A stretch of 64,000 nt of DNA, taken from positions 62,001 through 126,000 of the forward strand of contig NZ_FNHP01000002.1 in assembly GCF_900103645.1 (NCBI RefSeq), in the 5' to 3' direction. A model generated the notes under the pieces. It saw only the letters and a list, made by a program, of their open reading frames with translations, made no database searches and was not told the origin of the DNA. The translations under genes and the position numbers were made by a program. The DNA comes from Oryzisolibacter propanilivorax (GTDB taxonomy: Bacteria > Pseudomonadota > Gammaproteobacteria > Burkholderiales > Burkholderiaceae_C). The stretch's first letter is position 1. Each line of letters begins with the position of its first letter. Shown piece after piece: positions 1-64,000 of the stretch.

Positions 1-729
1 CGCGCCCGCAGCAGCATTGACTTCAAGAGCGCGCAGTTGCCGGTGGTGGCGGTGATGGTCAAGAGCACCGACACCGCCCGGCTCACCGCCGAGCTCGCCG
101 AGCGACTGAACGACGCTCCCGACTTCTTCGACAACGACCCGGTCCTGCTCGACCTGAGCGCGGTGCAGCACGAAGAGTCGGCCATCGACTTCCCCGCCCT
201 GGTGGCCGCACTGCGCCGCCACCATGCGCGCCCGGTGGCGGTGCGTGGCGGCAGCGAGGCGCAGATGCAGGCCGCGCACGAGCAGGGGCTGATCGCCGCG
301 CCCGAGGCGGCGCCCGCCCGCCCGGCCACCGCCCCGGCACCCGAGCCCGAACCGGCTGCGCAACCTGAGCCCGACGCTGTCGCCCTGCCGCTGCCCGGCC
401 CCGGCGCCATCGTGGTGGACAAGCCGCTGCGCTCGGGCCAGCAGGTCTATGCGCGCGGCGCCGACGTGGTGGTGCTGGCCATGGTCAGCTTCGGCGCCGA
501 GGTCATCGCCGACGGCAACGTGCATGTCTATGCGCCGCTGCGCGGCCGGGCCATCGCCGGTGCGCGCGGTGACACCAGCGCGCGTATCTTCACCACCTGC
601 CTGGAGGCACAGCTGGTCTCCATCGCCGGCATCTACCGCACCACCGAGACCGAGCTGCCCGAGACCGTGCGCGGCAAGGCCGCGCAGGTGCGGCTGGACG
701 GCGAGAAGCTGCTGATCGACCCGTTGTGA
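1..729 (+). CDS. minC: Septum site-determining protein MinC (5' end outside window)
   Basis: Cell-division inhibitor that works with MinD to block FtsZ ring assembly away from mid-cell. The frame is already open at base 1 (it reads RARSSIDFKSAQLPVV), so the true start lies upstream; an internal TTG at 37 is not convincing. The N-terminal FtsZ-interacting domain is followed by an Ala/Pro/Glu-rich linker (about bases 300-400) and the C-terminal beta-helix domain, recognisable from HVYAPLRGRAIAG and the CLEAQLVSIAGIY segment. About 242 residues are visible, close to full family length. It is followed by minD (79 nt gap) and minE in the same direction, the usual minCDE operon. Confidence 0.95.
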   Translation, partial: RARSSIDFKSAQLPVVAVMVKSTDTARLTAELAERLNDAPDFFDNDPVLLDLSAVQHEESAIDFPALVAALRRHHARPVAVRGGSEAQMQAAHEQGLIAAPEAAPARPATAPAPEPEPAAQPEPDAVALPLPGPGAIVVDKPLRSGQQVYARGADVVVLAMVSFGAEVIADGNVHVYAPLRGRAIAGARGDTSARIFTTCLEAQLVSIAGIYRTTETELPETVRGKAAQVRLDGEKLLIDPL

Positions 730-808
730 CGGCAACCCGCACTGCCCTGGTCCAACCGTTTTTTCACCATCCGCCCCAACGCACGTTTTCCAAGGAACCG
801 CAATACAC

Positions 809-1624
809 ATGGCCAAGATCGTCGTCGTGACCTCCGGCAAGGGAGGAGTGGGCAAGACCACCACCAGCGCCGCCTTCGCCTCCGGCCTGGCGCTGGCCGG
901 ACACAAGACCGCCGTCATCGATTTCGACGTCGGGCTGCGCAACCTGGACCTGATCATGGGCTGCGAGCGCCGCGTGGTCTATGACTTCATCAACGTTATC
1001 CAGGGCGAGGCCAACCTGCACCAGGCGCTCATCAAGGACAAGCAGTGCGACAACCTGTTCATCCTGGCCGCCAGCCAGACGCGCGACAAGGATGCGCTGT
1101 CGCGCGAGGGCGTGCAGAAGGTGCTGGATGACCTGGCGGCGATGGACTTCGACTACATCGTCTGCGACTCGCCCGCCGGCATCGAGAGCGGCGCGCTGTA
1201 CGCCATGCACTTCGCTGACGAGGCCATCCTGGTGACCAACCCGGAGGTGTCCTCGGTGCGCGACTCCGACCGCATCCTGGGCATGCTGGCCAGCAAGACG
1301 CGCCGCGCCATCGAGGGCAGCGAGCCGGTGCGCGAGCGCCTGCTCATCACGCGCTACAACCCGGCGCGCGTGCAGGATGGGCAGATGCTCAGCCTGGAGG
1401 ACATCCAGGACATCCTGCGCATCCCGCTGATCGGCGTCATCCCCGAGTCCGAGTCGGTGCTGCAGGCGTCCAACCAGGGCCTGCCGGCGATCCACCTGGC
1501 GGGCAGCGACGCCGCCGAGGCCTACAAGGACGTGGTGGCGCGCTTTCTGGGCGAGGAGCGCCCGATGCGCTTCACCGAGGCGCAAAAGCCCGGTTTCTTC
1601 AAGCGCATCTTCGGCGGGAGGTAA
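809..1624 (+). CDS. minD: Septum site-determining ATPase MinD
   Basis: Membrane-associated ParA/MinD-type ATPase that recruits MinC to the poles and oscillates under MinE control. The deviant Walker A motif GKGGVGKTT sits at residues 10-18, and residues 122-126 read DSPAG as in MinD switch II. The C-terminus ends in a short amphipathic segment ([12 protein letters not shown]), the family's membrane-targeting helix. Its 271 residues match the usual length. The ATG at 809 follows an AAGGA ribosome-binding sequence about a dozen bases upstream. minE starts 5 nt after the stop, so translation of the two is probably coupled. Confidence 0.98.
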
Positions 1625-1629
1625 CCAGC

Positions 1630-1893
1630 ATGTCGCTGCTATCGCTGTTTCTGGGCGAAAAGAAAAAGACCGCCAGCGTCGCCAAGGAGCGGCTGCAGAT
1701 CATCCTGGCGCACGAGCGCAGCGGCCGCGGCGCCAGCCAGCCCGACTACCTGCCGGCGCTGCAGCGCGAGCTGCTGGCGGTGATTTCCAAGTACGTGCAC
1801 ATCGACTCCAGCGACCTGAAGGTGAACTTCGAACGCCAGGAAAACCTGGAGGTGCTGGAAGTCAAGATCGAGTTGCCCGAGCCGGGCAAGTAA
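1630..1893 (+). CDS. minE: Cell division topological specificity factor MinE
   Basis: Small topological factor (87 residues, normal size) that stimulates MinD ATPase and restricts MinCD inhibition to the poles. The N-terminal part (MSLLSLFLG then [12 protein letters not shown]) is the membrane-targeting and anti-MinCD region; the C-terminal half ([22 protein letters not shown]) is the dimerisation domain. It is the last gene of minCDE; the next gene downstream is convergent, on the minus strand. Confidence 0.97.
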
Positions 1894-1919
1894 GCCCGCG
1901 CATGGGGCGCCTCGCGCGG

Positions 1920-2480
1920 CTACTTGTGCAGTGGCCGCTCGGCCGTCGCCGCCAGGCTGCCCAGCGGGTGCTCGGTATAGAACATGCCGCCGTGGTAGAG
2001 CAGCGGCGAGGCGCCCGCCAGGTGCCGGCAGCGCTCGACCTGCCCGACCAGGATGGTGTGGTCGCCCTCGTCGTACTGGCTGCGGTTGAAGCACTCGAAC
2101 ACGGCGGCCGCTCCCTGCAGGATGGGCACGCCATCCGCACTCGGCTCCCAGGCCACGCCGGCGAAACGGTCGACGCCGCGCGTAGCGAAGCGCTCCGCCA
2201 GCTCGCGCTGTTCCACCGCCAGGATGTGGATGGCGTAGCGCGTGCCGCGCGCGAAGGCCGCGTGGGTGGTGGTGTGGTGCGCCACGCTCCACAGCACCAG
2301 CGGCGGCGTGAGCGCCACCGAGTTGAACGAGCTGGCCGTCAGCCCGACCGGCGTGCCGGCCGCGTCCAGCGCCGTCACGATGGTCACACCAGTGGCGAAC
2401 ATGCCCAGCGCGTCGCGGAACTGCAGGGCGGAGAAATCGGGCGGCCGCACGGCCGCTGCAGGGAAAGGGACTGGATTCAC
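1920..2480 (-). CDS. Flavin reductase family protein
   Basis: Protein of 186 residues made of one FMN-binding split-barrel (flavin reductase-like) domain. Near the N-terminus FATGVTIVTALD and GLTASSFNSVALTPPLV match the flavin-binding signature; GDHTILVGQVE and the HGGMFYTE segment near the end complete the fold. Members supply reduced FMN/FAD to two-component monooxygenases using NAD(P)H, but no partner oxygenase is adjacent, so the physiological partner is unknown. It converges on minE and is followed at 98 nt by holA on the same strand. Confidence 0.85.
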   Translation of the reverse strand: MNPVPFPAAAVRPPDFSALQFRDALGMFATGVTIVTALDAAGTPVGLTASSFNSVALTPPLVLWSVAHHTTTHAAFARGTRYAIHILAVEQRELAERFATRGVDRFAGVAWEPSADGVPILQGAAAVFECFNRSQYDEGDHTILVGQVERCRHLAGASPLLYHGGMFYTEHPLGSLAATAERPLHK

Positions 2481-2577
2481 GGGGCGCGGCGCACGGCGCG
2501 GGCCGCGGCGGGCAGTACGGGAAAGCCCTGCATTATGGGCGCAGCGCCATTTGCATGCCGAGCATGGCCGGGTCCCA

Positions 2578-3624
2578 TCAGCGCGCCAGCCGGCACAGCT
2601 GCAGCGCCAGCCGCTGCAGCGCCTGCCATGGGTCCTGCGGCCAGTCGGGCACTTTCAGCCCCTTGACGATGCCGTCCACCAGGTGCGCCGACTGCAGCAG
2701 CCGGGCCAGCTGCGCGCCGCTGGCGCGCTGCAGCAGCGGGCTGAACAGGCGCTCCTTCGGGCCCCAGACGCGGCTCTCGCGCAGCGCCATGGGCAGGGGC
2801 TTGCCGGCGTCCAGCGCGTCGCGGCAGCGTTTCAGGGCGCGGATGTCCTCGGCCAGCGTCCAGTGCACCAGCACCGCCGCCGCGCCCTCGGCCTGCAGGC
2901 CGTCGAGCATGCGCTGCACGCGCGCCACCTGGCCCGACAGCACCGCCTCCGACAGCTTGAACACGTCGTAGCGCGCCACGTTCAGCACCGCCGACTCGAC
3001 AGCGCCTTCGGGCAGCTCGCCAGGCGGGTGCAGCAGCGCCAGCTTGGCGATCTCCTGGTGCGCGGCCAGCAGGTTGCCCTCGACCCGGTCGGCGAAGAAC
3101 TGCAGCGTACGCTGGCCGGCCTCGCCCGGCGGCACGCGCTGGCCCTGCGCGGCCAGGCGCTGGGAGATCCAGGACGGCAGCTGGGCACGCTCGACCGGGT
3201 CGATCTGTACCGCTGCACCGGCGCCCTCCAAAGCCGTGAACCAGGCGCTGGTACGCGTGGCCTTGTCCAGGCGCGGCAGGCTGACGAGGGTCAGCACGCT
3301 GTCGTTGCCGCGCGCGCTGTCGGCGATCTGCTGCAGCGCCTGCGAGCCGTCCTTGCCGGGCTTGCCGGTGGGGATGCGGATCTCGACGATCTGCCGGTCG
3401 GCGAACAGCGACAGCGAGCCGCCCGCAGCCAGCACCGCGCTCCAGTCGAAGTGCGCGCCGGCCACCGTGAAGCTGCTGCGCTCGGTGTAGCCGGCGGCGC
3501 GCGCCGCCGCGCGGATGGCGTCCTGCGCCTCCTGCTGCAGCAGGGGCTCGTCGCCGTGCAGCACGTACAGCGGGCGCAGGCCTTTTTGCAGCTGGGCGCT
3601 CAGCTGGGACAGGGGCAGTTGCAT
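2578..3624 (-). CDS. holA: DNA polymerase III delta subunit
   Basis: Delta subunit of the clamp loader, the wrench that opens the beta sliding clamp at replication forks. The protein has 348 residues, as expected. The N-terminus (RPLYVLHGDEPLLQQEAQDAIR) is the degenerate AAA+ nucleotide-binding region typical of HolA; FRRYL-like and WPQDPWQALQRL segments lie in the C-terminal collar domain. It is the third gene of the leuS-lptE-holA unit common in Burkholderiales, separated from lptE by a 92-nt gap that contains one copy of the local palindromic repeat. Confidence 0.95.
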   Translation of the reverse strand: MQLPLSQLSAQLQKGLRPLYVLHGDEPLLQQEAQDAIRAAARAAGYTERSSFTVAGAHFDWSAVLAAGGSLSLFADRQIVEIRIPTGKPGKDGSQALQQIADSARGNDSVLTLVSLPRLDKATRTSAWFTALEGAGAAVQIDPVERAQLPSWISQRLAAQGQRVPPGEAGQRTLQFFADRVEGNLLAAHQEIAKLALLHPPGELPEGAVESAVLNVARYDVFKLSEAVLSGQVARVQRMLDGLQAEGAAAVLVHWTLAEDIRALKRCRDALDAGKPLPMALRESRVWGPKERLFSPLLQRASGAQLARLLQSAHLVDGIVKGLKVPDWPQDPWQALQRLALQLCRLAR

Positions 3625-3662
3625 GGCAGGACGCGCGGCCCCTGGCTATCGGTATTGGATGC

Positions 3663-3716
3663 CAAAACAGGCTCTATCCCTTGCAAAACAAGGGCATGCA
3701 GCTATCAAAAGCGTAG
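3663..3716. repeat. Palindromic repeat copy 1 (holA-lptE gap)
   Basis: Copy of the window-wide repeat: AAAACAGGCTCTATCCCTTG, then a CAAGGG arm and GCAGCTATCAAAAGCG. It fills the lptE-holA gap and touches the lptE stop codon. Confidence 0.8.
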
Positions 3717-4223
3717 TCACATCGGACCCTTGGCGGCCGCCAGCCGGCGCATCAGCTGCTGCACCAGGTCGGTCTGCATGTTGCGAAACAGCAGCGCCTC
3801 CTCGCCTTCCTTGGACAGGGCGACGGTCTCGTTGTAGCTCACGTCGCGCTGCTGCACGAGTTCGGTCGGCGCGATCCATTCCTGCCCGTCCTGGCCGCGC
3901 AGGCGAAAGCGCAGGCGCAGGCGCAGCTGCAGCTCGCGCACCTGGCCGGCGGCGCTCTGGCCAACGACCACGCGCTCGGGCTGCTCGGCCAGGATCTCCA
4001 GCACCGCCTGCGCCTGCGGCAGCTGCGCCGGCTCGGTCAGCACCGCCACCGCGCCGCCGGCGCCCTGCAGCGTGCGGCGCAGCTCGCGTGCCAGGCCCGA
4101 GGTCTCGGGCGCTTGCACGTGCAGCGACGAAAAGGCGAACTTCGGCACGCCGCGCAGGCGGAAGCCGCAGGCGGCCAGGGGCAGCGTGGTGGCCGCGGCC
4201 AGCAGCAGGGTGCGTTTGCGCAT
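3717..4223 (-). CDS. lptE: LPS-assembly lipoprotein LptE
   Basis: Outer-membrane lipoprotein that plugs the LptD barrel and helps insert lipopolysaccharide. A signal peptide ends in a lipobox (PLAAC) with the lipidated cysteine at residue 19, followed by GFRLRG, the near-universal start of mature LptE. The protein has 168 residues. The start at 4223 was chosen because it gives a correct lipoprotein signal peptide; the frame is open well upstream only because it overlaps leuS. It lies 20 nt after leuS and before holA on the same strand. Confidence 0.93.
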   Translation of the reverse strand: MRKRTLLLAAATTLPLAACGFRLRGVPKFAFSSLHVQAPETSGLARELRRTLQGAGGAVAVLTEPAQLPQAQAVLEILAEQPERVVVGQSAAGQVRELQLRLRLRFRLRGQDGQEWIAPTELVQQRDVSYNETVALSKEGEEALLFRNMQTDLVQQLMRRLAAAKGPM

Positions 4224-4243
4224 GGGGCAATCTCCTTGCGGAT

Positions 4244-6979
4244 TCAGACGACCACGTTGACCAGCCGGCCGGGCACGACGACGACCTTGCGCGCCGCGCG
4301 GCCTTCGGCGAACTTGTGGAACTCGTCGCTGGCCAGGGCCGCGGCCTCGATGGCGGCCTTGTCGGCGCTGGCCGGCACCCGGATGGCGCCGCGCAGCTTG
4401 CCGTTGATCTGCAGCACCAGTTCCAGCTCGTCCTGCACCAGCGCGGACGGGTCCACCTGCGGCCAGGGCGCATCCAGCAGGTCGCCCAGCACGCCGGCGT
4501 AGCCCAGCTGGCTCCACAGCGCGTGCGTGATGTGCGGCGTGGCCGGGTACAGCACGCGCAGCAGGATGCCAAAGCCCTCGATCAGCGCCACCTGCGCGCC
4601 GGGCTCGTCCAGCGCCTTGAAGTCCTCCAGCGCGTTGATCATCTTCATCGCGCCCGAGACCACGGTGTTGTACTGCATGCGCTGGTAGTCGTAGTGCACC
4701 TGCTTGAGCACCGTATGGATCTCCAGGCGCAGCGCGCGCGCGGCGCTGCCGAAGGCCACATCCTGCAGGCTGGCGGCGCCGGCGACGCTGGCCAGCGCGG
4801 TGCCGTGGTCCAGGGCCCCCAGGCGCACGCCGAAGTTCCACACCCGGCGCAGGAAGCGGTGGCTGCCCTCCACGCCCGCGTCGTTCCACTCCAGGGTCAG
4901 CTCGGGCGGCGAGGTGAACATGGTGTACAGGCGCGCGGTGTCAGCGCCGTACTTTTCGATCAGCTCCTGCGGGTCCACGCCGTTGTTCTTCGACTTGGAC
5001 ATGGTGCCCACGCCCTCGTAGTCGATCGGCGTGCCCACCGGCAGCAGGCCGTCGGCACTCTCCACCGCGTTCTTCAGGCGCGCGCCGGCGACCTTGCCGG
5101 CGTCATCCAGCACATGCTCGACGTCGTGCGGCCAGAAGTATTCCTTGCCGCCGCGCGCGGTGCGCCGGCTGTAGATGTGGTTCAGCACCATGCCCTGCGT
5201 CAGCAGGCGGGTGAAGGGCTCGTCCACCTGGACCAGCCCCAGGTCGCGCATGACCTTGGTCCAGAAGCGCGCGTACAGCAGGTGCAGGATGGCGTGCTCG
5301 ATGCCGCCGATGTACTGGTCCATGCCGCTGCCGCCGCTGGCACGCTGCGCGTCGCGCATCCAGTAGTCGGTGCCGCCGTCGACCATGGCCTCGTGGTTGC
5401 CCGCGTCGCAGTAGCGCATGAAGTACCACGAGCTGTCCACGAAAGTGTCCATGGTGTCGGTCTCGCGCCGCGCCGCCTTGCCACAGCACGGGCAGGTCAC
5501 GCCGGCGTGGAACTCCGCGCTCTTGACCAGCGGGTTCCCCGAACCGTCCGGCACCAGGCCCTCGGGCAGCACCACCGGCAGGTCTTTTTCGGGCACCGGC
5601 TGCGGGCCGCAGTCCACGCAGTGGATGATCGGGATCGGCGTGCCCCAGTAGCGCTGGCGCGAGATGCCCCAGTCGCGCAGGCGCCAGGTGGTCTTGAGTT
5701 CGCCCAGGCCCTTTTCCTGCAGCGCGTGCGCCACGGCGGCGACCGCCTCCTGGTGGCTCAGGCCGCTGAAGTTATCGGAGTTGATGGTGACGCCGCGCTC
5801 CTTGTCGCCGTACCAGTCCTGCCAGCGCTGGAAGTCGAACTCCTCGCCGTCGACCAGCACCACCTGCTCGATCGGCAGGCCGTACTTGAGCGCAAAGGCG
5901 AAGTCGCGCTCGTCGTGCCCCGGCACGCCCATGACGGCGCCGTCGCCGTAGCCCATCAGCACGTAGTTGCCGACCCACACCGGGATCTGCTCGTCGGTCA
6001 GCGGATGCGTGACGAACAGGCCGGTGGCCATGCCGACCTTTTCCTTGGCGGCCAGTTCGGCCTCGGTGGTGCCACCCTTCTTGCAGTCCTCGATGAACGC
6101 GGCCAGCAGCGGGTTGCCGGCGGCGGCATGCTGCGCCAGCGGATGCTCGGGCGCCACGGCGCAGAACGTCACGCCCATGATGGTGTCGGCGCGCGTGGTG
6201 AAGACGTACAGGCGCCCGTCCTGGATCAGCTGGCCGTCGGCGCCGCGGATGTCGTGCGGGAAGGCAAAGCGCACGCCGCTGGACTTGCCGATCCAGTTCT
6301 CCTGCATCAGCCGTACCTTGTCGGGCCAGCCGGTGAGCGTCGCCTTCTCGCCGCCCAGCTGCACGTGGTCGAGCAGCTCCTGCGCGTAGTCGGTGATCTT
6401 CAGGTAGTAGCCGGGGATCTCGCGCTTCTCGACCAAGGCGCCGGTGCGCCAGCCGCGCCCGTCGATGACCTGCTCGTTGGCCAGCACCGTCTGGTCCACC
6501 GGGTCCCAGTTCACCACCTGGGTCTTGCGGTAGGCGATGCCCTTTTCCAGCATCTTCAGGAACAGCCACTGGTTCCAGCGGTAGTACTGCGGGTCGCAGG
6601 TGGCGATCTCGCGGCTCCAGTCGATGGCCAGGCCCATGGCCTGCATCTGGCGCTTCATGTAGGCGATGTTGTCCCAGGTCCACTGCGCCGGCGGCACCTT
6701 GTTCTTCAGCGCCGCGTTCTCCGCCGGCAGGCCGAAGGCGTCCCAGCCCATGGGCATCAACACGTTGTAGCCCTGCATGCGCAGCTGGCGCGTGAGCATG
6801 TCGTTGATGGTGTAGTTGCGCACGTGCCCCATGTGCAGCTTGCCGCTGGGATACGGCAGCATGGAGCAGGCGTAGTACTTCGGGCGCGCGGCGTCCTCGG
6901 TCACACGGTAGGCGTCGCGGGCAGTCCAATGGGCGTGCGCGGCGCGCTCCACCTCGGCGGGGTTGTACTTGTCTTGCAT
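4244..6979 (-). CDS. leuS: Leucyl-tRNA synthetase
   Basis: Class I synthetase charging tRNA-Leu (911 residues, normal). The catalytic HIGH motif appears as HMGH at residues 49-52, after YPSGKL; the KMSKS loop is TMSKSKNNG near residue 660. The editing (CP1) domain is the long insertion between them, and the anticodon-binding domain is C-terminal, ending in [22 protein letters not shown]. It is the first gene of leuS-lptE-holA. Confidence 0.98.
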
Positions 6980-7140
6980 GGCGGGAGGGAGGGAATAACG
7001 CGCGCCGGGCAGCGCCGGCGCGGGGTGGTTGGCGCCGATTCTAGGCGCTGGCCCGCCAGCGGTCCGGCGACGCCGGCGCAGGCCCGGTAGCAGCCGATGG
7101 CACGGAATATCGAGTCAAAACAGCCTCCAGCCCTTATATA

Positions 7141-7608
<468 letters not shown>

Positions 7609-7622
7609 GGCCGCCCGTCCCG

Positions 7623-8315
7623 TCAGCCGCGCGGGCCCGGCAGGGGGGCGTCGTCGCCCTCCAGCAGCAACGCGCGCAGGTCGTGCGCCAGGCCCTCCAG
7701 CTCGGCCTCGACGGCGCCGATGGCGCGCCCGAATCCGTTGTAGGCCAGCACCGCCGGCAGCGCCACCGCCAGGCCGGCGGCGGTCATGACCAGCGCCTCG
7801 CCCACCGGGCCGGCCAGGCGCTCGATGCTGATCTGCTGCGTGCCGGCCAGTGCCGCCAGCGCGTGGTGGATGCCCCAGACGGTGCCCAGCAGTCCGACGA
7901 AGGGCGCCGTGGCGCCGACGGTGGCCAGCAGCACCTGGCCCGCCTGCAGGCGGGCCAGCGCGCCGTGCAGCGCGCCGCGCAGCAGCCGCGTGGCGCGCAG
8001 TTCGCGCGCCGCGCCCTGCCCGTCCAGCGCCTCGCCCACTGCTGGCGTGCGCGCCTGCAGCGCCGCCTGCACCAGCGGCAGCACCAGCCGCGCATGGTCG
8101 AACGGGGCGACGCGCGCCGGCGCGTCCTGCAGCGCGCCGGCCTGCCACAGCGCGGCCGAGGCGCGCAGCACGCTGGTGCGCGCGCGCGCCAGCAGCGCCA
8201 GCTTGGCCAGGATGGCGACCCAACTGGCGACCGACATGGCCAGCAGCGCCAGCGCCGCGGCCTGCAACACCGCGTCGCTGGCACGCCACCACTGCAGGAC
8301 GTCCGAGGCTTGCAT
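7623..8315 (-). CDS. MotA/TolQ/ExbB family proton channel protein
   Basis: Inner-membrane protein of 230 residues with the three-helix layout of the family: one helix near residues 18-40 and two close together around 135-160 and 175-200. VGATAPFVGLLGTVWGI and the following VGEALVMTAAGLAVALPAVL carry the signature of the proton-conducting core. It partners with the ExbD-like protein downstream, probably energising TonB-dependent uptake or Tol-like envelope constriction with the proton-motive force. dapB is 23 nt upstream on the same strand. Confidence 0.9.
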   Translation of the reverse strand: MQASDVLQWWRASDAVLQAAALALLAMSVASWVAILAKLALLARARTSVLRASAALWQAGALQDAPARVAPFDHARLVLPLVQAALQARTPAVGEALDGQGAARELRATRLLRGALHGALARLQAGQVLLATVGATAPFVGLLGTVWGIHHALAALAGTQQISIERLAGPVGEALVMTAAGLAVALPAVLAYNGFGRAIGAVEAELEGLAHDLRALLLEGDDAPLPGPRG

Positions 8316-8338
8316 TGCCGGCTGCGTGGGCGGGCCCG

Positions 8339-9175
8339 TCAGCCCTGCAGGCCGAGCACGTCGAACATGTCGAACAGGCCCGACGGCCGCCCGGCCAGGA
8401 AACGCACCGCGCGCAGGCTGCCCTCGGCGTAGCCGGCGCGGCTGCTGGACTTGTGCGTGATCTCCACGCGCTCGCCGGTGCCGGCGAACAGCACCGTGTG
8501 GTCGCCCACGATGTCGCCGCCGCGCACGGTGGCGAAACCGATGCTGTCCGCGCGGCGCTCGCCTGTGTGGCCGTAGCGCTCGTACACCGCGCGGTCGGCC
8601 AGGCGTGTGCCCTGGGCCTCGGCGATGACCTCGCCCATTTTCAGCGCCGTGCCCGAGGGCGCGTCCACCTTGTGCTTGTGGTGCGCCTCGACGATCTCGA
8701 TGTCCCAGCCCTGCAGCGAGCGGGCGGCGAGTTGCAGCAGCTTCAGGGTGACGTTCACGCCCACGCCCATGTTGGGCGCCAGTACCATCGCCACGCGCTG
8801 CGACAGCGCTTGCAGCTGCGCCTTCTGCGCTTCGGAAAAGCCGGTGGTGCCGATGACCAGCTGCACGCCGGCGTCGGCGCAGACCGCGGCATGCGCCAGC
8901 GTGCCCTCCGGGCGGGTGAAGTCGATCAGCGCGTCGGCGCCCCCCAGGCCCGCGCGCAGGTCATCGGTGATGGCCACGCCGCTGGCGCGCCCCAGGAAGG
9001 CCATCGCGTCCTGGCCGAGGCCGGGGCTGCCGGGCAGGTCCAGCGCGCCGGCCAGTACCAGGTCGTCGCTGGCGGCGATGGCCTCGATCAGCATGCGGCC
9101 CATGCGGCCGGTGGCGCCGGCCACGGCGACGCGGCGGCGAGAAGTGGTCGAAGCGGGAGCGGCAGCAGCGGTCAT
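8339..9175 (-). CDS. dapB: 4-hydroxy-tetrahydrodipicolinate reductase
   Basis: NAD(P)H-dependent reductase of the diaminopimelate/lysine pathway (278 residues). The Rossmann motif [18 protein letters not shown] lies near the N-terminus; the catalytic/substrate signature [15 protein letters not shown] near residue 160 is intact. It heads the dapB-ExbB-ExbD run and is separated from bamE upstream by a Rho-independent terminator. Confidence 0.97.
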
Positions 9176-9207
9176 GTCGGCGGAAATGAGGAACAGGCGT
9201 CGGGCAG

Positions 9208-9237
9208 AAAAAAGGCCGGGCCTTCGGGCGCCGGCCG
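9208..9237 (-). terminator. Rho-independent terminator of bamE
   Basis: On the minus strand, GGCCGG and CCGGCC arms separated by 11 bases are followed by six T. It lies between the bamE stop and the dapB start. Confidence 0.75.
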
Positions 9238-9253
9238 GACAAAACGGGTGGGT

Positions 9254-9820
9254 TCAGCGCCGCGGGGATTCCAGCGGCGGGTAATGCGTCGCCGGCGGCG
9301 TGGCGGGCGGCTGCGCATCCAGCGGCGGCGCGGTATCAGGCTTGGCGGGAAAGCGCGCCAGCTGCGCCTCGGTGGCCTCCAGCGGAGGCACCTTGGGCTG
9401 GCTGACCTTGGAGCCCAGCGAGGCGACGAACTCGGCTTCGCTGGGCATCTCGTCGCCCTCGGTGTGGTCGAGCACGTTGTCCTTGAAGAACACCGTCAGG
9501 CGGCGCGACTGCACCTCCACGCCGGGGCGCTTCAGGGTGAAGACATATTCCCAGCGGTCGGCGTGGAACAGGCTGGTCACCAGGGGCGTGCCCAGGATCT
9601 CGCGCACCTGCTGGCGGCCCATGCCGGGCTTGAGCGCCGCGACCTGCTCGGCCGAGATGAAGTTGCCCTGCACCACCTCGATCTTGTAGGGCGTGACGGC
9701 ATTCATCATGCGGCTGGTCGAGCCCGCGCAACCCGCCACCAGTGCGGCGGCGCCCAGCACGGCAGCGACTGCGCCACGGGGGGCGCTCCAGAGGGCGGCG
9801 AAGGTCATGGAATCAGGCAT
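9254..9820 (-). CDS. bamE: Outer membrane assembly lipoprotein BamE
   Basis: Lipoprotein subunit of the BAM complex that inserts beta-barrels into the outer membrane. The lipobox LVAGC places the lipidated Cys at residue 31. The SmpA/OmlA core follows ([19 protein letters not shown], then [11 protein letters not shown] and [12 protein letters not shown]). At 188 residues it is longer than E. coli BamE because of a Pro-rich C-terminal tail (about residues 155-188), common in beta-proteobacteria. Start 9820 gives MPDSMTF; an ATG at 9808 is the alternative. Divergent from fur across a palindromic promoter region. Confidence 0.93.
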
Positions 9821-9827
9821 AGGGTCT

Positions 9828-9841
9828 ATGATCCGGATCAT
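9828..9841. promoter_or_regulatory. 14-bp perfect palindrome in the bamE/fur divergent promoter
   Basis: ATGATCCGGATCAT is a perfect inverted repeat placed just upstream of bamE and 76 nt before the fur ATG. It shares the ATGAT...ATCAT half-sites of Fur-type operators and overlaps a TATGAT -10-like hexamer (9827-9832). Autoregulation by Fur is inferred, not shown. Confidence 0.5.
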
Positions 9842-9917
9842 TGTAGCGGGTGGATTTTGCTGCCCCGGGCGCAGGGCGCAGCCCGCATCGGCCAGGCTTT
9901 GGAAGGGGATTTTTGCC

Positions 9918-10346
9918 ATGAAGAACATCGAGGAACTCAAGAGCACCGGCCTGAAGGCCACCCTGCCGCGCCTGAAAATTCTCGAGATCTTCCAGAGCGG
10001 CGCGCAGCGCCACATGACGGCCGAGGACGTGTTCCGCGTCCTGCTGGACGAGCGCTCGGACATCGGCCTGGCCACCGTCTACCGCGTGCTCACGCAGTTC
10101 GAGCAGGCCGGCATCCTGATCCGCAGCAACTTCGAGGGCGGCAAGGCGATCTACGAGCTCAACGAGGGCGAGCACCACGACCATTTCATCTGCACCGTGT
10201 GCGGCACCGTCGAGGAGTTCTACGACCCGGAGATCGAGAAGCGCCAGACGCTGATCGCCAAGCAAAAGGGTTGGGTGGTGCACGACCACGCGATGGCGCT
10301 GTACGGCCAGTGCGCGAAGTGCGCGGCCGGCAAGAACCGCGGCTGA
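9918..10346 (+). CDS. fur: Ferric uptake regulator Fur
   Basis: Iron-responsive repressor (142 residues). Winged-helix DNA-binding N-terminal half ([20 protein letters not shown]), then metal-binding dimerisation half with the HHDHFIC cluster, a CTVC pair and a second CAKC pair near the C-terminus. The ATG at 9918 has an AAGGGG ribosome-binding sequence 10 nt upstream and gives the canonical [15 protein letters not shown] start. The bamE-fur divergent arrangement is a conserved Burkholderiales feature. Confidence 0.97.
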
Positions 10347-10362
10347 GCTGCCTCCGGCCAGC

Positions 10363-11316
10363 CTATTCCCCGGCCTGCTCCATCGCCCGGCGGTGGCGCT
10401 GCACGAACTCCTGGTAGGTGTCGATGCCGCGCAGCTGCAGGATGGTGTTGCGCACGGCAGCCTCCACCAGCACGGCGATGTTGCGCCCGGCCACGACCTG
10501 GATGATGACTTTCAGCACCGGCACGCCCAGCACGCCCTGGGTCAGCGGCTCGTAGGGCAGGCGTTCGTACTCGCGCTCCATCGTCTCCTTGCGCACCAGG
10601 TGCACGATGAGCTTCAGGCGCATGCGCCGGCGCACCGCCGATTCGCCGAAGATGGCGCGGATGTCCAGCAGGCCGATGCCGCGCACCTCCAGCAGGTTCT
10701 GCAGCAGATCCGGGCACTTGCCCTCGATGGTGGTCTGGTTGATGCGGTACAGGTCGACCGCGTCGTCGGCCACCAGGCCGTTGCCGCGCGAGATCAGCTC
10801 CAGCCCCAGCTCGCTCTTGCCCAGGCCGGACTCGCCAGTGATCAGCACGCCCAGGCCCAGGATGTCCATGAACACGCCGTGCATGGTGGTGCGGTCGGCG
10901 AAGTGCTTGGACAGGTAGGTGCGCAGCACATCGATGACGAAGGCCGCCGAGTCGGGCGTGGAAAACAGGGGGATCTGCGCCCGCTCGCACATCGACAGCA
11001 GCTCCGGCAGCGGCGCCTGGCCGTCGGCCAGCACCAGCACCGGCGGCTCCAGCGTGACGATGCGGGCAATGCGCCGCTGGCAATCTTCCGGCGTCGAGTT
11101 GGACAGATAGGCGATCTCACGCTCGCCCAGGATCTGCGCGCGGTAGGGATGGATGTAGTTCAGGTAGCCGACCAGGTCGGCGCTGGAGCGCGCGGCGCGC
11201 ACTGCCACCTCGGTGAAGCGCCGCTCGGAGGCACCCAGGCCGGCGATCCACTGCCACTTCAGCAGGCCGCGGAATTCCTCGAACAGGGCGTCGGCGCTGA
11301 CGACGTTGGGTTTCAC
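10363..11316 (-). CDS. hprK: HPr kinase/phosphorylase
   Basis: Bifunctional enzyme that phosphorylates and dephosphorylates HPr on a serine (317 residues). Walker A GESGLGKS is at residues 161-168; [26 protein letters not shown]-type C-terminal helix is the HPrK signature. In beta-proteobacteria HprK acts on the regulatory PTS rather than on sugar transport; ptsN follows it here on the transcribed-upstream side (30 nt gap between them), supporting that role. Confidence 0.96.
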
Positions 11317-11346
11317 GGCGGCGCGGCCCGGCCGGGCATCAGGGCG

Positions 11347-11832
11347 TCACAGGTCCGGCGCCGGCTGCGGTGCCTGGGCCGAGCGCCAGCTGGAGATCAT
11401 ATGGTGCAGCTCGGCCGCGTCCTGGCAGGACTTCATGCGCTCGCGCAGCGCGCTGTCGCTGAGCAGCTCGGCGATCTCGGACAGGATCTCCAGGTGCTTT
11501 TGCGTCGCCGCCTCGGGCACCAGCAGGAAGATCAGCAGCGCCACGGGTTGCTCGTCGGGTGCATCGAAGCCGATCGGCTGGGCCAGCTGGAACACCGCCG
11601 CCATGGGCGACTTCAGGCCCTTGATGCGCCCGTGCGGAATGGCCACGCCATGGCCCAGGCCGGTCGAGCCCAGGCGTTCGCGCGCGAACAGGCTGTCGGT
11701 GATCAGAGCCCGGGACAGACCGTGCTGACTTTCAAACAGCAGCCCCGCCTCTTCGAACGCGCGTTTCTTGCTGGTGGCATCGACGCTCACGAGCACATGC
11801 GCGGCAGGCAATATGGAAGCAAGTCGGTTCAT
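11347..11832 (-). CDS. ptsN: PTS IIA-like nitrogen-regulatory protein (EIIA-Ntr)
   Basis: Phosphocarrier output domain of the nitrogen-related PTS (161 residues from the chosen start). The phosphorylated histidine is H67 in GVAIPHGRI. The start at 11832 (MNRLASILPA) matches the family; an upstream ATG at 11856 would add eight residues that look non-conserved. It lies between hpf and hprK on the minus strand, the common hpf-ptsN-hprK order; rpoN, which often precedes hpf, is absent here. Confidence 0.95.
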   Translation of the reverse strand: MNRLASILPAAHVLVSVDATSKKRAFEEAGLLFESQHGLSRALITDSLFARERLGSTGLGHGVAIPHGRIKGLKSPMAAVFQLAQPIGFDAPDEQPVALLIFLLVPEAATQKHLEILSEIAELLSDSALRERMKSCQDAAELHHMISSWRSAQAPQPAPDL

Positions 11833-11893
11833 GGTGAATTGACGGGGATTATGCATCCCCTGGCGAAAACCCTTGGAGTGTATCCAGCAGCAA

Positions 11894-11917
11894 CAAAAAA
11901 CCGCCCGGGTGGGCGGT
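11894..11917 (-). terminator. Rho-independent terminator downstream of hpf
   Basis: On the minus strand ACCGCCC-ACC-CGGGCGGT is followed by a run of T. It separates hpf from ptsN, so ptsN expression needs read-through or its own promoter. Confidence 0.8.
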
Positions 11918-11966
11918 CTTCCGGCCTTGTGCGCCTGGATGGGCGCGGATCAGGCGATCAGGCGTT

Positions 11967-12320
11967 TCAGGCAGCGGCGTCGGCTGCCTGCTGCAAGGTG
12001 CTGCGCCGCACGTTGGCTTGGTGGTCCTGCACCTTGTCCTTGTAGCGCACCACCATGCGGTCCAGCTTGTCCATCAGCTCGTCGATGGCCGCGTACAGGT
12101 CGGCGTGCATGCTCTCGACGAACAGGTCGCTGCCCTTGACGCGCAACGTGCATTCGGCGCGCTGGCGCTTGTCCTTTTCCTTCTGGTTTTCCACCGAGAG
12201 CAGCACCTTGACATCAACCACCTGATCGAAATGGCGCAGGATGCGCTCCAGTTTCGAGGTCACGTAGTTGTGCAGCGCCGGGGTCACTTCGAGGTGATGT
12301 CCGCTGATCGTCAAGTTCAT
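11967..12320 (-). CDS. hpf: Ribosome hibernation promoting factor (HPF/YfiA family)
   Basis: Stationary-phase ribosome-binding factor (117 residues, the short type). [20 protein letters not shown] and the basic HPF core ([20 protein letters not shown], then [20 protein letters not shown]) are typical. The ATG is preceded by a strong AGGAGG ribosome-binding site eight bases upstream. Usually placed in the rpoN-hpf-ptsN region; here it is followed by its own terminator. Confidence 0.95.
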
Positions 12321-12646
12321 GAATGAAGCCTCCTGCGACTGAACTGAGGAAAGGGCCGTCCCGGCAAGACAACCAGCACCGGTGCGGCGGGGGAACTTGA
12401 ATGCATCCAGATCTGGCAGCCACTATGCGCGCGGCACGCGGCCTTGGCAACGCGATTCCCAATGCCGCGCACGGGAAATGGCGCAAGGGCGCCAGAGCCG
12501 GCAGAATCGTCTGCTGGCGCTGCAACCGGCCTGCACCTGCCGCTCGCTAGAATCGCGCCGCCCCCAACGCCCTGCCGGCCACGGCGCGCGCCGCACCGCC
12601 GCCCTGCGGCAACATCCATCCCCTCTCCCTGCCCCTTGCGCCCGCC
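12321..12646. other. Divergent hpf/purC intergenic region (326 bp)
   Basis: No gene seen. It holds the hpf ribosome-binding site at the left edge and, at 12548-12553, a TAGAAT -10-like box followed by CGCGCCG, a plausible purC promoter with a leader of about 90 nt. Confidence 0.5.
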
Positions 12647-13567
12647 ATGACCCAGCCCCGCCCCGCCGCCCTGCACACCTCGGCCCTGACCTCGCTGCCG
12701 CTGTTGGCGCGCGGCAAGGTGCGCGACAACTACGCCGTGGGCGAGGACCGCATCCTGATGGTGGCCAGCGACCGCCTGTCGGCCTTCGACGTGATCATGG
12801 GCGAGCCGATTCCCGGCAAGGGCGAGCTGCTGACGCAGATGGCGCTGTTCTGGTTCGACCGGCTCGGCCACATCGTGCCCAACCACCTGACCGGCGAGGC
12901 GCCCGAGAGCGCGGTCACCGCCGCGGAGGTCCCGCAGGTGCGGGGCCGCTCGATGCTGGTGCGCCGTCTGACGCCTCTGCCCGTGGAGGCGGTGGTGCGT
13001 GGCTACCTGGCCGGCAGCGGCTGGAAGGAGTATCAGGAATCGCGCTCGGTCTGCGGCGTGCCCCTGCCCGAAGGCCTCACCAACGCCGCGAAGTTGCCGC
13101 ACCCCATCTACACCCCCGCGGCCAAGGCAGCGGTGGGCGAGCACGACGAGAACATCACTTTCGAGCGCACGGTGGAGATGATCGGGCTGGACCTGGCCAC
13201 GCGCATCCGCGATATCTCCATCCAGCTGTACGAGGCAGCCGCCGCCATCGCGCTGGACAAGGGCCTGATCATCGCCGACACCAAGTTCGAGTTCGGCCTC
13301 GACGCGGCCGGCCAGCTGGTGCTGATGGACGAGGTGTTGACCCCCGACAGCTCGCGTTACTGGCCGCTGGAGGGCTACGCGGCCGCGCTGGCCGCCGGAG
13401 AGAATCCGCCCAGCTACGACAAGCAGTTCGTGCGCGACTGGCTGGAGCAGGCCCAGGTGGCCGGCAAGCCCTGGGACAAGACCGCGCCGGCGCCGCGCCT
13501 GCCGCAGGATGTGATCGAGCGCACTGCCGCCAAGTACCGCGAGGCACTGCAGCGCCTGACGGCCTGA
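12647..13567 (+). CDS. purC: Phosphoribosylaminoimidazole-succinocarboxamide synthase
   Basis: SAICAR synthetase of purine biosynthesis (306 residues; the longer form seen in beta-proteobacteria and yeast Ade1). ATP-binding [11 protein letters not shown] near the N-terminus, [14 protein letters not shown] next, and later [13 protein letters not shown] and [16 protein letters not shown] are the family signatures. It is separated from purE and purK by the convergent cnoX gene, so this purine cluster is not a single operon. Confidence 0.97.
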
Positions 13568-13632
13568 GCCTGAACCAGTCGGCGGCGGTGGGCCTGGCCA
13601 GGCCTAAAGCGCAGGACTCAGGCCCGTTCAAT

Positions 13633-14541
13633 TCAGCTCAGTACCACGCTGGACAGCCGGCGGCGGTAGCGTGCTACCACCGGGTCCTCGGGCGGCACCT
13701 GGCCTTCGGCGACCTTGGGCCGGGGCGGCTCGATGATCTCCAGCACCGCCACGTAGGCCTTGCGCGCGGCGCCATCGTTCCAGCCCTTGTCGCGCATCAG
13801 GATTTCCAGCAGCTCGTCCATGGCGTCGGTCCAGCGCTGGCGCGCGATCAGCCAGCGGGCGCGGCTGAAGCGCGCCTCGAAGTCGCGTGGGCTGGCGGCG
13901 ATTTTTGTGTCAAATCCAGCCAGAGCCGAATCATCGCGCTGGCCTGCAGCTACGAAATCGAGAGCATCGAGCCAGACTTTCAGCGCGCCCAGGCGCTGCA
14001 CGCCCTCGGCCTTGGCGATGACCGGCGCGAACGCCACCTTGGCGTCGTCCTCGCGGCCCAGCTGCAGCAGCAGGCGCACGTAGTCGTAGCGCGCCTCGTC
14101 GTTGGCCGGGTCGGTGGCCACGGCGTGCTGCAGCCGCTCCAGCGCGCCCTCGGTGTCGCCTTCGGCCAGCGCCTCGTGCGCGGCCTCCTCCTCGGCCTGG
14201 CCGGCCAGTTCCTCGACGCTGGGCAGGTGCTTGTCCAGGAAGGCGCGCAGCTGGCCCTCGGACTGCGCCCCCATGAAGCCGTCCACCGGCTGGCCGTTCA
14301 TCAGCAGGATGCAGGTCGGGATGCTGCGGATGCCGAAGGCGGCGGCGAGTTGCTGCTCCTGGTCGGAGTCGATCTTGACCAGCTTAAAGCGGCCGTCGTA
14401 CTCGGTCTCCAGTTTTTCCAGGATGGGGCCGAGCGTCTTGCACGGGCCGCACCACGGCGCCCAGAAATCGACCAGCACGGGCAGCTGCATCGACGCGGCG
14501 ATGACCTCGGTTTCAAAATTCTCTACGGTGACGTCCATCAT
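13633..14541 (-). CDS. cnoX: Thioredoxin-TPR chaperedoxin (CnoX/YbbN family)
   Basis: N-terminal thioredoxin domain (residues 1-110) with an intact WCGPC active site (C31, C34), then tetratricopeptide-like helices to residue 302. E. coli CnoX is a holdase that protects GroEL/DnaK clients from over-oxidation and lacks the CGPC pair; this one keeps it, so disulfide-reductase activity is likely too. Residues about 192-212 are encoded by a stretch matching the local palindromic repeat, with codons (gat, gct, gga, ttt, aca, aaa) unlike the GC-rich surroundings. Convergent with purC. Confidence 0.9.
   Translation of the reverse strand: MMDVTVENFETEVIAASMQLPVLVDFWAPWCGPCKTLGPILEKLETEYDGRFKLVKIDSDQEQQLAAAFGIRSIPTCILLMNGQPVDGFMGAQSEGQLRAFLDKHLPSVEELAGQAEEEAAHEALAEGDTEGALERLQHAVATDPANDEARYDYVRLLLQLGREDDAKVAFAPVIAKAEGVQRLGALKVWLDALDFVAAGQRDDSALAGFDTKIAASPRDFEARFSRARWLIARQRWTDAMDELLEILMRDKGWNDGAARKAYVAVLEIIEPPRPKVAEGQVPPEDPVVARYRRRLSSVVLS
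13901..13965. repeat. Palindromic repeat copy 3 (inside cnoX)
   Basis: CAAATCCAGCCAGAGCCGAA followed by GCGCTGGCCTGCAGCTACGA and AATCGAGAGC resembles the repeat consensus. It lies entirely within the cnoX coding sequence and keeps the frame open. Confidence 0.55.
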
Positions 14542-14632
14542 GTTCTTCAGGCCCTCGGGAAGTGAACGCGCGCGCGGCGCGCGGGTGGTCGGGGATCGTG
14601 GCGCCGATTGTCTGGCATCGCGGCTCGCCGCC

Positions 14633-14638
14633 TAAAAT
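14633..14638 (+). promoter_or_regulatory. purE: Putative purEK promoter (-10 box)
   Basis: TAAAAT followed by CGCGGGC, with a TTGTCT -35-like hexamer at 14608-14613 (19-nt spacer). It lies 54 nt before the purE ATG. Confidence 0.45.
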
Positions 14639-14691
14639 CGCGGGCTTCCCCCACACAACCCGGGACGCCGCCCGCGCGCCCCGCCCCACAC

Positions 14692-15189
14692 ATGAACCCC
14701 CTCCAGATCGGCGTGGTCATGGGCTCTTCCAGCGACTGGGAGACCATGCAGCACGCAGTCGCCATCCTCGAGCAGTTCGGCATTGCGCACGAGGCGCGCG
14801 TGGTCTCGGCGCACCGCATGCCCGACGACATGTTCGCCTACGCCGAAGGCGCGCAGGCGCGCGGCCTGAAGGCCATCATCGCCGGCGCCGGCGGTGCGGC
14901 GCACCTGCCCGGCATGCTGGCGGCCAAGACGCTGGTGCCGGTGCTGGGCGTGCCGGTGGCCAGCCGGCACCTGCAAGGCGTGGACTCGCTGCACTCCATC
15001 GTGCAGATGCCCAAGGGCGTGCCGGTGGCGACGTTCGCCATCGGCGCGGCCGGCGCGGCCAACGCGGCGCTGTTCGCCGTGGCGCTGCTGGCCGTGAATG
15101 ACCCGGCGCTGCGCGCCCGGCTGCAGGACTTTCGCGACCAGCAGACCGCCGCCGCGCGCGCCATGGCGCTGCCACCGGTGCCGGCATGA
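14692..15189 (+). CDS. purE: N5-carboxyaminoimidazole ribonucleotide mutase
   Basis: Class I PurE (165 residues), which moves the carboxylate of N5-CAIR to C4 in purine synthesis. [13 protein letters not shown] near the N-terminus binds substrate; [10 protein letters not shown] carries the catalytic histidine; [13 protein letters not shown] is the other signature. The ATG at 14692 was chosen because it starts the conserved core. The stop overlaps the purK start by 4 nt (ATGA), so the two are translationally coupled. Confidence 0.97.
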
Positions 15190-16355
15190 GCGCGCACGCC
15201 ATCCTGCCCGGCGCGACGCTGGGCGTGCTCGGCGGCGGGCAGCTGGGGCGCATGTTCGTGCACGCCGCGCAGGCCATGGGCTATGCCACTGCCGTGCTCG
15301 ACCCGCAGGCGGTGAGCCCGGCCGGCCTGGCGAGCCACCGGCACATCCGCGCCGGCTACGAGGACCGCGAAGGCCTGGAGGCGCTGGCGCAGTCCTGCGC
15401 CGCCGTGACCACCGAGTTCGAGAACGTGCCCGCCGGTTCGCTGGCACAGCTGGCGCGCAGCGTGGTGGTGTCGCCGCCGGCGCAGGCGGTGGCCATCGCG
15501 CAGGACCGCGCGGCGGAAAAGGCCCACTTCGTGCGCTGCGGCGTGCCGGTGGCGCCGCACGCGCTGATCGACTCGCAGGCGGCGCTGGCCGCGCTGGACG
15601 CCGCGCCGCTGCTGCCCGGCATCCTGAAGACCGCACGGCTGGGCTACGACGGCAAGGGCCAGGTGCGGGTGACGACCAGCGCCGAGCTGGCCGACGCCTG
15701 GCAGCAGCTGGGCGGCGTGCCCTGCGTGCTGGAGAAGATGCTGCCGCTGGCGCAGGAGTGCTCGGTGATCGTCGCGCGCGGCGCCGACGGCGCCCTGGTG
15801 CACCTGCCGGTGCAGCGCAACCTGCACCGCGGCGGCATCCTGGCGGTGACCGAGGTTTTCGATGGGAATGTGCCTCCAGCCCTCGAAAATCAAGCGCTGG
15901 CAGCTGCGAAATCCATAGCAAACGGCCTGCAGTACGTGGGCGTGCTGTGCGTCGAGTTTTTCGTGCTGCAGGACGGCAGCCTGGTGGTCAACGAGATCGC
16001 CCCGCGCCCGCACAACAGCGGCCACTGGAGCCAGGACGGCGCCGATGTCTCGCAGTTCCAGCTACAGGTGCGCTGCATGGCCGGCCTGCCGCTCACCGCA
16101 CCGCGCCAGCACAGCCCGACCATCATGCTGAACCTGCTGGGCGAGCTGTGGCGCACCGCCGTGGACGGCACCGCCCTGGCCCCGCCGTGGGCCGAGGTGC
16201 TACGCCTGCCCGGCTGCCACCTGCACCTGTACGGCAAGGACCAGCCGCAGCCAGGGCGCAAGATGGGCCATCTGAACATCACCGGCGCCGACGCGCGGAC
16301 GGTGCGCGCCACCGCGCTGCGCGCCGCCGAGCTGCTGGGCATCGAAGCGTTCTGA
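15186..16355 (+). CDS. purK: N5-carboxyaminoimidazole ribonucleotide synthase
   Basis: ATP-grasp enzyme that carboxylates AIR with bicarbonate (389 residues). [20 protein letters not shown] is the N-terminal pre-grasp motif; [11 protein letters not shown] lies in the ATP-binding part and [15 protein letters not shown] near residue 270 is the metal-binding signature. Residues about 226-245 ([20 protein letters not shown]) are encoded by a copy of the local palindromic repeat, with AT-rich codons (aat, cct, gaa, aat, caa, aaa, ata) quite unlike the flanks, although the frame and the overall fold remain intact. Confidence 0.96.
15861..15920. repeat. Palindromic repeat copy 4 (inside purK)
   Basis: GTGCCTCCAGCCCTCGAAAA then TCAAGCGCTGGCAGCTGCGA and AATCCATAGC. 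It matches the intergenic copies at 7115 and 18428 closely but lies in frame within purK. Confidence 0.75.
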
Positions 16356-16366
16356 AGGCATCCGCC

Positions 16367-17371
16367 ATGATCCTGGACGCCAGCCTGCCCGCCTCGATCG
16401 ACGCCGCCGCGCAGGCGCTGGCGCGCGGCGAACTGCTGGGCCTGCCCACCGAGACCGTCTACGGCCTGGCCGCCAACGCCGACGACGCGCAGGCCGTGGC
16501 GCGCATCTTCGCCGCCAAGGGCCGGCCGGCCGACCACCCGCTGATCGTGCACCTGGCCGACAGCACCCAGGTGCCGCACTACGCGCGCGAAGTGCCGCTG
16601 TTCGCCCAGCAGCTGATGGACGCCTTCTGGCCCGGCCCGCTCACCCTGATCCTGCCGCGCCTGCCGGCACGCGCCGCCGCCGCTGCCGCCGGCCAGGCCA
16701 GCGTCGGGCTGCGCTGCCCGGCGCACCCGGCGGCGCAGGCGGTGCTGGCGGCGTGTGCGCAGTTGTCCGCGCCGGTCCACGGCCTGGCCGCACCCAGCGC
16801 CAACCGCTTCGGCCGCGTCAGCCCGACCACGGCGGCGCACGTCGCGGCCGAGTTTGGGCCGGATCTGCTGGTGCTGGACGGCGGCGCCTGCCCGGTCGGC
16901 ATCGAATCCACCATCGTCGACTGCACGCGCGGCGTGCCGGTGCTGCTGCGCCCGGGCGCGGTCTCGCGCGCCGACATCGAGCGCGCCTGCGGCCTGCGCC
17001 CGCTGTCGAAGGACGAGCTGCAGGCGGGCACCCCGCGCGCCTCGGGTACGCTGCTGGCCCACTATGCTCCGGCCGCGCGCGTGCGGCTGATGGACGCGCG
17101 CCAGCTGCAGGCCGGGCTGGAGCTGCTGGGCGCGGACGCCGCCCACCTGGCGGTGTATGCGCGCACGCCCCTGGCCAGCGCCGCGCGGCGGGTGTTGCTG
17201 CGCGCCATGCCGCAGGACGCCGCCGGTGCGGCGCGCGAGCTGTTCGCGGCGCTGCGCGACTTCGACGACGCCGGCGTGCGGCTGATCTGGATCGAGACGC
17301 CACCGGACACGCCCGACTGGGAAGGCGTGCGCGACCGGCTGGCGCGCGCCGCCGCGGCCGCCGACGCCTGA
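16367..17371 (+). CDS. tsaC: L-threonylcarbamoyladenylate synthase (Sua5 type)
   Basis: Makes threonylcarbamoyl-AMP, the first intermediate of the t6A37 modification on ANN-decoding tRNAs. At 334 residues it is the long Sua5 form: the YrdC catalytic domain (residues about 1-205, with LPTETVYGLAANA, KGRPADHPLIVH and APSANRFGRVSPT) is followed by the C-terminal Sua5 domain. The partner tsaB lies about 4.7 kb downstream in this window. It starts 11 nt after purK, so it is probably co-transcribed with purEK. Confidence 0.95.
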   Translation: MILDASLPASIDAAAQALARGELLGLPTETVYGLAANADDAQAVARIFAAKGRPADHPLIVHLADSTQVPHYAREVPLFAQQLMDAFWPGPLTLILPRLPARAAAAAAGQASVGLRCPAHPAAQAVLAACAQLSAPVHGLAAPSANRFGRVSPTTAAHVAAEFGPDLLVLDGGACPVGIESTIVDCTRGVPVLLRPGAVSRADIERACGLRPLSKDELQAGTPRASGTLLAHYAPAARVRLMDARQLQAGLELLGADAAHLAVYARTPLASAARRVLLRAMPQDAAGAARELFAALRDFDDAGVRLIWIETPPDTPDWEGVRDRLARAAAAADA

Positions 17372-17431
17372 GCGCCCGGCGGCCAGACCGGCCTGCCTTA
17401 CACTGCCAGCCACTTTTTCTTGGAGAAATTC

Positions 17432-18385
17432 ATGGCAGCAAACTGGTTGCGCCGCACCTTCGTGGCCGCGGCATGCGCATCCGCCGCGCTCCTGGCCGCG
17501 TGCGGCTCCAGCTCCACCGAATCGGCGCTGACGCCCGATCGACTGATCGCCTTTGGCGACGGCTTCGCCGACGTTGGCCAGACCGGCTCGCGCTACACCA
17601 TCAACGACGGCAGCGCGAACGTCTGGACGCTGCAGGTGGCTGAGCGCTACGAGCGCCCGCTGCAAAGCGCCTCTGCTGGCGGCCTGGGCTATGCCCAGGG
17701 CAACGCGCGTGTACAGGCCACGCCGGATGCCGCCGGCCAGGCCGCGACGCCGACCGTGACGGCGCAGATCGACCAATTCCTGGCCGGCCACGCCTTTGCT
17801 GCCAACGACCTGGTGATGCTGAGCGCCGGGGTTTCGGACATCATCGCCGGCATGGCCGCGGTGCGCGCCGGCACGCAGACCCCGGACCAGTACGTCGCCG
17901 GCGCGCGCCAGGCCGGCGAGGCGCTGGCCGCGCAGGTGCGCCGCCTGGTGGGCGCAGGGGCGCAGCACATCCTGCTGACCGGCACCTACGATCTGGGCCG
18001 CTCGCCCTGGGCCAAGGCCATCGGCCAGCAAGACCTGATCAGCCGCGCCAGCAGCGCCTTCAACCAGGGTCTGCTGGTGAGCATCGAGGACCTGGGCAAG
18101 AGCGTGCTGTACATCGACGCCGCCTACTACGTGAACGTGTTCGAGGGCTCGCCCGCCTCGTACGGTTTCGACAAGAGCGACACGCCGGTGTGCACCTCGG
18201 TCGATCCCGGCCCGGGCATCGGCATCGGCGCCGGCGAGGTCAACTCCGCGCTGTGCACCAGCGCCACGCTGCTGCCGGGCGCCAAGCCCGAGCGCTATGT
18301 CTTCGCCGACAAGGTCTACCTGACCCCTGCGGCGCAGCGCCAGTTCGGCGACTACGCCTACGACCGCCTGCGCACGCGCTGGTGA
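17432..18385 (+). CDS. SGNH-like lipoprotein lacking catalytic residues
   Basis: Secreted lipoprotein of 317 residues: signal peptide with lipobox LLAAC (Cys24), then an SGNH/GDSL-type alpha/beta domain. Block I reads FGDGFADVG, with Gly44 where the nucleophilic Ser belongs; block III reads GVSDI instead of GxND; block V reads DKVYLTP, with Tyr replacing the catalytic His. It is therefore probably not an active esterase and may bind a ligand or serve a structural role. Start 17432 has GGAGAA five bases upstream; a TTG at 17420 overlaps that site and was rejected. Confidence 0.85.
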   Translation: MAANWLRRTFVAAACASAALLAACGSSSTESALTPDRLIAFGDGFADVGQTGSRYTINDGSANVWTLQVAERYERPLQSASAGGLGYAQGNARVQATPDAAGQAATPTVTAQIDQFLAGHAFAANDLVMLSAGVSDIIAGMAAVRAGTQTPDQYVAGARQAGEALAAQVRRLVGAGAQHILLTGTYDLGRSPWAKAIGQQDLISRASSAFNQGLLVSIEDLGKSVLYIDAAYYVNVFEGSPASYGFDKSDTPVCTSVDPGPGIGIGAGEVNSALCTSATLLPGAKPERYVFADKVYLTPAAQRQFGDYAYDRLRTRW

Positions 18386-18427
18386 CGCGGGCGCGGCGCC
18401 GGCAGTGGCGCCGCCCTGGTTTTTTAT

Positions 18428-18484
18428 GAAATCGGCCTCTAGCCCATATAGAACAAGGACTGGTAGCTATCGAAACAGTAGCTT
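18428..18484. repeat. Palindromic repeat copy 5
   Basis: AAATCGGCCTCTAGCCCATA then TAGAACAAGGACTGGTAGCT and ATCGAAACAG, in the gap between the SGNH-like lipoprotein and the terminator. Confidence 0.8.
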
Positions 18485-18502
18485 GAAGCCGTCTTGAAGA
18501 GC

Positions 18503-18543
18503 AAAAAAAGGCCGGCGCTCCTGACGGAGCGCCGGCCTTTTTC
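18503..18543. terminator. Bidirectional Rho-independent terminator
   Basis: AAAAAAAGGCCGGCGCTC and GAGCGCCGGCCTTTTT form a long perfect stem with A and T runs on both sides. It serves the convergent SGNH-like lipoprotein gene and the ompW-type gene. Confidence 0.9.
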
Positions 18544-18573
18544 CTGGGCGCCGCACCAGTGGCGCCGCGCAGG

Positions 18574-19248
18574 TCAGAAGCGCCAGCCCACGCCGATCGC
18601 CACCACGTCCGGGTTCAGGCGCATGTCGATGCTCTGGCCGCTGGACAGGTGCGAGGTGGTCTTCAGGAAGCTTTTGTAATAGGCCACGTCCAGGAACATC
18701 CGCTCGGTGAAGTTCCAGACGAAGCCGACCTGCGGCGTCAGGCCGAACTTGTTGTCGATGCGCGCCGTGGTCGGGTTGGCGGGCGTGCCGCCGGTGACCG
18801 CGGTGAGCGCGGCGGTGCTGCGGTTCTTGAAGAACTTGCTGTAGGTCACGCCCAGGCCCACGTAGGGGCGGAAGGTGGCGTTGGCCTCGCCAAAGCGGTA
18901 CTGGGCGAACAGCGTCGCCGGCACCACTTTGGTCTCGCCCAGCTTGCCCACGCCGTCGATGGCGCCGTCGCCATAGAAGGAATGCTTGAACGGCAGGCCG
19001 ATGGGCAGGTCCAGCGCCCAGTGGTCGGTCAGCATGTAGGTGATGCCGCCGGTAAGCGCGGTGGCCGAGCCCACATCCACCTTGGTGTTGGGAAAGCTGG
19101 GCGCGGTCAGGTTGTCGCTCTTGGTCTGAGGCGCGATGTGGGTGGCGCCGGCGCGCAGGCTCCAGCTGCCCGCGGACTGGGCGTGGGCCAGCGCGCAGCC
19201 CGCCAGCAGCGCCAGGGCGCAGCCGGTGCGCAGAAGATGCTGTGTCAT
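18574..19248 (-). CDS. OmpW family outer membrane protein
   Basis: Eight-stranded beta-barrel porin-like protein (224 residues). A signal peptide ends at AHAQ (residue 23 or so); the mature chain has alternating strands, the family's DHWALDLPIGLPFKHSF segment, and ends in a C-terminal Phe (VGWRF), the BAM recognition signal. OmpW-type proteins pass small hydrophobic compounds. It starts 38 nt downstream of the SGNH hydrolase gene on the same strand, so the two are probably co-transcribed. Confidence 0.9.
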   Translation of the reverse strand: MTQHLLRTGCALALLAGCALAHAQSAGSWSLRAGATHIAPQTKSDNLTAPSFPNTKVDVGSATALTGGITYMLTDHWALDLPIGLPFKHSFYGDGAIDGVGKLGETKVVPATLFAQYRFGEANATFRPYVGLGVTYSKFFKNRSTAALTAVTGGTPANPTTARIDNKFGLTPQVGFVWNFTERMFLDVAYYKSFLKTTSHLSSGQSIDMRLNPDVVAIGVGWRF

Positions 19249-19286
19249 GGTGAAGGGTGTCCTCGTGGTTCGACGCAATGGGGGGC

Positions 19287-20420
19287 TCACAGCCAGCCGG
19301 CCTGCGACAGCGAGCGCGACACCAGCTGGCCCATCAGCTGGTGCGTGTAGGGCGTGGGATGGAAGCCGTCGGAGAACGAGTAGTGCTGCCACCAGTCGGG
19401 CCCGCTGGCCCCCGCCGGCGGGTGGGCCGACAGCGCCGCCGCGGTGCAGGTGGCGAAGGTGTAGGTCGGCAGGCCCTTGGCGTCCACGCCGGTGACCGGG
19501 CACACCGGGGTGGTCACGTTGGTATAGGCGAACTGGGCCGGGTCGTTGATCTGGTCGCGGAACGAGCCGTAGAAATCGGCGATCACCACCCGCGCGTCGC
19601 CGGCGAACTGCTCGTTCAGCTTGGCGTTGAAGGCGCGCACCCAGCCGTCGAACAGGCCTTCGGCCTGCGCCGCGGCAGCCGCGCCATTGGCCTGGGCGAC
19701 GGCGCCCAGCACGGTGCGGAACTTCGGCGTCAGCGTCACCGGCGGCATGTTCAGGATGGCCACGCGCGGCGCGCCCTTGGCCAGCGCCTGAGTCTTGATG
19801 GTGGTGGCGAAGCGCACCGCCAGCGCCTGCATGTAGGCGCCGCCGGCCTGGGCCATGCCGGTGGGGCCGGCGGCCAGCAGCTGCTTCACGGTGGCTGCGT
19901 CCAGCACGCTGGACAGCAGCGCGGCGTAGCTGGCGCCGCCATCGCGTGGTGCGGCCAGGTAGGCGCTGATCAGGTCGGCGGCGTCGTTGCCGCCGCCATC
20001 GACCAGCAGCAGGTCGCCCGGCCCGTAGCCGGCAGCGCCGGCGTCGGCCAGTTGGCGCAGGATGGACTGCGGCCCGTTCGGGTTCTCGGTGAAATTGATC
20101 GCGCCCTTACCAACGGCATAGTTGGTGCAGTTGGCGCGCGTGGCCAGGGTGCCGCTGGTCAGGTCGTAGTGCGGGCACAGGCTCTGGCCGTAGCTGGTGG
20201 CCACGCGCTCGGGCCAGATGGGCGTGGAGCCGGCGCCAGTGGGTGCCGTGCCCTGCACGGTGAATTTCAGGCCAAAGGTGCCGCTGTCGGCCAGGCTGTC
20301 GCCGACCACCTTGACCGAGGTCACCGGCGCGGCCGGCGTGGTGTCGGCACCGCCGCCACCGCAGGCCGCAACCAGGCCCGCCGCCGCGGCCGCAGCCGCC
20401 CAATGCATGCGAAATTTCAT
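19287..20420 (-). CDS. SGNH/GDSL hydrolase family lipoprotein
   Basis: Secreted lipoprotein of 377 residues with lipobox LVAAC (Cys20). Unlike the relative at 17432, all SGNH blocks are intact: VVGDSLADSG (nucleophile Ser42), GGGNDAAD (Asn of block III) and SDGFHPTPYTH near the C-terminus (Asp/His). It is likely an extracytoplasmic esterase or lipase; the substrate is unknown. An ACGATCGT palindrome lies about 28-35 nt upstream of the start (20448-20455), possibly an operator. The OmpW-family gene follows at 38 nt. Confidence 0.88.
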   Translation of the reverse strand: MKFRMHWAAAAAAAGLVAACGGGGADTTPAAPVTSVKVVGDSLADSGTFGLKFTVQGTAPTGAGSTPIWPERVATSYGQSLCPHYDLTSGTLATRANCTNYAVGKGAINFTENPNGPQSILRQLADAGAAGYGPGDLLLVDGGGNDAADLISAYLAAPRDGGASYAALLSSVLDAATVKQLLAAGPTGMAQAGGAYMQALAVRFATTIKTQALAKGAPRVAILNMPPVTLTPKFRTVLGAVAQANGAAAAAQAEGLFDGWVRAFNAKLNEQFAGDARVVIADFYGSFRDQINDPAQFAYTNVTTPVCPVTGVDAKGLPTYTFATCTAAALSAHPPAGASGPDWWQHYSFSDGFHPTPYTHQLMGQLVSRSLSQAGWL

Positions 20421-20528
20421 CGAAGACTCCAGGGGGTTGGAAATAGTACGATCGTTCTTTTTTATATCCTAACCCTGGCGCAACGCCGGTTTCAGCGGGT
20501 AAACACCAGCAGACAAACCGGCGTCGGC

Positions 20529-22031
20529 CTATTCGCGCGGCACGCTGGCGCGCCGGTCGTCCTGCACCCAGTCCACCAGCGCATCCAGCGCCGGGCGCGC
20601 CGCCGGCGCCTGCGGGTGGTTGACGATGGCCACCACCACCCAGCGGCGCCCGCTGGCACCCAGCACATAGCCGGCCAGTGCCGTCACGTCGCGCAGTGTG
20701 CCGGTCTTCAGGTGCGCCGAGCCGGAGGCCTGGCCCGGGCGGCGGCGCAGCGTGCCGTCCACCCCGGTGATCGGCAGCGAGGACATCAGCTCGGGCATCA
20801 CCGGCGAGGCCCAGGCGTGCTGCAGCATGCGCGCCAGGCCGCCCGCGCTCAGGCGCGCGTCGCGGCTCAGGCCGGCGCCGTTGTCCATCATCAGCGGACC
20901 GCCGGCTTTCACGCGCTCGTCCCACCAGCGCGTCAGCAGCGCGCGCGCGGCGTCGAAGCTGCCACGCCCCTGGCGCTGCAGCGCCAGCGTCAGGAACAGC
21001 TGCTGGGTCATGACGTTGTTGCTGTACTTGTTGATGTCGCGCACCACCTCGGCCAGCGGCGGCGAGGCCACGCTGAACGCCGGCACCAGCCCGGCCGGTA
21101 CCTGTCCGTCGCGCACCCGCCCGGTCAGACTGCCGCCCAGCTCGCGCCACATGCCCTCGATGGCGCGCGCGGCAAAGCCTGGCGGGTCGGCCGGCGCGAT
21201 CGGCCACTGGCGCTCGCCACAAGCCGCCGGGTAGCTTCCTTGCAGGGTGATGCGCGCCGCATCCTGCAGCTGCGCGCGCAGCCCGGCGCGCCAGTCGCCG
21301 CAGGCACTGCCGGCGGGCGCCAGCGGCACGCTGGCCGGCAGCTCGACGTGCGCCAGCGGCGGCTCGTGGCTGATGCGCGCCACGCCGGCGGTGGCATCCG
21401 GCAAGAAGGTCAGGGTCAGAGTCTTGTAGTTCACCAGCAACGCATCCGGCGCGGCGTTGTACGGGCGCCAGGGCTCGCCGTCGAACTGCGCGGCGTCGTG
21501 CGGCGCGCTGTCGAAGGCGCTGCGGTCCAGCACGATGTCGCCCAGGATCACCGACACCCCCTGTGCGCGCAGGCGGCGCAGCAGCAGCCACAGCCGCTCG
21601 ACCACCAGCTGTGGGTCGCCCTGTCCCTGCACATAGACGTTGCCGCGCAGGGTGCCGCCCTGCGGCTGGGCGTCCAGGTAGACCGGCGTCTGCCAAGTGA
21701 AGGACGGGCCCAGCATGTCCAGCGCCGCGTAGGTGGTCACCAGCTTCATGACCGACGCCGGGTTCAGCGGCGCGTCCGGCTGCAGCGCCAGGCGCGGCGC
21801 GGCCCGGCCGTCGACCTCCATGACAACCGCCGACAGCGCCTCGCGCGGCACCTGGGCGCGGTTCAGCGCGGCCTCGACGGCTGGCGGCAGCAACGCCCCG
21901 GCGTGCGCCTTGTGCGGCACCGGCGCGGCAGCGCAGGCCGGCAGCACGGCACCTGTCGCCAGGCACAGCGCCAGCAGCGCCGGGCGCAGCCGGCGGATCG
22001 GGAAACGGACGGAGCAGGAAAAAACGGGCAT
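20529..22031 (-). CDS. dacB: D-alanyl-D-alanine carboxypeptidase/endopeptidase (PBP4)
   Basis: Periplasmic S13-family penicillin-binding protein (500 residues) that trims peptidoglycan cross-links and pentapeptides. Signal peptide at the N-terminus (about residues 1-35). Catalytic motifs are complete: SxxK as SVMK (Ser93, Lys96), SxN as SNN in KYSNNVMTQ, and KTG in AHLKTGTLRDV. It is divergent from tsaB. Confidence 0.95.
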   Translation of the reverse strand: MPVFSCSVRFPIRRLRPALLALCLATGAVLPACAAAPVPHKAHAGALLPPAVEAALNRAQVPREALSAVVMEVDGRAAPRLALQPDAPLNPASVMKLVTTYAALDMLGPSFTWQTPVYLDAQPQGGTLRGNVYVQGQGDPQLVVERLWLLLRRLRAQGVSVILGDIVLDRSAFDSAPHDAAQFDGEPWRPYNAAPDALLVNYKTLTLTFLPDATAGVARISHEPPLAHVELPASVPLAPAGSACGDWRAGLRAQLQDAARITLQGSYPAACGERQWPIAPADPPGFAARAIEGMWRELGGSLTGRVRDGQVPAGLVPAFSVASPPLAEVVRDINKYSNNVMTQQLFLTLALQRQGRGSFDAARALLTRWWDERVKAGGPLMMDNGAGLSRDARLSAGGLARMLQHAWASPVMPELMSSLPITGVDGTLRRRPGQASGSAHLKTGTLRDVTALAGYVLGASGRRWVVVAIVNHPQAPAARPALDALVDWVQDDRRASVPRE

Positions 22032-22080
22032 GGAAGCGTCAGTCTAGGTGCGGAGCGCGGGCGCCGATAATCGCCGGTCC

Positions 22081-22803
22081 ATGAATCTGCTTGCCTTCGA
22101 CACCAGCACCGACACCCTGTCCATCGCCGTGCAGCACGGCGACCGGGTGCTGGAGCACAGCGGGCCGGGCGCGGCGCAGGCCTCGACCACGCTGCTGCCC
22201 GCCATCCGCGCGCTGCTGCGCGACGCCGGCCTGTCGCTGGCCGACCTGCAGGCGCTGGTCTTCGGGCGCGGCCCGGGCTCTTTCACCGGGCTGCGCACCG
22301 CCTGCGCGGTGGCCCAGGGGCTGGCGTTCGGCGCGCGCGCCGGGCAGGGCCTGCCGGTGCTGCCCGTGGACACCCTGCTGGCGGTGGCCGAGCAGGCGCG
22401 TGCGCAGCACGGCTGCACGCGCGTGCTGGCGACACTGGACGCGCGCATGGACGAGGTTTATTGGGCGCCGTTCGAGTGGCAGTCTGCCGAAGGCGGTGGG
22501 CGCTGGCAGGCGCCGCCGGATTTTTCGCTGACCGCGCCCGAGGCGGTGGCCGTGCCCGCCGGCTGGACCGTCGCCGGCAACGCCCGCGCCGCCTACGGCG
22601 AGCGCCTAGCGCCCGCCGCGCCGCAGGTGGCCGCGCTGCCCACCGGCGCGGCGCTGCTGCGCCTGGCGCCGCAGCTACTGGCGCAGGGCGCGGCGGTGCC
22701 GGCCGAGGCGGCGCTGCCGCGCTACGTGCGCGACAAGGTGGCGCAGACCACCGCCGAGCGCGCGGCGGCGCGCAGTGCGGCGCAGGCCGGCGGAACGCCA
22801 TGA
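22081..22803 (+). CDS. tsaB: tRNA t6A biosynthesis protein TsaB
   Basis: Scaffold partner of TsaD in t6A37 tRNA modification (240 residues). ASKHA-fold protein recognised by MNLLAFDTSTDTLSIAV at the start and GRGPGSFTGLRTACAVAQGL near residue 65. A GATAAT box at 22066-22071 lies only ten bases before the ATG, so the transcript may be nearly leaderless. The stop overlaps the rimI start by 4 nt (ATGA), as in many beta-proteobacteria. Confidence 0.95.
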   Translation: MNLLAFDTSTDTLSIAVQHGDRVLEHSGPGAAQASTTLLPAIRALLRDAGLSLADLQALVFGRGPGSFTGLRTACAVAQGLAFGARAGQGLPVLPVDTLLAVAEQARAQHGCTRVLATLDARMDEVYWAPFEWQSAEGGGRWQAPPDFSLTAPEAVAVPAGWTVAGNARAAYGERLAPAAPQVAALPTGAALLRLAPQLLAQGAAVPAEAALPRYVRDKVAQTTAERAAARSAAQAGGTP

Positions 22804-23297
22804 GCCCGGCGCAGCCCCTGGCCCCGCAGCCCGACGCGCCGGCGGTGACGCATGCGCGCTTCGCGCTGCTCGGCATGGGGCTGCTGGACGCGCTGATGCA
22901 GGTCGAGCAGGCCGCCTATGCCCATCCCTGGTCACGCGGCAATTTCGTCGACGCCATGGCCGCCGGCTACCAGTGCCAGCTGCTGCTGGCCGAGGGCGAC
23001 GAAGTGCTGGGCTACTTCATCGCCATGCGCGGCGTGGACGAGGTGCATCTGCTCAACCTGACCGTCGCCCCCCGGCACCAGCGCCAGGGCTGGGCGCAGG
23101 TGCTGCTGGACGCGCTCGACCTGTGGGCGCGCAGCCAGGGCGCGCACTGGGTCTGGCTGGAGGTGCGCCAGAGCAACCAGCGCGCGCGCGCCATCTACGA
23201 GCGCCACGGCTACCGCTGCGTCGGCGAGCGCAAGCACTATTACCCGGCCGAGGACGGCCAGCGCGAGACCGCCATCGTGATGAGCCTGCCGCTATGA
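22800..23297 (+). CDS. rimI: Ribosomal protein S18-alanine N-acetyltransferase
   Basis: GNAT acetyltransferase of 165 residues that acetylates the N-terminal alanine of ribosomal protein S18. The acetyl-CoA loop reads RHQRQGWAQVLLDAL; LNLTVAP and the C-terminal ARAIYERHGYRCVGERKHYY are typical RimI segments. It is sandwiched by ATGA overlaps with tsaB upstream and the UDG-like gene downstream, a tightly coupled three-gene unit. Confidence 0.95.
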   Translation: MSPAQPLAPQPDAPAVTHARFALLGMGLLDALMQVEQAAYAHPWSRGNFVDAMAAGYQCQLLLAEGDEVLGYFIAMRGVDEVHLLNLTVAPRHQRQGWAQVLLDALDLWARSQGAHWVWLEVRQSNQRARAIYERHGYRCVGERKHYYPAEDGQRETAIVMSLPL

Positions 23298-24076
23298 CCC
23301 TGTCCCACCTGGACGCCCGCCAGCGCGCCATGCTGCAGGAAATGGGCATTGCCCTGCCGCTGCTGCAGCCGGCCCGCGCCGAGCGCGGCGCGCCGCCTGC
23401 AGCGGCCGGGCCGGCTGACGCCGCACCGGTTGCTGCCGCGCCACTGGCCGAAGAGGCCAGGGCCGGTGCGCGGCGCCCGGCCGGCACGCCGGTATCCGAT
23501 GCACCGCCGCCCGCTCCGGCGCAGCAGCAGCCAGCCGCCCCTGCCGCGGCCCGCCCGGCAGACGCCGCCCCGGCGCCTGTCGGCGAAGTGCTGCTGGGCC
23601 CGCTGCTGGCGCCCTACGCGCAGCAGGACGTCCCGGCCCCGGCCACCGGCGGCTGGCTGGTGCTGCTGGAATGTGCCCAGCCGGGTGACCCGCTGGCGGG
23701 CGACGCCGGCCGGCTGTTGCACCACATGCTGCGCGCCATGGGCCTGCACCACCAGCCGTGCACGCAGCTGGCGGCCCTGCTGCCGTCGTCCGCCCCCGCC
23801 AGCGCGCCGGGCCGGCCGCTGGCGCAGGTGCTGGCCGAACGCCAGCCGTGCATGGTGCTGCTGCTGGGCCTGGGTGCGGCACGCGCGGTGCTGGGCAGCC
23901 CGCAACCCCTGGCGCGCCTGCGCGCACGGCCGCACCGGCTGGCGGACGGCACGCCGGCGGCGGTCAGCCACGACCCGGCCTACCTGCTGCTCGCGCCCCA
24001 GGCCAAGGCTGGCGCCTGGCTGGACCTGTGCCGCGCACTGGCGCGGGTGCGCCCCGACAGCACCGCCCCCGGCTGA
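23294..24076 (+). CDS. Uracil-DNA glycosylase superfamily-like protein
   Basis: Protein of 260 residues: a low-complexity Ala/Pro-rich linker (about 30-95) followed by a domain resembling the C-terminal half of family 4 uracil-DNA glycosylases (MVLLLGLGAARAVLG, then a SHDPAYLL segment like the family's YHPxxLL motif). The N-terminal catalytic part of the fold is not evident, so glycosylase activity is doubtful. It overlaps rimI by 4 nt. In E. coli rimI is paired with holD, the clamp-loader psi subunit; whether this protein plays such a role is speculation. Confidence 0.6.
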   Translation: MTLSHLDARQRAMLQEMGIALPLLQPARAERGAPPAAAGPADAAPVAAAPLAEEARAGARRPAGTPVSDAPPPAPAQQQPAAPAAARPADAAPAPVGEVLLGPLLAPYAQQDVPAPATGGWLVLLECAQPGDPLAGDAGRLLHHMLRAMGLHHQPCTQLAALLPSSAPASAPGRPLAQVLAERQPCMVLLLGLGAARAVLGSPQPLARLRARPHRLADGTPAAVSHDPAYLLLAPQAKAGAWLDLCRALARVRPDSTAPG

Positions 24077-24120
24077 TCGCCCTTCGGCCCGCGCAGCCCG
24101 CCGCGCAGGCCGGCGGATGC

Positions 24121-24126
24121 CATAAT
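24121..24126 (+). promoter_or_regulatory. corA: Possible corA promoter (-10 box CATAAT)
   Basis: CATAAT followed by TTCACG lies 177 nt before the corA ATG, in the style of other -10 boxes here. No good -35 is visible. It would place the whole hairpin region within the corA leader. Confidence 0.35.
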
Positions 24127-24134
24127 TTCACGTT

Positions 24135-24165
24135 TGCCGCGCACGCCGTGCGCGGCACATTTTTT
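24135..24165 (+). terminator. Hairpin with T-tract upstream of corA
   Basis: TGCCGCGCAC-GCC-GTGCGCGGCA followed by CATTTTTT. It is either the terminator of the tsaB-rimI-UDG-like unit or an attenuator early in the corA leader, depending on where corA transcription starts. Confidence 0.7.
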
Positions 24166-24187
24166 CGCACCCACACCTTCATCCGCC

Positions 24188-24251
24188 ATGGAAAGCTGCC
24201 CGAGTCGGTAGCTTTCAGCCTCCCGAGCTGTCGCCGGTGCGGGCTGAAAGC
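24188..24251 (+). promoter_or_regulatory. corA: corA leader: mini-ORF over mutually exclusive hairpins
   Basis: Three segments compete: GAAAGCT (24191-24197) pairs with AGCTTTC (24210-24216) as one hairpin, while GCTTTCAGCC (24211-24220) pairs perfectly with GGCTGAAAGC (24242-24251) as an alternative. A seven-codon frame (MESCPSR, 24188-24211) covers the first hairpin. A C-rich, G-poor stretch (24251-24285) follows, like a Rho-loading site. Regulation of corA by this region is inferred. Confidence 0.5.
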
Positions 24252-24297
24252 GCCCCAGCCCCACCCGCACACGCCAAGAACACAGGGAGAGTGAGCC

Positions 24298-25284
24298 ATG
24301 CTCAACATCTTTTCGCTCGCCAATGGGCGACTGGTCCAGGAAGAGATCGAATCGCTGGAGGAGCTCAAGCGCTTCCAGCCCATCTGGGTCGATCTGCAGT
24401 CGTCCACGCCCGAGGAAAAGCGCTGGGTCATGCAGCACTACGGCCTGTCCATCCCGGCCGACGTGATGGACGAGGACATCGAGGAATCGGCGCGTTTCTA
24501 CGAAGAAGACAACGGCGAGCTGCATCTGCGCAGCGATTTCCTGGTCGATGACGACGAGGAGCCGCGCAGCGTGCGCGTAGCCTTCATCCTGAACCAGCAC
24601 AACGCCGAGCTGGCCAGCTGCGGCGTGCTGTTCTCCATCCACGACGAGGACATTCCAGTGTTCCGCCTGCTGCGCATGCGCGCGCGCCGCGCCCCGGGCC
24701 TGATCGAGGACGCCAAGGACGTGCTGCTGGCGCTGTTCGACACCGACGTGGAATATTCCGCCGACACGCTGGAGGGCATCTATGACGACCTCAAACAGGT
24801 CAGCGAGCAGGTGCTGGAGGGCAGTGTCACCGACGACTACGCGCAGACCGTGCTGGCCGACATCGCCTGGCAGGAAGACCTGAACGGACGCATCCGGCGC
24901 AACATGCTGGACACGCGCCGCGCGGTGAGCTTCATGATGCGCAGCAAGATGCTCGGCGCCGAGCAGTTCGAGGACGCGCGCCAGATCCTGCGCGACATCG
25001 AGTCGCTGGACAGCCACACCCAGTTTCTGTTCGACAAGATCAACTTCCTGATGGACGCGCTGGTGGGTTTTTTGAACATCAACCAGAACAAGATCATCAA
25101 GATCTTCTCGGTGGCCAGCGTGGCGCTGCTGCCGCCCACCCTAATCGCCAGCGTCTACGGCATGAACTTCCGCGTCATGCCCGAGCTGGAGTGGAAGTAC
25201 GGCTACGTCTACGTGCTGCTGCTGATGGTGGCCAGCGCCGTTGGGCCAATGCTGTATTTTCGCAAGCGCGGCTGGTTGAAGTAG
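24298..25284 (+). CDS. corA: Magnesium and cobalt transport protein CorA
   Basis: Pentameric Mg2+/Co2+ channel of the inner membrane (328 residues). A large cytoplasmic N-terminal funnel is followed by two C-terminal transmembrane helices; the selectivity motif GMN is at residues 288-290 (ASVYGMNFRVMPE), and the protein ends with basic residues (FRKRGWLK). The ATG at 24298 follows AGGGAGAG about nine bases upstream. A long structured leader precedes it (see the leader feature). Confidence 0.97.
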   Translation: MLNIFSLANGRLVQEEIESLEELKRFQPIWVDLQSSTPEEKRWVMQHYGLSIPADVMDEDIEESARFYEEDNGELHLRSDFLVDDDEEPRSVRVAFILNQHNAELASCGVLFSIHDEDIPVFRLLRMRARRAPGLIEDAKDVLLALFDTDVEYSADTLEGIYDDLKQVSEQVLEGSVTDDYAQTVLADIAWQEDLNGRIRRNMLDTRRAVSFMMRSKMLGAEQFEDARQILRDIESLDSHTQFLFDKINFLMDALVGFLNINQNKIIKIFSVASVALLPPTLIASVYGMNFRVMPELEWKYGYVYVLLLMVASAVGPMLYFRKRGWLK

Positions 25285-25286
25285 AG

Positions 25287-25395
25287 AACAACCCCCTGCG
25301 CGGCTGCGCCGCTTTCCCCCTTCTCTGGCGCGCGCTGCGCGCGCTGGGAAAGGGGACGACGCTGGTGGACGGGCAAAGCCGGATCCACGGCGTCT
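25287..25395. repeat. GC-rich hairpin repeat after corA
   Basis: Contains CCCCCTGCGCGGCTGCGCCG and, further on, GCGCGCGCTGCGCGCGC before AAAGGGGACG. It resembles GC-rich intergenic stem-loops frequent after genes in this family and may act as the corA terminator. Confidence 0.5.
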
Positions 25396-25411
25396 GCTGG
25401 CATAGGACGGC

Positions 25412-25467
25412 ACCTGAATTGGGGTCAGATTCCAATTAGCGCCTGAATGGGGCTCGGACTCCAATTG
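25412..25467. repeat. Tandem REP-like units (GGGTCAGATTCCAATT type)
   Basis: Two degenerate direct copies of about 28 nt, the first with AATTGG...CCAATT arms around GGTCAGATT. The same sequence recurs at 38287 and, partly, at 37822, near the broken RAYT transposase. Confidence 0.7.
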
Positions 25468-25501
25468 ACTGCCTGTCTTGCCTGCAGCGGTCTGGCAGCC
25501 A

Positions 25502-25565
25502 AGATTTTGCTACTCAATCAATAGCTGGAAGCCGTTGAAAGGCAAGGGCTGGAGGCACTTTCATG
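25502..25565. repeat. Palindromic repeat copy 6 (inverted orientation)
   Basis: Reverse complement contains GTGCCTCCAGCCCTTGCC, then TTTCAACGGCTTCCAGCTAT. Just downstream of the lipoprotein gene stop at 25589. Confidence 0.8.
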
Positions 25566-25588
25566 CCTCACAGCCCTGGCTGCTCCAC

Positions 25589-27271
25589 TCAGCGCTTGGT
25601 GCCCACGAACACCGTGTGCGCGCGCTGGCCCGAGACCTGCAGGCCGGCGGTCAGGATGCGCAGGCCCGACACGCGCCCTTCCTGGTCAAACAGCGCCGCC
25701 GCCGCGCCCGACTGCGACGGCCCGGTGGAGAGCTCGCAGCCGATGGTGTTGGACGGCACCAGGGTGCTGGCCAGGTAGCCAAAGGCTTCCACCCGGTACA
25801 GGTTCTGCGGCTTGCCGCTGTCGGTGGTGCCCAGCAGCGTGCCGACGATCTCGCAACCGTTGCTGGTGGTGCCGGTGATGGAGCCATCGGCCGCCACCGA
25901 GACGTTCACCGTATGCCCGCCGAAGCCGGTGCCGGCCATGGTGTAAGTGCCGACGATCATGTTGACGTTGGGCACCACCCCGGCAGGCAGGGCATACAGC
26001 GGGTCGGGCTGCATGATGAAGCCGGTCGGGTAGCCGCCCGGCTGGCTGACGTAGCTGTAGCTGCCGCTCATGCGCGTCGCGGCGCCGCTCTGGCCGGTGC
26101 TTTCCAGCACGGCATCGACCAGCACCCCGCCGACATAGCCGCCCTGGTAGTCGCCCGTGCCGCCGGCCAGGCGGTCGAAGAATACGCTGTCGTTGGCGCT
26201 GACGAAACGGTTCAGGCTGGCATCCTCATAGCGGATCAGCCGCCCATACAGCGCGTTGTGGTTGAAGCTGCTGTTGGTGTAGAAGAAGAAGCCCCCGTCG
26301 GGCAGCACCGAACCCCAGACGCTTTCGTCGCCGCGCACACCCGCGGGCAACTGCAGCGTGCCGGCCCAGTTGCCGGTGATGGACAGCGGCGTCGGCGACG
26401 GGATGACCGGCTGCTTGGGATCGGCCAGGCCGTTGAGCACATAGGTGTTGGGCGTACCGGTGGTGTTGCGCGTGAACATCCAGATGCCGTTCGGCGTCTG
26501 GCTGCCGGTGGCATAGCGCAGCACCGCGATGCCCGATTGCTGCGTGCCGGCGTAGGGCCCGCAGGTGGCCTCGTCGCCCACCAGGCTCATGCTGACCGAA
26601 TACAGCGCCGAGTCGGGCGCGCGCGGCGTCGCCGTGCCCTGCACGCTGCAGTTGCCTACCCGGCCGGACACCGTTCCGCGCAGCGAGATGCTCAGCACCC
26701 ACGATCCACCGAACAGGCCCGAGCCACGGTAGGTGCCGGCCAGCAGGTCGGCGCGCGCCGGGTAGTTGTTCAGCGCGCTGTAGCTCATCTTGAAGCTGGT
26801 CGGCGTGCCGGTGGCGGCCGCCGTCGCCGCCGGGCTGGTGTAGTTGCCGCTCAGAGTGGCGGGCTTGCCGGTGACCGGGTTGGACGAGGCCGTGCCGCGC
26901 AGCGTCAGGCCGTTGGCGAACTTGCCGTCCTGCACGGAGAAATAGGTGACGCCCGTGGCCTGCACGGTGGTCACGTCGGTGCGCAGCAGGCCGTACAGGC
27001 TGTCATAGCCGGCCGAACCGGCGGCGCCGCGCGCGAAATAGAACTCGCCGCCTTTGCCGTCCACGCCACCATCGACAAAACCGATCATGACGCGCTGCGC
27101 CGTGCCGGTGCCGGCCGTGCCCTCCCAGATGCCCGCCGGATATTGCTGCGTCCCGGGTGCCGGGCCGACTTCGGCGCCATCGTCCGAACCACCGCCACAG
27201 GCCGCCAGCGTGGCGACCATGGCGGTGCAAAGCAGTTGTCGGGCATGCAGGAGCAGGCGGGAAGAGCGCAT
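25589..27271 (-). CDS. Lipoprotein of unknown function with a duplicated domain
   Basis: Secreted lipoprotein of 560 residues (lipobox TLAAC, Cys25, then GGGSDD). I do not recognise the family. Two halves look homologous: each begins with a GIW/GNWxGT strand region (near residues 50 and 300), has a YGLL/YGRL segment, and ends with a GTYxxxGxFGG...GNC/NGC...GT block (LLAGTYRGSGLFGG and MIVGTYTMAGTGFGG), each containing two cysteines that could form a disulfide. Beta-rich and Gly/Thr/Ser-rich, consistent with a surface-exposed or periplasmic binding protein. The start 27271 gives a proper lipoprotein signal peptide. Confidence 0.75.
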   Translation of the reverse strand: MRSSRLLLHARQLLCTAMVATLAACGGGSDDGAEVGPAPGTQQYPAGIWEGTAGTGTAQRVMIGFVDGGVDGKGGEFYFARGAAGSAGYDSLYGLLRTDVTTVQATGVTYFSVQDGKFANGLTLRGTASSNPVTGKPATLSGNYTSPAATAAATGTPTSFKMSYSALNNYPARADLLAGTYRGSGLFGGSWVLSISLRGTVSGRVGNCSVQGTATPRAPDSALYSVSMSLVGDEATCGPYAGTQQSGIAVLRYATGSQTPNGIWMFTRNTTGTPNTYVLNGLADPKQPVIPSPTPLSITGNWAGTLQLPAGVRGDESVWGSVLPDGGFFFYTNSSFNHNALYGRLIRYEDASLNRFVSANDSVFFDRLAGGTGDYQGGYVGGVLVDAVLESTGQSGAATRMSGSYSYVSQPGGYPTGFIMQPDPLYALPAGVVPNVNMIVGTYTMAGTGFGGHTVNVSVAADGSITGTTSNGCEIVGTLLGTTDSGKPQNLYRVEAFGYLASTLVPSNTIGCELSTGPSQSGAAAALFDQEGRVSGLRILTAGLQVSGQRAHTVFVGTKR

Positions 27272-27426
27272 GGGGAAAGGGCCTCGTGCAGGCAATCGAA
27301 GGGTGACGGAATGCGCGCCGCGAGCGGGCAGCGCTGGGGTTCGGCGCATTATGCGCGGCACCTGCACGCATGGCAGCGTCCGCCTGTGAACAATGCACAA
27401 CCCGGACCGCGCCCGGCGGCGGCCCG

Positions 27427-27463
27427 AGAAAAAAGGCCCGGCCTCCCATGAAGGCCGGGCCTT
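27427..27463 (-). terminator. Rho-independent terminator of ssb
   Basis: On the minus strand AAGGCCCGGCCT and AGGCCGGGCCTTTTTT pair perfectly around TCATGGG; located just after the ssb stop. Confidence 0.85.
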
Positions 27464-27485
27464 GCAGCACGCAGGCGCGCCGCGC

Positions 27486-28037
27486 TCAGAACGGAATGTC
27501 GTCGTCCATGTCGTCGAACCCGGAAGCCGCACGCGGCGCCGGTGCCGGCGCCGGGCGCGCGACCGGCGCGGGCGCGGGCGCGGGCACGGGCGCGCGTGCC
27601 GGCGGCGCGGCGCGGCGCGGCGGCGCGTCGTAGCCGCCGCCGGCGTCGCCATAGCCGCCGTCGTCATACCCGGCACCGCCGCCCTGGCCGCCGCCCATGC
27701 CCTGGCGCCCGCCCAGCATCTGCATGGTGTCGGCGCGGATCTCGGTGGTGTAGCGCTCCTGGCCGCTCTGGTCGGTCCACTTGCGCGTGCGCAGCGCGCC
27801 CTCGACGTAGACCTGCGAGCCCTTCTTCAGGTACTGGCCGACGATCTCGGCCAGCCGGCCATTGAAGACCACGCTGTGCCACTCGGTGGCTTCCTTGTTC
27901 TCGCCGGTGTTCTTGTCGCGCCAGCGGTCGGTGGTGGCGATGCGCACGTTCGCCACCTGGTCGCCGCTGGGGAAGGTGCGCATTTCCGGGTCGCGGCCCA
28001 GGTTGCCGACGATGATGACTTTGTTCACGGATGCCAT
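27486..28037 (-). CDS. ssb: Single-stranded DNA-binding protein
   Basis: Protects single-stranded DNA and recruits repair and replication partners (183 residues). The OB-fold fills residues 1-110 ([16 protein letters not shown], then [21 protein letters not shown]); a Gly- then Ala/Pro-rich disordered linker follows; the acidic tip DMDDDIPF binds partner proteins. The start at 28037 gives the canonical MASVNKVI. It has its own terminator; the MFS gene lies upstream on the same strand. Confidence 0.97.
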
Positions 28038-28229
28038 GGCTGTGATGTCCTGCTTGGGAGTTGATGACAGCCCGGATGACGAAAGGAAAAACCCGGGCCA
28101 GATAGGGAAACGGCGCCCCGCAGGTGGCAGCGCGGCGCCGGTGCGCAGCATAGCGGCGTGACGCCTCGCGTGCGCGCGCACCCGTGAAAAATGGGGTTCA
28201 GCAGCCGGAATACAAGGCCGCCGCGGGCC

Positions 28230-29411
28230 TCAATGCCCGGCGCCGCGTGCCACCGGCTTGAGTGGCCAGGTAATGGCCAGCCACAGCGCCGCCAGCAGCG
28301 CGGTGGCGGCGAACAGCCCCGGCGCGCCGGCCCACTTGACCAGCGCCCCGCCCAGCGCGCCGCCGGCGAACAGGCCCAGCGACTGCAGCGTGTTGTAGGC
28401 CCCCAGCGCCGCGCCGCGCAGGTTGTCCGGCGCCATGCGCGAGACCAGGCTGGGCTGCGTCGCCTCCAGCATGTTGAAGCCGCAGAAGAACAGGAACAGC
28501 AGCCCGCCCAGCAGCGCCACCGACGGCAGCGCGCCGCCGGCGGTCAGCAGCGCCAGGGCCAGCTGCACCAGCAGCACCAGCGCGATCGACAGCAGCAGCG
28601 CCGCGCGCAGGCGCCCGCGCCGCTCCATGGCGAACAGCCCGCCCATGGCGACGATGGACAGCACCAGCGCCGGCAGGTACAGCTGCCAGTGCGCGTCTTT
28701 TGGCAGCCCGGCGCGCACCAGCAGCGCCGGCACAGCCACCCACATCGCCATCTGCACCGTATGCAGCGCGAACACGCCGGCGTTCAGGCGCAGCAGGTCG
28801 GCATGGCGCCACACCGCCGACAGCGGCGCGCGCGGCGCGTCGTGGTGCCGCGCGGGCTCGGGCGGCACGCCCCAGACCACCAGCGCGATGCCGGCCAGCG
28901 CCAGCGCGCAGGTCAGGCCGAACAGCCCGGGCAGCCCGCCCCAGGCCGCCAGCGGTGGCGCCGCCACCAGCGCCACGGCGAACATCAGTCCGATGCTGAT
29001 GCCCACCAGGGCCATGGCCTTGGTGCGCACCACCTCGCGCGTCTGGTCGGCCAGCAGCGCCGTCACCGCCGCCGACACCGCCCCCGCGCCCTGCAGCGCC
29101 CGGCCCACCAGCAGCCCGGTGATGCTGTCGGCCAGCGCCGCCACCAGGCTGCCGCCGGCGAACACCAGCAGGCCGATCACGATGACACGCTTGCGGCCCA
29201 GCCGGTCGGACGCCAGGCCCAGCGGCAGTTGCAGGAAGGCCTGCGTCAGCCCGTAGATGCCCATCGCCAGGCCGACCAGCGCCGGGTCATCGCCGCCCGG
29301 GTACTTGCGCGCCTCCAGCGCGAACACCGGCAGCACCAAGAACAGGCCCAGCATGCGCAGCGCGAAGATCAGCGCCAGGTTGATGCTGGCGCGGCGCTCG
29401 TGCGGCGTCAT
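28230..29411 (-). CDS. Major facilitator superfamily transporter
   Basis: Inner-membrane carrier of 393 residues with about 12 predicted helices. The MFS loop 2-3 signature appears as GLASDRLGRKRVIVIG. It resembles the YajR/drug-efflux group, so it probably exports a small molecule by proton antiport; the substrate cannot be named. In Burkholderiales an MFS gene commonly sits next to ssb (with uvrA beyond it); uvrA is not present here. Start 29411 (MTPHERRASINLAL) was preferred over the longer open frame, which adds a non-membrane, Arg-rich extension. Confidence 0.87.
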   Translation of the reverse strand: MTPHERRASINLALIFALRMLGLFLVLPVFALEARKYPGGDDPALVGLAMGIYGLTQAFLQLPLGLASDRLGRKRVIVIGLLVFAGGSLVAALADSITGLLVGRALQGAGAVSAAVTALLADQTREVVRTKAMALVGISIGLMFAVALVAAPPLAAWGGLPGLFGLTCALALAGIALVVWGVPPEPARHHDAPRAPLSAVWRHADLLRLNAGVFALHTVQMAMWVAVPALLVRAGLPKDAHWQLYLPALVLSIVAMGGLFAMERRGRLRAALLLSIALVLLVQLALALLTAGGALPSVALLGGLLFLFFCGFNMLEATQPSLVSRMAPDNLRGAALGAYNTLQSLGLFAGGALGGALVKWAGAPGLFAATALLAALWLAITWPLKPVARGAGH

Positions 29412-29608
29412 GGCGGTGGAGGGGCGGGATTCGGAGCGGCGTGGTGGCACGGGTGGGACAAACAGGTTCAGGGCCGAAGCAAGCCTGTGATTCTCGCGCA
29501 TGAGGGCGCCCGACGCGGCGCCGGCGTGCGGCTGCAGGCCGTACCGCACCGCTACAGGGGTGCGCCCATCCCAGGGCGACGCAGCGCGCCGGCGGCCTTC
29601 ATTTTCAG

Positions 29609-29666
29609 CAAAAAAGGCTTGCAGCCCTTATTACACAAGGGCCTGCAGCTATCAAATTCGATAGCG
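29609..29666. repeat. Palindromic repeat copy 7
   Basis: AAAAAAGGCTTGCAGCCCTT then ATTACACAAGGGCCTGCAGC and TATCAAATTCGATAGC, just after the argC stop. Confidence 0.85.
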
Positions 29667-29671
29667 ACGGT

Positions 29672-30613
29672 TCACAACCCCAGCATCAGCCGCAGGTTCT
29701 GCACCGCCGCGCCGCTGGCGCCCTTGCCCAGGTTGTCCAGGCGCGCCACCAGCACCGCGTGGCGGTGGTCCTCGTTCGGAAAGACGCGCAGCTCCAACTG
29801 GTTGGTGTCGTTCAGTGCCGTAGGCTCGAGCTTGCCGTCCTCGGTCGGCGGCAGCACGCGCACCCACTGCTCGGGGGTGTTGCTGGCCGCATAGTGCGCG
29901 GCCAGCGCATCGTGCAGGTCGGCCGCGCGCGGCTGGCCGGGCAGCAGGTCCAGGTGCAGCGCCAGCTGCACCAGCATGCCCTGGCGAAAGTTGCCCACGG
30001 AGGGCGTGAAAATCGGCCGGCGCACCATGCCGGTGTACTTCAGGATCTCGGGCAGGTGCTTGTGCGACAGGCCCAGCGCGTACAGCTCATAAGGCGCGGC
30101 GCTGCCGGCCTCGTAGGCCTCGATCATGGTGCGCCCGCCGCCCGAATAGCCGCTGACCGAGGGCAGCGCCAGCGGGTGGTCCGGCGGGATCAGCCCCGCA
30201 TCCACCAGCGGGCGCAGCAGGGCAATGGCGCCGGTGGCGTAGCAGCCGGGGTTGGACACGCGCGCCGCCTGGCGCACCAACTGCGCCTGGCCGTGGCACA
30301 GCTCGGCGAAGCCATAGACCCAGCCGGCCGCCACGCGGTGCGCGGTCGAGGCGTCGATCACGCGGATGGTGCGCCCCACCTCGCGCTCCACGTCCTCGAC
30401 CATGGCCACCGTCTCGCGCGCGGCGTCGTCGTGCAGGCACAGCACCACCAGGTCCACGCCGGCGATCAGCGCGCGCTTGGCGGCCGGGTCCTTGCGCTTG
30501 TCCGGGTCGATGCTCACCAGCTCCACCTGCGACAGCGTCTGCAGGCGCTCGCGGATCTGCAGGCCGGTGGTGCCGGCTTCGCCGTCGATGAAGACCTTGT
30601 GGGGCTGGGTCAT
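29672..30613 (-). CDS. argC: N-acetyl-gamma-glutamyl-phosphate reductase (type 2)
   Basis: NADPH-dependent reductase of arginine biosynthesis (313 residues, the shorter type 2 class). [18 protein letters not shown] is the N-terminal nucleotide-binding start; [17 protein letters not shown] carries the catalytic Cys; the histidine signature is in [10 protein letters not shown]. Start 30613 ([11 protein letters not shown]) was chosen over upstream in-frame codons because it begins the Rossmann strand directly. No other arg gene is adjacent. Confidence 0.95.
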
Positions 30614-30813
30614 GGGTGGTGCTCCTGTGCTGTGGGGGCGGGGCGTGGCGCCGCCCCGAAAGAGAAAGGCACTGCAATGGTGCAATGCAACATGATACAG
30701 TCGACCGCTGCCTGTCCCGAGTCTGCGGTTGGACTGCCTTCGGTTGTCGTCTTCTCATGCCGCGTGGCGCGCACGGGTGATAAAAAATCCCCTTCCCCTG
30801 AGAGACCCTACTC

Positions 30814-31974
<1,161 letters not shown>

Positions 31975-31999
31975 GCCCAAGTCCTGGAAAGAAACCCCC

Positions 32000-32893
32000 A
32001 TGTCGATCTACATCAACAAGGACACGCGCGTCATCACCCAGGGCATCACGGGCAAGACGGGCCAGTTCCACACCGAAAAGTGCATCGAGTACGCCAACGG
32101 CCGCAACTGCTTCGTCGCCGGCGTGAACCCCAAGAAGGCCGGCGAGAAGATCTTCGACGTGCCGATCTACGCCAGCGTGCGTGAGGCCGCGCAGGACACC
32201 GGTGCCACTGTCAGCGTGATCTACGTGCCGCCGGCCGGCGCCGCAGCCGCCATTTGGGAAGCGGTGGAGGCCGACCTGGACTTGGCCATCTGCATCACCG
32301 AAGGCATCCCCGTGCGCGACATGCTGGAAGTGCGCAACAAGATGCTGGCCAAGGAGGCCGCCGGCGGCAAGAAGACGCTGCTGCTCGGCCCCAACTGCCC
32401 GGGCCTGATCACGCCCGACGAGATCAAGATCGGCATCATGCCCGGCCACATCCACAAGAAGGGCCGCGTCGGCGTCGTCTCGCGCTCGGGCACGCTGACC
32501 TATGAGGCCGTGGCGCAGCTGACCGAGCTGGGCATCGGCCAGTCGTCTGCCGTCGGCATCGGCGGCGACCCGATCAACGGCCTGAAGCACATCGACGTGA
32601 TGAAGGCCTTCAACGACGACCCCGACACCGACGCCGTCATCATGATCGGCGAGATCGGCGGCCCCGACGAGGCCGAGGCTGCCCGCTGGTGCAAGGACCA
32701 CATGAAAAAACCCGTCGTCGGCTTCATCGCTGGCGTGACGGCCCCTCCGGGCAAGCGCATGGGCCACGCCGGCGCGCTGATCTCGGGCGGCGCCGACACG
32801 GCCGACGCCAAGCTGGCGATCATGGAAGAGTGCGGCTTCACCATCACGCGCAACCCCTCGGAGATGGGCCGCCTGCTCAAGGGCCTGCTCTGA
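32000..32893 (+). CDS. sucD: Succinyl-CoA synthetase alpha subunit
   Basis: CoA-binding and phosphohistidine subunit of succinate-CoA ligase (297 residues). The CoA-binding Rossmann domain is N-terminal ([14 protein letters not shown]); the transiently phosphorylated His lies in [14 protein letters not shown] near residue 255. It ends the sucCD unit. Confidence 0.98.
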
Positions 32894-32943
32894 TCTGAGA
32901 CCCGCGCCGCCTGACGCGCCCTGCGCGCCAGGCCCGCCCCTTC

Positions 32944-32977
32944 AGGCCAGCCGCCATCCGCGGCTGGCCTTTTTCTT
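32944..32977 (+). terminator. Rho-independent terminator of sucCD
   Basis: AGGCCAGCCGC-CATCC-GCGGCTGGCCT followed by TTTTC; an 11-bp perfect stem 50 nt after the sucD stop. Confidence 0.9.
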
Positions 32978-33067
32978 GGCCCGGCGCGGCTGGGCGGCAA
33001 CGTCCGGCGCACGGCCCTCCCCTATGATGCGCCATCCCGCCGCCGCGCGGCCCCATCGCCCGATCCG

Positions 33068-33913
33068 ATGCGCCCCCCAACGCCCTATGCCTTCCATGCC
33101 CTGACCGACACCGGCCGGGTGCGCACCCAGAACGAGGACGCCTTCGCCGTGCACGCCGAGGCCGGGCTGGTGCTGCTGGCCGACGGCATGGGCGGCTACA
33201 ACGCCGGCGAGGTGGCCGCGCATATGGCCGTCGAGCAGGTCGGCGCGCAGCTGCTGCCCTGGCTGGACAGCCCCGAAGGCCAGGGCGCCACCCCCGCCGC
33301 CATCGGCCAGGCGCTGGCCGACGCCATCCAGCAGGCCAACCACGCCATCCTGGGCACGGCCCTGTCCGACCGCGACTGCCACGGCATGGGCACCACCCTG
33401 GTCGCCGGGGTGTTCCGCGGTGCGCTGCTGGTGCTGGCGCATGTCGGCGACTCGCGCTGCTACCGCCTGCGCGCCGGGGTGCTGGAACAACTCACGCGCG
33501 ACCATTCCTGGCTGCAGGAACAGCTGGACGCCGGCCTGATGAGCCCAGCCCAGGCCGCCGCCTCGGACCTGCGCAACCTGGTGACGCGCGCCCTGGGCGT
33601 CGAGGGCGTGGCCCAGCCCGACGTGGCCACGCACGCCGTGCGGCCCGGCGACCTGTATGTCTTCAGCTCCGACGGCCTGACCGACGTGATGCAGCCCGAG
33701 GAACTGGCCGCGCTGGCGCGCCAGGACGGCCTGCCACTGGCCGAGCGCGCCCAGCGCCTGGTGGCCCTGGCCAACGCCCTGGGCGGGCGCGACAACATCA
33801 GCGTGGTGCTGGCGCAGGCGCCGGCGGCGCTGCCGCCCGGCGCGCCGCCCGCCAGCCCGAAACGCCGCGCCGGCCTGGTGTCGCGCCTGCTGCGCGGCGG
33901 CGCCGGCGCCTGA
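33068..33913 (+). CDS. PP2C-family serine/threonine protein phosphatase
   Basis: Metal-dependent phosphatase of 281 residues. The PP2C metal-binding motifs are all present: GRVRTQNEDAFAV (residues about 15-27), LADGMGGYNAGEVAA, VGDSRCYRLR, FSSDGLTDVM and GGRDNISVVLAQ. No kinase is adjacent; the FHA-domain gene 95 nt downstream suggests a phospho-Ser/Thr signalling module whose kinase is encoded elsewhere. A TATGAT box lies about 40 nt upstream of the start. Confidence 0.92.
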   Translation: MRPPTPYAFHALTDTGRVRTQNEDAFAVHAEAGLVLLADGMGGYNAGEVAAHMAVEQVGAQLLPWLDSPEGQGATPAAIGQALADAIQQANHAILGTALSDRDCHGMGTTLVAGVFRGALLVLAHVGDSRCYRLRAGVLEQLTRDHSWLQEQLDAGLMSPAQAAASDLRNLVTRALGVEGVAQPDVATHAVRPGDLYVFSSDGLTDVMQPEELAALARQDGLPLAERAQRLVALANALGGRDNISVVLAQAPAALPPGAPPASPKRRAGLVSRLLRGGAGA

Positions 33914-34008
33914 CGGCGGCGCGCCCGCGCCTCGCCGTGCCGGCCTCGGCCCCGGCCCCGGCTTTCGCTATCCTTGTCCACCACGCCTCTGCCGCGCCCG
34001 TTCTTGCC

Positions 34009-34683
34009 ATGATGAACCACCCCCTGCCCCGACTGCTCGTCACGCTGGACGGCGCCATGCTCAAGGAAGTCCCGCTGGCCAAGGAGCGCACCACCATCGG
34101 CCGGCGCCCGTACAACGACATCGTCATCAACCACCTGGCAGTGAGCGGCGAGCATGCCGTGTTCACCCGCTCGCCCGAGGGCAGCGTCGAGGTCGAGGAT
34201 GTGGGCAGCACCAACGGCACCTCGGTCAACGGCCAGCCCGTCAAGCGCCAGGCACTGCGCGTGGGCGATACGGTGGAGATCGGCAAGTACCAGCTACGCC
34301 TGCTGGCGCAAGGCGAAGTGCCCCCGCCGGCCGCGCCGGCGCCCACCCCGGCGGCGCCCACCCCGGTCGCCACCCCGGCGGCCGCAGCCAGCGCCCCGGG
34401 CGATTCACCCGCCACGCCTGCTCCGGGCGCCGCCATCCGCATCGTCTCCGGCACTGCCGCGGGGCGGCAGGCGGCGCTGACCAAGGTCGTCACCACCCTC
34501 GGCAAGCCCGGCGTGGCCGTCGCCTCCATCACCCGGCGCCCGCACGGCTTCGTGCTGGCGCACGTCGAGGGCGAGCAGGTGCCGCTGTTGAACGGCGCGC
34601 CGGTGGGCCCGGGCGCCCTGCCGCTCAAGGGTGGGGACCGGATCGTGCTGGCGGGGACGGAGATGGAGTTCGTGCAGGGCTGA
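34009..34683 (+). CDS. FHA domain-containing protein
   Basis: Cytoplasmic protein of 224 residues. An N-terminal forkhead-associated domain (residues about 15-105) carries the phosphothreonine-binding signature: TIGRRPYNDIVI, then SGEHAVF and DVGSTNGTSVNG. A Pro/Ala linker (about 110-145) leads to a second, weaker FHA-like region (VVTTLGKPGVAVASITRRPHGF and the LNGAPVGPG segment). It probably reads phosphorylations reset by the neighbouring PP2C phosphatase. The ATG at 34012 is an equally possible start; longer in-frame starts add a low-complexity tail. Confidence 0.88.
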   Translation: MMNHPLPRLLVTLDGAMLKEVPLAKERTTIGRRPYNDIVINHLAVSGEHAVFTRSPEGSVEVEDVGSTNGTSVNGQPVKRQALRVGDTVEIGKYQLRLLAQGEVPPPAAPAPTPAAPTPVATPAAAASAPGDSPATPAPGAAIRIVSGTAAGRQAALTKVVTTLGKPGVAVASITRRPHGFVLAHVEGEQVPLLNGAPVGPGALPLKGGDRIVLAGTEMEFVQG

Positions 34684-34721
34684 GGCCCTGGCACGGCCCT
34701 GCGTGGCATGGGCAGGGCATG

Positions 34722-34790
34722 AGAATTTGATAGCTGCCAGCGCTTGCACTACAAGAGCTGGCAGCTGTTTTCATTAAAAACTGGCTCTGA
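34722..34790. repeat. Palindromic repeat copy 8 (inverted orientation)
   Basis: TTTGATAGCTGCCAGCGCTT then GCACTACAAGAGCTGGCAGC and TGTTTTCATTAAAAACTGGC, between the FHA gene and the NTF2-like gene. Confidence 0.85.
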
Positions 34791-34805
34791 AGCGGCTGTG
34801 CGCTA

Positions 34806-34845
34806 CCCCCGCTGGGCCGTGGTGCCCCGGCTTCCCCAGCGGGGC
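34806..34845. terminator. GC-rich hairpin between convergent genes
   Basis: CCCCCGCTGGG and CCCAGCGGGGC arms flank about 17 bases; no T-run, so termination strength is uncertain. It separates the FHA gene from the convergent NTF2-like gene. Confidence 0.45.
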
Positions 34846-34848
34846 CGG

Positions 34849-35271
34849 TCAGGCCACTGCGCCCTCGGTCGGCAGCGCGTGGAAAGTCTTGCTGGCGATC
34901 TTCCAGCCCTCGTCGGTCTGCACCAGCACGAAGTAATCCACGAAGGTCATCGCGCCGTGTACCAGCGTCACCTTGGCCATGGCGGCGGTGCCGGTCACGT
35001 CCAGCACGTCGATGGTGCGGCGGCGCTGGGCCTCGTCGGCAGCGGGCTGGTTCTGGAAGCGCTGGCAGTAGAAGTCCAGCGTCCACGAGGTCAGCGGGCC
35101 GTCGCGGCGCGAGTCCAGGCGCGCGGTGGGCAAAAAGGCGGCGCGCATGTGCTCGGCGTTGTCCTCGGCATGGCCGCGGATGTAGAGCTCCAGCGGCACG
35201 CGGGCGGCGGCAAGGACCTGCGGATCCTGGGTGGAGGGGACGGGGGAGGATGCGGGGGCGGTGTCGGTCAT
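34849..35271 (-). CDS. NTF2-like (lumazine-binding-type) domain protein
   Basis: Small protein of about 140 residues with a single NTF2-like cone fold: VPLELYIRGHAEDNAEHMRA at the start of the domain, DVLDVTGTAAMAKV and FVDYFVLVQTDEGWKIASKTF at its end, as in the putative lumazine-binding family. Some members are enzymes, others bind small ligands; nothing here decides. The start at 35271 (MTDTAPAS) is preferred; an ATG at 35286 would add five residues. Confidence 0.75.
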   Translation of the reverse strand: MTDTAPASSPVPSTQDPQVLAAARVPLELYIRGHAEDNAEHMRAAFLPTARLDSRRDGPLTSWTLDFYCQRFQNQPAADEAQRRRTIDVLDVTGTAAMAKVTLVHGAMTFVDYFVLVQTDEGWKIASKTFHALPTEGAVA

Positions 35272-35408
35272 GGTGGTCTCGTGCATGCGCCTGGGGGCGG
35301 GTTGCGGGTGGATCGCAGGGGTGGCGAAGGGCCGCATGCTAGGGGCTGGCAGGACGCGGATTGGTGCGGTGCGGGTCAGGGGTGTTTCCGCAAGGCGGCG
35401 GACTGCGC

Positions 35409-35473
35409 AAGTTTTACTCCTGAATTGATAGCTGTAAGCCCTTTATTCTTATGGGTTTGAGACCGATTTTGCT
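35409..35473. repeat. Palindromic repeat copy 9 (inverted orientation)
   Basis: GTTTTACTCCTGAATTGATA then GCTGTAAGCCCTTTATTCTT and ATGGGTTTGAGACCGATTTT; its reverse complement resembles the copy at 55057. Confidence 0.7.
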
Positions 35474-35639
35474 GTGAATGGGCGTTGCGCTGCCTGCAGC
35501 ACGGGGTACGAACGGGGACAGCCATGGTCACGCCCAAAAAGACAAAGTTGTCAGGGCCACCGACGGTCATCGTCAGGTGAGAAGAAGTTTCTGACGTAAC
35601 CAAGAAGATGATGCCTAGGGACGAGTGGCACGGCGGGGC

Positions 35640-35654
35640 TGGCACGGAACCTGC
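35640..35654 (+). promoter_or_regulatory. pilA: Sigma-54-type promoter candidate for pilA
   Basis: TGGCACGGAACCTGC matches the TGGCACG-N4-TTGC consensus except for one base, with the -24 GG and -12 GC at correct spacing. It is 114 nt before the pilA ATG. Major pilins are often RpoN/PilR-controlled, so this is plausible but inferred. Confidence 0.5.
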
Positions 35655-35767
35655 AAGGCTGTGGGCAACCCGAGGCGCCTTTCTTCTGTTGCTTCTTGCG
35701 ATGGCCACGGGGATTTTTGGATAGCCTTTCTTTTTGGTTTTCTTTCTTTTTCTCCGACGGAGGATTT

Positions 35768-36310
35768 ATGAACATGAAACGTAGCGTTCAGCAAGGTTTT
35801 ACCTTGATCGAACTGATGATCGTGGTGGCAATTATTGGTATTTTGGCGGCCGTGGCATTGCCAGCTTATCAGGACTATACAAAGAAAGCTAAAGTTTCTG
35901 AGCCAATTTTGGCTCTAAGTTCTTGCCGCACAACTATTACGGAAAAATATCAAACTGGCACTGAAGCGCCAGGAGCCGGAGGCTGGGGATGCGAGAGCAA
36001 GACAGATGCAAAACTTTCTAAATATGTCAAAAGCATTAAAACCAATGCAGATGGAGTTGTAGAGGTTATCGTACAAGGGATTGACAAAGACAATCTTGAT
36101 GACAAAGCTATTTATCTAGAGCCGCGCGATGCAGATGGAAAGGCCATTGCTGTCGCAGATACTCTTAGTAAAGATCCTGCTGTAAACATTCAAGTGAACC
36201 AGTGGGCTTGTGGATACAGCGTTACCTCTGTAGCAAAATTTTTGCCTGGATCCTGCAACACCAAGTTCGCCACAGCACCTACTGGCTTCAAAGACGCAGA
36301 TAACAAATAA
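35768..36310 (+). CDS. pilA: Type IV pilin (PilA-like major pilin)
   Basis: Prepilin of 180 residues: short basic leader [10 protein letters not shown] cut before Phe11, then the N-methylation/hydrophobic helix [20 protein letters not shown] with the conserved Glu five residues in. Variable globular part with Cys pairs ([27 protein letters not shown]) that can form disulfides. A strong GGAGGA ribosome-binding site lies five bases before the ATG. Its codons are far richer in A/T than those of its neighbours, as often found for laterally shuffled pilins. No other pil genes are present. Confidence 0.93.
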
Positions 36311-36325
36311 TTATCTTTAAAAATT

Positions 36326-36353
36326 AAAAAGGCGCTTTAAGCGCCTTTTTTTT
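36326..36353 (+). terminator. Rho-independent terminator of pilA
   Basis: AAAAAGGCGCTTTAAGCGCC followed by eight T, 15 nt after the pilA stop. Confidence 0.9.
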
Positions 36354-36426
36354 GCGAAAAAATTGCGAAAATAAAGGACGCCCACTTATTTAACGGTACG
36401 CCCGCCGCCTCTTACCCTCCGCCACC

Positions 36427-37245
36427 ATCACCCGCCCACGCTCCTGCCTCATCAGCCTGGCTGACACCCCCTGGTACCACTGCGTCTCACGCTGCGTGCG
36501 CCCGGCCTTTCTGTGCGGTCACGACCACCACAGCGGCCAAAACTTCGAGCACCGCCGCGCTTAGGAATCGCCACCCGCATCAAGGATGCTGGCGCACATC
36601 TTTGCCATCGACGTCGCCGCCTTCGCCGTCATGGGCAACCACTACCACGTCATGTTGCGCATCGACCACGAGCGCGCCGCGCGCTGGAGCGCTGACGAGG
36701 TGCTGCAACGCTGGACGCAGCTGTTCACCGGGCCGCTGCTGTGCTGGTGCAACGCCATCTGTCCGCAGCACGCGCGGCCATGGGCGAGAGCGAGCAGGAC
36801 AAGGTGCGTGAGTTGGCAGAGATCTACCGCGCGCGGCTGTGTGACCTGTCGTGGCGTATAGCGCGTGCTCCATGAGTTGATAGCGCGCCAGGCCAATGCC
36901 GAGGACGGATGCATCGGGCGCTTCTGGGAGGGCCGCTTCAAGAGCCAGGCGCTGCTGGATGAGCGCGCCGTGCTGGCAGCGATGGTCTGTGTCGATCTGA
37001 ATCCGGTACGCGCGGGCGTGGCGGACACGCCCGAGGAGTCGGATTACACCTCGATCCAGGAGCGGCTGCGGGGCGCGGCGACTGCCCCATGGGCGCCTGA
37101 GCCGCAGCCACGGCCGGCAGTGGCAACAGAGCCCCAACCAGCATCAGCGGAAGAAGCTGCCGTGCAGGCGTCCGAAACGGCGACTTCTCAGCCGCCCACC
37201 CACCTGCCGCAGGCGCCGCCCACGCGCGGGCGCTCTGCAGACTCT
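36427..37245 (+). pseudogene. Degraded REP-associated tyrosine transposase (RAYT, IS200-like)
   Basis: Fragments of one RAYT lie in three frames. The start is ATC instead of ATG (36427), giving TRPRSCLISLADTPWYHCVS up to a TAG at 36562. A second piece from 36586 carries the HUH motif GNHYHVML. The last piece from about 36865 reads LIARQANAEDGCIGRFWEGR then VCVDLNPVRAGVADTPE, the conserved C-terminal part. At least two or three single-base indels are needed to join them, so it is not functional. REP-like sequences matching this family lie nearby at 37822 and 38287. Confidence 0.85.
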
Positions 37246-37248
37246 GGA

Positions 37249-37503
37249 TCAGGCCACGTCCGCTTCGAGCAGCATCCGCACGTAACGGGTGTAGGGCACG
37301 CCCTTGGCGCGGGCTTTGGCCTTCAGCGCCTCCAGCAAGGAAGTGGGCAGCCGCATGTGCAAGGCGGAAGACTTGGGCTCGATCTCGAAGCGCATGGGTG
37401 CGAAGCCGGTCAGGTCGTATTGCGACAGATCCGCCTCGGCGACGAAGCGCTCCGCTGCCTCGTCATTGGGCAGGGGGGGCAGGGGTTGACGCTTGCTGTT
37501 CAT
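37249..37503 (-). CDS. brnA: BrnA-type antitoxin (ribbon-helix-helix)
   Basis: Small DNA-binding antitoxin of 84 residues. The C-terminal half (HMRLPTSLLEALKAKARAKG then VPYTRYVRMLLE) is a ribbon-helix-helix fold; the N-terminal part (PNDEAAERFVAEADLSQYDL) binds the toxin in this family. It overlaps the end of brnT by 41 nt, so the two are co-translated. It presumably neutralises BrnT and represses its own promoter. Confidence 0.85.
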   Translation of the reverse strand: MNSKRQPLPPLPNDEAAERFVAEADLSQYDLTGFAPMRFEIEPKSSALHMRLPTSLLEALKAKARAKGVPYTRYVRMLLEADVA

Positions 37504-37771
37504 AGTGTTCGATCTCCTTGCGATGCATGTAGCGCGCGCTGATGGGCCGCAGCAATGCTCTACCCGACAGCTGCCTTGGCATGAAGACCAAGAAAACATG
37601 GCGCCCCGCAGCCGTCGTGCCGATCGCCCGCATGCGCGGCTCATGGGGGTGGGGGTCCGGCAGGATGGCAGGCGTGCCCAACAGAACTTGCTCGATTTCC
37701 TCGCGTGATACGCCATGTTTGCCGCACTTGGGCCAATTGCCGTCGTCCCAGTCGAAACCGCTGATCTTCAT
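37463..37771 (-). CDS. brnT: BrnT-type ribonuclease toxin
   Basis: Toxin of 102 residues of the BrnT (DUF497) family, RelE-fold ribonucleases that inhibit translation under stress. GFDWDDGNWPKCGKHGVSRE and EIEQVLL near the start and RPISARYMHRKEIEHYE near the end are hallmark segments. It precedes and overlaps its antitoxin, the usual brnT-brnA order. A TGTATATACA palindrome lies 19 nt upstream of its start. Confidence 0.9.
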   Translation of the reverse strand: MKISGFDWDDGNWPKCGKHGVSREEIEQVLLGTPAILPDPHPHEPRMRAIGTTAAGRHVFLVFMPRQLSGRALLRPISARYMHRKEIEHYEQQASTPAPPAQ

Positions 37772-38080
37772 GGCGAAATTCTACACGGATGTATATACAA
37801 ACTTGGTTTTAAGTGAAGAGTGAAGGGGCAGATTCCAATGGATTAAGACACTGCAGGTGGTACGGGGTGGCATCCAACAAGAGGTGAATGCACTGCCGGT
37901 GAACGGCGTCCGCGGCGACCGGGCTCCCTACGGCAGCACCACCAGATGCCTCTGCTGTGCGCCCGGTACGGCGGACCGCTGCAACCGGGCTGTACCGCCG
38001 CCGAGCCTGCGTTGACGAAGGTGCAAGCGAGCCACGCAGAAGGCCCTGGGCAGCGGCGGTATCATCCACGGCCCTGCCGC
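37772..38080. other. Intergenic region between brnT and tRNA-Arg (309 bp)
   Basis: No gene seen. It contains the brnT operator-like palindrome (37790-37799), a partial REP unit GGGGCAGATTCCAATGG (37825-37841) and, near 38061, a TATCAT box that may start the tRNA transcript. Confidence 0.6.
37790..37799. promoter_or_regulatory. brnTA operator candidate
   Basis: Perfect palindrome TGTATATACA upstream of brnT; an AT-rich island in GC-rich DNA. Ribbon-helix-helix antitoxins bind such short inverted repeats; autorepression is inferred. Confidence 0.5.
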
Positions 38081-38157
38081 TGCCCGTAGCTCAACCGGAT
38101 AGAGCAATTGCCTTCTAAGCAATAGGTCGGGGGTTCGAGTCCCTCCGGGCAGGCCAG
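38081..38157 (+). tRNA. tRNA-Arg (anticodon TCT)
   Basis: Seventy-seven nucleotides fold as a cloverleaf: acceptor CTGCCCG pairs with CGGGCAG; D arm AGCTC...GAGC; anticodon stem ATTGC/GCAAT closes loop CTTCTAA with anticodon TCT; T arm has GGTTCGAGT. The discriminator is G and the CCA tail is encoded. It reads AGA codons. Confidence 0.97.
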
Positions 38158-38188
38158 ATCACCGCTTCACGTCGTCGCAAGACAGCGC

Positions 38189-38224
38189 AAAACCCGCGTG
38201 CTGCAAGGCATGGCGGGTTTTTCT
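38189..38224 (+). terminator. Terminator after tRNA-Arg
   Basis: AAAACCCGC and GCGGGTTTTT arms around a 15-base loop, 32 nt after the tRNA. Confidence 0.8.
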
Positions 38225-38286
38225 TGGTCCTTGTCACAGGCGGCTTCGTGGTGCTCGGCACAGAATGCCAATTTGTTGGAGCAGAG

Positions 38287-38310
38287 AAATTGGGGGTCAG
38301 ATTCCAATTT
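38287..38310. repeat. REP-like palindrome (AAATTGG...CCAATTT)
   Basis: AAATTGG-GGGTCAGATT-CCAATTT: seven-base arms around a GTCAGATT core, the same element as at 25412. It sits just before the orphan antitoxin gene. Confidence 0.75.
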
Positions 38311-38331
38311 CAAGCCGAAAGGTGCAACGCT

Positions 38332-38697
38332 ATGCCCGCCAAGCCTGAGACCATCCGCACACGTACTGGCCGCGAGGTCGAGTTGCCCGGCGTCGAGGAA
38401 GATGCACGCATCAATGCGGGCATCAATGCCGACGCGGACAACCCTGAACTGGATGCCGCCTGGTTCGCCCGGGCACGTCCGGCCCAGGATGTGCTGCCGC
38501 CCGAGACTTACGCCGGGCTGGTTGCCTTGCGGCGCAGCCGTGGTGAGCGTGGGCCGCAGAAAGCCCCGACCAAGGTGGCCACCACCATCCGCCTGTCGCC
38601 TGAGGTGTCAGCGGCTTTCCGTGCAACGGGGCCGGGCTGGCAGACACGGATCAATGAAGCACTGAAGGATTGGCTGCGCACGCACCGGCTGGTGTGA
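38332..38697 (+). CDS. BrnA-family antitoxin, apparently orphan
   Basis: Protein of 121 residues. The C-terminus TTIRLSPEVSAAFRATGPGW followed by QTRINEALKDWLRTH is the typical BrnA (DUF4415-like) DNA-binding end; residues 20-60 include an acidic toxin-contact region with DNPELDAAWFARARP, the hallmark of the family. The usual brnT partner should lie immediately upstream, but there only a REP element and the tRNA terminator are found. It is not paired with the brnT at 37463, which has its own antitoxin. Start 38332 has AAAGG nine bases upstream. Confidence 0.8.
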   Translation: MPAKPETIRTRTGREVELPGVEEDARINAGINADADNPELDAAWFARARPAQDVLPPETYAGLVALRRSRGERGPQKAPTKVATTIRLSPEVSAAFRATGPGWQTRINEALKDWLRTHRLV

Positions 38698-38812
38698 TGG
38701 CCGCGTCTACGACCCCGCATCGATGCCAGATCCCCATGTCGATGTCCGGCTGACTGCCACCCGACTTTTCGCGCAGCGGCGCATCGTCATGGACTGACCG
38801 GCTGCGGCTGGC

Positions 38813-39694
38813 CTACTGCGCCGCCTTGTGCAGCGCCGGCAGCAACTCCATGTTCGTGCGCCGCACCAGCTCGGCATAGCTGATGGGCCGCCCCACCTGC
38901 GTCTGGGGCGCGTTTTCCTGCCAGTGCGCCCAGGCCCGGTTCCTGCGCGGGTCGTAGACCAGCTTGAACAAATGCGTCGGCACCGCCACCCGCCCGCCGA
39001 TCAGGCGTTGCTGCCCCTGCACGAAGACCGCGCCGGTGATGACGTACACGTCGCCGGCGGCGCGCATGGCGTAGGCGCGGGTGTCGGCCTCGATGCTGGC
39101 CCAGGGGCCGGCGTTGTGCGTCTGGTCCTGCGGAACCATGTTGGCCAGCGAGAAGCTCTGCGCCATGGCCGCGGGGGTGGGCATGTCGCCGGCCGGCGCC
39201 AGGTGCCCGCGCGAGTAGCCCGAGCCGCGGTAGTCGTCCAGTTCGGCGCGCTCGAAGGACGGCACGCGCGCATCGGCGTAGAAGCGGTCGGAGCGCGCCA
39301 GCCCCTGGCCCTGCTGGAGCATGCGGCGGTTCAGGCGCTCGGCGACGATCAGCGGCGTGCGCGTCTGGCCCGAATGCAGCACGGCGAAGCTGTCGAAGCA
39401 CAGCTCGCGCAGGCGTGGCGCGCTGGGCACGGCCGGCATGCCGCCCGGCGCGAAGAATTGCGGACAGTTGGCAAAGCGCGTCTGCACTTGCTGGCCGGTG
39501 GGCTTGAGCGCCGGCGCGGTGATGCTGAAGCCTTCCAGGTCCAGCCAGTCGGACAAAAAGTCCCAGCCGCCGCCCTGTAGCGCGGCGACAAGGGCGGCAA
39601 AGGCCAATACGACCAGGCGGCGCATGCCGGGGAGGCGGAACGAGGAGCGGGAGCGGGAACGGGCGGGCGCGCGGGGCTTTTTCTTCTGGGGCAT
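38813..39694 (-). CDS. DNA/RNA non-specific endonuclease (NUC family)
   Basis: Probably secreted or periplasmic nuclease of 293 residues: a basic N-terminus then one hydrophobic segment (LVVLAFAALVAALQ), then the beta-beta-alpha metal nuclease domain. The DRGH motif is SRGHLAPAGDM here, with Ser in place of Asp but the catalytic His kept; the metal-binding Asn lies in FSLANMVPQ. Related enzymes degrade DNA and RNA for nutrition or act as effectors. No inhibitor gene is adjacent. Confidence 0.88.
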   Translation of the reverse strand: MPQKKKPRAPARSRSRSSFRLPGMRRLVVLAFAALVAALQGGGWDFLSDWLDLEGFSITAPALKPTGQQVQTRFANCPQFFAPGGMPAVPSAPRLRELCFDSFAVLHSGQTRTPLIVAERLNRRMLQQGQGLARSDRFYADARVPSFERAELDDYRGSGYSRGHLAPAGDMPTPAAMAQSFSLANMVPQDQTHNAGPWASIEADTRAYAMRAAGDVYVITGAVFVQGQQRLIGGRVAVPTHLFKLVYDPRRNRAWAHWQENAPQTQVGRPISYAELVRRTNMELLPALHKAAQ

Positions 39695-39965
39695 GCGGCA
39701 GCGAAAACAGAATCCGGAAATGCAGGGAATCGCCTGGGATGGCGCCGATGCCGCGCTGCCCCGGCAGACCCGGAGGCATCAGGGTACGGGGGTGGTGGGT
39801 GGTCAGCGGCGCGAAGCTATGGGGCATGGCACGGGCAGCGCTGTCGAGCGCAAGGCGCGTGTCGGGACGGGCCGCTGGTGGAAAGCCGCGCACCTACTGC
39901 GACAGGCGACAGGAGGCAGGCGACAGGCGGCGCCCGCAACGCGGCACCAGCGGCGTCAGCCCGTT

Positions 39966-40490
39966 TCAGGCGACGAAGCTGCCCGACTTGCCGCCGTGCT
40001 TTTCCAGCACCCGCACCCCCGTCATGACCATGCGCTTGTCGGCCGCCTTGCACATGTCGTAGATGGTCAGCAGGCCGACCTGCACGGCCGTCAGCGCCTC
40101 CATCTCGACGCCGGTCTGGCCCAGAGTCTCGACGGTAGCGGTGCACTGCACGCCGCAGGCGCCGCCGTCGGGTGGCGCATCGAGCAGCTCGAACTCGACC
40201 GCCACGCGCGTCAGCGCCAGCGGGTGGCACAGCGGGATCAGCTCGCTGGTCTTCTTCGCGGCCATGATGGCGGCGATGCGCGCCACGCCCAGCACGTCGC
40301 CCTTCTTGGCGCTGCCCGAGGCGATGAGGGCCAGCGTGGCCGGCTGCATCTCGATGCGGCCTTGCGCGACGGCGGTGCGGTGCGTGGCGGCCTTGGCGCC
40401 CACGTCCACCATGTGGGCCTGGCCCTGGGTGTCGAAGTGGGTGAGCGGAGAGGAAGCAGAGTCGAAAGCAGGAGAGGCAGGCTGGGTCAT
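39966..40490 (-). CDS. moaC: Cyclic pyranopterin monophosphate synthase MoaC
   Basis: Converts 3',8-cyclo-GTP to cPMP in molybdenum cofactor synthesis (174 residues). [20 protein letters not shown] at the start, then [15 protein letters not shown] and the [10 protein letters not shown] and DMCKAADK segments are the active-site signatures. The gap to the nuclease gene (39695-39965) holds a short CGACAGG tandem (39901-39931) and no gene. Divergent from the M48 protease gene. Confidence 0.96.
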
Positions 40491-40634
40491 GGAAGCGAAA
40501 ACGAAAGCAAGGCGGCCGCAGGCGGCAAGGGGCAGGCAGGCAGGCAAAAACCGGGCGCGTGCAACCTTCACCCGGCTGCCCGCATCATACGGCCACGGTT
40601 TTGCACGCCCGGCCTGCGCCAGGCGCTTGAGGAG

Positions 40635-42209
40635 ATGCGCGACTTGTTCAAGCCAAAATGGCGTTTTGCCCATATTCCATCACGACATGCAGCTATTTTT
40701 TCGATAGCGTCTGCAGTGCTGTTCACGGCCCTGCCCCCGGCCGTGCCGCCCGCGCACGCCCAGCCGCGCCTGCCCACGTTGGGCGACGGGCTGGAGTTGA
40801 CGGCCGCCGCCGAGCGCAAGCTGGGCGACCGCATCATCCGCGAGCTGTACCGCGACCCGGACTACCTGGAAGACGCGGTGCTGCAGGAGTACGTGCAGGG
40901 CATTTTCCAGCCGCTTTTGTCGGCTGCGCGCGCGCGCGGCGAGGTGGCGCCGGACATCGACGAGCGCTTCGCCTGGGAGATCTTGCTCGGCCGCGACCGC
41001 TCGGTGAACGCCTTCGCCCTGCCCGGCGGCTATTTCGGCCTGCACCTGGGGCTGATCGGCGTGGTGGCCACGCCGGACGAGCTGGCCTCGGTGCTGGCGC
41101 ACGAGCTCAGCCACGTCACGCAGCGGCACATCTCGCGCCTGATCGCGCAGCAGGGCAAGCAGACGCCGCTCATGATCGGCGCGCTGATCCTGGGCGCCCT
41201 GGCCGCCAGCAAGAGCCCGGACGCGGCGCAGGCGCTGATGGTCGGGGGGCAGGCGCTGGCGGTGCAGAACCAGCTGAACTTCTCGCGCGAGATGGAGCGT
41301 GAGGCCGACCGCGTCGGCTACGGCCTGATGCAGCCGGCGGGCTTCGCGCCGCAGGGCTTCGTGGCCATGTTCGACAAGCTGCAGCAGGCGAACCGCCTCA
41401 ACGACAACGGCAGCTGGCCCTACCTGCGCAGCCACCCGCTGACCACCCAGCGCATCGCTGACATGCAAAGCCGCATCGCCCACGGCGCCGCCCCGGCCGC
41501 GCCGGCGCCGCTGCAGCACGCGCTGCTGGCCGCGCGCGCGCGGGTGCTGTCGCGCCCTGGAACCGATGCGCTGCGCCAGTGGCTGGCGCAGCCGCAGGAC
41601 GCGGGCTTCGCCGCGCGTGGGCAGCGCGAACGCGCCGCCGCCTGGTACGCGGCGGCGCTGTCGGCCGTGCAGCTGTCGGACTGGCAGGCGGCGCGCGCGG
41701 CGGTGCGCGGGCTGCAGGATGCCGTGGCGGGCGACGCCAATGCCGCGCGCCAGGCGCGGCTGCTGGCCGCCGAGGTGGAACTGGCGGCCGGTGCGCCACA
41801 GGCGGCGTTGAAGCTGTTGCCTGAAAGTGCAGGCGGCGCGTCCACCCACCGGCCCGAACTGCTGCTGCGCGCGCAGGCGCTGGTGGCCGGCGCCGGCACG
41901 GCGGCGGATCGGCAGGCGCTGGCCGGCACGCTGCAGACCTGGGTCACGGCCCGCCCGCGCGACGCCGCCGCCTGGCAGGCGCTGGCGCAGCTGTGGCGCG
42001 CGCAGGGCCAGGGGCTGCGCGCCCTGCGCGCCGAGGCCGAGGCCCAGGTGGCGCGCCAGGACTACGCCGCCGCCGTGGACCGCTTCAAGGCCGGCCAGGA
42101 CCTGGCGCGCAAAAGCGCCGGCGCGGCCGACTACATCGAGGCGTCGATCATCGACACGCGGCTGCGCGCGGTCGAATCACTGCTTCGCGAACAGGCCGCC
42201 GAGCGCTGA
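40635..42209 (+). CDS. M48 family metalloprotease with TPR repeats (BepA-like)
   Basis: Periplasmic zinc protease/chaperone of 524 residues, like BepA, which monitors outer-membrane protein LptD assembly. The signal peptide (about residues 1-43) ends near PAHAQ. The HEXXH motif is HELSH at 156-160, with the third ligand Glu in [10 protein letters not shown]; the C-terminal half is a TPR superhelix. Residues about 8-25 of the signal region are encoded by a copy of the local palindromic repeat with atypical AT-rich codons. The ATG at 40635 has a GAGG close upstream; a TTG at 40644 is an alternative start. Confidence 0.88.
40655..40710. repeat. Palindromic repeat copy 10 (in the M48 signal peptide)
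   Basis: AAAATGGCGTTTTGCCCATA then TTCCATCACGACATGCAGCT and ATTTTTTCGATAGCG aligns with copies at 18428 and 29609 over most of its length. Confidence 0.55.
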
Positions 42210-42530
42210 CTCGATCAACAGCCCCAGCGCCGAATAGATCAGCGAGCCCAGCAGCGCCGCGCCGAAGCCGGCGACATGGAAGCCGCTGAGCAGCCCCGAG
42301 GCCGCCCAGAACATCAGCGCGTTGATGACGAACAGGAACAGGCCCAGGGTGAGGATGGTCACCGGCAGCGTCAGCAGCACCAGGATGGGCCGCAGGATGA
42401 CGTTCAGCAGCCCGATGACGAAGGCCGCGCCCAGGGCAGCGCCGAAGCTGCGCACCTCGACGCCGCCGTACAGGTAGGCCACACACAGCAGCGCCACGGC
42501 GCTGAGGATCCATTTCAGGAGCAGTCGCAT
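42177..42530 (-). CDS. Phage holin family / DUF small membrane protein
   Basis: Membrane protein of 117 residues with about four hydrophobic helices, of the Mycobact-4-TM (PF04020) family often annotated as phage holin family protein. Conserved segments are GLLNVILRPILVLLTLPVTI and LFLFVINALMFWAASGLL. The holin name reflects old family naming; no phage gene is near. Its 3' end overlaps the end of the M48 gene by 33 nt in convergent orientation. Confidence 0.85.
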   Translation of the reverse strand: MRLLLKWILSAVALLCVAYLYGGVEVRSFGAALGAAFVIGLLNVILRPILVLLTLPVTILTLGLFLFVINALMFWAASGLLSGFHVAGFGAALLGSLIYSALGLLIESALGGLFAKQ

Positions 42531-42566
42531 GATGGGCAGCTTAGCACCGGGCGCGCAGGCGCGTTG

Positions 42567-43343
42567 TCAGGCGTGCGGCTGCGCCGGCAGCGCCGCCTTG
42601 GCCTTCCCACGGCGCGCGGCCACCCACTTGCCCAGGGCCAGCACGACCAGGGCGCCGGCGATGTGCGCGGCCCAGTAGACGCTGGCCGGCAGCTCGGCAT
42701 GGCCCGCGCCGTCCCAGGTGCCCCACTTGGGCGCCCACAGCCACTGCTCGTGGTTCACGAACAGCGGGTCGGTGGCCAGCATGCCGCCGGCGATCCAGCC
42801 CAGCAGCATGCCGCCCAGGGTGATGATCAGCGGGAAGCGCTCCATCAGGCGGATGACCAGCTGCGAGCCCCAGACGATGATCGGCACCGAGATCAGCAGG
42901 CCCAGGACGACCAGCAGCGTCTGGTGCGCGCCCGAACTCTGCGCCGCGCCGGCGATGGCGATCACGTTGTCCACGCTCATCACCAGGTCGGCGACGATGA
43001 TGGTCTTGATGGCTGCCAGCAGCTTGTCGCTGCCCTGGATGTTGTCGTGGCCCTCTTCCTCCGGAGCGATCAGCTTCACTCCGATCCACACCAGCAGCAG
43101 CGCGCCGATCACTTTCAGCGCCGGCAGGTTCAGCAGCGTCATGGCGAAGACGATCAGCACCACGCGCAGCACGATGGCGCCAGCCGTGCCCCAGATGATC
43201 CCCTTGGTGCGCTGCGCCGGCGGCAGCTTGCGACAGGCCAGCGCGATGACCACTGCGTTGTCGCCGCCCAGCAGGATGTCGATGATGATGATCTGGCCGA
43301 GCGCGATCCAGAACGGGGTGTGGGTCAGAAAGTCCAAGTCCAT
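42567..43343 (-). CDS. TerC/YjbE family integral membrane protein
   Basis: Inner-membrane protein of 258 residues, seven or more helices. The two acidic motifs of TerC proteins are present: DILLGGDNAVVIALA near residue 22 and DLVMSVDNVIAIAG near residue 120. TerC family members export manganese or metallate exoenzymes during translocation. A yybP-ykoY manganese riboswitch lies in the leader, which supports a Mn2+ efflux or metalation role. GAGG lies nine bases before the ATG. Confidence 0.93.
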   Translation of the reverse strand: MDLDFLTHTPFWIALGQIIIIDILLGGDNAVVIALACRKLPPAQRTKGIIWGTAGAIVLRVVLIVFAMTLLNLPALKVIGALLLVWIGVKLIAPEEEGHDNIQGSDKLLAAIKTIIVADLVMSVDNVIAIAGAAQSSGAHQTLLVVLGLLISVPIIVWGSQLVIRLMERFPLIITLGGMLLGWIAGGMLATDPLFVNHEQWLWAPKWGTWDGAGHAELPASVYWAAHIAGALVVLALGKWVAARRGKAKAALPAQPHA

Positions 43344-43465
43344 GTGCGGGTACCTCGAAGGGCATTGTGGGTTTCACGATGCCTGGGCAGCACGGACAAC
43401 GGCGTCAGCCTGGGAAGGACAGGAGCGACACCTTGGGCCGGCCGTGGCGACGCAATGCCGCCCAG

Positions 43466-43636
43466 GCGCCCAAAGGTCTTGCCCGGCGCCGGCAGCCCTG
43501 CACGGACCACCGGCCTGGCAGGCCGGAAGCGCCGCAGTTGCCTGCCACGCTTCGTCTTGACGACCTGCCATCCGCCGCCGGCCTGCGCGGAAGACGGCAG
43601 AACGGCGGCGGGGAGCTACTCCCCTTTGAAGGGCGC
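43466..43636 (-). ncRNA. yybP-ykoY manganese riboswitch upstream of terC
   Basis: Read on the minus strand, the aptamer has all hallmarks: 5' CAAAGGGGAGTAGC, an internal GTCGTCA, and 3' GGCAAGACCTTTGG. The ends close as P1 by GCGCCC...AAAGG pairing with CCTTT...GGGCGC. Length 171 nt, about 120 nt before the terC start. Members bind Mn2+ and raise expression of Mn exporters. Confidence 0.93.
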
Positions 43637-43695
43637 CATTGGAACACAACTCGCCCGCGCGCCCGGCGAAAAACCCGCCCGCCTATGATCGGTGG

Positions 43696-44133
43696 GTGCC
43701 TGCCGAAACCTTCCCCGCCGACGCCATCCACCTGACCGACCTCGAGGCCGCCCTCGACTTCTGGCGCGCGCGCGCGCCCTCGCCCGACGGCGTGCGACTG
43801 GCGCCCGAGGTGGCGGCGCTGGCCGAGGTCTACGCCCGCATGGCGCACGCGCGCCAGCGCCAGGTGCACGAAGCCGCGCTGCCGGCACCGACGCTGGCCG
43901 CGTGGCTCGCCTGGTACGACAGCACGCCCGACACGCCGTGCATCGCGATTTGCTCGACCAGCCAGGGCGATGCCATCTGCAAGGGCTGCGGGCGCAGCTT
44001 CGCCGAGGTGCAGCACTGGCTGGCCATGACGCCGGTGCACAAGCGCGCCGTCTGGCGGCGCATCACGCAAGAGGGCACGGCGCTGCGCTTCACTCGCTAC
44101 GCCGAGCGCGCGGCGGCCACGACGGGCGTTTGA
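43696..44133 (+). CDS. DUF3717-DUF1289 protein with zinc-binding cysteines
   Basis: Protein of 145 residues. The N-terminal part (residues about 8-60, DAIHLTDLEAALDFWRARAP) resembles DUF3717; the C-terminal part (about 75-125) is a DUF1289 domain with cysteines in TPCIAICSTSQGDAICKGCG and a trailing FAEVQHWLAM. Function unknown; DUF1289 proteins are small zinc-binding factors. The GTG start follows a TATGAT -10 box by only six bases, suggesting a leaderless transcript. A TTG at 43639 is an alternative. Confidence 0.7.
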   Translation: MPAETFPADAIHLTDLEAALDFWRARAPSPDGVRLAPEVAALAEVYARMAHARQRQVHEAALPAPTLAAWLAWYDSTPDTPCIAICSTSQGDAICKGCGRSFAEVQHWLAMTPVHKRAVWRRITQEGTALRFTRYAERAAATTGV

Positions 44134-44177
44134 CCGGCTTGCCGGCGCACGCCGTGCCGGCTACGCTGGCCCGCACC

Positions 44178-44483
44178 ATGCTGCGCTTGATCCAGGCCCC
44201 GAACATCGCCATTGCCACGCTGTGGCGCGACCTGCTGTGCGAGGCCGGCCTGCCCGCCAGCGTGCAGCGCCAGCACTTGGGCGCGGCCGCCGGCCACCTG
44301 CCGCCGGGCGAGTGCCTGCCCGAGGTCTGGCTGACCCACCCCGAGCACCTGGAGCACGCCCGCGCCCTGCTGCAGGAACTGGAGCGCCTGCCGCAGCGCC
44401 AGTGGTTCTGCCGGGGCTGCAGCGAGCGCATCGAGGGCGGCTTCGAGCAGTGCTGGAACTGCGGCGCCTGGATGCCCGCCTAG
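44178..44483 (+). CDS. DUF2007-type protein with zinc ribbon
   Basis: Protein of 101 residues. The N-terminal part (MLRLIQAPNIAIATLWRDLL) fits DUF2007, a small signal-transducing-like domain; the C-terminus has two Cys pairs in WFCRGCSERI and CWNCGAWMP, forming a zinc ribbon. It lies 44 nt after the DUF1289 gene in the same direction, so the two zinc-binding proteins may be co-expressed. Confidence 0.75.
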   Translation: MLRLIQAPNIAIATLWRDLLCEAGLPASVQRQHLGAAAGHLPPGECLPEVWLTHPEHLEHARALLQELERLPQRQWFCRGCSERIEGGFEQCWNCGAWMPA

Positions 44484-44510
44484 TGTTCTGAGGACGCTGC
44501 CAGTATCTGG

Positions 44511-44655
44511 CGCCCTCACCCCCGCCCTCTCCCGCAAGCGGGAGAGGGGGCAAGAGAACGCGCGGCTGGCGATCTGCCTCCCGCCTTACCAGACCGGGCA
44601 CGTCCCCGGACTTTGCGCCCTCTCCCCTCCAGGGAGAGGGCGAGGGGTGAGGGGC
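44511..44655. repeat. BIME-like CCCTCACC/GGGTGAGG repeat pair
   Basis: Two hairpins of the CCCTCACCC...CCCTCTCCC type: CCCTCTCCCGCAAGCGGGAGAGGG near 44526 and CCCTCTCCCTCCAGGGAGAGGG near 44615, set in opposite orientation so that the outer CCCTCACC and GGTGAGGG also pair. A common extragenic element type; it fills the gap before yaeQ. Confidence 0.7.
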
Positions 44656-44731
44656 CAGCGCCCGCGCGGCGCGGTTTTCAAGCCACACATTCACCCTCCC
44701 CCGCCAGCGAAAGACGGAGCGTGTCAGCGCG

Positions 44732-45292
44732 TCATTTCCAGCGCAGCGGCTCCAGGTGCACGCTGCCCCGGTCGCTGCTGAGCGTGAGCGCGCCGTCCTG
44801 CACGGTGGCCTGCAGCTGCATGCTGCGCTCGGCCAATTGCGCCAGGGTCTGCGACTGTTCCGCCGGGATGCGCCAGGCCTGCAGCCGGTCCAGGCGCGAG
44901 AGCTTGTTCTCGATGCCCTTCCACCACACCTCGGCGGCGTGGGCGAAGGCATAGACCACCACCGCGTCGGCCTTGGAGCAGGCCTTGGCCAGCGGCTTGT
45001 CCTCGGGCTGGCCGACCTCGATCCACAGGCGCTTGCGGCCGGTGAAGTCGGTCAGCGAGACGTCCGGGTCGTCCGGGTCGGACAGGCCGGCGCCGAAGGC
45101 CAGCTGGCCGTCACCGCCGCAGGTGTCCTGCAGCTCGTGCGCCTGCAGCGCCAGGGCGGCCAGGCGCACCATCATGCGCTCGTCGGTCTCGCTGGGGTGG
45201 CGCGCCAGGGTCAACTGGTGGTCGGCGTAGTAGCCGTGGTCGATGTCGGCAATGGCCAAATGCGCCTTGAAGATGGTGGATTTGAGGGCCAT
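44732..45292 (-). CDS. yaeQ: YaeQ family protein
   Basis: Protein of 186 residues of the YaeQ family (PD-(D/E)xK-nuclease-like fold; E. coli YaeQ is of unclear function, once proposed as an RfaH suppressor). Recognised from MALKSTIFKAHLAIADIDHG, the RHPSETDERMMVRLAALAL segment and the RKRLWIEVGQP core. The start overlaps the outer edge of repeat copy 11, which lies between this gene and purB. Confidence 0.9.
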   Translation of the reverse strand: MALKSTIFKAHLAIADIDHGYYADHQLTLARHPSETDERMMVRLAALALQAHELQDTCGGDGQLAFGAGLSDPDDPDVSLTDFTGRKRLWIEVGQPEDKPLAKACSKADAVVVYAFAHAAEVWWKGIENKLSRLDRLQAWRIPAEQSQTLAQLAERSMQLQATVQDGALTLSSDRGSVHLEPLRWK

Positions 45293-45301
45293 GGGCGTGC
45301 T

Positions 45302-45350
45302 TTCAAAATGAGAGCTGCCCGCCCTTGTCCTGCAAGGGCAGGCAGCCGAA
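45302..45350. repeat. Palindromic repeat copy 11
   Basis: CAAAATGAGAGCTGCCCGCC then CTTGTCCTGCAAGGGCAGGC and AGCCGAAAAGAG: a near-perfect stem of GCCCGCCCTTG/CAAGGGCAGGC in the yaeQ-purB gap. Confidence 0.8.
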
Positions 45351-45377
45351 AAGAGGGAAAAAAGGAACCGGAACGGA

Positions 45378-47505
<2,128 letters not shown>

Positions 47506-47526
47506 CTTCCGCTGCCCGCACACAGC

Positions 47527-47566
47527 AAAAAGCGCGCCGCCCGAATCGGGTGGCGCGCTTTTTTTC
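47527..47566. terminator. Rho-independent terminator after gst
   Basis: AAAAAGCGCGCC-GCCCGAATCGGGT-GGCGCGCTTTTTTT, long stem with A and T runs on both sides, 22 nt after the gst stop. Confidence 0.9.
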
Positions 47567-47830
47567 GCGGCATAAAAAAACGTTGCGAAGCGCCCTGAAA
47601 CGAAGTCAGAGAGGGAGGGAGGAGAAGCGCCCCAGGGCTTTCAGTCGGCCAGTGGCCGCAGGCCTCGCAACGTGCAAATCAGGTGGCGATGGCGGAAAGA
47701 AGGGAAGCGAAGGCTTCTGATTCGTTTCCATCCACCAGCGTCTTCTTCAAGAGTGGGGATGCTGCAGCGAAGTTCCAGGGCGCGCTGGAAAAAATTTGTA
47801 GCCCGTACAGCGCGGCCGGCCTGGCGCGAC
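47567..47830. other. Intergenic region between gst and the HD-GYP gene (264 bp)
   Basis: No convincing gene. A purine-rich run (47611-47628) and somewhat AT-richer sequence are seen; short open frames on both strands lack ribosome-binding sites or recognisable domains. Confidence 0.5.
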
Positions 47831-49030
47831 CTAGACCAGCGCCAGCACCCGCGCCAGCGGCAGCTGCAGGCGCACCTGGTCGCGCGGCACGGCGGCGCTC
47901 ACCTTCCACTGCGGCTGGGTGGTGTCGCGCGGGATCGGCTCGCCAGTGGGCATGCCCTCGCGGTTCAGCGTCACAGCGACGCGCGGCGTGGCGGCGCTGG
48001 CGCCGCGGCGCAGCACCAGCGCCACTTCCTGGCTGGCCAGGCGCACGAAGGTGCCGGGCGGGTACACGCCCAGGGTCTTGACCAGCGCCGCGCCGGCCTC
48101 GTCCACTTGGCGCTGCTCGTCGTAGTAGCTGGCCTGCATGGCGGCGGTGGCGCCCAGCGGGCTGCGCGTGGCGCGCGGCGCGATGCGCGCGCCGAACACG
48201 TCGGCACGCTGGATCAGCCGCGCCATCTGCTGGCCCTCGCTGCGGCTGGTCAGCGGGCCGGGCGTGCGCGCGTGGTGGTGGCGCACGGCCTCCAGCCACA
48301 CCGGGTCGGACATGCCCATGCGGCGCAGCAGCGCCTCGGAATGCGCGGCATGGTCGGTGATGGCGTCGACCTGCGCGGCGCTCAAGGGGTCGGCCTGCTG
48401 CGCCAGTTGGTCCTGCAGCGCCGTCATGGCGATGTTCATGGACAGCGCCGCCTGGCCCAGCCGCGTCACCTGGCGCGGCTGCCAGCGCAGGGTCTCCCGC
48501 GCCACCAGCATGCACACGCAGGCCACCAGCATGGCGTGGGTGGCGCTGTACATGCCGGTTTCGTGCCCGGTCAGGTAGATCAGCGCCAGGAGCGTGGCGT
48601 CGGGCGCCTGCTCGCACAGCTGCTGCAGTTCCTCATGCAGGGCCAGCAGGCGCTGCGGGAAGTCGGGGCTGTCCGGCGTGCGCAGCAGCTGGGTGGCGCG
48701 CAGCTGCAGCGCCGCCCAGTCGGCGGCGCGGGCGTCGGGGCCGAGCGCGGTGTCCTGCGCTGCCGAGATCTTCATCGACGCGATCTGCCCCAGCGACGCC
48801 TGTGACAGCAGCATCTGCTGCATCTGCGCTAGGTAGGCGCGGTAGCTGTCGCCGGACTCGTCAGTGTCCACGCACAGGCGCAGGCCGCGCGCCAGCAGCA
48901 CGTCCAGCTCCTGGCGGTTGCGGATGACGTAGCCCTTGTGCGCCAGCAGGGCGCCGCTGGCGCCGCGCAGCGCGAACGGCAGCGGCTGGCCCAGCTGAAT
49001 CGAGTCGATGTCGAGGGAAACAAGCTTCAT
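47831..49030 (-). CDS. Degenerate HD-GYP domain protein
   Basis: Protein of 399 residues with an HD-GYP-like helical domain near residues 150-330. The layout (YSATHAMLVACVCMLVARE, then HAAHSEALLRRMG and VRHHHART, then LIQRADVFGARIAP) follows HD-GYP, but the metal-binding HD pair is replaced (LSMNIAM where LLHDIG is expected) and the GYP motif is absent, so c-di-GMP hydrolysis is unlikely. Its start overlaps the RND pump stop by 4 nt (ATGA), so it is co-translated with the efflux operon. It may sense or regulate rather than catalyse. Confidence 0.8.
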   Translation of the reverse strand: MKLVSLDIDSIQLGQPLPFALRGASGALLAHKGYVIRNRQELDVLLARGLRLCVDTDESGDSYRAYLAQMQQMLLSQASLGQIASMKISAAQDTALGPDARAADWAALQLRATQLLRTPDSPDFPQRLLALHEELQQLCEQAPDATLLALIYLTGHETGMYSATHAMLVACVCMLVARETLRWQPRQVTRLGQAALSMNIAMTALQDQLAQQADPLSAAQVDAITDHAAHSEALLRRMGMSDPVWLEAVRHHHARTPGPLTSRSEGQQMARLIQRADVFGARIAPRATRSPLGATAAMQASYYDEQRQVDEAGAALVKTLGVYPPGTFVRLASQEVALVLRRGASAATPRVAVTLNREGMPTGEPIPRDTTQPQWKVSAAVPRDQVRLQLPLARVLALV

Positions 49031-52000
49031 GGCGCCGCTGTAACAGAACGTGCTTCATGCCCGTCGCCCTTGCGGCGCAGCACCTTGCGCTTGACCCAGT
49101 GCTCAAAATCGTCGATCCAGGTGAACACCGCCGGCACCACCAGCAGGCTGAGCACGGTGGAGGTGATCAGCCCGCCGATCACCGCCACCGCCATCGGCGA
49201 GCGAAAGCTCATGTCCGCCTCGCCCAGCCCCAGGGCGATGGGCAGCATGCCCGCGCCCATGGCGAGGGTGGTCATGATGATGGGGCGGGCGCGCTTGTGG
49301 CAGGCGTCCAGCAGGGCTTCGAGCCGGCCCATGCCGCGCTCGCGCCGGGCAACGATGGCGTACTCGACCAGCAGAATCGAGTTCTTGGTGGCGATGCCCA
49401 TGAGCATGATCAGCCCGATCAGCGACGGCATAGAAAAGCTCTGGCGCGCCAGCAGCAGCGCCACGAAGGCTCCGCCCAGCGACAGCGGCAGCGCCGCCAG
49501 GATGGTCACCGGCTGCAGGAAGTCCTTGAACAGCAGCACCAGCACGATGTAGATGCAGACCACGCCGGTCAGCATCGCCAAGCCGAAGCTGGCGAACAGC
49601 TCGCCCATCATCTCGGCGTCGCCCACGTCGATCAGGCGCACGCTGGCCGGCAGTGCCTTGACGGCCGGCAGCTGGTGCACCGCCTCGGTCACCTCGCCCA
49701 GGCCGCGCGCGCCCAGCTCGATCTCGAAGTTCACGTTGCGCGCGCGGTCGTAGCGGTTGATGACCGCCGGGCCGCCGGCCAGGGTCAGCTCGGCCACCTC
49801 GCCCAGGCGCACCGGGCCGCGGCTGCCGGGCACGGCCAGGTGCTCCAGCGTCTGCAGATCCTCGCGCGCGGCGTCCGCCAGGCGCACCACGATGGGCACC
49901 TGGCGCTGCGCCAGGTTGAGTTTCGGCAGGTACTGCTCGTAGTCGCCCACGGTGGCCACGCGCAGCGTCTCGGCGATGGCGCTGCTGGTGACGCCCAAGT
50001 CGGCGGCGCGGGCGAAGTCCGGGCGCACGGCGATCTCCGGGCGCACCAGGCTGGCGTTGGAACTCACCCCGCCGATGCCGGGAATGGCGCGCAGCTCGCG
50101 CTCCACGGCGCGGGCGCTGGCCAGCAGTGCCTGCGGGTCCTCGCTGGCCAGCGCCAGGATGTACTTGTCGTTGGAGCCGCCCAGGCCGATCTTCACGCGC
50201 ACGCCGGGCAGGTCCTGCATGGCGTCGCGCAGGCGTTGCTCGATGACCTGCTTGCGCGGGCGCTCGCCGCGCGGGCTCATGCGCAGGGTGAGCGTGGCGC
50301 GGCGTGGGTCGGACGCGGCGGCGCTGCTCGAGGACGGGTCGGAGCCGGCCGAGCCGCCGCCGATGGTGGTGTAGATGCTCTCGATGTGCCCGACGCCCTT
50401 GGCGCGCTCGGCCGCCTGCAGCGCCAGCGCGCGCGTGTCGGCCAGCTTGGCTCCCGGCGGCAGCTCCAGTGTGACCTGCGTCTGCACGTTGTCGTCGGCC
50501 GGGATGAAGCCCGAGGGCAGCAGCGGGATCAGCGCGACCGAGCCGAAGAAGAACAGCGTAGCGCCCAGCAGCGTCAGGATGCGGTGGCGGATGCACCATG
50601 CCGACATGCGCATGTAGGCGGCCAGCCAGCGCGGCTCCTTTTCCTGGCCCACCAGGGGTTTCAGGATGTAGGCGGCCATCATCGGGGTGAGCAGCCGCGC
50701 CACGACCAGCGAGGCGAACACCGCCAGCGCCGCCGTCCAGCCGAACTGCTTGAAGAAGCGCCCGGCGATGCCGCTCATGAAGGCAGTGGGCAGGAACACC
50801 GCGATCAGCGTGAAGGTGGTGGCGATGACCGCCAGGCCGATCTCGTCGGCCGCCTCCATCGCCGCCTGGTACGGCGTCTTGCCCATGCGCAGGTGGCGCA
50901 CGATGTTCTCCACCTCGACGATGGCGTCATCCACCAGGATGCCGATGACCAGCGACAGCGCCAGCAGCGTGATGATGTTGATGGAAAAGCCCAGCAGGTG
51001 CATGCCGATGAACGCCGGGATCACCGACAGCGGCAGCGCCACGGCCGAGACGATCGTGGCGCGCCAGTCGCGCAGGAACAGCCAGACCACCACCACCGCC
51101 AGGATCGCGCCCTCGTACAGCAGGCGCATCGAGCTGTCGTACTCCTCCTGCGCGATGTCCACGAAGTCCACCGTGCGCTCCAGGCGCAGGTCCGGGTGCT
51201 CGGCCTGCAGCGCATCCAGCGCCTTTTGGACGCCCGCGCCCACCTCGACCTCGCTGGCGCCGCGGCTTCGGCTGACCTCGAAGCCGATCACCGGCCGTCC
51301 GTCCAGCAGCGCCCCGGTGCGCGGCTCGGCCACGGTGTCGTCGATGCGGGCCACCTGGTCCAGGCGGATGTGCCGCCCGCCGGGCAGCGCGATGTCCAGC
51401 CGCGCCAGCTCGGCGGCGGTCTGCACCGTGGCCAGGGTGCGCAGCGGCTGCTCGGCGCCGCCGAGCTCGGCACGGCCGCCGGCGCTTTCCACCTGCACCT
51501 GGCGCAGCTGGCGCGAGACGTCGGCGGCGGTGGCGCCCAGCGCCTGCAGCTTGAGCGGGTCCAGCGCCACGCGCACCTCGCGCGTCGCGCCGCCCACGCG
51601 CGTGACCGCTCCCACGCCGGGCACGGCCAGCAGGCGCCGGCTCAAGGTGTCGTCGATGAACCACGACAGCGCCTCGTCGTCCATGCGGTCCGAGGCGATG
51701 GCGAACGCCAGGATGGGCTGGGCGGACAACTCCAGCTTGTTGATGATCGGGTCGCGCAGGTCCGCCGGCAGATCGGCGCGCACGCGCGAGACGGCCGAGC
51801 GCACGTCGTCCACCGCCTCCTGCACGGGTTTTTCCAGCTGGAACTCGGCGGCGATGCTGGCCGAGCCGTCCACCAGCGTGGTGGTGATGTGCTTCAGGCC
51901 CTGGGTGGTGGCGATGGCGTTCTCGATCTTGCGCGCCACGTCGGATTCGAGCTGCCCCGGCGCCGCGCCGGGCAGCGCCGCGGTGACGATGACGATGGGC

Positions 52001-52125
52001 AGGTCCATGTCGGGGAAGTTCTGCACCTTCATGGCGCGGAACGCCATCAGGCCGCCCAGGGTGAGCAGCACGAACAGCATCGCCGCCGGGATGGGGTTGC
52101 GGATCGACCAGGCCGAGAGGTTCAT
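49027..52125 (-). CDS. RND efflux pump, inner-membrane transporter (HAE1/AcrB family)
   Basis: Trimeric proton-driven multidrug exporter (1032 residues, normal). First transmembrane segment near residues 10-30; the proton-relay aspartates are in GILVDDAIVEVENIVRHLRM near residue 405; large periplasmic porter and funnel loops follow; the second half repeats the layout with IATKNSILLVEYA. Its closest look is to MexK/MdtB-type pumps. ATG 52125 (with GGAG five bases upstream) is preferred over an adjacent GTG. It starts 9 nt after the fusion-protein gene. Likely exports antibiotics, detergents or aromatics. Confidence 0.94.
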   Translation of the reverse strand: MNLSAWSIRNPIPAAMLFVLLTLGGLMAFRAMKVQNFPDMDLPIVIVTAALPGAAPGQLESDVARKIENAIATTQGLKHITTTLVDGSASIAAEFQLEKPVQEAVDDVRSAVSRVRADLPADLRDPIINKLELSAQPILAFAIASDRMDDEALSWFIDDTLSRRLLAVPGVGAVTRVGGATREVRVALDPLKLQALGATAADVSRQLRQVQVESAGGRAELGGAEQPLRTLATVQTAAELARLDIALPGGRHIRLDQVARIDDTVAEPRTGALLDGRPVIGFEVSRSRGASEVEVGAGVQKALDALQAEHPDLRLERTVDFVDIAQEEYDSSMRLLYEGAILAVVVVWLFLRDWRATIVSAVALPLSVIPAFIGMHLLGFSINIITLLALSLVIGILVDDAIVEVENIVRHLRMGKTPYQAAMEAADEIGLAVIATTFTLIAVFLPTAFMSGIAGRFFKQFGWTAALAVFASLVVARLLTPMMAAYILKPLVGQEKEPRWLAAYMRMSAWCIRHRILTLLGATLFFFGSVALIPLLPSGFIPADDNVQTQVTLELPPGAKLADTRALALQAAERAKGVGHIESIYTTIGGGSAGSDPSSSSAAASDPRRATLTLRMSPRGERPRKQVIEQRLRDAMQDLPGVRVKIGLGGSNDKYILALASEDPQALLASARAVERELRAIPGIGGVSSNASLVRPEIAVRPDFARAADLGVTSSAIAETLRVATVGDYEQYLPKLNLAQRQVPIVVRLADAAREDLQTLEHLAVPGSRGPVRLGEVAELTLAGGPAVINRYDRARNVNFEIELGARGLGEVTEAVHQLPAVKALPASVRLIDVGDAEMMGELFASFGLAMLTGVVCIYIVLVLLFKDFLQPVTILAALPLSLGGAFVALLLARQSFSMPSLIGLIMLMGIATKNSILLVEYAIVARRERGMGRLEALLDACHKRARPIIMTTLAMGAGMLPIALGLGEADMSFRSPMAVAVIGGLITSTVLSLLVVPAVFTWIDDFEHWVKRKVLRRKGDGHEARSVTAAP

Positions 52126-52134
52126 CACCGCTCC

Positions 52135-53304
52135 TTAATTCGTAGCTGCAGGCGCTTGTTTCGCCTGGGCTGGAGACGGATTCGACTCGGATTCAGCCGC
52201 CACCCGCACGACGTCGCCGTCGTTCAGGAAGGCACCGCCCGTGCGCACCACCTGCGCCGTCGGCGCCAGGCCGTCCAGGATCTCCACCTGCCCGTCCGTG
52301 CGCGCGCCGGTGCGCACCCGGCGCATGGCCACGCGCGTGCCCTCCAGCACCTCGAAGACGTGCGAGAAGCCGTCGCGCACCACGATGGCCGACTGCGGCA
52401 GCGTCAGGCCCTGGCGCTCGCCCAGCACGAAATCGCCCTGCGCGTACATGCCGGCGCGTATGTCCGGGTGTTGCGGCAGGTCGACATACACCAGCGCATT
52501 GCGCGTGGCCGGGTCCACCGTCGGCGCCAGCATGCGCACCGTGCCCTCGACCTGCGCGCCGCTGGCGGCGGTGACGTCGGCACGCATACCCGGACGCAGG
52601 CGCGGCAGGTCGGCGGCGCCGACCTCGGCGCGCCACTCCAGCCGGCCGCGGCGCACCAGGCGGAACAGCTCGGTGCCCGCGCCCACCACCGCGCCCACAG
52701 TGGCGCTGCGCGCCGAGATCACGCCGGCGTCGGGCGCCAGCACCTGGGTGTATTTGAGGCGCAGCTGCTGCGCGTTCAGCAGGGCCTGCGCCGCCTCGAC
52801 GCGCGCCTGCGCGGTCTGCGCGCCGGTGGCGTACTGCTGGATCTGCTGCTGGCTCAAAGCGCCGGACTGGATCAGCGTCTGCGCACGCGCGGCGTTGGCC
52901 TGCGCGTCGGCGGCGGCAGCGCGCGCCTCGGCCAGGCTGGCGCGCGCCTGCGCGACCTCGGCCTGCAGCGTCTCGCTGGCAAACGTCGCCAGCACCTGGC
53001 CGGCGCGCACCCGGTCGCCGACGTTCACGCGCACCTCGGTCAGGCGCAGGCCGTTGGCCTCGGCGCCGACGCTGGCCTCCTGCCAGGCGGCGATGCTGCC
53101 GTTGGCCGACAGCCGCTCGGCCACGGCACGGCGCTGCGGCTGCACGGTGGCCACGGTGAGCGCCGGGCGCGGGGCGGCGGCGCTGGCGCTGGCGCCGGCC
53201 TGGCCGGCATCCGGCTGCGCCGGTGCCTCGGCGTCCTTGCGGCCGCAGGCGGGCAGCCACAGCGCGGTGGCGATCAGAAGGCAAAGAAGGCGAAGGCGCG
53301 GCAT
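52135..53304 (-). CDS. RND efflux periplasmic adaptor lipoprotein (HlyD/MFP family)
   Basis: Membrane-fusion protein of 389 residues linking pump and outer-membrane channel. Lipobox LPAC (Cys20 or so) after MPRLRLLCLLIATALW; then the HlyD-like barrel-sandwich and alpha-hairpin (long Ala/Gln/Glu helices, residues about 110-170) and beta-barrel domains. The last 15 codons (reading PSPAQAKQAPAATN) lie inside a copy of the local palindromic repeat, so the extreme C-terminus is repeat-derived. Start 53304 gives the lipoprotein signal peptide. Confidence 0.92.
   Translation of the reverse strand: MPRLRLLCLLIATALWLPACGRKDAEAPAQPDAGQAGASASAAAPRPALTVATVQPQRRAVAERLSANGSIAAWQEASVGAEANGLRLTEVRVNVGDRVRAGQVLATFASETLQAEVAQARASLAEARAAAADAQANAARAQTLIQSGALSQQQIQQYATGAQTAQARVEAAQALLNAQQLRLKYTQVLAPDAGVISARSATVGAVVGAGTELFRLVRRGRLEWRAEVGAADLPRLRPGMRADVTAASGAQVEGTVRMLAPTVDPATRNALVYVDLPQHPDIRAGMYAQGDFVLGERQGLTLPQSAIVVRDGFSHVFEVLEGTRVAMRRVRTGARTDGQVEILDGLAPTAQVVRTGGAFLNDGDVVRVAAESESNPSPAQAKQAPAATN
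52137..52186. repeat. Palindromic repeat copy 12 (3' end of the adaptor gene)
   Basis: Reverse complement contains CGAATCCGTCTCCAGCCCA then GGCGAAACAAGCGCCTGCAG and CTACGAATT; it overlaps the last codons and stop of the fusion-protein gene. Confidence 0.7.
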
Positions 53305-53369
53305 GGGCACAACCTGGGAAAGAGGGTTCGACAAACGTGGGGCGGTGGCGGCGAAGCGGCTCGGCCAAG

Positions 53370-54914
53370 TCAGCGCGGCACGGGCGTGGGCGGCAGCGCC
53401 GCGCGGCCAGCGGCTGACGCCGGAGCGGCAGCGGCGCCGGTCTGCAGGCCGACGACGGGCAGCGCATCACCCGGCACGCCGGGCGCGTCCAGCGCGCGGC
53501 TCCAGCCGCCGCCGGCGGCGCGATACAGCGCGATCCAGGCCAGCATGCGCTCCTGCTCCAGCGCCACCAGCGCGGTCTCGGAGGCCAGCTGCGTGCGCCG
53601 CGCGTCCTCCAGCTCGACCAGGCTGGCCAGGCCCGCCGACCAGCGCGCCTGCGTGGCCTCGAACGAGCGGCGGTAGCCGGCGGCGGCCCGCTCGGCGCTG
53701 GCGCGGCGCTCTTCGGTGCTGGCCAGGCGCGCCAGCGCCTGCTCGACCTCGGCCACCGCCTGGCGCGCCTGGGCGCGCAGGCGCAGCGCGGCGTCCTCGT
53801 AGCGCGCCTGCGCGGCATCCACCTGCGCGGCGCGGCGGCCGGCGTCGAACAGCGGCAGCGTCAGTGCCACCGGACCGATCGACCAGGTGTTGCTGGCCAC
53901 GCTGCCGGCGTTGGACTTCACCCAGCCGCGCCCGATCGAGCCGGTGAGCTGCAGGCGCGGGTAGCGCTCGGCGCGCGCGGCGCCGACCTCGGCGCTGGCG
54001 GCGGCCACCTCCAGCTCGGCGGCGTAGATGTCCGGGCGCTGCGCCAGCAGCCGCGCCGGCAGGGTGTCGATGGCGAACAGCGTGGCGTCGGGGCGCAGCG
54101 CCGGCGCGGCGTCCAGCTGCGCGCGCAGCGCGGCCTCCTCGCGCCCGGTCAGCGCCACCAGGGTCTTCACGGCGATGTCGCATTGCAGGCGCTGCTGCGC
54201 GGCGCGTGCCTGCGCGTCGGCCTGGCTGGCGCTGGCCAGCGCGGCGGTGGCCGGCGCGGTGAAGCCGGCGCGCTCGCTCTCGGTCGACAGCCGCGCGGTC
54301 TCGCCGCGCGAGCGCGCATCGGATTCGGCCACCTGCAGCTGGCGCCGGCAGTAGTGCCAGCCGGCGTACTGCTGCGCCACCTCGGCGGCGACCGACACGC
54401 GTGCCTCGTGCCACTGCGCGCCGGCGGCCTGGGCGCGCGCGCGCGCGGCCTCCCACTGCGCGGCGTTGCCGCCGAACAGGTCGATCTCCCAGCCGGCCTG
54501 CAGGTTGGCCTGCGCGGTGCTGGCCACGCCGCCCACCTGCTGGTTGAAGCCGCGGCTGGCATTGCCCTGCCCGTCCAGCGCCGGCAGCAGCGTCGAGCGC
54601 GCCGCCACCTGCTGCGCGCGCGCCTGCGCCAGGCGCGACGCCGCTTGCGACACGTTCGGACTCATCGCCTGGGCGTCGGCGATCAGCCCGGCCAGCACCG
54701 GGTCGTGCAGGCTGCCCTGCCACCAGTCGTGCAGCTGCGCCAGGCTGCCGCCGTGCGGCAGCGGTGCCTGCCAGCCGGGCGGCAGCGGCGCGCTGACCTG
54801 CGCCGGCGGGCGCGGCACGGCGCAGGCGACCAGCAGCAGGGGCGCGAGGGCCGCCAGCGCGGCGGCGCGCAGCAGGCGGGACGGGGATGTGGGGACTGAG
54901 AAGGAAGGCAACAC
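53370..54914 (-). CDS. RND efflux outer-membrane lipoprotein (NodT/TolC family)
   Basis: Outer-membrane factor of 514 residues. Lipobox LLVAC (Cys31 or so); two OEP repeats each with long coiled helices (AEVAQQYAGWHYCRRQLQVA and YPRLQLTGSIG segments) form the periplasmic tunnel. NodT-type signature PRLQLTGSIG and RRSFEATQARWSAGLASLVE. It heads the operon OMF-adaptor-pump-HD-GYP (all minus strand). Confidence 0.92.
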   Translation of the reverse strand: MLPSFSVPTSPSRLLRAAALAALAPLLLVACAVPRPPAQVSAPLPPGWQAPLPHGGSLAQLHDWWQGSLHDPVLAGLIADAQAMSPNVSQAASRLAQARAQQVAARSTLLPALDGQGNASRGFNQQVGGVASTAQANLQAGWEIDLFGGNAAQWEAARARAQAAGAQWHEARVSVAAEVAQQYAGWHYCRRQLQVAESDARSRGETARLSTESERAGFTAPATAALASASQADAQARAAQQRLQCDIAVKTLVALTGREEAALRAQLDAAPALRPDATLFAIDTLPARLLAQRPDIYAAELEVAAASAEVGAARAERYPRLQLTGSIGRGWVKSNAGSVASNTWSIGPVALTLPLFDAGRRAAQVDAAQARYEDAALRLRAQARQAVAEVEQALARLASTEERRASAERAAAGYRRSFEATQARWSAGLASLVELEDARRTQLASETALVALEQERMLAWIALYRAAGGGWSRALDAPGVPGDALPVVGLQTGAAAAPASAAGRAALPPTPVPR

Positions 54915-55056
54915 GGGCGGCGGCGAAGGGGGCGGCGCGCGGCGGCGCGGGGTGCCGCCCGGCAGCGCATGGCGGCCGGGCGCAGCCGCGCATTACAGCA
55001 CGGCTGGATGAAAACCGTTCCCAATGCGCGCGGCGCGCGACACCGGTCAGGAAATA

Positions 55057-55116
55057 TCAGTCAAAACCGGCTCAAACCCTTGTATTTCAACGGCAGATAG
55101 CTATGCAATCAGGAGC
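55057..55116. repeat. Palindromic repeat copy 13
   Basis: CAGTCAAAACCGGCTCAAAC then CCTTGTATTTCAACGGCAGA and TAGCTATGCAATCAGGAG, between the efflux operon promoter region and the glnE stop. Confidence 0.75.
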
Positions 55117-55118
55117 GA

Positions 55119-57848
55119 TCAGGCGCCGAATACCGCGTGCCACAGCGCCAGCACGGCGGCGCGCTCCATGCCCAGCTGCGCCAATGGCACCCGCGTCGGC
55201 TCCTCGTTCAGCCGGGCGCGGTGCTGCACCTGGCGCAGCGTGCGGTAGGCATCGGCGGCGGCACGGCCGACGCCGGCGGGCAGCAGGCCGGCGTCCTCGG
55301 CACGCTGCAGCAGGGCGATGTTGCCCTTGTTCTCGCACAGGCCCGGGTGCTGGCCGGCATGCGCCAGCACCAAGTACTGCACGGCGAATTCCACGTCCAG
55401 CATGCCGCCGGCGCTGTGCTTGACCTCGAACCAGCCGGGCGCCACCGGGTGCGCGTCGCGCAGGCGCTGGCGCATGGCGGTGATCTCAGCGGCCAGGGCG
55501 GCGCAGTCGCGCGGCGCGGTGATGACCGCCTGGCGCACGGCGTCGAAGCGCGCGCGCAGGTCCTCGGCGCCCAGCACGAAGCGCGCGCGCGTCATGGCCT
55601 GGTGCTCCCAGGTCCAGGCGGTGTTGCTGCCGCGCCGTTCCTGGTAGTCGGCGTACGCGCGGAAGCTGGTCACCAGCAGGCCCGAGTTGCCGTTGGGCCG
55701 CAGCTCGGTGTCGATCTCGAACAGGTCGCCCTCGGCGGTCTTGACCGCCAGCCAGTTGATCAGCTTGCGCACGAAGGCCGTGTAGACCTCCAGGGCGTCG
55801 TCGTGCGCGTCGTCGAAGACAAAGACGATGTCCAGGTCGCTGCCGTAGCCCAGCTCCTTGCCGCCCAGCTTGCCGTAGCCAATGATGGCGAAGCGCGGCG
55901 CGTCCCGGTGGCGGCTCTTCAGACGCTGCCAGCACCACTGGCTGGTCACGCGCAGCACGCTGTCGGCCAGCAGCGACAGGTCGTCGGCCACCTGCTCGAC
56001 GCTGATGCGCCCCTCCACGTCGCGCGCCAGGGTGCGGAAGACCTCGGCGTGGTGCGCGCGGCGCAGCAGGTCCAGCAGGGTCTCATCGTCGTCCTCGCCG
56101 GTCGACTGCAGGGCGGCCAGGCGCAGGCCCAGCTCGCGCTCGAAGTCCTCGGGCGAAAAGCGCTCGTTCAGGATGGCGCCGCCGGCCAGCTCGTCGATCA
56201 CGCCGGGATGCTGCATCATGTAGCGCGCCGGCCAGCGCGCCGCGCCCAGGATGTGCAGCAGGTGTTCGTGCACCGCCGGGCGCTCCAGCAGCAGCGCCAG
56301 GTAGCTGTCGCGGCGCAAGAGCGGCTCCAGCCAGTCCAGCAGGCGCACGGCCGCCGGCTCGCCCACCCGGCCTTCGGCCAGCCACTGCGCGGTGCGCTGC
56401 ACCACGCGCACCAGGCGCGTGCGCGGGCGCTCGGCCAGCGCCTGGATGCGCGCGTTGCGCTGCCAGTCGCGCACCCGCGCGGCCAGCGCCGCCGGCAGCT
56501 GCTCGGCCAGCGCCTCCAGGTCGGGCACCGGCGGTAGCGCGGCGCGCGGACCGGCGCAGGCGCCGCCGCTGCAGGTCTTCTTCTCAGGGCCGCCCAGCAG
56601 GCGGTCGAACTCCTGCGCCACCAGCTCGCGGTGGGTGTCCAGCGTGCACAGAAAGTCGCAGCAGGGCAGGCCCAGCGTGGCGGCGATCCAGGCCAGGTCG
56701 TCATCGCGCGTGGGCAGCACGTGCGTCTGCTGGTCGTCCAGGTACTGGATGCGGTGCTCGACGCGGCGCAGGAAGGTGTAGGCCGCGGCCAGCGCATCGC
56801 CGGTCTCCGGCGGCATCAGACCGGCACGCACCAGGCGCGCCAGCGCCTCCAGGGTCGGGCGGCAGCGCAGCTCGGGGAACTGCCCGCCGCGCACCACCTG
56901 CAGCAGCTGCACGATGAACTCGATCTCGCGGATGCCGCCGCGCGAGAGCTTGACGTCGTTGGCGCGCTCGGGCCGGCCGCTGGCGCGGCGCAGCGCGTGC
57001 TCGCGGATCTGGCGATGCAGCGCACGCAGCGCGTCGAACACGCCGTAGTCCAGGTAGCGGCGAAAGACGAAGGGCAGCACCACCTCGCGCAGGCCTTGCA
57101 CCGCCGCGCTGGCCACCGCCGCGCGCGGTGCCACCACGCGGCTTTTCATCCAGGCCAGGCGCTCCCACTCGCGCCCGTGCACCAGCAGGTAGTCCTCCAG
57201 CGCGGACAGCGAGCACACCGGCGCGCCGGAGTTGCCGTTGGGCCGCAGCGCCAGGTCCATGCGGAAGACGAAGCCGTGCTCGGTGGTCTCGCCGATCAGC
57301 GCGTGCAGCGCGCGCGCCACGCGCGCGAAGTATTCATGGTGCGACAGCCGGCCGCGCCCGTCCGCACCGCCGGGGGTATCGCCGTCGCACGGGTAGACGT
57401 AGACCAGGTCGATGTCGCTGGAGACGTTCAGCTCGCGCGCGCCGAGCTTGCCCATGCCGACGATCCACAGCGGCACCGCCGCGCCGGTCTCGTCCCGCGG
57501 CGCGCCATGGCGCACATCCAGCTCGGCGCAGGCGTGCAGGCAGGCGCGCTCCAGCGCCATCTCGGCCAACTCGGTCATGGGCGTGGTGATGTCGGCCAGC
57601 GGCGCGCCCAGGTCGCAGTCCAGCACCAGCAGCCGCTGCAGCACCAGCTGGCGCAGGATGCGCAGCGCCGCGCCCAGCGCTTCGCCGCGCGCCAGCAGCG
57701 CGTCGCAGGCGGCCTGCATGGCCGCGCGCGTGGGCACGCCGGGCGCCAGCAGCGGCAGCTCGGCGGCGTAGCGCCGCTGCAGGCGCTGCGCCAGGCGGGA
57801 GTGTTGCGACAAGGGGGTGGGCAGCGCCACGGCGGTGGAGGACGGCAT
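55119..57848 (-). CDS. glnE: Bifunctional glutamine-synthetase adenylyltransferase/deadenylyltransferase
   Basis: Adenylylates and deadenylylates glutamine synthetase in response to PII (909 residues, slightly shorter than E. coli GlnE). Two nucleotidyltransferase domains, each with an active-site GxGKLG...DxDxxxxY: VGMGKLGARELNVSSDIDLV in the N-terminal half and IGYGKLGGKELGYGSDLDIV in the C-terminal half, each followed by HELRPNGNSGxxVxS-type helices. Start 57848 (MPSSTAVALPTPLSQHSRL) was preferred; the frame is open far upstream only because it runs antisense to yhdP. Divergent from yhdP. Confidence 0.95.
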   Translation of the reverse strand: MPSSTAVALPTPLSQHSRLAQRLQRRYAAELPLLAPGVPTRAAMQAACDALLARGEALGAALRILRQLVLQRLLVLDCDLGAPLADITTPMTELAEMALERACLHACAELDVRHGAPRDETGAAVPLWIVGMGKLGARELNVSSDIDLVYVYPCDGDTPGGADGRGRLSHHEYFARVARALHALIGETTEHGFVFRMDLALRPNGNSGAPVCSLSALEDYLLVHGREWERLAWMKSRVVAPRAAVASAAVQGLREVVLPFVFRRYLDYGVFDALRALHRQIREHALRRASGRPERANDVKLSRGGIREIEFIVQLLQVVRGGQFPELRCRPTLEALARLVRAGLMPPETGDALAAAYTFLRRVEHRIQYLDDQQTHVLPTRDDDLAWIAATLGLPCCDFLCTLDTHRELVAQEFDRLLGGPEKKTCSGGACAGPRAALPPVPDLEALAEQLPAALAARVRDWQRNARIQALAERPRTRLVRVVQRTAQWLAEGRVGEPAAVRLLDWLEPLLRRDSYLALLLERPAVHEHLLHILGAARWPARYMMQHPGVIDELAGGAILNERFSPEDFERELGLRLAALQSTGEDDDETLLDLLRRAHHAEVFRTLARDVEGRISVEQVADDLSLLADSVLRVTSQWCWQRLKSRHRDAPRFAIIGYGKLGGKELGYGSDLDIVFVFDDAHDDALEVYTAFVRKLINWLAVKTAEGDLFEIDTELRPNGNSGLLVTSFRAYADYQERRGSNTAWTWEHQAMTRARFVLGAEDLRARFDAVRQAVITAPRDCAALAAEITAMRQRLRDAHPVAPGWFEVKHSAGGMLDVEFAVQYLVLAHAGQHPGLCENKGNIALLQRAEDAGLLPAGVGRAAADAYRTLRQVQHRARLNEEPTRVPLAQLGMERAAVLALWHAVFGA

Positions 57849-57888
57849 ACGGGCACAAGGATGACGGGGCAGGGCCGCGCGCAGCCGG

Positions 57889-57894
57889 GATAAT
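57889..57894 (+). promoter_or_regulatory. yhdP: Putative yhdP promoter (-10 box GATAAT)
   Basis: GATAAT followed by TCCTGCCACC lies 25 nt before the yhdP ATG, in the glnE/yhdP divergent gap; no clear -35. Confidence 0.4.
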
Positions 57895-57918
57895 TCCTGC
57901 CACCCGTTGCGTCCCTCC

Positions 57919-60900
57919 ATGCCCGAGCTGCCTCTGCATCCCTCCCGTCCCCTGAAGATCCTGTCGGTGTGCGCGCGCTGGGCGCTGGGCCTGACGGTGG
58001 CGGCCTGGCTCGTGCTGGCGGCCGCATGGGCGGTCCTGCATGGCTGGATTGTGCCGCGCGCCGACAGTCTGCGCCCGCACCTGGAGCGACAGGCCACACG
58101 CGCCCTGGGGGTGCCGGTGCGCATCGCCGCCATGACCGCGCACGGCGGCAGCGTGTTCCCGACCATCGAACTGACCGGCGTGGCGCTGCTGGACGCCGCG
58201 GGCCGCCCGGGGCTGCAGCTGCCGCGCGTGGTGGTGGCGCTGTCGCCGCGCTCGCTGCTGCGCTTCGGGTTCGAGCAGGTGTATATCGAGGCGCCCGAGC
58301 TGGACGTGCGCCGCGCGCGCGACGGGCGCGTGTTCGTCGCCGGCATGGCTTTCCGGAGCAGCGGCGAGGATGACAGCCGCGCCGCCGACTGGCTGTTTTC
58401 CCAGCCCGAGGTGGCGATCCGCGGCGGCACGCTGCGCTTTTCCGATGAGCTGCGCGACGCCCCACCGCTGGCGCTGACGCAAGTCGACCTGGTGCTGCGC
58501 AACCGCGGCTGGCGCCACGCCGTGCGCCTGGACGCCACGCCGCAACCCGAATGGGGCGAGCGCTTCACGCTGCGCGGGCAGTTCCGCCAGCCGCTGCTGA
58601 GCCGGCACGACGGGCGCTGGCAGCAGTGGAGCGGGCAGCTGTACGCGCATTTCCCGCGCGCCGATGTCTCGCGCCTGCACCGCCACGTCGACCTGGGCGC
58701 GTTGGCGGTGGCACGCGGCATGGGCGGCGTGCGCGCCTGGGGCGACGTGCGCCGCGGCCAGCTGATCGGCGGCACCGTCGACCTGGCGCTGGCCGAGGTC
58801 GATGCCACGCTGGGCGAAGGCCTGCAGCCGCTGGTGCTGCGCCAGGTGACCGGGCGCGCCGGCGGGCGCTGGCTGGAGGGCGGCTTCGAGTTCAGCGCCA
58901 ACGACCTGCAGTTCACCGCCGCGGACGGCCTGCACTGGCCGGGTGGGCAGCTGCTGCTGCGGCTGGTGGACGGCGGCGCCCCGCAGGCCGAGGGCGAGCT
59001 GCGCGCCGACCGGCTGGACCTGGCGGCGCTGGCGCAGGTGGCCGCGCGCCTGCCGCTGGGGCCAGCGCTGCACCAGGCGCTGCACGACTACGCGCCGGCC
59101 GGGCGGGTCGAAGGCCTGGTGGCACAGTGGCGCGGCCCGCTGGCAGCGCCGCGCGAATACCAGGCGCGCGCCCGCGTGCACGGGCTGGAGCTGGCCGCGC
59201 GTGGCGCGGCCACGCGGATACCGGGCCTGGTAGGCGCCGACGTGCAGCTGGAGCTGACCCAGGTCGGAGGCCGCGCCGTGCTGGGCATGAAAAACGGCCA
59301 GCTGGTGCTGCCCGGGGTGTTCGAGGACCCGGTAGTGCCAGTGGCGCATTTGGCCACCACGGTGCACTGGCAGGTGGAGAAGAACGGGCGCATCGCCGTG
59401 CAGGCCCCCGAGGTGCGCTTCGGCAACGCCGACGCCGAAGGACAGGCGAAGATCGCCTGGAACACTGCCGATCCGGGCGCGGACGGCCAGGGCGCGCGCT
59501 TTCCCGGGGTGCTGGAGCTGTCGGGCAGCCTGGCGCGCGCCGACGGCACGCGCGTGCACCGCTACCTGCCCCTGGCCGTGCCCGAGAGCGCGCGCCACTA
59601 CGTGCGCGATGCGGTCACCGCCGGCAGCGCCAGCGGTGTGAAATTCAGCGTCAAGGGCGACCTGCACCATTTCCCGTACGCGCACGGCGAGCCGGGCGAG
59701 TTCCGCATCACCGCGCCGGTCAAGGGGGTCGAGTACGCCTATGTGCCCCCTGCCCTGCTGCACCCCGGCGACAAGGCCTGGCCGGCGCTCTCCGGCCTGT
59801 CGGGCGAGCTGGTCTTCGACCGCGCCAGCATGACCGTGCGCAATGCCGCAGGCAGCCTGGCGGGCGCGCCACGCCTGCGCGTGCAGCGCACCGGCGCGCG
59901 CATCGCCGACCTGGAGCATCCGGTGGTCGAGGTGGACGGACAGATCGCCGGACCGCTGGCCGACATGCTGGCCGTGGTGCGTGACTCGCAGGTGGCGCAG
60001 CTGACGCATGGCGCGCTGGACGCCGCCAGCGCCAGCGGCGGCGCCGAGCTGCGCCTGGGCCTGAGACTGCCCATCGCCGATCTGGCGCACTCCGGCGTGC
60101 GCGGCAGCGTGCAGCTGGCGGGCAACGACGTGCGCTTCGTGCCCGAGGCGCCGCTGGTGGCCGGCGCGCGCGGTGCAGTGCAGTTCACCGAAGGCGGCTT
60201 CACCCTGGCCGGGGTGCAGGGCCGGGCGCTGGGCGGGCCGGTCAGCCTGGAGGGCGGCATGCGCAGCCTGCCCGGCGCCGAGCCGCAAGTGCGCGTGCAG
60301 GCGCGCGGCACGGCCAGTGCCGAGGGGCTGCGTGAGGCCGGCCCCTGGCAGGCGCTGACGCAACTGGCCGCGCATGCCAGCGGCAGCACGCCCTACGCCC
60401 TGGAGATCGGCGTGCGCCGCGGGCTGGCCGAGCTGCTGGTGACCAGCGACCTGGTCGGCCTGGCCCTGGCGGCGCCGCCACCGCTGGCCAAGGACGCGGC
60501 CACGCCGCTGCCGCTGCGTTTCGAGCGCCGGCTGACGGCGGCGTCGGCGGCCTCCGCCAGCGCCCCGCGCGAGGACGAGCTGCTGGTCGGCCTGGGCGAG
60601 CTGGCGCGGCTGCACTGGGTGCGTGCGCTGGACGAGGCCGGCCACGCGCGCGTGCTGCGCGGCGCCATCGGCGTGGGCGAGGCGGCGCGCGAGCCGCCCA
60701 CATTGCCGGCCAGCGGCGTGGTGGCGAATGCGGTCTTCGGGCATTTCGACGCCGACGCCTGGCTGGCGCTGCTGGGCGGCGGCGACGCGCCGGCCTCCGG
60801 GGCCCCGGCGGGCGACGCCGTGCCGGCCTACCTGCCGGACAGCGTCGGCCTGCGCGCCGACACCCTGGAAGCCGGCGGGCGCGCCCTGCACCGTGTGGTC

Positions 60901-61992
60901 GCCGGTGCCTCGCGCCAGGGCCAGGTCTGGCGCGCCAACGTGGATGCGGCCGAGCTCAACGGCTATGTCGAGTACCGCCCCGGCGCAGGCAGCGACGCCG
61001 GCCTGGTGCACGCCCGGCTGGCACGCCTGACGCTGCCCGAGGCCGCGCAGGAGGAAGTGAACGAGTTGCTGCCCGAAAGCGCGCAGCCGCAGACCCTGCC
61101 GGCGCTGGACATCGCGGTGCAGGACTTCGTGCTGCGCGGGCGGCGCATGGGCCGGCTGGAGATCGAGGCGCGCAACCGCGTGGCCAGCGACGGCGAGCGC
61201 GAGTGGCAGCTGGCGCGCTTCAACCTGGCGGCGCCTGAGGCGCAACTGGCCTCCAGCGGCCGCTGGGCGCTGGCCGCCGGCGCGCGCGAGCGCCGCACGG
61301 CGCTGGACTTCCGGCTGGACGTGCGCGACTCGGGTGCGCTGCTGGCGCGCTTCGGCATGGACGGTGTGCTGCAGCGCGGCCAGGGCCGGCTGGACGGGCG
61401 GATCGGCTGGACCGGCTCGCCCATCGCGCCCGACTGGCGCAGCATGGACGGGCAGCTGCACCTGGACATGCAGTCCGGCCAGTTCCTCAAGGCCGACCCG
61501 GGGCTGGCCAAGCTGCTGTCGGTGCTCAGCCTGCAGTCGCTGCCGCGCCGGCTGACGCTGGATTTTCGCGATGTCTTCAGCCAGGGCTTCGCCTTCGACT
61601 TCGTGCGCGGCGATGTGCGCATCGAGCGCGGCATCGCCACCACCAACAACCTGCAGATGAAGGGCGTGAACGCCGCCGTGCTGATGGAGGGCAGCGCCGA
61701 CATCGAGCGCGAGACGCAGGACCTGCGCGTGGTGGTGGTGCCCGAGATCAATGCCCTGACGGCCTCGCTGGTGGCCACCGCCATCAACCCGGTGATCGGC
61801 CTGAGCAGCTTTCTGGCGCAGGTCTTCCTGCGCGGGCCGCTGATGCAGGCGGCGACGCAGGAATTCCGCATCGACGGCACCTGGGCCGACCCGCAGGTGC
61901 AGCGCGTGGCGCGCCGGCGCAGCCCCGCCCCGGCCTCCACGGCCGACGCGGCCAAGCCCGCCACCGTTCCCCTTTCCAAGGAGCAACCATGA
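57919..61992 (+). CDS. yhdP: YhdP family AsmA-like outer-membrane phospholipid transport protein
   Basis: Giant inner-membrane-anchored periplasmic bridge of 1357 residues. One N-terminal transmembrane helix (GLTVAAWLVLAAAWAVLH) precedes a long beta-rich groove with repeated strand blocks; C-terminal DUF3971/AsmA_2 region with ELPESAQPQTLPALD-type and MKGVNAAVLMEGSADIERE segments. YhdP, TamB and YdbH carry phospholipids to the outer membrane. ATG 57919 is preferred over the upstream TTG at 57907. Its stop overlaps the nitrilase start by 4 nt (ATGA). Confidence 0.92.
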   Translation: MPELPLHPSRPLKILSVCARWALGLTVAAWLVLAAAWAVLHGWIVPRADSLRPHLERQATRALGVPVRIAAMTAHGGSVFPTIELTGVALLDAAGRPGLQLPRVVVALSPRSLLRFGFEQVYIEAPELDVRRARDGRVFVAGMAFRSSGEDDSRAADWLFSQPEVAIRGGTLRFSDELRDAPPLALTQVDLVLRNRGWRHAVRLDATPQPEWGERFTLRGQFRQPLLSRHDGRWQQWSGQLYAHFPRADVSRLHRHVDLGALAVARGMGGVRAWGDVRRGQLIGGTVDLALAEVDATLGEGLQPLVLRQVTGRAGGRWLEGGFEFSANDLQFTAADGLHWPGGQLLLRLVDGGAPQAEGELRADRLDLAALAQVAARLPLGPALHQALHDYAPAGRVEGLVAQWRGPLAAPREYQARARVHGLELAARGAATRIPGLVGADVQLELTQVGGRAVLGMKNGQLVLPGVFEDPVVPVAHLATTVHWQVEKNGRIAVQAPEVRFGNADAEGQAKIAWNTADPGADGQGARFPGVLELSGSLARADGTRVHRYLPLAVPESARHYVRDAVTAGSASGVKFSVKGDLHHFPYAHGEPGEFRITAPVKGVEYAYVPPALLHPGDKAWPALSGLSGELVFDRASMTVRNAAGSLAGAPRLRVQRTGARIADLEHPVVEVDGQIAGPLADMLAVVRDSQVAQLTHGALDAASASGGAELRLGLRLPIADLAHSGVRGSVQLAGNDVRFVPEAPLVAGARGAVQFTEGGFTLAGVQGRALGGPVSLEGGMRSLPGAEPQVRVQARGTASAEGLREAGPWQALTQLAAHASGSTPYALEIGVRRGLAELLVTSDLVGLALAAPPPLAKDAATPLPLRFERRLTAASAASASAPREDELLVGLGELARLHWVRALDEAGHARVLRGAIGVGEAAREPPTLPASGVVANAVFGHFDADAWLALLGGGDAPASGAPAGDAVPAYLPDSVGLRADTLEAGGRALHRVVAGASRQGQVWRANVDAAELNGYVEYRPGAGSDAGLVHARLARLTLPEAAQEEVNELLPESAQPQTLPALDIAVQDFVLRGRRMGRLEIEARNRVASDGEREWQLARFNLAAPEAQLASSGRWALAAGARERRTALDFRLDVRDSGALLARFGMDGVLQRGQGRLDGRIGWTGSPIAPDWRSMDGQLHLDMQSGQFLKADPGLAKLLSVLSLQSLPRRLTLDFRDVFSQGFAFDFVRGDVRIERGIATTNNLQMKGVNAAVLMEGSADIERETQDLRVVVVPEINALTASLVATAINPVIGLSSFLAQVFLRGPLMQAATQEFRIDGTWADPQVQRVARRRSPAPASTADAAKPATVPLSKEQP

Positions 61993-62807
61993 AAGTCGCC
62001 GCCCTGCAGATGGTTTCCGGCCCCGACATCGCCGCCAACCTGGCCTGCGCGCGCACGCTGCTGGAGCAGGCCGCGCAGGCCGGCGCCGAGCTGGCCGCGC
62101 TGCCCGAATACTTCAACGGCATGGGTCTGGACGAGCGGGACAAGCTGGCGCACGCCGAAGCCTTCGGCGACGGCCCGGTGCAGCAGTTCCTGGCGCGCGC
62201 GGCGCGCGAGCTCTCCCTGTGGATCGTCGGCGGCACGCTGCCGCTGGCCAGCCCCGAAGCGGACCGCGTGCACAACAGCTCGCTGGCCTTCGATCCCGAC
62301 GGGCGCTGCGTGGCGCGCTACGACAAGATCCACCTGTTCCGCCTCGACAACGGCAGCGAGCAGTTCGACGAGGCGCGCACCGTGGCTGCCGGCCACCAGC
62401 CGGCGCACTTCGACCTGCGCGCGCGGGACGGCCACGCCTGGCGCGTCGGCCTGTCGGTGTGCTACGACCTGCGCTTTCCCGAGCTGTATCGGCAACACGC
62501 GCGCGCCGGCTGCGACCTGCTGCTGGTGCCCAGCGCCTTTACCCACACCACCGGCCAGGCGCACTGGGAGGTGCTGCTGCGCGCTCGTGCCATCGAGAAC
62601 CTGGCCTGCGTGCTGGCACCGGCGCAGGGCGGGCTGCACGCCAACGGCCGGCGCACCTGGGGCCACAGCCTGGCCGTGGACGCCTGGGGCGAACTGCTGG
62701 CGCAGCGCGCCGAGGACGGGGCCGGCCTGGTGCTGGCGCAGCTGGACGCGGCGCGCGTGCAAAGCGCCCGCGCCCGGCTGCCGGCGCTGGCGCACCGCGT
62801 GCTGTGA
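61989..62807 (+). CDS. Carbon-nitrogen hydrolase family protein (Nit2-like)
   Basis: Cytoplasmic amidase of 272 residues, nitrilase superfamily branch resembling omega-amidase/Nit2 or deaminated-glutathione amidase. The catalytic triad is complete: Glu in AALPEYFNG (near residue 41), Lys in ARYDKIHLFR and Cys in GLSVCYDLRFPELY. Its ATGA overlap with yhdP and the 4-nt overlap with the sensor kinase gene suggest one transcript. Confidence 0.92.
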   Translation: MKVAALQMVSGPDIAANLACARTLLEQAAQAGAELAALPEYFNGMGLDERDKLAHAEAFGDGPVQQFLARAARELSLWIVGGTLPLASPEADRVHNSSLAFDPDGRCVARYDKIHLFRLDNGSEQFDEARTVAAGHQPAHFDLRARDGHAWRVGLSVCYDLRFPELYRQHARAGCDLLLVPSAFTHTTGQAHWEVLLRARAIENLACVLAPAQGGLHANGRRTWGHSLAVDAWGELLAQRAEDGAGLVLAQLDAARVQSARARLPALAHRVL

Positions 62808-64000
62808 GCCGCAGCGTTCTGCTCCTGCTGCCGCGCCTGCCGCCGCGCTGGGTCGGCCTGGCGCGGCGCGGCCTGGGCGCCTGGCGCCGCTGGTCGCTGT
62901 GGGTGCTGCTGGGGGCGCTGGTGGCCGGGGTGCTGGTCACGCTGGTGTGGCTGGCCGGGCGCTATGAGGCCAGCCAGGTGCAGGACCGGCTGGACCGCGA
63001 CGCCGCCGAGGCCGTGGCCGACCTGCGCACCGCGCTGCTGCGCGACGTGCACGAGCTGCGCGCGCTGTCGTCTCCGACGGGCACACCGCTGGCCTGGGAG
63101 GGCGAGGCCAGCGAACTGCTCAGCCGGCGCCATGCGCTGGCGCGGCTGGAATGGCGCGACGCGCAGCTGCACGTCCGCCTGCAGGCGCTGTCGCCCTGGC
63201 ATGGCATGCCGGCACGCGGCAAGGAGCGCGACGGCGCGCACTCCGAGACGGGGCTGGCGTGCAACAACGCGCGCCGGCTGATGGGCCCGTCGTACGCCAG
63301 CAGCTACTTCCAGCCGCTGCCGATCGGTGTCGGCGCCGAGATGATGGAGCTGTGCCTGCCGCTGATCGACGGCGGGCGCGTGCAGGGCTTCGTGGTGGCC
63401 ACCTATGTGCTGCAGTCGCTGCTGACCGAGGTGGTGGCGCCGCAGCTGCGCCATGGCCAGGAGGTGTCGTTCACCGAGGCCGACGGCACGCGCCTCGCGC
63501 TGCTGGCCGGGCAGCGCCGCGGCTCGCGCGTGTTCACCGCGCGCCAGCTGTTCGATCTGCCAGGCAATGCCCTGGTGCTGCGCATGGACGGCTGGCACGC
63601 CGCGCCCAGTGTGTTCCCGAACGTGCTCACGGCGCTGGTCACCGCCATGTCGATCGCGCTGGTGTCGGTGGTGCTGGTGCTGGTGCGCGACATGCGCCGG
63701 CGCCTGCGCGCCGAGCGCGAGCTGGCCGAGGCGCTGGCGCTGCGCAAGGCGATGGAGAACTCGCTGGTCACCGGCCTGCGCGCGCGCGACCTGCAGGGCC
63801 AGGTGACCTATGTGAACCCGGCGTTCTGCGCCATGGTGGGCTTTGGCGCCGCCGAGCTGGTGGGCTGCAGCTTCCCGCCGCCCTACTGGCCCCCCGAGCG
63901 GCGCGAGGACTACAGCCGGCTGCAGCACGCGCGGCTGTCCCGCCAGGCCAGCCCGCCGGCACAGGGCTATGAGTCGCTGTTCATGCGCCGCGACGGCACG
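62804..64000 (+). CDS. PAS-domain sensor histidine kinase (3' end outside window)
   Basis: Large two-component sensor, at least 399 residues visible and open to the last base. The GTG start overlaps the nitrilase stop (GTGA). A transmembrane helix near residues 35-58 (LWVLLGALVAGVLVTLVWLA) precedes a periplasmic sensing domain (residues about 60-265), a second transmembrane helix (VLTALVTAMSIALVSVVLVLV, about 270-290), and a PAS domain (VTYVNPAFCAMVGFGAAELV). The arrangement resembles DctS-type C4-dicarboxylate sensors. The kinase core lies beyond the window, so the response partner is unknown. Confidence 0.85.
   Translation, partial: MSRSVLLLLPRLPPRWVGLARRGLGAWRRWSLWVLLGALVAGVLVTLVWLAGRYEASQVQDRLDRDAAEAVADLRTALLRDVHELRALSSPTGTPLAWEGEASELLSRRHALARLEWRDAQLHVRLQALSPWHGMPARGKERDGAHSETGLACNNARRLMGPSYASSYFQPLPIGVGAEMMELCLPLIDGGRVQGFVVATYVLQSLLTEVVAPQLRHGQEVSFTEADGTRLALLAGQRRGSRVFTARQLFDLPGNALVLRMDGWHAAPSVFPNVLTALVTAMSIALVSVVLVLVRDMRRRLRAERELAEALALRKAMENSLVTGLRARDLQGQVTYVNPAFCAMVGFGAAELVGCSFPPPYWPPERREDYSRLQHARLSRQASPPAQGYESLFMRRDGT

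Follow-up and report, generated by a model that had tools for sequence, protein, structure and literature searches.

The corA locus and its leader

The window, the whole stretch of DNA analysed here, covers 64,000 nucleotides of the Oryzisolibacter propanilivorax genome, and its nearest named relatives (Comamonas, Acidovorax, Variovorax, Hydrogenophaga and others) place it in Comamonadaceae. The leader elements and corA lie on the forward strand. The Mg2+/Co2+ transporter gene corA occupies positions 24298-25284; it was assigned by a match of its product to the TIGR00383 corA profile (231.8 bits, cut-off 200.75) and by 44% identity to E. coli CorA. The last gene of the upstream set, ending at 24076, has weak similarity to uracil-DNA glycosylases, and two further upstream ORFs are presumably tsaB-like and rimI-like. 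Two more CorA-family matches are located outside the window in the same genome (G000:C8:37494-38405 and G000:C6:603355-603933), one of which scores above the TIGR00383 cut-off.

The corA leader carries an extended -10 promoter element, TGCCATAAT, at 24118-24126, from which transcription is predicted to start near 24133. A hairpin resembling an intrinsic terminator, made of 10 pairs followed by six T residues, is found at 24135-24165, between the -10 element and a mini-ORF at 24188-24211. The mini-ORF (ATG GAA AGC TGC CCG AGT CGG TAG) encodes the candidate CorL-like leader peptide MESCPSR, and lies over the first arm of hairpin A, in which 24191-24200 is joined to 24207-24216 by 10 pairs, including one G-U; this is where the original prediction had placed it. 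The elements are ordered as segment 1 (GAAAGC), segment 2 (GCTTTC), an anti-Shine-Dalgarno sequence (anti-SD), segment 3 (GAAAGC), a C-rich stretch and the Shine-Dalgarno sequence (SD) of corA. Hairpin A joins segments 1 and 2, and hairpin B segments 2 and 3; in B, positions 24211-24220 (GCTTTCAGCC) and 24242-24251 (GGCTGAAAGC) are perfectly complementary to each other. Since both hairpins use the same strand at segment 2, A and B compete, and their predicted mutual exclusion is borne out by the sequence.

The MFE fold contains two additional helices. The second of these, D, was not part of the original prediction, nor were the extended -10 element and the terminator-like hairpin. Helix C pairs parts of 24227-24246 with 24256-24274, and takes up some of the 3' arm of B. 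In helix D the anti-SD CUCCC (24220-24224) is paired by computation to the corA SD GGGAG (24285-24289), located 8 nt before the corA ATG, which is thereby hidden. A, C and D are nested and can form at the same time, with the SD covered, while B competes with them: it excludes A, overlaps C in the window and crosses D, base 24220 being common to both. B and D might coexist as a pseudoknot, a kind of structure outside the scope of the folds computed here. The C-rich, G-poor stretch noticed earlier before the corA start corresponds to 24252-24283, with 18 C and 5 G in 32 bases; at least equally C-over-G skewed composition was found in 73 of 31,984 32-base stretches sampled from both strands of the window. 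This linker may be a Rho loading site or a ribosome standby stretch.

The folding energy of 24168-24300 has a z of -2.87, with one of 200 shuffled sequences folding as well. It is conservation in relatives that, at the level of sequence comparison, is decisive in indicating that the structure exceeds chance.

Conservation of the mini-ORF and of the pairing arms

A set of 110 corA loci, composed of the window and its relatives (80 named records, some species being near-identical), was read in detail. The mini-ORF search accepted only ATG, GTG or TTG as start, and asked for E, D, K or L as second residue and for a Pro as fifth or sixth; since these residues were imposed, the corresponding conservation counts are conditional. 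An in-frame mini-ORF overlapping the first arm was found in 104 loci, window included. The other six (L024, L077, L079, L089, L104 and L109, the last with 49 nt of upstream sequence only) were left out before codons were counted. Starts are ATG in 45 cases, TTG in 32 and GTG in 27, and the peptide consensus in the relatives is M-[E/D]-x-x-P-S-[R/W/C]. In the codon table, which omits 12 of the 104 leaders lying in another register, codon 5 is Pro at all 92 loci (CCG 41, CCC 35, CCT 16), and codon 6 is Ser at 84 of them, AGT being used in 61 and TCT in 23. Third-base freedom at Pro5, combined with the use of two codon families at Ser6, points to a coding function for the mini-ORF.

The mini-ORF stops after 7 codons in 56 of the 104 leaders and after 13-20 in the remaining 48, and residues 2-7 are alike whatever the stop position; it is therefore the beginning of the peptide, and not its stop, that is conserved. 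Early acidic and Pro residues are prevalent: the pattern M[DE]x2-3P[SPTR] fits 101 of the 104 mini-ORFs, a figure conditional on the search rules, and position 2 is acidic in 101. A Shine-Dalgarno-like motif was not found before the mini-ORF of the window, as in 15 of the 104 leaders. We infer that the mini-ORF is actually translated.

A [AG]TAAT element precedes the mini-ORF in 103 of the 104 leaders, window included, and in 94 of these the distance is 24-35 nt; the extended form TGnNATAAT is present in 83 of 104. In the window, the -10 element is 61 nt from the mini-ORF. Given the regular presence of the -10-like element, transcription most likely starts before the mini-ORF.

Hairpin B is widely preserved, with at least 8 of 9 positions paired in 100 of the 104 leaders when G-U pairs are allowed and the best downstream place is taken. 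The starts of its arms are 25-87 nt apart in the various loci. Removal of the four leaders with fewer than 8 of 9 pairs (L036, L038, L042, L106), and then of 34 similar ones, left 66 leaders; 19 of these were dropped (L039, L049 and 17 with B-arm starts more than 48 nt apart) to build an alignment of 47. In this alignment 95.1% of the B cells are paired, 5 of its 10 pairs show changes on both sides, and the covariation score of 0.214 is reached by none of 500 shuffles, whose mean is 0.128. For A, 82.6% of the cells are paired and the covariation score is 0.096 vs 0.076, reached by 4 of 500 shuffles; two pairs are changed on both sides, a count reached by 262 of 500 shuffles, and one pair is broken in 40 of the 47 leaders. 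In 11 long-loop leaders, which mostly contain PP in their peptide, one A pair is A-U in five cases, G-C in four, G-U in one and unpaired in one. B thus covaries clearly, and A weakly. RNAalifold, applied to the 47-leader alignment, recovers B and none of A, C and D. The comparison with relatives that had been proposed for the original prediction therefore supports it, in that the mini-ORF and the competing arms are found at 104 of 110 loci and B covaries.

Single loci show peculiar arrangements. In Tepidimonas alkaliphilus (L090) both B arms are fully changed (GGCCCGCG and CGCGGGCC for GCTTTC and GAAAGC), with pairing kept. In the window, the repeat AATTGGGGTCAGATTCCAATT is located 3' of corA, at 25417-25439; a near-copy of it lies within the B loop of L106, with a related inverted copy downstream. 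The B stem of L106 retains 7 of 9 pairs, and it looks as if a AATTGGGGTCAGATTCCAATT-like element had been inserted there.

Because loops vary in length, C and D were tested by partner swapping, a test also applied to A and B. For each of the four helices, none of 5000 permutations over the 66 leaders paired as well as the leaders' own partners, although the leaders are related by descent and the permutations are not independent trials; the result also holds when swaps are confined to loop-length classes. In six control pairings own partners never bound significantly better. In two of them they bound worse: 4869 and 4933 of 5000 permutations were as good or better for the anti-SD with the mini-ORF SD, and 4997 and 5000 for the 3' strand of C with the corA codons, so that the swap statistic is not perfectly centred. 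All four helices thus co-vary, A weakly. Variants of D were also recognized by eye, CUCCC/GGGAG of the window being replaced by CTCCCGGTT/AACCGGGAG in L015 and by CTCTCCCAA/TTGGGAGAG in L042, which is outside the 66. In two Polaromonas loci (L096, L098) corA starts without an upstream GGAG, and GTCAGTC is found directly before the start instead; by eye, this sequence may pair with GACTGAC of the B loop, as an alternative cover of the start region.

Distribution and relation to known leaders

A covariance model covering mini-ORF and B, named R1, was built on 44 of the 66 leaders, ten outliers and 12 long-loop leaders being omitted. While corA relatives (E <= 1e-30) are found in 272 of 299 Comamonadaceae genomes, R1 matches (E <= 0.01) occur in 140 of the 299, from 74 of 141 genera; some of the weak ones are probably due to chance. 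Strong matches (E up to 1.2e-6) number 128. For 120 of them a listed corA position was available for comparison, and in every case the start of corA lies 35-105 nt beyond the match, in the same orientation. Thirty of the 150 genomes among the corA positions listed contain no strong match. The model under-counts, since two of 14 family loci without a match (L179, L186) still have a matching mini-ORF. No R1 match was found beside either of the two extra CorA-family genes of the O. propanilivorax genome.

In a sample of 349 genomes from the order, 22 match R1, 8 of them Comamonadaceae and 14 from other families; the latter score at most 24.6 bits, in a search whose filters lose weak matches. The two best other-family matches were taken as chance, L122 falling inside a 354-aa ORF and neither locus having, by eye, a CorA-like ORF. 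None of 46 regions upstream of corA, taken from other families in the order and class, contains the mini-ORF motif. The element was detected in Comamonadaceae alone and, where this could be checked, just before corA.

Rfam searches of the window and leader, and of 12 relatives, gave no leader match near the gathering score and no fitting family, and no corA leader from Comamonadaceae or other Betaproteobacteria is described among the open-access literature matches listed. We regard the element as a real and conserved leader switch, which matches no Rfam family and did not turn up in the literature searched.

The closest known counterparts are the enterobacterial corA leaders. A 'corA motif' with 325 representatives is described from Gammaproteobacteria and metagenomes (PMC6429828). 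For E. coli it is reported that corA drops when corL is translated, that Mg2+ acts positively on corL and negatively on corA, and that Rho is involved (PMC11552253). The same text calls the sensing mechanism of the corA leader uncharacterised, and describes corL as having few acidic or proline residues (PMC11552253). E. coli ysgD (NC_000913.3), which reads M-D-T-P-S-R-Y-W-L-T-I-L-S-S-R-I-N-S, is probably corL, based on its position and on a TTG start agreeing with the UUG of PMC11552253. In both groups a short ORF and competing structures are found in the corA leader, and the M-D-T-P-S-R start of the E. coli peptide resembles the Comamonadaceae consensus. In contrast, the ORF of E. coli is 18 codons long, its start being 208 nt upstream of corA, and its published model involves a three-way junction and Rho (PMC11552253), whereas in Comamonadaceae a 1:2:3 series of segments is combined with an SD-hiding helix. 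R1 detects nothing in the E. coli corA locus at E <= 1, and the published 'corA motif' consensus has no Rfam match in E. coli.

The strict motif M[DE][ST]x0-1PS[RWC] was found in one of 1407 mini-ORFs of the window, that of the leader, and in one of 501 from an 11-kb stretch of E. coli, namely ysgD. It occurs in 58 of 12,790 mini-ORFs from the 110 family loci, each time in a different locus, and in none of 383 mini-ORFs upstream of corA at 46 loci of other families. This rarity makes a chance likeness to CorL unlikely, although the motif was drawn up after viewing both peptides and compared with one enteric sequence. The original prediction had proposed an independent beta-proteobacterial version of the enteric logic. 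As to the RNA scaffold, which looks different, this may hold; it is doubtful for the peptide, with its shared M-[DE]-[ST]-(x)-P-S-R start. From sequence likeness, both common ancestry and convergence must be considered.

Other leaders share part of these features. In MgtL, according to PMC11282234, the ribosome is destabilised intrinsically and translation aborts at EPDP when Mg2+ is low. The first codons of the Comamonadaceae mini-ORF similarly include acidic and proline residues, and MEPDP itself is present in four of the 104 leaders, from related loci, ME-x-DP being present in eight, those four included. The mgtA leader differs in the gene controlled, and in most Comamonadaceae members a single acidic residue is combined with a single Pro; destabilisation would here be assumed by analogy. 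The Salmonella mgtCBR leader is also alike, since mgtP is a Pro-containing short ORF that overlaps alternative stems, and one of these stems masks the RBS of the following gene, but mgtP has 17 codons with three consecutive Pro and acts by transcription attenuation (PMC3641672).

Attenuators of the ermC type form 1:2 and 3:4 or, alternatively, 2:3 pairings, and the SD of the main gene stays masked as long as no ribosome is retained on the leader ORF. Here too, by computation, an alternative helix, D, hides the SD of the main gene; however, the signal would be Mg2+ or ribosome stability and not a macrolide, and the main gene codes for a transporter.

A model for the corA leader and its alternatives

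The effect of a translating ribosome was evaluated by computing secondary structures, without pseudoknots or kinetics, with each codon of the mini-ORF in the P site. In the ribosome-free fold of the window, from which the terminator-like hairpin was left out, A and D reach 0.92 each and B 0.00. When the ribosome covers 12 nt downstream, the means over the 66 leaders at codons 1-4 are 0.57-0.69 for B and 0.25-0.35 for D; at codons 5-7, B does not go above 0.20 and D is 0.57-0.63. The share of leaders in which B exceeds D is 61-74% at codons 1-4, 3-24% at codons 5-7 and 39% without a ribosome. B being favoured at codons 1-4 and D from codon 5, Pro5 lies at the computed turning point, which moves to codon 3/4 if the downstream edge is set to 15 nt. 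The suggestion that translation of the mini-ORF favours B thus holds, in the folds, only while the ribosome is at the first codons; once it reaches codon 5, with the 12-nt edge, the shared strand is covered and B is lost.

In the window alone the interval is narrower. B exceeds D at codon 3 only with the 12-nt edge (0.68 and 0.18), and at codon 2 only with the 15-nt edge (0.65 and 0.23), while at codon 1 D prevails with either (0.68 vs 0.17 and 0.46 vs 0.25, respectively); with the 15-nt edge, a ribosome at codon 7 blocks D too (0.08). The computed unpaired probability of the window SD is at most 0.15 in all states, even with D lost, because the SD finds other partners. That the SD is mostly paired in every computed state is the weakest part of the argument.

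On these grounds the corA leader may be a conserved translational attenuator, in which the mini-ORF switches SD-hiding helices, a reading to which we assign somewhat less than an even chance. Segments 1 and 3, at the start of the mini-ORF and beyond it, would compete for the GCTTTC of segment 2, at its end. In the absence of a ribosome A would form, leaving segment 3 and the anti-SD free, so that C and D would hide the corA SD (OFF). A ribosome held at codons 1-4, nearing Pro5, would melt A and free segment 2; B could then form and compete with C and D (ON). Once past Pro5, the ribosome would cover segment 2, making B impossible, and C and D would re-form (OFF). Comparison with MgtL and CorL of enteric bacteria suggests that the acidic and proline-containing start of the peptide might slow or destabilise ribosomes at low cytoplasmic Mg2+, resulting in more CorA. 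Such a polarity agrees with the lowering of corA by E. coli corL. Since B outweighs D in 39% of the leaders without a ribosome, a default OFF state is not general. Sequestration of the SD by helix D is the best-supported output, and we infer Mg2+ as the signal, the polarity, and SD access as what is controlled. Of the readings considered, a translational attenuator read by a CorL-like peptide is the most likely, in which the seven-codon mini-gene probably decides whether the corA transporter is made.

Four other readings were weighed. A Rho-dependent attenuator, as in the enteric corA and mgtA leaders, would reverse the role of B, which would expose 24252-24283 to Rho and termination (OFF), C hiding the stretch. 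Helix C does pair part of the C-rich linker, and in 61 of the 66 leaders C minus G in the linker is in the top 5% of random segments from the same locus; but 32-35 nt is short for a Rho loading site, and the linker measures 32 nt in the window, with a median of 35. Helix D, which co-varies at the SD, would be superfluous to such a model, and A, C and D together would hide the SD, thus blocking translation as well. Rho acts in the E. coli corA leader, and in Salmonella as cited in the same paper (PMC11552253); a role for it in the present leader is possible, while the Rho-based reading as a whole is held unlikely. Still less probable is a metal-binding riboswitch or a passive fold, in which the mini-ORF would only tune initiation and the peptide would have no sensing role. 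Conserved folding of four helices and the possible B/D pseudoknot would suit it, and M-box riboswitches sense Mg2+ elsewhere (PMC12810186). Against it are the coding signature at Pro5 and Ser6, the overlap of the mini-ORF with the switching arm, the lack of an Rfam match, and the spacing of the B arms, which defines a variable loop, unlike a ligand pocket.

A peptide sensing a cue other than Mg2+, for example the supply of proline or of charged tRNA-Pro (as with mgtP in Salmonella) or else its own release at the stop codon, appears improbable. Pro5 is conserved, and the Pro codons of mgtP respond to proline limitation (PMC3641672), but the conserved part usually contains a single Pro (two in the Hydrogenophaga-type), and the acidic position 2 is retained as well; the variable position of the stop makes release an unlikely signal. 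The hairpin at 24135-24165 raises a further alternative, specific to the genome of the window, where it might dominate so that the leader beyond it is rarely transcribed, or corA might have another promoter. Its 10-pair stem and T6 lie immediately 3' of the predicted start, and among the 103 other leaders scanned a comparable hairpin and T-run precedes the mini-ORF in just L020, where it is different and weaker. Conversely, a terminator so near the start may work poorly, the downstream leader elements of the window are intact, and the hairpin could belong to the upstream genes; dominance of the hairpin, or another corA promoter, is considered very improbable. The hairpin would either terminate transcription of the upstream genes or add a further attenuation step. 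In two loci of the same genus (L003, L004), GC-rich repeats without a T-run are found at the equivalent position.

A more speculative extension, which we think rather unlikely, is that CorL is an old, portable Mg2+-sensing peptide, its start of six or seven residues, M-[DE]-[ST]-(x)-P-S-R, being kept from Enterobacteria to Comamonadaceae while the RNA was rebuilt around it. If this were true, sensing would be done by the ribosome and the nascent peptide together, and the RNA scaffold would be interchangeable: Enterobacteria would use a Rho-linked junction, and Comamonadaceae a translational attenuator that has the Pro codon close to its switch point. Having a second, compact leader whose peptide begins similarly on an apparently different scaffold would help to separate the role of the peptide from that of the RNA, and the leader is short enough for stepwise mutation. 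As corA has traditionally been described as constitutive, control through its leader would be suggested for a further large bacterial group.
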